A stretch of DNA of 23,407 nt from a virus (IMGVR_UViG_3300029448_000457:1-23407); one strand, 5' to 3'. Numbered from the stretch's first letter, positions 1 through 23,407 are shown. The notes: generated by a model not told the origin, from the letters alone. Made by a program: numbers and translations.

Positions 1-1
1 A

Positions 2-61
2 AGTACAGCAGATGCTGGTAACATGTATACGGTAATAGCAGAATTTAAAAAATTATATTAG
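2..61 (+). CDS. C-terminal end of an upstream gene (possibly major capsid protein), partial
   Basis: An open frame enters from the left edge and stops with TAG at 59-61, giving about 19 residues that end in AEFKKLY. The next gene begins 10 bases after the stop, and its Shine-Dalgarno GGAG (61-64) overlaps the stop codon, so the two genes are tightly coupled. In P22- and T7-like podoviruses the major capsid gene normally lies directly before the first connector gene, which is the only reason to suggest capsid protein. The fragment is too short to identify by sequence. Confidence 0.4.
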   Translation, partial: STADAGNMYTVIAEFKKLY

Positions 62-71
62 GAGATAACTG

Positions 72-824
72 ATGGCCAATACAACTTCAGGCACAGTTAC
101 TTTTGACAAAACTTTTGCTGTTGACGAGATTATCGAAGAAGCATACGAGAGACTTGGAATACAAGTTAGCTCTGGTTATCAATTAAAAACTGCACGAAGA
201 TCATTAAATATTCTTTTTCAAGAATGGGGTAATAGAGGTATTCACTATTGGGAAGTTGGTGAAGCTAATATAGATGTAATTGAAGGTCAAGCCGAATACA
301 CTTTTTATAGAGCAACAGGTGATGGCACAAGTGCTGTTACAAATCCTGCTAACACTTATGGTGTTGCAGATGTTCTTGAAGCAACTTTAAGATCTAATAG
401 AACAGCAACTACACAATCAGATTCTTCGTTAACAAAAATTTCTAGAGCAACGTATTCTGCATTATCAAGTAAGTTATCTAAAGGAACACCAGCACAATTT
501 TTTGTTCAAAGATTCGTGGATAAAACTACAATAACAGTTTACCCAACAGCAGATTCTTCTAATGCATCTAAAGACATACATTTTTATTATTTAAAAAGAA
601 TACAAGATGTAGATTCTACATATACAGATGCAACAGATCTTCCATACAGATTCGTACCTTGTATGGTTTCAGGATTAGCTTTTTATTTAAGTCAAAAAGT
701 AAATCCGCAATTAACACAAACAATGAAGTTATATTACGAAGATGAATTAGCAAGAGCACTATCAGAAGATGGTTCTGCTGCTAGTACATACATAACTCCT
801 AAAAACTATTACCCGAATATATAA
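72..824 (+). CDS. head-tail adaptor / tail tubular protein A-like connector
   Basis: A 250-aa protein, likely a portal-proximal adaptor of the P22 gp4 / T7 gp11 type, which docks on the portal ring and joins it to the tail. The N-terminal third (about residues 17-60) has the helical pattern of this group: an acidic helix with EAYERLG, then RRSLNILFQEW and a GIHYW turn. A beta-rich middle follows, and the C-terminal part has YRFVPCMVSGLAFYL and a final helix with YYEDELARA. It is somewhat longer than T7 gp11 (about 196 aa). The start is supported by GGAG at 61-64. The next gene starts within its stop codon (TAATG, 824). The family assignment comes from pattern and position only. Confidence 0.6.
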   Translation: MANTTSGTVTFDKTFAVDEIIEEAYERLGIQVSSGYQLKTARRSLNILFQEWGNRGIHYWEVGEANIDVIEGQAEYTFYRATGDGTSAVTNPANTYGVADVLEATLRSNRTATTQSDSSLTKISRATYSALSSKLSKGTPAQFFVQRFVDKTTITVYPTADSSNASKDIHFYYLKRIQDVDSTYTDATDLPYRFVPCMVSGLAFYLSQKVNPQLTQTMKLYYEDELARALSEDGSAASTYITPKNYYPNI

Positions 825-1006
825 TGGCAAAGAAAAAAGTTAAAAAATACAAACCCGGTAAAAGACAAATGCTTGTAACTCCAAAAGGAATTATTCCAAT
901 TGAAGAATATCCAAACCCTGGATATGGTGTAATTAAAAAACCAACATTGCATGCAAAAGGCGGGTTAGCTGGTATAAGAAGATTTAATAAAGGAGGAAAA
1001 GTTTAA
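824..1006 (+). CDS. small basic protein with C-terminal KGGKV tail, unknown function
   Basis: A 60-aa protein rich in Lys, Gly and Pro. It opens with MAKKKVKKYKPGKRQ, a very basic segment that could bind nucleic acid, and ends in AKGGLAGIRRFNKGGKV. The same kind of ending is seen in the 101-aa protein at 13993 (AKGGR...FMKGGKV), although the two are otherwise unrelated. The codons for the last residues (GGAGG at 992-996) lie 9 bases before the ATG of the next gene and serve as its Shine-Dalgarno sequence. It is embedded between connector genes with 1-base overlaps on both sides, so it is a real gene and probably a minor virion or assembly protein. No known family was recognised. Confidence 0.7.
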   Translation: MAKKKVKKYKPGKRQMLVTPKGIIPIEEYPNPGYGVIKKPTLHAKGGLAGIRRFNKGGKV

Positions 1007-1476
1007 TGGCAACAGGAAAATACGCAAAAGCAATATCAGATAGATCAGGATTTGAATTTCCATATAACGAAATGGTTCAAGAAGGTTTAATGAATGCAAG
1101 AACTGATAGAACAGAAAATGATGTTGCAACAATATTAAAACCAAATCCTTTTGAAACTATTGCAGCTTCATCAGGAATTATAAATGTATCAGAACCATCA
1201 CACGGAAGATCAACAAGTGATACTGTAAGATTTAGAGGATCACCTTCTACTGCTGGAACTTTTTCAAACCCTGCATCATTTGATGGTATAACAGGATCGA
1301 ATGTTGCAAAATCTGCAGGATATTCTATTACAGTTGGTAAAAGAGATTCAAGCGGCAATATTACAAACACAACAGATTTCTATCACTTTACTGTAGACAC
1401 AAACACTGCTACAACAGGTGGTATATCAGGAGGAGGAGAGAATTGCTCGGCAGGTCCGGCAACTCTTACAGCATAA
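1006..1476 (+). CDS. putative small virion protein (KYAKAISDRSGF type)
   Basis: A 156-aa protein. The N-terminal stretch with KYAKAISDRSGFEFPYNEM (residues about 5-23) resembles, from memory, a segment conserved in small structural proteins of marine cyanophages and uncultured marine phages. Homologues often have Cys residues there that this protein lacks. The C-terminal half is Ser/Thr/Gly-rich and predicted beta-rich. Translation is supported by GGAGG at 992-996. Near its end the codons for SGGGE form a GGAGGAGGAG tract (1429-1438) that could also act as a ribosome site for a TTG inside the gene (see next gene). Position among connector genes suggests a head-completion or tail role, which remains inference. 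Confidence 0.55.
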   Translation: MATGKYAKAISDRSGFEFPYNEMVQEGLMNARTDRTENDVATILKPNPFETIAASSGIINVSEPSHGRSTSDTVRFRGSPSTAGTFSNPASFDGITGSNVAKSAGYSITVGKRDSSGNITNTTDFYHFTVDTNTATTGGISGGGENCSAGPATLTA

Positions 1477-2180
1477 TGGCAGGAATAAGCGCATCAGGAT
1501 TAAAAACACAAATAAGAAGTTATACAGAAGTTAGTTCTACTGTATTGTCAGATTCAGTTATAGAAAACATTATTTTAAATGCACAATATAGAATTTTTAG
1601 AGATATCCCTTTAGATGCGGATAGAAAAACATCTACAGGTAATTTTACAGCAGGAACAGGCACTGTAACTGTGCCAGCAGGAGCCGTGTTTATTAGAGGA
1701 GTTCAAGTTTATACTGCAACTGGATCTACTTACACTGGTGCAAATACATATTTAGAAAAAAAAGATGTAACATATTTAGAAGAATATATTTCAGCAACCA
1801 CGTCTACTGGAACACCAAAATACTATGCTATGTTAGATACAGGAGCAACTGGAGAAAGTTCATCAAATTCTGGATCTATTATTGTGTCACCAACACCAAG
1901 TGGAACATTTGCATATAAAATACATTACAATGCAGTGCCAGGTATATTTGAAAATAATGACACTAATTATATTAGTATGAATTTTCCAAATGGTCTGCTA
2001 TATTGTTGTTTAGCAGAAGCTTTTGGTTTTTTAAAAGGACCAATGGACATGCTACAGTTATACGAGTCTAAGTATAAAGCTGAGATTCAGTTGTTTGCTG
2101 CAGAACAAATTGGAAGACGAAGAAGGGATGATTACACGGATGGTACTGTAAGAATACCAATTCAGTCTCCACCACAATAG
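1476..2180 (+). CDS. second head-tail connector / adaptor-like protein
   Basis: A 234-aa protein when started at ATG 1476, which overlaps the previous stop as TAATG like nine other junctions here. An upstream TTG (1443) preceded by a strong GGAGGAGGAG would add 11 residues and remains possible. The shape fits phage adaptor proteins: an N-terminal helical part (LKTQIRSYTEV, then LSDSVIENIILNAQYRI and DIPLDADR), a beta domain, then a helix with GLLYCCLAEAFGFLKGP and a C-terminal helix ending in a basic RRRRDD patch. Its architecture parallels the 250-aa protein at 72, so the two may form successive rings below the portal. Family assignment is by pattern only. Confidence 0.55.
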   Translation: MAGISASGLKTQIRSYTEVSSTVLSDSVIENIILNAQYRIFRDIPLDADRKTSTGNFTAGTGTVTVPAGAVFIRGVQVYTATGSTYTGANTYLEKKDVTYLEEYISATTSTGTPKYYAMLDTGATGESSSNSGSIIVSPTPSGTFAYKIHYNAVPGIFENNDTNYISMNFPNGLLYCCLAEAFGFLKGPMDMLQLYESKYKAEIQLFAAEQIGRRRRDDYTDGTVRIPIQSPPQ

Positions 2181-2190
2181 GAATTAAATT

Positions 2191-4896
2191 ATGGCATCAA
2201 GTTATACAGATCTCGGTATAGAAAAAATGGCAACTGGCGAAAACGCCGGTACATGGGGAACAAAAACTAATACCAATTTAGATATAATAGAAAAATCAAT
2301 TGCTGGTTATGTTGAACAAGCAGTAACTAGTGGTGGAACAACAGCATTAAGTATTACAGATGGTGATGCAACAGAATCTACATCAGTTGCACGTCATGCT
2401 GTTATAAAATTAACAGGTACAATAACAGGAAACTCTATTGTAACTGTACCTGACTCTGTAGAAAAAGTTTACATTGTAACTAATGGCACATCAGGTGCTT
2501 ACACTGTACAATTTAAAACAGCATCTGGAACAGGTATTACTTTTGGTGTATCAGAAAAAACTACAAGATTAGTTTACTCTGATGGAACAAATCTTGTTGA
2601 TGCAGGATTTGGTGGATCTCTTGACATAGAAGGAAGAGAATTAGTTTTAGATGCTGATGGTGATACAACTATTACAGCAGACACAGATGATCAAATAGAT
2701 ATTAAAATTGCAGGAGCAGATGATTTTCAATTTACTGCAAATACTTTTACAGCACAATCAGGTAGTAGTATTGTTGTGCCAGAAAGCGGACTTACTTTTG
2801 GAAGCACAGCAATTACATCAACAGCCGCAGAATTAAATTTGTTAGATGGAGTATCTGGATTAATACAAGCAGATTTTACTAAACTTGCAGCTGTGGATTC
2901 AACAGCCGCAGAATTAAACATTGTTGATGGTGGTACATCAGCCACATCTACAACAATTGCAGATGCAGACAGAGTTGTATTAAATGATAATGGTACAATG
3001 GTTCAAGTTGCAGTTACAGATTTAGCTGCATACTTTGACGATGAAATTACAGCAATGCCAAACCTTACATCGGTTGGCACACTTACAACTTTAACAGTTG
3101 ATAATGTAATTATTAATGGAACAACTATTGGTCACACTGATGATACAGATTTAATAACTTTAGCCGATGGTATTGCAACAGTTGCAGGTGAAATATCTGT
3201 AACAACTTTAGATATTGGTGGAACTAATGTAACAGCAACCGCAGCAGAGATTAATTTAATAGATGGTGGTGCTTCAACAGGAACAACTGCTGTTGCAGAT
3301 GCAGATGGAATTCTTACAAATGATAGTGGTACAATGAGATTGACAACTGCCGCTACATTTAAAACATATTTTCAAAGTGGTGTTACAGCTTCAAGTGTAG
3401 CAGCAGATGATATTGCAGCAGGTGACGCTGCAGTCACACTTGGTAATGGAAGCACATCAGCAGATGTTACAATAGATTCTGGTGATGATATTGTTATTGA
3501 TGCAGCAGGTGGAAATGTAGAATTTAAAGATGCAGGAACATTACAATTAACATTAGATATGGATGGTACTGCAGGTGCTCAAGTAATTCAACTTGGTGTA
3601 GATAGCGATGATTTAATATTTAAACAATACGATGGAACAACAGTATTAACTTTAGATGATGATACAACAGTTAAGGTTGCAACAGATTTAACAGTTGGTG
3701 ATGATTTAAGTTTAATTTCAGATTCTGCAGTATTAAAATTTGGCGCAGATGGAGATACAACATTAACTCACACAGATGGTACAGGATTAACTTTAAACTC
3801 TACAAACAAATTATGTTTTAATGACGCTACTCAATTTATACAAGGTGCAAGTGGAACAGTATTAGATATCGCTGCTACTGATGAAATAGAATTAACTGCT
3901 ACATTAATTGATGTAGTTGGAAACTTAGCAGGTTCTGGAACTGGTACTTTTGGTGGTATTTTAAAAACAGATGATACTACAGATGCAACGTCTACAACAG
4001 ATGGATCATTACAAACTGACGGTGGTTTAAGTGTAGCCAAAGATACTATAATAGGTAATGACCTTAAATTATTATCTGACTCAGCAGTTCTTGTTTTTGG
4101 TGCAGGTTCTGACGCTACTTTAACACATACTAATGATACTGGATTAACTTTAAACAGCACAAATAAACTTATGTTTAATGATGCTAGTCAATTTATACAA
4201 GGTAGTAGTGGAACAGTATTATCTATAGGTGCAACTGATGAAATAGATTTAACAGCGACTGCAATAGATATTAATGGTACTTGTGATATAAGTGGAACTT
4301 TTTCACTTGCTGGCACTAATGTTACATCAACAGCTACAGAAATAAATAAATTAGATGGAGTTGGAACATTAAAAGAAGCTGGAAAAGAAACTATTTGGAT
4401 TCCTGCAAACGCTATGACACCGACTGAAAGTAATGGATGTGCTTCGGTAACATCAGTAGAAACTACATCAGGAAGACCTGATATGGTTGTTTTAGATTTT
4501 GATAAAGACAGTGATGAGTTTGCACAATTTGCAGTAGCATTTCCTAAGTCATGGAATTTAGGCACGATTACTTTTCAATGTTTTTGGTCTGGTTTAGCGG
4601 CTACTACAGGTGTTGCTATATCCTTAGAAGGTGTTGCAATGAATGATAATGAAACTATTGATGTTGCTTATGGATCAGCTGTAGTTGTTACAGATGATGC
4701 ACAAGGAGCTGTTGAAGAATTATTAGTTACTGCTGAAAGTGGTGCAGTAACAATTGCCGGAACTCCAGCAGATAATGATCTTTGTTATTTTAGAATAGGT
4801 AGAGATGTATCTGATGGTAATGATGATATGGCAGGTGACATGAGATTACATGGTATTAAAATATTTTTTACAACTGATGCAGCTAATGATGCATAG
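2191..4896 (+). CDS. long repeat-containing tail fibre protein
   Basis: A 901-aa protein that probably forms a trimeric fibre for host recognition. The N-terminus (SYTDLGIEKMATGENAGTWG, then NTNLDIIEK) matches the attachment region common in marine phage fibres. A Thr/Asp/Gly/Val-rich shaft follows, with T-A-A-E-L/I-N-x-x-D-G repeats starting near residues 211, 238, 350 and 714. The shaft also has two long copies of one segment at residues about 505-579 and 624-698. The C-terminal 170 residues, from ETIWIPANAM onward, are a non-repetitive beta-rich head, the likely tip or chaperone-like domain. AGGA at 2179-2182 supports the start. The gene is followed by the Gly-rich adhesin, so the pair probably acts together in adsorption. 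Confidence 0.8.
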   Translation: MASSYTDLGIEKMATGENAGTWGTKTNTNLDIIEKSIAGYVEQAVTSGGTTALSITDGDATESTSVARHAVIKLTGTITGNSIVTVPDSVEKVYIVTNGTSGAYTVQFKTASGTGITFGVSEKTTRLVYSDGTNLVDAGFGGSLDIEGRELVLDADGDTTITADTDDQIDIKIAGADDFQFTANTFTAQSGSSIVVPESGLTFGSTAITSTAAELNLLDGVSGLIQADFTKLAAVDSTAAELNIVDGGTSATSTTIADADRVVLNDNGTMVQVAVTDLAAYFDDEITAMPNLTSVGTLTTLTVDNVIINGTTIGHTDDTDLITLADGIATVAGEISVTTLDIGGTNVTATAAEINLIDGGASTGTTAVADADGILTNDSGTMRLTTAATFKTYFQSGVTASSVAADDIAAGDAAVTLGNGSTSADVTIDSGDDIVIDAAGGNVEFKDAGTLQLTLDMDGTAGAQVIQLGVDSDDLIFKQYDGTTVLTLDDDTTVKVATDLTVGDDLSLISDSAVLKFGADGDTTLTHTDGTGLTLNSTNKLCFNDATQFIQGASGTVLDIAATDEIELTATLIDVVGNLAGSGTGTFGGILKTDDTTDATSTTDGSLQTDGGLSVAKDTIIGNDLKLLSDSAVLVFGAGSDATLTHTNDTGLTLNSTNKLMFNDASQFIQGSSGTVLSIGATDEIDLTATAIDINGTCDISGTFSLAGTNVTSTATEINKLDGVGTLKEAGKETIWIPANAMTPTESNGCASVTSVETTSGRPDMVVLDFDKDSDEFAQFAVAFPKSWNLGTITFQCFWSGLAATTGVAISLEGVAMNDNETIDVAYGSAVVVTDDAQGAVEELLVTAESGAVTIAGTPADNDLCYFRIGRDVSDGNDDMAGDMRLHGIKIFFTTDAANDA
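3703..3927 (+). repeat. internal fibre repeat, copy 1 (75 residues)
   Basis: Residues about 505-579 of the fibre, containing SDSAVLKFG, LTHTDGTGLTLNSTNKL and NDATQFIQG. The segment recurs 119 residues later with high amino-acid similarity and clear nucleotide similarity, which suggests a recent intragenic duplication. A 44-residue spacer separates the copies. Confidence 0.85.
4060..4284 (+). repeat. internal fibre repeat, copy 2 (75 residues)
   Basis: Residues about 624-698 of the fibre, containing SDSAVLVFG, LTHTNDTGLTLNSTNKL and NDASQFIQG. It is in frame with copy 1. Differences are mainly third-base changes and conservative replacements. Confidence 0.85.
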
Positions 4897-4908
4897 GGAA
4901 AATAAATT

Positions 4909-5763
4909 ATGTTTGGATATAGAAGTTTAGGTTTTGGTAGTGGAGGAACAGCAGGTGCTGCTCCATATAATATAGATATACTTTTAGTTGCTGGAGGTGG
5001 TGGCGGTGCAAATTGTTGTCACGGCGGTGGCGGCGGAGCTGGAGGATTTAGAAATCTTGCAGATAATGCAATTACACCAGGAGTACAATATACAGTAACT
5101 GTTGGTGATGGTGGATCTGGACAAGCAAAAGGAAGTAATTCTTCGTTTGCAGGAACAGGTTTTACTACGCTTTCTTCAACTGGTGGTGGACCAGGAGGAA
5201 CCAATTCTTCAGTCACTAATGGTGGATCAGGTGGAGGAGGAAGTGCACCTCAAGTAGGTGCAGGAGGAGCAGGAAATGAAGGAGGCTATAGCCCAGCTGA
5301 AGGAACAGCTGGAGGAAATGGTTTTCACGTTGCTCCAGGTTATGGCGGCGGAGGCGGCGGAGGTGCCGGACAAGCTGGTAGTAATGGAGGTGGCCCTGGA
5401 GGGGGTGCTGGAGGAAATGGATCAGCAAATTCAATAACAGGATCATCGGTAACTTACGCTGGAGGTGGCGGAGGGGGTTCTCACCCAGGAGGATCAGGCG
5501 GATCTGGAGGATCCGGAGGTGGTGGAACTGGATCAGTTGGTCCTGGTCAACCAGGAACAGCAAATCTTGGAGGTGGCGGCGGTGGAGCTGAAAGACAGGC
5601 ACCTCAACATAATGGGATAGGAGGATCAGGTGGCAAAGGAGTTGTTATTTTAAAAGTTCCAACTGCAAGTTATACTACTACTGTAACAGGATCACCAACG
5701 GTTACTACAAGTGGAGATTTCAAAATTCTTAAATTTACAGGGACAGGGAGTTATACAGCATAA
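4909..5763 (+). CDS. glycine-rich tail fibre adhesin
   Basis: A 284-aa protein dominated by Gly. A short beta N-terminus (NIDILLVAGGGGG, then YTVTVGDGGSG) leads into a long Gly/Ser tract at about residues 90-235 with GGGGGGGAG, GGGPGGGAGG and HPGGSGGSGGSGGGG. A beta-rich end follows, with GVVILKVP and FKILKFTGTGSYTA. Gly-rich tips of this kind are known as distal receptor-binding proteins in phages, where Gly runs form packed polyglycine-II helices; that comparison is an inference. GC is high only because Gly codons are GGN. The start has AGGGA at 4895-4899, and the stop overlaps the next start (TAATG, 5763). Place in the gene order fits host recognition. Confidence 0.7.
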   Translation: MFGYRSLGFGSGGTAGAAPYNIDILLVAGGGGGANCCHGGGGGAGGFRNLADNAITPGVQYTVTVGDGGSGQAKGSNSSFAGTGFTTLSSTGGGPGGTNSSVTNGGSGGGGSAPQVGAGGAGNEGGYSPAEGTAGGNGFHVAPGYGGGGGGGAGQAGSNGGGPGGGAGGNGSANSITGSSVTYAGGGGGGSHPGGSGGSGGSGGGGTGSVGPGQPGTANLGGGGGGAERQAPQHNGIGGSGGKGVVILKVPTASYTTTVTGSPTVTTSGDFKILKFTGTGSYTA

Positions 5764-6176
5764 TGGCAACTTTTGCAGAATTAAATGATAATAATGTTGT
5801 TTTAAGAACTTTATCCGTTCATGATAATGAATTATTAGATGATGGAAATGAAAGTGAAGATAAAGGAATAGCTTTTTTAAAATCTTTATTTGGCTCAAAT
5901 ACTAATTGGAAACAAACTTCATATAACACTAAGTATGGTGTGTACTATCAAGTTAATTCTAGTACACCACATTCAGATCAATCAAAAGTATTTAGAAGAA
6001 CAAAAGCAGCAGTAGGCGGTGTATACGACCCAGATAGAAATGCTTTTGCAGATCCACAAATTTATGATAGTTGGACCTTAGATCAAAACACAGGTAGATG
6101 GGAACCCCCTACAGCAAGACCAAATGAAACGGGTTATTTTTGGAATGAAAGTCAACAAAAATGGGTACAAAATTAA
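5763..6176 (+). CDS. conserved small protein after tail fibre genes, unknown function
   Basis: A 137-aa acidic protein. Recognisable segments are the start MATFAELNDNNVVLRTLSVHDNE, GIAFLKSLFGSNTNWKQTSYN in the middle, and an aromatic C-terminal part with YDSWTLDQNTGRWEPP and YFWNESQQKW. From memory, a protein of this type is widespread in marine cyanophages and pelagiphages, often close to fibre or structural genes, without an assigned function. The Trp/Asn-rich ending suggests a small beta domain. It is translationally coupled to the Gly-rich adhesin by TAATG. It is the last gene before a 60-base AT-rich gap and the enzyme cassette, so it marks the end of this fibre operon. Confidence 0.6.
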   Translation: MATFAELNDNNVVLRTLSVHDNELLDDGNESEDKGIAFLKSLFGSNTNWKQTSYNTKYGVYYQVNSSTPHSDQSKVFRRTKAAVGGVYDPDRNAFADPQIYDSWTLDQNTGRWEPPTARPNETGYFWNESQQKWVQN

Positions 6177-6192
6177 TTTTTATTTGTTAATA

Positions 6193-6226
6193 TTGACGTT
6201 TATAAAAATTATGTATATATATAATA
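6193..6226 (+). promoter_or_regulatory. candidate sigma70-type promoter for the enzyme cassette
   Basis: TTGACG at 6193-6198 is followed after 17 bases by TATATA (6216-6221), with an overlapping TATAAT at 6220-6225. Transcription would begin roughly 5-10 bases before the ATG at 6237, giving a nearly leaderless mRNA, in line with the lack of a Shine-Dalgarno sequence. The 14-mer GTATATATATAATA (6213-6226) occurs again at 8957-8970, just after the cassette. Such AT-rich motifs are easy to find by chance in this genome, hence the moderate confidence. Confidence 0.4.
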
Positions 6227-6236
6227 CATAAAAAAT

Positions 6237-6842
6237 ATGAAAGCTATGATGCCAAGTACTTGTTGGTCGTTCCAAACAGAAACAGTAAATGATTGGGCGT
6301 ATTGGAAAAATTCTTTTACAAAAGAAGAATGTGAAAAAATTATTAAAATTGCTAAATCATATAATTTACAAAAAGCAGGAATTTTAGAAAAAAAAAATAA
6401 ATCAATAATTGAAGAAAAAATAAGAGAAACAAATATAATATTTTTAGTTCCATGTGAAGAAACAGAATTTATATTTAAAAGATTAACTTCATTATTATTA
6501 GAAATGAACAAAAATTTTTTTAATTTTGATTTATGGGGATTACAGGAAGGACTACAATTTACAAACTATGTTGCTCCTAATGGTAAATACGATAAACACA
6601 TGGATAAAACCTCTCTTAAAGGGCTTATAAGAAAATTATCTTTTTCTTTACAATTATCTAATCCAAAAGAATATAAAGGTGGAGATTTTAATTTACATTT
6701 ATCAAGTAAAAAAACAACTTTATTAAAAGAACAAGGAACTTTACTTGTATTTCCAAGTTATGTTTTACATCAAGTAAAAAAAGTTACCAAAGGAGAAAGA
6801 AATTCTTTAGTAGGATGGGTCACTGGCCCTCCTTTTAAATAA
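6237..6842 (+). CDS. 2-oxoglutarate/Fe(II)-dependent oxygenase (PKHD / prolyl-4-hydroxylase-like)
   Basis: A 201-aa soluble enzyme of the double-stranded beta-helix 2OG oxygenase fold. The Fe ligands are visible: H121 and D123 in KYDKHMDK, and H178 in FPSYVLHQV. R188, ten residues after the last His, fits the 2-oxoglutarate carboxylate site. GGDFNLH (148-154) and LLVFPS (169-174) are typical strands. Such enzymes hydroxylate peptide or small-molecule substrates with O2 and 2-oxoglutarate, giving succinate and CO2; the substrate here is unknown. It opens a three-gene cassette, with the halogenase 6 bases downstream. No Shine-Dalgarno sequence is seen. A run of ten A at 6388-6397 is a possible slippage site. 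Start could also be M4 or M5. Confidence 0.8.
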   Translation: MKAMMPSTCWSFQTETVNDWAYWKNSFTKEECEKIIKIAKSYNLQKAGILEKKNKSIIEEKIRETNIIFLVPCEETEFIFKRLTSLLLEMNKNFFNFDLWGLQEGLQFTNYVAPNGKYDKHMDKTSLKGLIRKLSFSLQLSNPKEYKGGDFNLHLSSKKTTLLKEQGTLLVFPSYVLHQVKKVTKGERNSLVGWVTGPPFK

Positions 6843-6848
6843 AATATT

Positions 6849-8387
6849 ATGAAAAATATATTAGTAGTAGGCGGTGGTAGTGCAGGTGTCATGTCTGCTT
6901 ATACACTTAAAAAATTATTTCCTAAAAAAAATGTAACACTTATAGAAAGTAAAAATATACCTACAGTAGGAGTTGGTGAAAGCACTTTAGGTCATATTAA
7001 TCAGTGGCTTGCTTTAGTAGGCATAGTTGAAGATGATTTTATGAAAGAGTGTAATGCTTCTTATAAAATGAGTATTCGGTTTGAAAATTTTTACAGTAAA
7101 AAAGATGGTGGTTTTCATTATCCTTTTGGACAACCTGTTACAGAAGGGAATAAAGCTAAGTTGAACGATTGGTATTTTAAAAAAATATTATATCCTAAAA
7201 CACTTATTTCTAATTACGCTGATATGCATTATCCAATAATGTCTTTAGTAAATAAAAATAAAATATTAACTGATACTCAAAATATAACTGTGGGTTTAGA
7301 AGGATATTCTTTTAAAAAAGATGTAGCTTATCATTTTGATGCAACTTTATTTGCTAATTGGCTAAAGAAAAAATTTATACAAATCGGTGGAAAAATTAAA
7401 ATAGGAAGTATAATTAAAATACATCAAAATAAAAACGGAATAGAAAAAGTTGTAACTGATGCAAAAGAAACTTTAAAGGCAGATTTATTTATAGATTGCA
7501 CTGGTTGGAAATCACTTTTACTAGGTGAAACTTTAAAAGAACCTTTTAAAAGTTATGAAGATATGTTGCCTAATAATTCTGCATGGGCAACTAAGCTACC
7601 TTATACAAATAAAAAAAAACAATTAGTTCCTTATACTAATTGTGAAGCTATTAATAATGGTTGGGTATGGACTATACCTCTTTGGAGTAGAATTGGTACT
7701 GGTTATGTTTATTCAGATAAATACATTTCGGATGAAGATGCTTTAAAAGAATTTAAAAAACATTTAAAAAAAAATGATTTAGAGTTTAAAAAATTAAAAA
7801 TGAGAGTAGGTATTCACGATAAACTTTTTGTTAAAAATGTATGTGCTATTGGAATGTCTGCTGGTTTTATTGAGCCTTTAGAAAGCAATGGTTTATTAAC
7901 TGTGCATGAATTTTTAGTTAAATTAGTTAAAATTTTAAATAGACCGGTAATATCTAATTTTGTTAAACAACAATTTAATATGTCTTGTAAAAGATTTTTT
8001 CACGAATTTGCTGAATTTGTTGCCGCTCATTATGCATTAACCATAAGAAATGATACAAAATATTGGAGAGATATTCAAAATAGAAAATACAATATCGATG
8101 AAAATGTTATTCATGGAAACAGCACTTTTCAATCTATTAATCAATGGTGTTTTAATGATTATCATTATCCAACAACTGCAGGAATGGATTGTATAGGAAC
8201 TGGAATGAGATTTTTTCCTACTGATGAAAATTCATTAAAACATGGTAATTATTCTAGTGATATTAATTTTTTAAAAAGTGATGCACAAGAAAGAACACTT
8301 CAACTAGATATAAGAGAACAAGAATGGAAAGATAAAGTTTCTGTTTGTCCTTCATTGTATGAATTTTTGAAAAAAAAATATATTTAA
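6849..8387 (+). CDS. FAD-dependent tryptophan-halogenase-family enzyme
   Basis: A 512-aa flavoprotein of the tryptophan halogenase family, close to the usual length of about 510-540 aa. The FAD-binding G-x-G-x-x-G is GGGSAG at residues 8-13, and VGVGEST follows near residue 41. K73 in SYKMSIRF aligns with the catalytic lysine (PrnA K79) that carries the hypohalous species. The diagnostic W-x-W-x-I-P is WVWTIP at 272-277. FIEPLESNGL (340-349) places E345 and S346 at the PrnA E346/S347 positions. It therefore appears catalytically complete and would need reduced FAD from a separate reductase, which is not in this window. Viral members are known; VirX1 from cyanophage Syn10 is an active halogenase favouring iodide. 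The substrate cannot be read from sequence. The neighbours are two 2OG oxygenases. Confidence 0.9.
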   Translation: MKNILVVGGGSAGVMSAYTLKKLFPKKNVTLIESKNIPTVGVGESTLGHINQWLALVGIVEDDFMKECNASYKMSIRFENFYSKKDGGFHYPFGQPVTEGNKAKLNDWYFKKILYPKTLISNYADMHYPIMSLVNKNKILTDTQNITVGLEGYSFKKDVAYHFDATLFANWLKKKFIQIGGKIKIGSIIKIHQNKNGIEKVVTDAKETLKADLFIDCTGWKSLLLGETLKEPFKSYEDMLPNNSAWATKLPYTNKKKQLVPYTNCEAINNGWVWTIPLWSRIGTGYVYSDKYISDEDALKEFKKHLKKNDLEFKKLKMRVGIHDKLFVKNVCAIGMSAGFIEPLESNGLLTVHEFLVKLVKILNRPVISNFVKQQFNMSCKRFFHEFAEFVAAHYALTIRNDTKYWRDIQNRKYNIDENVIHGNSTFQSINQWCFNDYHYPTTAGMDCIGTGMRFFPTDENSLKHGNYSSDINFLKSDAQERTLQLDIREQEWKDKVSVCPSLYEFLKKKYI

Positions 8388-8950
8388 TGAAAGTAATGGA
8401 TGTATTTACTATTGGTGTAGGGTCTTCTTCTTTTAATGAAAATTTAAAAGAATTACAAAAGTATTCTTATAAATTAAAAAAGAAATCTAAAGGTAGGATA
8501 GTTAGTAATCAAGGTGGTTGGCAAAGTGTTGATATAACAGAAATTAGTAAAGAAACTACTTCTTTAATGTTAAAGATTAATGAAGCAGTTCAAGAATATA
8601 GTGAACTTTTCAAATTTAAAAAACGAGTACAGCTTTCTAATATGTGGATAAATATTAATTCATATAGGGATTCAAATATTATTCATACTCACCCAGGTTG
8701 TTTAATATCTGGGGTTTATTATATTAAAACTTCAAAAAAATGCGGAGAAATAAAATTTAAAAGGTCTTTTTATATTGACTATCATTTAACGCAAGGCAGT
8801 GTTAAGGAATTTAATTCGTTAAATGCTTCTTACTGGACCCTTCCTGCTATTGAAAACACATTATATTTATTTCCATCTTGGATAGAGCACCTAGTTACTC
8901 CTAATTATAGTAAAAAAGACAGAATATCTTTATCTTTTAATTATCTTTAA
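8387..8950 (+). CDS. putative 2OG-Fe(II) oxygenase of the TIGR02466 / 2OG-FeII_Oxy_5 type
   Basis: A 187-aa protein with hallmarks of a second, different 2OG oxygenase family. NQGGWQS lies near residues 41-47, H100-T-H102-P precedes SGVYYI at 108-113, and LYLFPSWIEHLV (159-170) contains H168, with R179 eleven residues later in RISLSFN. The canonical H-x-D pair is not obvious, because the first metal-site motif reads H-T-H-P. H100 and/or H102 with H168 are the probable Fe ligands and R179 the probable 2-oxoglutarate ligand. It overlaps the halogenase stop as TAATG, so the two are co-translated and probably act in one pathway or on one target. M4 is an alternative start. The substrate is unknown. 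Confidence 0.7.
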   Translation: MKVMDVFTIGVGSSSFNENLKELQKYSYKLKKKSKGRIVSNQGGWQSVDITEISKETTSLMLKINEAVQEYSELFKFKKRVQLSNMWININSYRDSNIIHTHPGCLISGVYYIKTSKKCGEIKFKRSFYIDYHLTQGSVKEFNSLNASYWTLPAIENTLYLFPSWIEHLVTPNYSKKDRISLSFNYL

Positions 8951-8956
8951 TTTTTA

Positions 8957-8970
8957 GTATATATATAATA
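8957..8970 (+). promoter_or_regulatory. second copy of the 14-base AT element, candidate -10 region
   Basis: GTATATATATAATA is identical to 6213-6226 and contains TATAAT at 8964-8969, 15 bases before the ATG at 8985. No convincing -35 box is seen at 16-18 bases upstream. It may be a phage-type promoter element restarting late transcription after the cassette, or one of two direct repeats flanking an inserted module. Confidence 0.35.
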
Positions 8971-8984
8971 AAAATTAAAATTAT

Positions 8985-11141
8985 ATGCTACAAAAAGTAA
9001 AATTTTCACCAGGATTTAATAAACAAGTTACATCTACTGGCGGCGAGAGTCAGTGGGTTGCAGGAGACAATGTTAGATTTAGATATGGTAGTCCTGAAAA
9101 AATAGGTGGATGGTCTCAATTAGGTTCGGTTGATATTACAGGACGTAATACAGCTATTCATCATTTTGTTAATGCTTCAGGTATTAAGTATGCAGCGTTG
9201 GGTACAAATAGAATTTTATACGTTTATTCGGGTGGTATCTTTTATGATATACATCCAATTAAAGCGACAACAACTTTAACATCAGCTTTTTCTACAACTA
9301 ATGGATCAGCTGTTGTAACATTAACTTTTTCATCTGCTCATAATATAAATAAATTTGATATTATATTACTAGATAACTTTAGCTCTATTACAAATTCTAA
9401 TTTTAATTCTCAAAATTTTGATAACAACAAATTTATGGTAACAACTGTACCATCAACTACAACATTAACTATTAATGTTGGTTCAAGCGAATCAGGATCA
9501 GGTGCCTCAACATCTGGCGGTATTCGTGTCAAACATTATTATCCGGTCGGACCAGCAACTGAAGTTGCATCAACAGGTTGGGGACTTGGACCTTGGGGTG
9601 GTTTTAAAACAGGACAATTTACATCGACTCTTTCATCTTCAATTAATACATCAGTTACAACATTAAGTATGGCAAGTTCAACTTCTTTTCCTTCTTCAGG
9701 AACTGTATTAATTAATAATGAATTAATTACGTACACAGGCAATAGTAGTAATAGTTTAACAGGACTAACTAGAGGAGCAAACGGTACAACTGCAGCGTCA
9801 CACTCAAGTGGTGATACAGTAACCGATGCATCAGAATTTTTTGCATGGAATGCTGCAGCGTCAGGAGACGTTGTAACAGCACCTGGTTTATGGTCATTAG
9901 ATAATTTTGGTAATAAACTTATTGCGACTATATTTGGTGGAGAAACATTTGAATGGGATTCTGATCCAGTGGGTGGAACAAGTACAAGAGCAAATATACT
10001 TGCTAACGCTCCAACTGCATCATCTTTTAGTTTAGTATCTACTCCAGATAGACACTTAATATTTTTTGGAACAGAAACAACTATTGGTACATCAAGCACA
10101 AGAGATGAAATGTATATTAGGTTCTCGGACCAAGAATCTATTAATGAAGCAACATCTTATGCGCCATCAGCTACTAATACAGCAGGTACACAAAGACTTG
10201 CAGATGGATCAAAGATTGTAGGAGCTTTAAGAGGTAGAGATGCAATTTACGTTTGGACTGATACAGCATTATTTATTATGCGTTTTGTAGGAAGTCCTTT
10301 TACATTTTCATTTCAACAAGTTGGAACTAACTGTGGATTGATTGGTAAGAATGCTTGCGTTGAAGTTGATGGTGCTGCATATTGGATGTCAGAAAATGGT
10401 TTCTTTAGATATACTGGTAAGCTAGAATCTCTTCCATGTTTAGTTGAAGACCATGTTTATGATGATATTAATACAATTCCTAAACAACATATCAATGCAG
10501 GACTTAATAACTTGTTTGGTGAAGTTATGTGGTTTTATCCTAACTCAGGATCAGGCACAGTTAACAGAGTTGTAACTTATAATTATCTAGACTCTACTCC
10601 AGAAAGACCAGTGTGGACTGTTGGCACATTAGCAAGAACTGCGTGGCAGGATTCTGCTGTGTTTGGTAAACCGCATGCAACAGAATATGATTCTGATGGT
10701 ACAACTGCTACAACAGATACTAATTATATTTATGGAAACACTGATGGTACATCAACATACTTTGAACACGAAACAGGATTGAACCAAGTTAAAGAAGGTG
10801 CAACGACTGCAATTACAGCATCGATTGAATCTGGAGATTTTGATATTGGTCAACAAGGACTTGCTGGTGATGGTGAATTTATGATGAAAATAAGAAGAGT
10901 AATACCTGACTTTTTATCACAAACAGGAGACGCTAGAATAACATTAAATTTAAGAGATTTTCCTAATGACACATCTGCTAGTTCAACGCTTGGTCCTTTT
11001 ACGGTCACATCAGGTACACAAAAAATTGACACACGTGCTAGAGCAAGATCAATATCATTAAAGATAGATAACACAAGTACAAGTCAATTTTGGAAACTTG
11101 GTACTTTTAGATTAGATATACAACCAGACGGGAGAAGATAA
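8985..11141 (+). CDS. large tail nozzle / packaged-DNA stabilisation-like protein
   Basis: A 718-aa, mostly beta protein. The N-terminus (QKVKFSPGFNKQVTSTGGES, then WVAGDNVRFRYGSPEKIGGW) is the type seen in P22 gp10-like and tail-tubular-B-like proteins of marine podoviruses, which close the tail nozzle. P22 gp10 has 472 aa, and the extra length here is partly two Ser/Thr-rich insertions. One lies at about 95-180 (FSTTNGSAVVTLTFSSAHN). The other, about 215-290 (TSFPSSGTVLINNELITYTG, then TGLTRGANGTTAASHSSG), is a small beta module that also recurs in marine phage tail proteins. The C-terminus ends in LGTFRLDIQPDGRR. It starts without a Shine-Dalgarno sequence, 34 bases after the enzyme cassette. 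Confidence 0.65.
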   Translation: MLQKVKFSPGFNKQVTSTGGESQWVAGDNVRFRYGSPEKIGGWSQLGSVDITGRNTAIHHFVNASGIKYAALGTNRILYVYSGGIFYDIHPIKATTTLTSAFSTTNGSAVVTLTFSSAHNINKFDIILLDNFSSITNSNFNSQNFDNNKFMVTTVPSTTTLTINVGSSESGSGASTSGGIRVKHYYPVGPATEVASTGWGLGPWGGFKTGQFTSTLSSSINTSVTTLSMASSTSFPSSGTVLINNELITYTGNSSNSLTGLTRGANGTTAASHSSGDTVTDASEFFAWNAAASGDVVTAPGLWSLDNFGNKLIATIFGGETFEWDSDPVGGTSTRANILANAPTASSFSLVSTPDRHLIFFGTETTIGTSSTRDEMYIRFSDQESINEATSYAPSATNTAGTQRLADGSKIVGALRGRDAIYVWTDTALFIMRFVGSPFTFSFQQVGTNCGLIGKNACVEVDGAAYWMSENGFFRYTGKLESLPCLVEDHVYDDINTIPKQHINAGLNNLFGEVMWFYPNSGSGTVNRVVTYNYLDSTPERPVWTVGTLARTAWQDSAVFGKPHATEYDSDGTTATTDTNYIYGNTDGTSTYFEHETGLNQVKEGATTAITASIESGDFDIGQQGLAGDGEFMMKIRRVIPDFLSQTGDARITLNLRDFPNDTSASSTLGPFTVTSGTQKIDTRARARSISLKIDNTSTSQFWKLGTFRLDIQPDGRR

Positions 11142-11305
11142 TGGCAAGAATAGTACAATCATTAACACAGCCTTTAGAAAACTACGATCAACAAATACAA
11201 CAATCTTTAGTTAGAGATATAGATAGTATCGTACAAAAATTAAACACAACTTTTCAACAAGATTTAAAAGAAGAAGCAGAGGCGGAGGCATATTACTTTG
11301 GCTAA
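11141..11305 (+). CDS. 54-aa small protein, unknown function
   Basis: A short gene beginning at the TAATG overlap with the nozzle gene (ATG 11141) and ending with TAA 11303-11305. GGGAG at 11130-11134 is well placed. The product is polar and helical, with Gln-rich LENYDQQIQQSLVRDIDSIV, then QQDLKEEAEAEA and an aromatic end YYFG, and could form a coiled coil. Overlaps on both sides and the good ribosome site make it a real gene despite its size. Its final codons supply the GGAGG (11284-11288) for the next gene. It may be a tail assembly or chaperone peptide; no family was recognised. Confidence 0.65.
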   Translation: MARIVQSLTQPLENYDQQIQQSLVRDIDSIVQKLNTTFQQDLKEEAEAEAYYFG

Positions 11306-11639
11306 TACATTTGTAAATAAGAAAAAAGATTTAACTACAACTAGTGCTACTACAATATATACAATTCCTAGCGCTACAACTTCTATTATAAAATCTATAT
11401 TAGTGTCTGAAGATTCAGGAAATGCAGATACTATAACGATTACAATTACCGACACATCAGATGCTGTATTTAGTCTTTTTAAAACTAAAGCTATATCTGC
11501 TAATGCAACAACAGAATTACTTACAGCTCCTTTAGTAATGGAAGAAAGTGAAGTATTAAAAGTAACAGCTGCCACAGCAAACAGGCTACATGTGGTGGTA
11601 TCTGCTCTTGAGGTTAAGAAAAGAGTAGTTACAACATAG
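11298..11639 (+). CDS. 113-aa beta-rich putative virion protein with TTG start
   Basis: The frame opens at TTG 11298, with GGAGG at 11284-11288 nine bases upstream, so a non-ATG start is well supported. It overlaps the preceding stop by 8 bases. The protein is Thr/Ala/Ser-rich and made of alternating hydrophobic stretches typical of a beta sandwich (ATTIYTIPSATTSIIKSILV, ADTITITITDTSDAVFSLF). No signal peptide or membrane span is evident. Small proteins of this look occur among tail or capsid decoration proteins, but the assignment is speculative. It ends the gene run before the 80-base non-coding gap. Confidence 0.6.
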   Translation: MANTFVNKKKDLTTTSATTIYTIPSATTSIIKSILVSEDSGNADTITITITDTSDAVFSLFKTKAISANATTELLTAPLVMEESEVLKVTAATANRLHVVVSALEVKKRVVTT

Positions 11640-11645
11640 CTTGAT

Positions 11646-11699
11646 TTACCTGACAAAAACAGGTAATATAAGAAACCACAGGTTAAATTCCTGCTTTTT
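11646..11699 (+). terminator. two-hairpin intergenic structure, weak terminator or attenuator candidate
   Basis: The 80-base gap 11640-11719 holds a perfect 7-bp stem (TTACCTG at 11646-11652, CAGGTAA at 11660-11666, 7-base loop). A second, 4-bp stem (CAGG 11679-11682, CCTG 11690-11693) is followed by five T at 11695-11699. CCTG/CAGG units are interchangeable between the hairpins, so alternative pairings are possible. The T tract follows only the weaker stem, so strong intrinsic termination is doubtful. Confidence 0.3.
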
Positions 11700-11719
11700 A
11701 AATTAACATACAAAATTAT

Positions 11720-13993
11720 ATGAAAACAGGATTAGAATCATTAGATACAGGTGCACCAGAAATTACTTACTCAGGTAATCAAGGACCTAAATCACCACAA
11801 GAAGACCAGCAAAAAATGGCTGAATTCCAAATGGCTCAACTAGAAGAAGAGTACGCAAAGTATGTATTTGAAATGGAAGAGCAAGGATTAGAACCTATGT
11901 CTATGCAACAGTTTATGGAACAAGCTATAGCTGAAGCAAGACAAGATGTTAAAGATGGTGGTATGATGAGAACAGCATTTAGAGGTGGTGGAATGGATAT
12001 GGGAAATAAATCTAACCAATCACAAAGTGCTAATATGGGTAGCGGAGGAGGTGATGGAAATACCAATAGAGAACGAGGAATTATAAATCAGTTTCAAGGT
12101 CCTAGAGGAACTACAGCATCAACAATAGCACCTGTTGACAGAAGTGCAATCGATCAGTTTTCTGAATATGGTAGAAATGTAATGAATCAAAATTTAGATT
12201 CTTTAAGACCAACTGTTTTAGAAAAAGCAATAGATTTATATAAAAATATTTCTCCAACAGGAATACTAATAAATCTTTTATCTAACATAAAAAATAAAAA
12301 AATTTCACCTTCAATTAATGATGATGATGATGATAATGTTGGCGATGGAGATGGTCAACAAATAATTTTTCCAAATACTATGGCACAAGTTACAGAACCA
12401 ATTACAACAGATATAGATTTAGAAGATGAAAACAAATTTGAATTACGTCCAGATGATCTTGTTTCAAGGTACTCTATTCCTGATCAATTTAGATTAGCAG
12501 ACGGTGGTAGAGCCAGTTACGCTGGTGGAGGGATCACGGACCTTAGACAAGGATACTTCTTAGGTAAGTTAGTTAAGAAAGCAACTAGAGCAGTTAAGAA
12601 AATTGCAAAATCACCTTTAGGTAAAGCAGCTTTATTATATGCAGGTGGAACTTATCTTGGTGGATTAAAAGGTTTATCTGGTGCAAAAAAAAATATGGGT
12701 TTTTTAAAAAGTTTAAAAACTCCAAGTAATTTACGAAATTTAGTTAATATTAGAAATCTTATACCTGGTTTTAGTAAACAATCAGAAGCAGATATTATAA
12801 AAGAAGTAGTTAGTGGCGATGCATATAAATTATTAGCAAAAACAGATCCAGAAGCAGCAAGCACTTTTTTAAGTAATGCATTATCTGGAAAATCTAAAAC
12901 TCCAGGACTTGGAACGTTCGCAGCTGTTATTGCACCAGCTATTGCTGGTGGATTATACACAAAAAAAACAGAAAAAAATCAACCAACATTAGATGAAGCT
13001 ATGGCACAATCCTCTCGTGGATCAAGTCCATTTGATCAATATAATGGAGTGCAAGGTTTTAGAGAAATGATTAATAGAGGAAATTTAGATAGATCAATGT
13101 TTCCTTTTTTACAACCAACTAGTTATGCAGCTGATGGTGGAAGAATAGGTTATGACATGGGTGGAATAGCAAGTTTAAGATCTGCTGCATTAAATGAAAT
13201 ATATGGAATTAATGATGACGAAAATGAAATTAAAAAATTAGCATTAGGTGGTAGCGCAGGTATGCCTCCAGTAACAATGGTATCGGAAGGTGTAGATACA
13301 GGATCATTTCCTGATGATGAATCTACAGGTATGGCTCAAGCAACACCAACAATGCCTAATCAAATGCCAATGAGACAACCAATGATGAATCCTATGATGG
13401 CTAGAATGAATCCTATGATGGCTAGAGGTATGATGAATCCTATGATGGGTAGAGGTATGCCTATGATGGGTGGTAGAATGATGGCTAACGAAGGTGGTAT
13501 AATGATGGCATCAGCTCCAGATCCTATGGATGAAAGAAATAGCATGATGGAAAATCTTGCAATGGAATATTATGGCAGACCATTAAAATTATTAAATGAA
13601 CAAGAGATTATTGAAATAGAAGAAATGATGGACGATATGGATCCATATGGAAGTAAACCAATGGCACGACCAGATAGAGTCATGGCCCAAGAAGGTGGTA
13701 TGATGGATATGGGTGGTATGGAAAAAGATTATAGAAACGAAGGTGGCTTTGTACCTATCGGTGGTCAAGAAAGAGCAGATGATGTTCCAGCAAGATTATC
13801 AAAAAATGAGTTTGTATTTACTGCAGATGCTGTTAGAAATGCAGGAGGCGGAGATATAGATAAAGGAGCAGAAATCATGGAGAACATGATGGAAAATTTA
13901 GAAGCAGGTGGTAAAGTATCTAAAGCGTCACAAGGATTATCTGGTGCTAGAGAAATGTTTGCAACACAACAAAGACTTGGAGAAGTATTATAA
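11720..13993 (+). CDS. large putative internal virion protein with Gly-Gly motifs and Met-rich tract
   Basis: A 757-aa mosaic protein of unknown function. The first 90 residues are acidic and helical. Residues 261-264 and 472-475 both read DGGR, each followed by a Gly-rich turn and L-R (GGGITDLRQ, GGIASLRS), an internal duplication. Hydrophobic segments GKAALLYAGGTYLGGL and FAAVIAPAIAGGLY could insert in membranes. Residues 545-589 are extraordinarily Met-rich (19 of 45). The C-terminal region 673-733 (FVPIGGQERADDVPARLSKN, then EFVFTADAVRNAGGGDIDKG) resembles a segment I remember from many marine phages. Its place at the head of the ejection-type block suggests a virion-internal role. There is no Shine-Dalgarno sequence at the start; a coupled TAATG marks the end. 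Confidence 0.6.
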   Translation: MKTGLESLDTGAPEITYSGNQGPKSPQEDQQKMAEFQMAQLEEEYAKYVFEMEEQGLEPMSMQQFMEQAIAEARQDVKDGGMMRTAFRGGGMDMGNKSNQSQSANMGSGGGDGNTNRERGIINQFQGPRGTTASTIAPVDRSAIDQFSEYGRNVMNQNLDSLRPTVLEKAIDLYKNISPTGILINLLSNIKNKKISPSINDDDDDNVGDGDGQQIIFPNTMAQVTEPITTDIDLEDENKFELRPDDLVSRYSIPDQFRLADGGRASYAGGGITDLRQGYFLGKLVKKATRAVKKIAKSPLGKAALLYAGGTYLGGLKGLSGAKKNMGFLKSLKTPSNLRNLVNIRNLIPGFSKQSEADIIKEVVSGDAYKLLAKTDPEAASTFLSNALSGKSKTPGLGTFAAVIAPAIAGGLYTKKTEKNQPTLDEAMAQSSRGSSPFDQYNGVQGFREMINRGNLDRSMFPFLQPTSYAADGGRIGYDMGGIASLRSAALNEIYGINDDENEIKKLALGGSAGMPPVTMVSEGVDTGSFPDDESTGMAQATPTMPNQMPMRQPMMNPMMARMNPMMARGMMNPMMGRGMPMMGGRMMANEGGIMMASAPDPMDERNSMMENLAMEYYGRPLKLLNEQEIIEIEEMMDDMDPYGSKPMARPDRVMAQEGGMMDMGGMEKDYRNEGGFVPIGGQERADDVPARLSKNEFVFTADAVRNAGGGDIDKGAEIMENMMENLEAGGKVSKASQGLSGAREMFATQQRLGEVL
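13385..13453 (+). repeat. 21-base minisatellite encoding MNPMMAR units
   Basis: Two directly adjacent 21-base copies (13385-13405, 13406-13426) and a third after a 6-base insert (13433-13453) encode MNPMMAR, MNPMMAR and MNPMMGR. All are in frame. The near-identity at the DNA level suggests slippage-driven expansion within the Met-rich tract. Confidence 0.85.
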
Positions 13994-14298
13994 TGACATT
14001 TGAATATCCATCAACAAAAACAGCTAGAAAAGAAAAAAAACAAAAAAAAGAAGACGCTAAAATAGAAAAAGCAGGAAAAATATTTGATAAAAAATTTAAA
14101 AAATATGCTGGCTCAAAAGAAGCACACTTACATGCTAAAGATTTTGATGAGGGTGTAAATATAGCTGAGGATAGAGCAATCTCTGAAACAATGCAAGAGT
14201 ACAAAAAAATGGCAAAAGGTGGAAGAACAAAATTAAAAGGCGGTGGAATATCAATAAGAGGTTTAGGTAGAGCATTCATGAAAGGCGGAAAAGTATAA
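13993..14298 (+). CDS. 101-aa lysine-rich protein with C-terminal KGGKV tail, unknown
   Basis: Strongly basic N-terminal half (STKTARKEKKQKKEDAKIEK), a helical acidic middle, and an ending KMAKGGRTKLKGGGISIRG, then GRAFMKGGKV. The ending matches that of the 60-aa protein at 824 and the AxGGR motifs of the 757-aa protein. It is coupled at both ends by TAATG. GGCGG (14284-14288), inside its last codons, is the probable ribosome site of the following gene. Charge suggests DNA or RNA binding or packing with the internal proteins. No family was recognised. Confidence 0.65.
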   Translation: MTFEYPSTKTARKEKKQKKEDAKIEKAGKIFDKKFKKYAGSKEAHLHAKDFDEGVNIAEDRAISETMQEYKKMAKGGRTKLKGGGISIRGLGRAFMKGGKV

Positions 14299-15665
14299 TG
14301 GCAATAACAGAAACACGAGCATTACCCGCACAGTTTATAGAAGATCTTGGTAAAGATTATGCACAGCAGTTAGCTGCTACAACTTCTCAACCTATTGCAA
14401 CAAGTACATTTGCACCATCTGTTGCAGGTCAAACAGCATTACAACAACAAGCAACAGCATTAACAGGAACTGGTATTGGTTCATATCAACCATTTTTAAC
14501 AGCAGCACAACAAGCAGGTACAACAGCTGGAACAGGATTAGGTTTAGCACAAACAGGATTAGGAATTGCAGGACAAGAATTAACAGGAGCAGGAACAGCA
14601 TTAGGAACTGCTGGTACACAATTAACAGGAGCACAATCAGCTTTAGGCACAGCAGGAACAACAACTGCAGGTGTACAACCTTTTATAGGTGCAGCAGGAA
14701 CAGGATTAGGTCAAGCAGGAACTACACTTGGAGGAGTATCACCATTTATTAGTGCTGCAGGAACAGGTCTTGGTACAGCTGCAGGATTAACTGGAACAGG
14801 TGCAGGAACTGGAACAGGGTCTGTTGCATCTTACATGTCACCATATCAATCACAAGTTATAGATACAACATTAGCAGAATTTGATAGACAAGCAGCACAA
14901 AGACAACAAGCAATATCAGATCAAGCAGTAGCACTAGGTGGTTTTGGTGGTGGTCGTGAAGGTGTTATGCAATCAGAATACCAAACACAATCAGATAGAA
15001 ACAGAGCACAACTACAAGCATCATTACAAGCACAAGGATTTAGTCAAGCACAAGCTGCAAGACAAGCAGATTTACAAAATCAAATGATGTTATCACAAGG
15101 TCAATTAGGTTTAGGTCAAGCAACAGGATCATTAGCTGGACAACAAGCAGCACTTGCACAAGGTCAATTAGGTTTAGGTCAAGCACAACTTGGTTTAGGT
15201 CAAGCACAAGCAAGTCAAGCAGGACAATCAGCAGGTATGGCTGGACAAAGAGCAGCATTAGCACAGGCACAAGCAGGTTTTGCTGGTCAAAGAGGTGCAA
15301 TGGCTGGACAACAAGCAGGTCTAGCTCAAAGTCAATTAGGTTTAGGTCAATTCCAAACAGGATTAGGTGGAGCATTACAAGGATTCCAAGGAACAGATAT
15401 TGCAAGAGCGGGTCAGGTGGGCGCCGCAGATCAAGCTCAAGCACAAGCTGTACTAGGTGCACAACAAGAAGCAAACAGATTAGCTGCATACGAGCCATTA
15501 GAAAGATTAGGTATTTATGGTCAAGGTGTAACTGGTTTAATGGGAGGATACCCAGCACAATATCAATTTACAGCGCAGCCTAACGCATCACCATTAGCAA
15601 CAGCTCTTGGAATAGGATCAACGTTGGGTGGTATCTACGGCAATATTAGAGGCAACAAAAACTAA
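14298..15665 (+). CDS. heptad-array Ala/Gly/Gln/Thr-rich putative internal (ejection) protein
   Basis: A 455-aa low-complexity protein. After a short N-terminus, residues 59-163 form fifteen 7-residue units without any indel (GLGLAQT, ALGTAGT, FIGAAGT and similar). A non-repetitive middle at about 175-265 contains YMSPYQSQVIDTTLAEFDRQ and LGGFGGGREGVM, a pattern also seen in other marine podovirus virion proteins. Residues 268-365 form fourteen more heptads (GQLGLGQ, AQLGLGQ, QRAALAQ, QQAGLAQ). The C-terminus is GIYGQG-rich and ends in ATALGIGSTLGGIYGNIRG, mildly hydrophobic. Small-residue heptads could pack as tight helical bundles, as in proteins that form a trans-envelope ejection conduit; that role is inferred from position before the 1444-aa protein. 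Confidence 0.55.
   Translation: MAITETRALPAQFIEDLGKDYAQQLAATTSQPIATSTFAPSVAGQTALQQQATALTGTGIGSYQPFLTAAQQAGTTAGTGLGLAQTGLGIAGQELTGAGTALGTAGTQLTGAQSALGTAGTTTAGVQPFIGAAGTGLGQAGTTLGGVSPFISAAGTGLGTAAGLTGTGAGTGTGSVASYMSPYQSQVIDTTLAEFDRQAAQRQQAISDQAVALGGFGGGREGVMQSEYQTQSDRNRAQLQASLQAQGFSQAQAARQADLQNQMMLSQGQLGLGQATGSLAGQQAALAQGQLGLGQAQLGLGQAQASQAGQSAGMAGQRAALAQAQAGFAGQRGAMAGQQAGLAQSQLGLGQFQTGLGGALQGFQGTDIARAGQVGAADQAQAQAVLGAQQEANRLAAYEPLERLGIYGQGVTGLMGGYPAQYQFTAQPNASPLATALGIGSTLGGIYGNIRGNKN
14472..14786 (+). repeat. heptad-encoding 21-base-period array, N-terminal (15 units)
   Basis: Fifteen consecutive 7-residue units (residues 59-163). Three of them carry the variant P-F-[LI]-x-A-A at residues 65, 128 and 149, spaced by exact multiples of seven. 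DNA copies are diverged, so the period is conserved at protein level. Confidence 0.8.
15099..15392 (+). repeat. heptad-encoding 21-base-period array, C-terminal (14 units)
   Basis: Fourteen consecutive 7-residue units (residues 268-365) alternating Gln-containing forms such as GQLGLGQ and QRAALAQ. Some neighbouring units are nearly identical in DNA (the codons of CAATTAGGTTTAGGTCAA recur), suggesting expansion by duplication. Confidence 0.85.
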
Positions 15666-16546
15666 TGAATAGAACTTTAAGAAGACCAATGTTTAGAATG
15701 GGTGGATCAACAGGTGAAGGTATTACATCTGGACTACAAGCACCTAGACAAAACTATGCTACAGCTGGAGATGTTAAAAAAATTACAGATCAAAGAGATT
15801 TGATTAATCAATTAGCTCCAAGAACACAAAGAACTAATACTAACTTTAATGATTTTTTAATTAACATGGGACTTGATTTAGTATCAAGACCAAGAGGTGG
15901 TAACATATTTCAACAAGTTGCAACATCAGCAAGAGAACCATTTGCACAGTTTCAAAAAGGTAAACAACTTCAAGAAGCATACTCACAACAAGCAGAAAGT
16001 GAAGAAAGATCAATGATCACGGAACTTGTTAAAAATTTAAGTGATGCCGATATGTCTAGAGCCCAAAAACTTGCAAACGATATGATAGCATCGGGTATGT
16101 TAAATTCAGACGGAGAAAAAATGACTTATGCAGAAGCATTACAAGAAGCTGTAGGTTCAATAGTTTATGGTGTTAAAAAAGAACCGGGTGAATTAAGAGC
16201 AGAAACAATTGATACTAGAGCAGGTGTTTTAATTAAACAAGATGAAGATCTTGGTTATGATTCTGCTATGAGAGTTGCTGAAGCTGCACAAGAGATACTT
16301 GATGGTAAGATTGAAGGAATAACTAAAGATGATATTGATACAGATCAATTATTTATTGAAACAGAAACTTTAACTGGTATGGATTTAGATGAAGATGGCA
16401 CATTAACTTTACCAACAGAAACAACAGAAATATCAATTGGTTTTGATCAATATATTGATGGCATGGTTTACTACAACTACAGAGACGGAAAATTTTATAG
16501 AAAATCTGGAAAACAATTTATACCTATCCAGCAACCTGAAAGCTAG
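15665..16546 (+). CDS. 293-aa putative internal virion protein (RPMFRMGGS type)
   Basis: A 293-aa protein starting at a TAATG overlap. The N-terminus RRPMFRMGGSTGEGITSGL is followed by PRQNYATAGDVKK. RPMFRxGG-type openings are, from memory, recurrent in marine phage internal proteins, and the motif belongs with the Gly-Gly elements of the neighbours. The middle has FLINMGLDLVSRPRGGNIFQ and a Gln/Glu-rich helix (FAQFQKGKQLQEAYSQQAES). The C-terminal third is acidic, with DGMVYYNYRDGKFYRKSGKQ near the end, a beta-hairpin-like segment. It lies directly before the largest virion gene and probably belongs to the same ejection assembly. No enzyme motif is visible. Confidence 0.5.
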   Translation: MNRTLRRPMFRMGGSTGEGITSGLQAPRQNYATAGDVKKITDQRDLINQLAPRTQRTNTNFNDFLINMGLDLVSRPRGGNIFQQVATSAREPFAQFQKGKQLQEAYSQQAESEERSMITELVKNLSDADMSRAQKLANDMIASGMLNSDGEKMTYAEALQEAVGSIVYGVKKEPGELRAETIDTRAGVLIKQDEDLGYDSAMRVAEAAQEILDGKIEGITKDDIDTDQLFIETETLTGMDLDEDGTLTLPTETTEISIGFDQYIDGMVYYNYRDGKFYRKSGKQFIPIQQPES

Positions 16547-16554
16547 GATTTATC

Positions 16555-19500
16555 ATGGCTGAAGATAGAAATTTACTTCAAAAAATTATTAAACCAACTG
16601 ATAAAGAATCAGATAAATTACAAAGCATTAAAGACGTTGGTGATAAGTCTATGCGTATCCTTAGAGATGAAGGATACATTAATTTACAATTAAGAATAAT
16701 AGCAGAGAAAGCATTACAAGATGGTGCATCATCTAAAGACATAAAAAGAAAAATGTCTGAGGCCAGACAGAAATTTATTAATGATCCTAGTCCCATGGTT
16801 AGAACTCTTAATTTTTTATACCCAGGTAAAGGATCTAGGTTTAGACTTGATGATGAGAAAAGAGAATTTGATTATGAAAAACAACAAGATTCTAAAGACA
16901 AAGGAAGAGGGATCACGAAACAGGTCGGTATTCCATCTGATAAATATAATGAAACAGCTTTATCAGAATCGTTAGCTGGTGCATCGGTTAGTGGTTTAAT
17001 TAAAATACCAAAAGGTGTTGTTAACTTTGGACTTTTGATCACGGATCTTGCACGACAAGCTTTAGGTAAAGATGTTAAAGTTGATGAAGGTTTAGCAGAA
17101 CAATTTAACAAAGCATTTGAAAATACTATTTTAGGTAAAATAGAAAAACAAGCAGAAAAAGATGCATTTGAAACTGCATCAGGTAGAATAACACAAGCTG
17201 TTGTTCAATTAATTGGTGCAACAAGAATTGCACAAAAAACTGCCATACCTGCTGTAGAAAAAATATCACAAAAAGCAAGACAGTTAGTCAAATCAATTAA
17301 AAGTAAAAAATATGTAAAGACTACAAACAATAAAACATTAAGTAAAGCTAAAGATAAAATAGATAACTTAAATAAAAAATCTGGATTTGATAAATGGGCT
17401 GGTATAACTGTAGGTGGAGGGCTTGGTGTTGGGGCTGTAGTTATGAAAGCAGAAGATATAGGAACTATAGGAGATATAAAATCTGATTATACAGATTGGT
17501 TACCAACAGATTTAGATCGTGACCGTAAAGAAATGGCAGGAGACGATGCTTACAGACAACTAATTAATAAATTTAAATTTGGAGCGGAGCTTGCAGTTCC
17601 GTTAATACCAATTGTTGTTGCACCATTTAAAATTACAAGAAGAATAATGAATGCAACTGATGATATGGCTCAAAGTGCAAGCAAGATAGATAGAGCTATT
17701 GAAAAATCAACCAGGTTTACTAGATCTAGAAGTGACAAACCAAGAGCAGTGTTTGAAGCCACACAAAAACTAGAGGGAATTAAATCAAGTTCTGCAATAG
17801 TTGCAAAAGATTTTATAAGAAACATAGATGACAGTTTAAGAAAAATGTCTATCAATACTAAAAAAGTTAATCAATCAATAGAACCAGAAGTATTATCCAG
17901 AACTATTGCTGATTTTATGATGACAACAAAAGATGCAGTTAAAAAAATTAAAGGTAAAAACAAAATTGTCTTTGAAGGTTTTAACAAAGAAGCTGTAAAA
18001 ATTTTTAGTGAGTCAATGAAAAAAATAGGAGCAACTAAAGATGATGTTTCTAACTTAATAGATAACGCAACTACATTTAGAAATAAAGTTGTTAAAATGA
18101 AAAACACTTTGTTTGAAGGTGGTAATATAAATACAGGATTAAAAGATTTTAATGATCTAATGTTTGAAAGAGGATATAAATATTTAGCAAATGACTATAA
18201 AATTTTTGACAAAAACATGGGTTTTGTACATAAATTTAAACCTACTAATGAACTTAGAAAAGATGTTGCTAGAATATTTGAAAGAAATGCAAAAGCTAAT
18301 TTACAAAGAGGGGAACAATACATTCCAGGAACAGCAGAAATACAAGTTGATAATATACTTAAGAATGTATCTAAGAATCCTATAACTAAAACACCTCAAT
18401 TTACATACTCTGTAAAAAATGTTTTATCAGACGCACAGACACAAGTTAAAAATATAGCTGACAACATTACAGGTGCAGGTAAATTTAAAGCAGATGGTAA
18501 AGGTGGATTAATACAAACAAAATCTGATCTTGCAGCGTTTAGAAAATTGTTTGGTGAGTATAAGGATTATGCAAATGTTGTAACAAAAACTATGGCTGAC
18601 ATGGCTAGTATTGTAGGAAGAGATCAATTCTATAATGCAATTAAAGCTGGATCCGATGCTTTAGTTAAACAAGGTAAACGTCCTATTGTTACAAAAACAT
18701 ATAACGAAGCGTTAGTTCAATTTCCATACAGAACATCAAAAACAGATATAATCACAAGTCCACAAGGTTTAAAACTTACAAATAGTTTAGCAGAAGAATT
18801 ATATACTAGTCCATTAGATGGAATGTTTACTAAAAAAAATTGGGCAGAAGCTTTTAAGCTTGGAGATGAAGTAGCAGGTAGTCCTATAACTCAAAGTTTA
18901 GCATATCGTATGTTAGTTTTAATTCCTAAAGGATTAGCTAACGCTGCAAAAACAGTATTTGGTCCATTTACACACACTAGAAATTTAACAACAGCTGCTG
19001 CTACAACTATTCATAGTGGTAACATTTTTATACCCCCTCAAAAAATATTAGAGTTTATGAATAAATCTATTAAAGCTATTCAACCACAACTTATGTATCG
19101 AGCAACTAAAAATCCTAAATACAGAAACGCACCAGAAGGTAATGAGTTATATAAATTTTTATTAGAAGAAGGTGTTACAAACCAAAGTGTTAGAGGTAGA
19201 GAAAACCTTGGTTTATTTCAAGACGTTATGGTTAGAGAAGGAGATTTTATATCTAAAGTTTTTAACAGTACAAGTAAAAGATTAAAAACAATATCAGGAT
19301 TAGCACAAGATTTATATATTGCTGAAGATGATTTATTTAGAATATATAATTATTTAGCTGAAGGTTTTAAATTAGATGATGCATACAGGACAGCTATAAA
19401 AAATAATGTAAAAAATTTAGATGGCACTGCTGTTAAAATGCCTAGCCAATTAGAACTAATGAAAGAAGCAGCTAGAATTGTAAGACTTACTGTGCCTAAT

Positions 19501-20889
19501 TATGCATATGTAAATGATTTAATTAAAAATTTAAGAAAATCTCCGTTTGGTGCTTTTGCATCATTTAAATCTGAGATATACAGAACATCTGGTAATTCAG
19601 CACAGATAGCTTTAAAACAATCTAGAGATCCGGTGTTAAAATCCATAGGATATAAACGTATGGTTGGTATGGCAACAACTTATGCAACACTACCTGTAGC
19701 AGCTTATGAAATTTCTAGAGCTGTGTATGGAATAACAAGAGATCAAGTAACAGCAATTAAAGATTTGTTTTTAACAGATGGATATGCAGAAGGAGATGTA
19801 ATTTTACCTGTGTATGAAAATGGTAAATATAAAATTATAAATCTTAGTAATGGTTATTTTTATGATTCAGTAATAAGACCTATTAATACAATGATATCTA
19901 ATGTTGATGCAAGTCCTGATGAACCGTTGATAGCAGGATTAGTTGAAGGATTAGTAAAAGGTTTTGGAAAAGAATTAGAACCTTTTATTGGTGAATCAAT
20001 TTGGACGCAAGCAGTATTAGATGTGTTTGCTAGAAATGGTTTAGATAAAGATGGTAGAAGAATATACAATCCAGAAGATCATGCAGGAGAAATAGCAAAA
20101 GATATTGCATTACATGTTGGTCAAAATTTATCACCAGGTTCTCTTCCACAATTTAAAAGATTGATTGGTGCAGTAATGGATAAATCAATTAATGGAACAA
20201 AATTTGATGTATCAGATGAGTTGTTAGGTTTTATTGGTATGAGACAAGTGCCTTTAGATGTTGAAAGAAAATTAAATGGTAGAATAGGACAATTTTTATT
20301 TGAACAATCTGATGAAAGAAGATTAATATATGATGGAACACTAACAAAAGATCCTGTAAAAGATAGTGATCTTATTGTTAAACAATTTATTTTTGCAAAT
20401 CAAAGAAAACTAGAAAGTTTTAATCAAATGAAAAAATATTATGATGCTGCAAAAGCATTAAATATGTCGGATAAAAAAATAAAAGAAGAGTTTGATAGAC
20501 GTGGTCAAAAATCTTTATACAAATTAATTAAAAAAAATAAATTTAAACCTTTTGAAATAACAAAAGGTATGGAAGAAGCTTATGAATATCAATCTAAAAA
20601 ATACGGTATACCAAACGTTTTAGATCGTGCTACAAAACGTAAAATAAAAAGAATAATTAAATTACTAAAACGACAAAGATTAAACCAAGATTTTAGAGTT
20701 AATGAGTCAGATTTTATATCTTCATTACCTGACATTGGGACTGTAGCACCACAAGTGCCACAATTAGCCTCAACACCACTACCAAAAATACAGGTAAGCC
20801 AAGCAAATAAAAATCCAATAACTAACTTGACAGGAACAGAAGAAGCATTATTATCACCAACTGAAAAGGTAATAGCAGCAAGGACATAA
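16555..20889 (+). CDS. 1444-aa large internal virion / DNA-ejection-like protein
   Basis: The largest gene. Position (last virion gene before lysis) and size match T7 gp16-like internal proteins (1318 aa in T7), which leave the head to form a conduit through the cell envelope. It is charged and helical, with three hydrophobic stretches in the first quarter: about residues 142-165 (SVSGLIKIPKGVVNFGLLIT), 282-298 (AGITVGGGLGVGAVVM) and 342-358 (GAELAVPLIPIVVAPF). These could insert in the membrane during ejection. Near residue 800, FGPFTHTRNLTTAAATTIHS resembles an RN-[TS]-rich segment of other large podovirus internal proteins. No lytic transglycosylase motif was recognised, unlike T7 gp16. 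Start supported by AGGA at 16545-16548, overlapping the previous stop. Confidence 0.6.
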   Translation: MAEDRNLLQKIIKPTDKESDKLQSIKDVGDKSMRILRDEGYINLQLRIIAEKALQDGASSKDIKRKMSEARQKFINDPSPMVRTLNFLYPGKGSRFRLDDEKREFDYEKQQDSKDKGRGITKQVGIPSDKYNETALSESLAGASVSGLIKIPKGVVNFGLLITDLARQALGKDVKVDEGLAEQFNKAFENTILGKIEKQAEKDAFETASGRITQAVVQLIGATRIAQKTAIPAVEKISQKARQLVKSIKSKKYVKTTNNKTLSKAKDKIDNLNKKSGFDKWAGITVGGGLGVGAVVMKAEDIGTIGDIKSDYTDWLPTDLDRDRKEMAGDDAYRQLINKFKFGAELAVPLIPIVVAPFKITRRIMNATDDMAQSASKIDRAIEKSTRFTRSRSDKPRAVFEATQKLEGIKSSSAIVAKDFIRNIDDSLRKMSINTKKVNQSIEPEVLSRTIADFMMTTKDAVKKIKGKNKIVFEGFNKEAVKIFSESMKKIGATKDDVSNLIDNATTFRNKVVKMKNTLFEGGNINTGLKDFNDLMFERGYKYLANDYKIFDKNMGFVHKFKPTNELRKDVARIFERNAKANLQRGEQYIPGTAEIQVDNILKNVSKNPITKTPQFTYSVKNVLSDAQTQVKNIADNITGAGKFKADGKGGLIQTKSDLAAFRKLFGEYKDYANVVTKTMADMASIVGRDQFYNAIKAGSDALVKQGKRPIVTKTYNEALVQFPYRTSKTDIITSPQGLKLTNSLAEELYTSPLDGMFTKKNWAEAFKLGDEVAGSPITQSLAYRMLVLIPKGLANAAKTVFGPFTHTRNLTTAAATTIHSGNIFIPPQKILEFMNKSIKAIQPQLMYRATKNPKYRNAPEGNELYKFLLEEGVTNQSVRGRENLGLFQDVMVREGDFISKVFNSTSKRLKTISGLAQDLYIAEDDLFRIYNYLAEGFKLDDAYRTAIKNNVKNLDGTAVKMPSQLELMKEAARIVRLTVPNYAYVNDLIKNLRKSPFGAFASFKSEIYRTSGNSAQIALKQSRDPVLKSIGYKRMVGMATTYATLPVAAYEISRAVYGITRDQVTAIKDLFLTDGYAEGDVILPVYENGKYKIINLSNGYFYDSVIRPINTMISNVDASPDEPLIAGLVEGLVKGFGKELEPFIGESIWTQAVLDVFARNGLDKDGRRIYNPEDHAGEIAKDIALHVGQNLSPGSLPQFKRLIGAVMDKSINGTKFDVSDELLGFIGMRQVPLDVERKLNGRIGQFLFEQSDERRLIYDGTLTKDPVKDSDLIVKQFIFANQRKLESFNQMKKYYDAAKALNMSDKKIKEEFDRRGQKSLYKLIKKNKFKPFEITKGMEEAYEYQSKKYGIPNVLDRATKRKIKRIIKLLKRQRLNQDFRVNESDFISSLPDIGTVAPQVPQLASTPLPKIQVSQANKNPITNLTGTEEALLSPTEKVIAART

Positions 20890-21083
20890 TGGCTAGAAAA
20901 GACGAAGCATTACAAAAAATTGAATCACATGAGAAGCTATGCAGAATAATGCAAAAGCAAACTCATGACAAGATACATTCTATTGAAACTCAAATACAAA
21001 GAATAGAAAGTATATTATTAATTACTTCTGGCGCATTGATCAGCGGTTTAATCTATGTTATATTTCAATTAATCACACAATAA
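20889..21083 (+). CDS. small coiled-coil membrane protein, holin-like or XhlA-like
   Basis: A 64-aa protein with a charged amphipathic N-terminal helix (ALQKIESHEKLCRI and IHSIETQIQRIES, heptad spacing) and one C-terminal membrane span at about residues 42-62 (ILLITSGALISGLIYVIFQL). The layout resembles hemolysin-XhlA-type phage proteins and small single-span holin partners. It is coupled to the 1444-aa gene by TAATG, with AAGGA at 20880-20884, and is followed 9 bases after its stop by the endolysin, so a lysis role (holin or membrane anchor) is likely. No second holin or spanin is seen nearby. Confidence 0.55.
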   Translation: MARKDEALQKIESHEKLCRIMQKQTHDKIHSIETQIQRIESILLITSGALISGLIYVIFQLITQ

Positions 21084-21092
21084 AAAAAATTT

Positions 21093-21578
21093 ATGCAACT
21101 TTCCAAACACTTTAAACTTGAAGAAATGACTAAGTCAATGACTGCAACACGTAAAGGTATTGATAACTCACCAGGAGCAGGTGATATTAAAAATTTAGAG
21201 AACGTGTGTTATGAAATATTAGAACCTGTTCGTGCACATTTTGAAAAACCAATAACTATTACATCGGGTTACCGTAGCGAGGCGCTGTGTGAAGCAATCG
21301 GCAGCAAAAAGACATCGCAACATGCAAAAGGCCAGGCGGTCGATTTTGAAATTGCAGGCGTTCCAAATATTCAAACAGCTTATTGGTTACAAAATAACGT
21401 AGACTTTGATCAATTAATTTTAGAGTTTTACAAAAAAGATGATCCCGCAGGTGGCTGGGTACACGTGTCGTACAATGAAAAAGGTGCGAACAGAAAACAA
21501 GTTTTGACCTACGATGGGAAAAGCTACGAAAACGGATTACCGGACATGAAGTGGTCTGGCGGAAAAGTCGTATCTTAA
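21093..21578 (+). CDS. endolysin: peptidase M15-type Zn D-Ala-D-Ala carboxypeptidase-like
   Basis: A 161-aa single-domain enzyme of the M15 group, which cuts peptide cross-links of peptidoglycan. The Zn site is visible: H77 in SQHAKGQAVDFE, D84 in the same motif (S-x-H-x(2)-G-x-A-x-D), and H124 in GGWVHVSY. SGYRSEALCEAIGS (58-71) is the typical preceding strand. E111 in LILEF is a candidate catalytic base. No signal peptide is present, so release would need the small membrane protein upstream. Codons in the 21263-21365 stretch are noticeably GC-richer than neighbours, suggesting a different origin. No Shine-Dalgarno sequence is evident. The gene converges with the SNF2 gene 29 bases downstream. 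Confidence 0.85.
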   Translation: MQLSKHFKLEEMTKSMTATRKGIDNSPGAGDIKNLENVCYEILEPVRAHFEKPITITSGYRSEALCEAIGSKKTSQHAKGQAVDFEIAGVPNIQTAYWLQNNVDFDQLILEFYKKDDPAGGWVHVSYNEKGANRKQVLTYDGKSYENGLPDMKWSGGKVVS

Positions 21579-21586
21579 AATTTCAG

Positions 21587-21597
21587 CGCGCTACGCG
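21587..21597. terminator. short GC hairpin between convergent genes, weak terminator candidate
   Basis: CGCG (21587-21590) and CGCG (21594-21597) flank a CTA loop in the 29-base gap between the endolysin stop and the helicase stop. On the minus strand an AAATTTT follows a few bases later; on the plus strand no T run follows. The stem is only 4 bp, so termination is uncertain. Confidence 0.25.
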
Positions 21598-21607
21598 TAT
21601 AGTCCTA

Positions 21608-23038
21608 TTAAATCCATGATTTAAGTTGTTCTCCTAATACTTCAGAAGCTATATTTATTTTATTTCTTAACGCTTGGACAATTTTTTCATCAACAGTATC
21701 TTCAGCATTTATATCTACATATGTAACAGGTTTTTTCTGTCCCATACGGTGTGCTCTATCTTCTGACTGTAAACGCTTCTCTAAGTCATATCCATTAGAA
21801 TAGTATATAACGGTGTTTGCAGACGTCAAAGTAATGCCATAGCCGCCCGTAGAGGGCGTTCCAATAAAAAACCGGCACTTAGGGTCATCCTGAAAACGCT
21901 TGATATTATCTTGTCTTTTATCTTTTGGAGTTAACCCATAATAATCAACCAAGGACCCCGGACCATATTTATTATGAATAGCTTCTATTATTTTGTTAAT
22001 GTCATATTGATAATGGGCCCATATAATAGCTTTACCTTCTATATCTTCTAACACATCCATTAATTCATCAATTCTATTATTTTTTATAGGTTGTGTAGCA
22101 CCATTGTCATCGGTAAAATGACCACAAGTTATTTGTTGTAGCCTCATTAACTGTGTTAATGAATTTTTTGTACTAGAAACTTTACCTTTAAGTATAGCTA
22201 AAGCTTGTTTTTTCATTTGATCATACAATTTAAATTGATCTGGTGTTAATTGGATCTGACGTTTAATAAATATTTTATTTGGTAAATCTAAACAATCTTC
22301 CTTTAAAACTCTGTAAGCAAAGTTTTTTAATTTGTCAGATAACTCTCCTAAATTTTTAAAACCAGAAACTAGTTTTATTAGTCTACCAGATATATTTGCT
22401 GTTTTCATAATTGCATACCTAGTTCTAAATGAATAATAAGATTCATGTTCTAAATGAAACGGATCTAAAAAATAACATTGAGTAAATAAATCTAAAGGAT
22501 TTTTTGTAACAGGGGAACCTGTCATAATTCTTCTATATTTAGCATCACGAGATAAGTCTAATATATTTTTAGTTCTTCCTGCTTTTGGATTTTTTATTGT
22601 AGTAGACTCATCAATAGCCATTATTGCATTATGCGATCTTAAAAATTTATCTGCAAATTTTTTACCTTTTTCTGTACTAAAAGCTTCTACATTCATAATA
22701 AGAATATGTAGAGCTGTTTCTATTTCAAATAGAGAATCTAATTTTTGTTGTTGTTTTTTGTTTATATTTGGCTGCCACAAAATCGTCACATTTTCTATAT
22801 GTTCTGGTAAATGTGTAGGTAATTCATTGCTATACCAAGTTCCTACAACACCTTTAGGAGCTATAATTAATGCACCATCTATTTTACCTTTATCATATAA
22901 CATAGCCATGTTATCGATTAATACTTTTGTTTTACCTGTACCCATTTCCATAAAATAAGCATAAGTTTTTTTGTTCCATGATTTTTCTAAAGCAGTCATT
23001 TGATGCTTGTATGGTTTTGTTTTAAATTTATAGTTCAT
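21608..23038 (-). CDS. SNF2-family DNA-dependent ATPase / helicase
   Basis: A 476-aa superfamily 2 enzyme when started at the ATG 23036-23038. An upstream TTG (23071) would add 11 residues but would lie within the promoter region. Motifs in order: KPYKHQ near residue 8, Walker A GTGKT (33-37), DEST Walker B (143-146), TGSP motif III (173-176), and the SNF2-typical DRAHRMGQ (427-434) preceded by GGYGITLTSANTVIYYS. Phage SNF2 proteins are thought to remodel DNA in replication or recombination (compare T4 UvsW-like roles); the exact job is unknown. It is the only minus-strand gene here, runs against the late operon, and has its own consensus -35. It is shorter than cellular SNF2 proteins, with no accessory domain. 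Confidence 0.88.
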   Translation of the reverse strand: MNYKFKTKPYKHQMTALEKSWNKKTYAYFMEMGTGKTKVLIDNMAMLYDKGKIDGALIIAPKGVVGTWYSNELPTHLPEHIENVTILWQPNINKKQQQKLDSLFEIETALHILIMNVEAFSTEKGKKFADKFLRSHNAIMAIDESTTIKNPKAGRTKNILDLSRDAKYRRIMTGSPVTKNPLDLFTQCYFLDPFHLEHESYYSFRTRYAIMKTANISGRLIKLVSGFKNLGELSDKLKNFAYRVLKEDCLDLPNKIFIKRQIQLTPDQFKLYDQMKKQALAILKGKVSSTKNSLTQLMRLQQITCGHFTDDNGATQPIKNNRIDELMDVLEDIEGKAIIWAHYQYDINKIIEAIHNKYGPGSLVDYYGLTPKDKRQDNIKRFQDDPKCRFFIGTPSTGGYGITLTSANTVIYYSNGYDLEKRLQSEDRAHRMGQKKPVTYVDINAEDTVDEKIVQALRNKINIASEVLGEQLKSWI

Positions 23039-23056
23039 AGTTTTTCTTCTTTCTAG

Positions 23057-23085
23057 TTGACAAGATAACAATTAATACCTATATT
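23057..23085 (+). promoter_or_regulatory. sigma70-type promoter for the gene at 23093
   Basis: TTGACA at 23057-23062, a spacer of exactly 17 bases, then TATATT at 23080-23085 (five of six match TATAAT). The predicted start is about 23092-23093, at the ATG itself, so the mRNA may be leaderless, in line with the absence of a Shine-Dalgarno sequence. Confidence 0.5.
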
Positions 23086-23090
23086 GTCAA
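23062..23090 (-). promoter_or_regulatory. sigma70-type promoter for the SNF2 gene
   Basis: On the minus strand a perfect TTGACA (plus positions 23085-23090) is followed by exactly 17 bases and then TATCTT (23062-23067; four of six match TATAAT). Expected start is near 23055, leaving a leader of about 17 bases before the ATG at 23038. It overlaps a plus-strand promoter almost completely. Confidence 0.5.
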
Positions 23091-23092
23091 GC

Positions 23093-23407
23093 ATGAAAGA
23101 AAATAAAGTATATGTAATACAAGAAGTTTCTGGAACCAAATCAGGTGCTCCTAAAATTAATATTATGGGTGCAGCTAAATATGGTAAATTTGAATTTTTA
23201 CTTCCAGAATTTTCACAAATAATATTTTCTCCTGGACCGTTAATTTTTAAATTAAGAAAAGCATTAAAAAATTTTACAACAGAAGATTATTTATTATTGA
23301 CTGGTGATCCTGCTATTATAGGTGTTGCGTGTTCGATAGTTTCTGACATGACAAATGGTAAATACAATTTACTTAAATGGGATAAACAAGAAAGACAATA
23401 CTATCCT
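23093..23407 (+). CDS. conserved marine-phage hypothetical protein, partial (3' end beyond window)
   Basis: An open frame from ATG 23093 to the right edge gives 105 residues without a stop. Segments such as VYVIQEVSGTKSGAPKINI, FSPGPLIFKLRKAL, DYLLLTGDPAIIGVACSIVS and YNLLKWDKQERQYYP resemble, from memory, a small conserved hypothetical protein of marine phages. It is probably near its complete length, since such proteins end soon after this point. No catalytic motif is recognised. It is divergent from the SNF2 gene with only 54 bases between start codons, and is probably the first gene of the early or replication block. Confidence 0.7.
   Translation, partial: MKENKVYVIQEVSGTKSGAPKINIMGAAKYGKFEFLLPEFSQIIFSPGPLIFKLRKALKNFTTEDYLLLTGDPAIIGVACSIVSDMTNGKYNLLKWDKQERQYYP

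Follow-up and report, generated by a model that had tools for sequence, protein, structure and literature searches.

The marine virus contig IMGVR_UViG_3300029448_000457, whose 23,407 nucleotides were analysed as a whole and are called the window here, carries a tail gene block in which oxidative enzymes and structural proteins are encoded together on the plus strand. The block starts with a tail fibre-like protein (2191-4896; match to phrog_31104). It is followed by a glycine-rich adhesin with a PF21722 (Gly_rich_2) domain, a putative receptor-binding domain (4909-5763), and by the constant partner of that adhesin, a small Trp/Tyr/Pro-rich protein (5763-6176; match to phrog_7759 at 5.8e-33). 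Next come a first 2OG-Fe(II) oxygenase (oxygenase A, 6237-6842), a flavin-dependent halogenase (6849-8387) and a second 2OG-Fe(II) oxygenase (oxygenase B, 8387-8950), and the cassette is bounded by a nozzle-like virion protein (8985-11141; match to phrog_3287). A preliminary description of this DNA had placed the three enzymes within the tail locus, separated by a 6-base gap at the oxygenase A/halogenase junction and joined by a one-base overlap (TAATG) at the halogenase/oxygenase B junction. We confirmed the placement, the coordinates and both junctions. The glycine-rich adhesin and its phrog_7759 partner had been overlooked in that description.

Because the nozzle protein is 45-49% identical to the nozzles of 023Pt_psg01 and of Pelagibacter phages HTVC027P and HTVC023P, we assign the window, by protein sequence, to an HTVC023P-type podovirus of which it is a fragment. 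These relatives alone suggest a SAR11 host. When a 3.2-kb stretch was searched at the DNA level against named phages, only halogenase pieces of ~67-70% identity appeared among the matches listed. A promoter and terminator scan gave results at chance level.

The halogenase and the two oxygenases

The halogenase matches PF04820 with 341 bits (cut-off 21; E=1.3e-101) and phrog_2928 at 1.5e-145, and its best solved relative by sequence is VirX1 (PDB 6qgm, 2.3e-95). The motifs attributed to it earlier are all in place: the FAD motif GGGSAG (G8-G13), the catalytic K73 (7065-7067) and E345 (7881-7883), and WxWxIP (W272-V-W274-T-I-P277). K73, E345, W272 and P277 are invariant in an alignment of 62 phage halogenases. 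The predicted structure (pLDDT 93.6) matches VirX1 with a Foldseek TM of 0.92 and an rmsd of 2.0 Å over 504 residues (VIA-align), and MibH (5uao) superposes on it with a Z of 38.7. With phmmer, the halogenase can be aligned locally to Trp halogenases up to about residue 407-414, so that the last ~100 residues, the C-terminal part that in free-tryptophan halogenases such as PrnA and RebH positions the amino acid substrate, stay unaligned, but the folds superpose along their whole length. By motifs, profile and predicted fold, then, the protein is a flavin-dependent halogenase of the PrnA/VirX1 type with putative activity. The flavin reductase family PF01613 was found in none of 12 related records, which rules out a phage-encoded reductase of this kind there and means that FADH2 would come from the host, as had been proposed.

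Oxygenase A belongs with phrog_61 (6e-32) and is PKHD-like. It scores 4e-20 against the PKHD-type Fe2+ dioxygenase model NF003974, a value under that model's curated cut-off, and it finds PKHD-type relatives in the PDB at E 1.6e-6. Its full HxD...H...R set (H121-x-D123, H178 and the 2OG-binding R188) is present as first described, and H121 and H178 are invariant among 238 relatives. Oxygenase B, a member of phrog_81, matches PF13759 (1.9e-21; 76.7 bits, cut-off 27) and TIGR02466 (2.4e-28; 99.3 bits, curated cut-off 62.5). The HTHP...H...R set reported for it was likewise recovered as H100-x-H102, H168 and R179, with H100 and H168 invariant among 347 relatives. At the middle ligand, 62% of those relatives have His and 38% have Asp; an HxH arrangement in so many of them implies that the metal site may be unusual, and its metal chemistry is uncertain. 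From their conserved residues, all three enzymes look catalytically intact.

SyrB2-type radical halogenases have Gly or Ala at the Asp position of the triad. That position is Asp in oxygenase A and His in oxygenase B, which gives no support to a SyrB2-type activity of either.

A conserved tail module with shuffled enzymes

How widely do these enzymes occur, and do they travel together? An alignment scan of viral contigs returned at least 599 relatives of the halogenase, too many for a rare stray gene. Our contig scans yielded at least 118 halogenase loci, or at least 67 once dereplicated at 90%. The enzymes recur beside tail genes in many phages, and for that reason the earlier view that the halogenase is not a stray gene stands.

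In podoviruses, 1-10 2OG genes from several families surround the halogenase, and their order and strand vary. We counted neighbours in the 36 dereplicated podovirus halogenase loci that extend as far as the nozzle: every one has 2OG genes within 8 kb, with a mean of 5.1. A Gly-rich adhesin or phrog_7759 is present in 30/30 of those with the fibre side in view; the contigs of the other 6 loci end before that side is reached, so the count refers to loci in which the region is visible. Nozzle loci that have 2OG genes and lack a halogenase contain the adhesin or phrog_7759 in 19/34 cases (versus 30/30, Fisher p=1.3e-5), and loci without a 2OG gene contain a Gly-rich protein or phrog_7759 in 2/8. 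Across dereplicated nozzle loci, the association of 2OG genes is weak with Gly-rich genes (p=0.13) and stronger with phrog_7759 (21/38 versus 0/8, p=0.005); all of these p-values overstate independence and are optimistic because the loci share ancestry. Gly-rich genes were called by composition (at least 22% Gly and at least 120 aa) and PF21722 was confirmed in a subset, while two Gly-rich neighbours gave no PF21722 match. The low complexity of these sequences makes homology calls for the adhesin less certain.

The conserved unit is therefore a module, consisting of a fibre, a PF21722 adhesin, phrog_7759, several 2OG oxygenases, a halogenase, more oxygenases and a nozzle. Divergent halogenases (in loci L208, L236 and L260, and as an extra copy in L178) occupy the same cassette, and carbamoyltransferases or sulfotransferases, which are hydroxyl-directed, are sometimes present in it. 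Other fibre types (HTVC027P-like) can have 2OG clusters as well. Gene content at the site varies greatly, and in other relatives arrays of phrog_14820 or LamG/SPRY proteins take the place of the cassette.

Within this module the trio of the window is not a fixed unit. The preliminary description had read the three enzymes as a complete joint pathway and had suggested a search for the same gene order elsewhere. In the viral contigs that order is not kept. A podovirus locus with a halogenase has about five 2OG genes of shuffled identity, their number varies from locus to locus, and the proteins closest to oxygenases A and B belong mostly to other cassettes. The closest relatives of oxygenase A (46-48% identity) are in three loci where no halogenase is in view (L239, L070 and L222) and one with a halogenase (L029), and the two best relatives of oxygenase B (42-43%; L271 and L213) are both in loci without one in view. 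Conversely, halogenases with 60-67% identity to that of the window adjoin quite different oxygenases. Since the oxygenases vary independently of the halogenase and their kin are mostly in halogenase-free cassettes, we reject a co-evolving three-gene pathway.

The HTVC023P-type isolates that we inspected (HTVC027P, HTVC023P and 023Pt_psg01) carry 2OG clusters at the corresponding site and, unlike the window, show no annotated halogenase there. Their clusters agree with the co-location of 2OG genes and 'ferrochelatases' in HTVC023P-type pelagiphages noted in PMC9599517. The likeness extends to the phage type, the pre-nozzle site and the presence of several unlike 2OG genes. The differences are that a search of the paper's text finds no mention of a halogenase, that the genes are treated there as auxiliary metabolic genes, and that the sections drawn on here do not connect them with a Gly-rich adhesin.

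The same neighbourhood is found in T4-like myoviruses. Sf-CH11-type cyanophages have the order 2OG-2OG-halogenase-2OG-2OG flanked by two PF21722 proteins, and in Syn10 the PF21722 proteins are followed by a phrog_1787 protein, by two halogenases of which VirX1 is the second, and then by phrog_7084 and successive 2OG genes. The layout is common to S-RIM44, S-WAM1, S-SZBM1, P-RSM6, P-TIM40, S-CREM1 and Sf-FR1. Among 18 halogenase clusters in 14 isolate genomes, 9 have PF21722 within 5 kb (at ~0.6-1.7 kb), against a mean of 1.5 under random placement (p=5e-5) or 3.1 under placement within 25 kb (p=7e-4); the 14 genomes are related, which makes these p-values optimistic as well. In the same genomes, 48 2OG genes lie within 8 kb of a halogenase where 20.5 are expected. 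Halogenases that have no adhesin neighbour occur in S-B64, in P-SSM2, in a Campylobacter phage and as the second halogenases of S-RIM44 and P-TIM40, and in one T4-like clade (for example L021, L168 and L190) the halogenase adjoins a large PolB-sized gene, again with no adhesin beside it.

The adhesin as candidate substrate

The PF21722 match of the adhesin is strong (68 bits, cut-off 24.3; 1.3e-18), and its AlphaFold2 model is confident (pLDDT 92, pTM 0.89). The best solved match of the model is the Bxb1 tail tip (9d93; Z 13.3, rmsd 3.2, 176 residues), with the cyanophage Pam3 fibre close by (Z 12.0, rmsd 2.9, 165 residues), and the next matches are the Gly-rich domains of ALK and LTK (Z ~5). 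S16 gp38 is absent among the solved-structure matches listed, which proves nothing either way. The adhesin is thus predicted with high confidence to be a polyglycine-type domain of the gp38/gp24 type, with putative receptor binding. Like those proteins it combines a conserved Gly core with variable loops: 4/4 His and 7/8 Tyr fall in variable or gap-rich columns. Parts of the published accounts of Pam3 gp24 (PMC9608196) and S16/PP01 gp38 (PMC12892980) describe a polyglycine lattice that binds the receptor through its variable loops. In PP01 gp38, receptor-loop tyrosines matter for adsorption, and infectivity is lost when the loop residue Tyr209 is mutated (PMC12892980). In contrast to the window, the parts of those accounts that we draw on mention no modifying enzymes.

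Which molecule does the cassette modify? We propose, with a probability of about one half, that the enzymes of this tail-operon cassette act on the adhesin encoded beside them, adding hydroxyl groups and halogens to its aromatic or histidine residues while the virion is assembled, with FADH2 from the host. The adhesin and its phrog_7759 partner lie on the same strand and in the same gene block as the fibre and the nozzle, and would be expressed with them. The 2OG oxygenases could hydroxylate side chains of the adhesin or ready them for further decoration. The halogenase would use host FADH2, O2 and, presumably, seawater halide to form hypohalous acid, relayed via K73, and would modify exposed Tyr, His or Trp residues in the hypervariable loops. 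The altered loop chemistry might change receptor binding or virion stability and would extend diversity beyond the 20 amino acids. As the cassettes swap single enzymes by recombination, decoration patterns would vary from one phage to another. More broadly, and more tentatively, marine phages may post-translationally halogenate and hydroxylate their own adhesins by means of co-encoded, recombining cassettes, and so gain diversity by chemistry and not by sequence; we put this general form at somewhat less than even odds.

Four observations argue for the adhesin as substrate: the neighbourhood is constant across two phage morphotypes, divergent halogenase lineages share the same cassette, hydroxyl-directed transferases (carbamoyltransferase, sulfotransferase) are added to it, and a member of the same fold, MibH, acts on a peptide. 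MibH is a lanthipeptide tryptophan 5-halogenase; it differs in being a bacterial RiPP enzyme with 26% identity to the window halogenase over the structural alignment, and we know of no 2OG or adhesin context for it.

Adhesin genes are recombination hot spots, and cargo may gather beside them without acting on the adhesin. Such a hot spot next to host-range genes could collect unrelated oxidative enzymes whose co-location has no meaning, and both the plasticity of gene content at the site and the independent shuffling of the oxygenases fit this explanation. It does not readily account for the non-random recurrence of 2OG enzymes with a halogenase, sometimes with a carbamoyl- or sulfotransferase, beside the same adhesin type, nor for the span of that recurrence over podoviruses and T4-like myoviruses or the arrival of unrelated halogenase lineages at the same place. 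We regard it as the least probable of the alternatives.

A different surface target is also unlikely, though we rank it above mere hitch-hiking. The fibre, phrog_7759, the nozzle or a host surface receptor could be modified, the last for example in superinfection exclusion. In favour of phrog_7759, it is rich in Trp and Tyr (~4.6% W), it is linked as constantly as the adhesin, and its association with 2OG genes, given above, is at least as strong as that of the adhesin. Against it, its Trp and Tyr are not enriched in halogenase loci, and the small protein of the VirX1 locus belongs to another family, phrog_1787, while PF21722 is kept there.

Reviews class viral halogenases, like the 2OG oxygenases of cyanophages, as auxiliary metabolic genes; a host metabolite was also one of two targets raised in the preliminary description. 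The cassette could, on this account, modify a host or infection metabolite such as free tryptophan or indole, or a signalling or antimicrobial compound, or its 2OG enzymes could change 2-oxoglutarate levels, as has been proposed for cyanophages. The halogenase does have the fold of the tryptophan-halogenase family, portions of a review (PMC8407142) describe in vitro activity of VirX1 on many small aromatics, cyanophage 2OG genes have been proposed to act on 2OG/NtcA signalling (PMC3037559), and phage halogenation has been proposed to alter host metabolites (PMC10452541). However, the loci mapped show no transporter, regulator, peptide synthetase or further pathway gene that recurs with the halogenase; what stays constant beside it are virion genes, and it is accompanied by several 2OG enzymes of different kinds. 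We consider a metabolite target improbable, if the foremost of the alternatives. The other target raised at the outset, a virion protein, is favoured by the place of the cassette and by its recurrent neighbour, and the conserved neighbourhood points to such a protein instead of auxiliary metabolism.

VirX1 is the closest characterised counterpart. In the portions of PMC8407142 that deal with it, it is an iodination-preferring flavin-dependent halogenase of cyanophage Syn10, and no natural substrate is given there. It shares the K, E and FAD motifs of the window halogenase, for which it is the best match by sequence and by Foldseek, and in its locus, too, Gly-rich adhesins lie upstream of it and 2OG genes follow downstream. 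It is 35-36% identical, and it comes from a T4-like myovirus, where another halogenase lies in tandem with it and a phrog_7084 gene is also present, whereas the window derives from a podovirus-type locus with a single halogenase. If adhesin modification is correct, VirX1-type viral halogenases would gain a native substrate, phages would widen their receptor-binding chemistry past what the genetic code allows, and sequence alone would give an incomplete prediction of host range in such phages. Cultured isolates exist among the phages concerned (Syn10, S-RIM44, S-CREM1 and HTVC008M).

Residue composition of the adhesins

An exploratory comparison of residue composition gives a lead as to the residues that might be involved. 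Adhesins of halogenase loci contain 1.1% His, versus 0.53% in complete 2OG-only loci, with p moving from 1e-5 to 8e-4 under stricter dereplication, and in nearest adhesin pairs His is higher with a halogenase in 28/35 (p=1.3e-4). GHG tripeptides number 25 in 49 halogenase-locus adhesins and 3 in 37 others. Because the enrichment emerged post hoc from a survey of many residues, we treat it as a lead towards imidazole or phenol halogenation and not as evidence. Trp is not enriched in the adhesin or phrog_7759 of halogenase loci, nor is Tyr in phrog_7759, and His content does not clearly differ in the nozzle and phrog_81 proteins from these loci. In the halogenase-locus adhesins Tyr is slightly up, GFG is up, and Cys and Asn are down. 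The His content of phrog_7759 and phrog_61 proteins leans in the same direction as that of the adhesins (p ~0.05).

Additional proteins within the cassettes

Carbamoyltransferases lie inside the cassettes, the sets of 2OG-Fe(II) oxygenase genes with or without a flavin halogenase, of viral-contig loci L019, L035, L144, L148, L163, L187, L189, L192, L194, L218, L244 and L251, with domains PF16861/PF02543 in the one tested (L019). A sulfotransferase (PF00685) was found inside a cassette in a single case (L016:6463-7290). Together, these transferases suggest that hydroxyl groups receive further decoration.

Many cassettes also contain a protein of the f44 family, and one member (L016:995-1534) weakly matches phrog_81, the family of the window's oxygenase B (0.0019). 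Judged by eye, the C-terminal part of f44 resembles the 2OG fold and lacks the metal ligands; the protein is perhaps a pseudo-oxygenase.

Halogenase arrangements and neighbors

Unlike halogenases stand in tandem within one cassette in the T4-like cyanophages Syn10, S-RIM44, P-RSM6 and P-TIM40 and in L185 and L197. A repeated neighbor of phage halogenases, including VirX1 of Syn10, is a Trp/Pro-rich protein of ~250 aa, phrog_7084, encoded at L040:9517-10302 and also present in L020, L035, L128-L130, L155 and L186.

One halogenase clade (L147, L157-L159, L166, L168, L181, L190 and L191) lies directly 3' of a ~850-aa gene that looks like a T4-like DNA polymerase, with UvsX-sized and helicase-sized genes next in order. 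Because it has these neighbors and no Gly-rich adhesin partner nearby, this clade likely has a different role from that of the adhesin-linked halogenases.

Alternative modules upstream of the nozzle gene

The related loci L060, L069, L083, L084, L089 and L092 lack the cassette and in its place carry tandem arrays of ~200-aa proteins (phrog_14820 in the one protein tested), accompanied by a 95-aa tail-fibre-assembly-like protein; this is an alternative fibre module. A second alternative module, in L085, L090, L096 and L104-L106, consists of two proteins of ~478 aa and ~350 aa; the larger one carries LamG and SPRY domains in L085, where it was tested.
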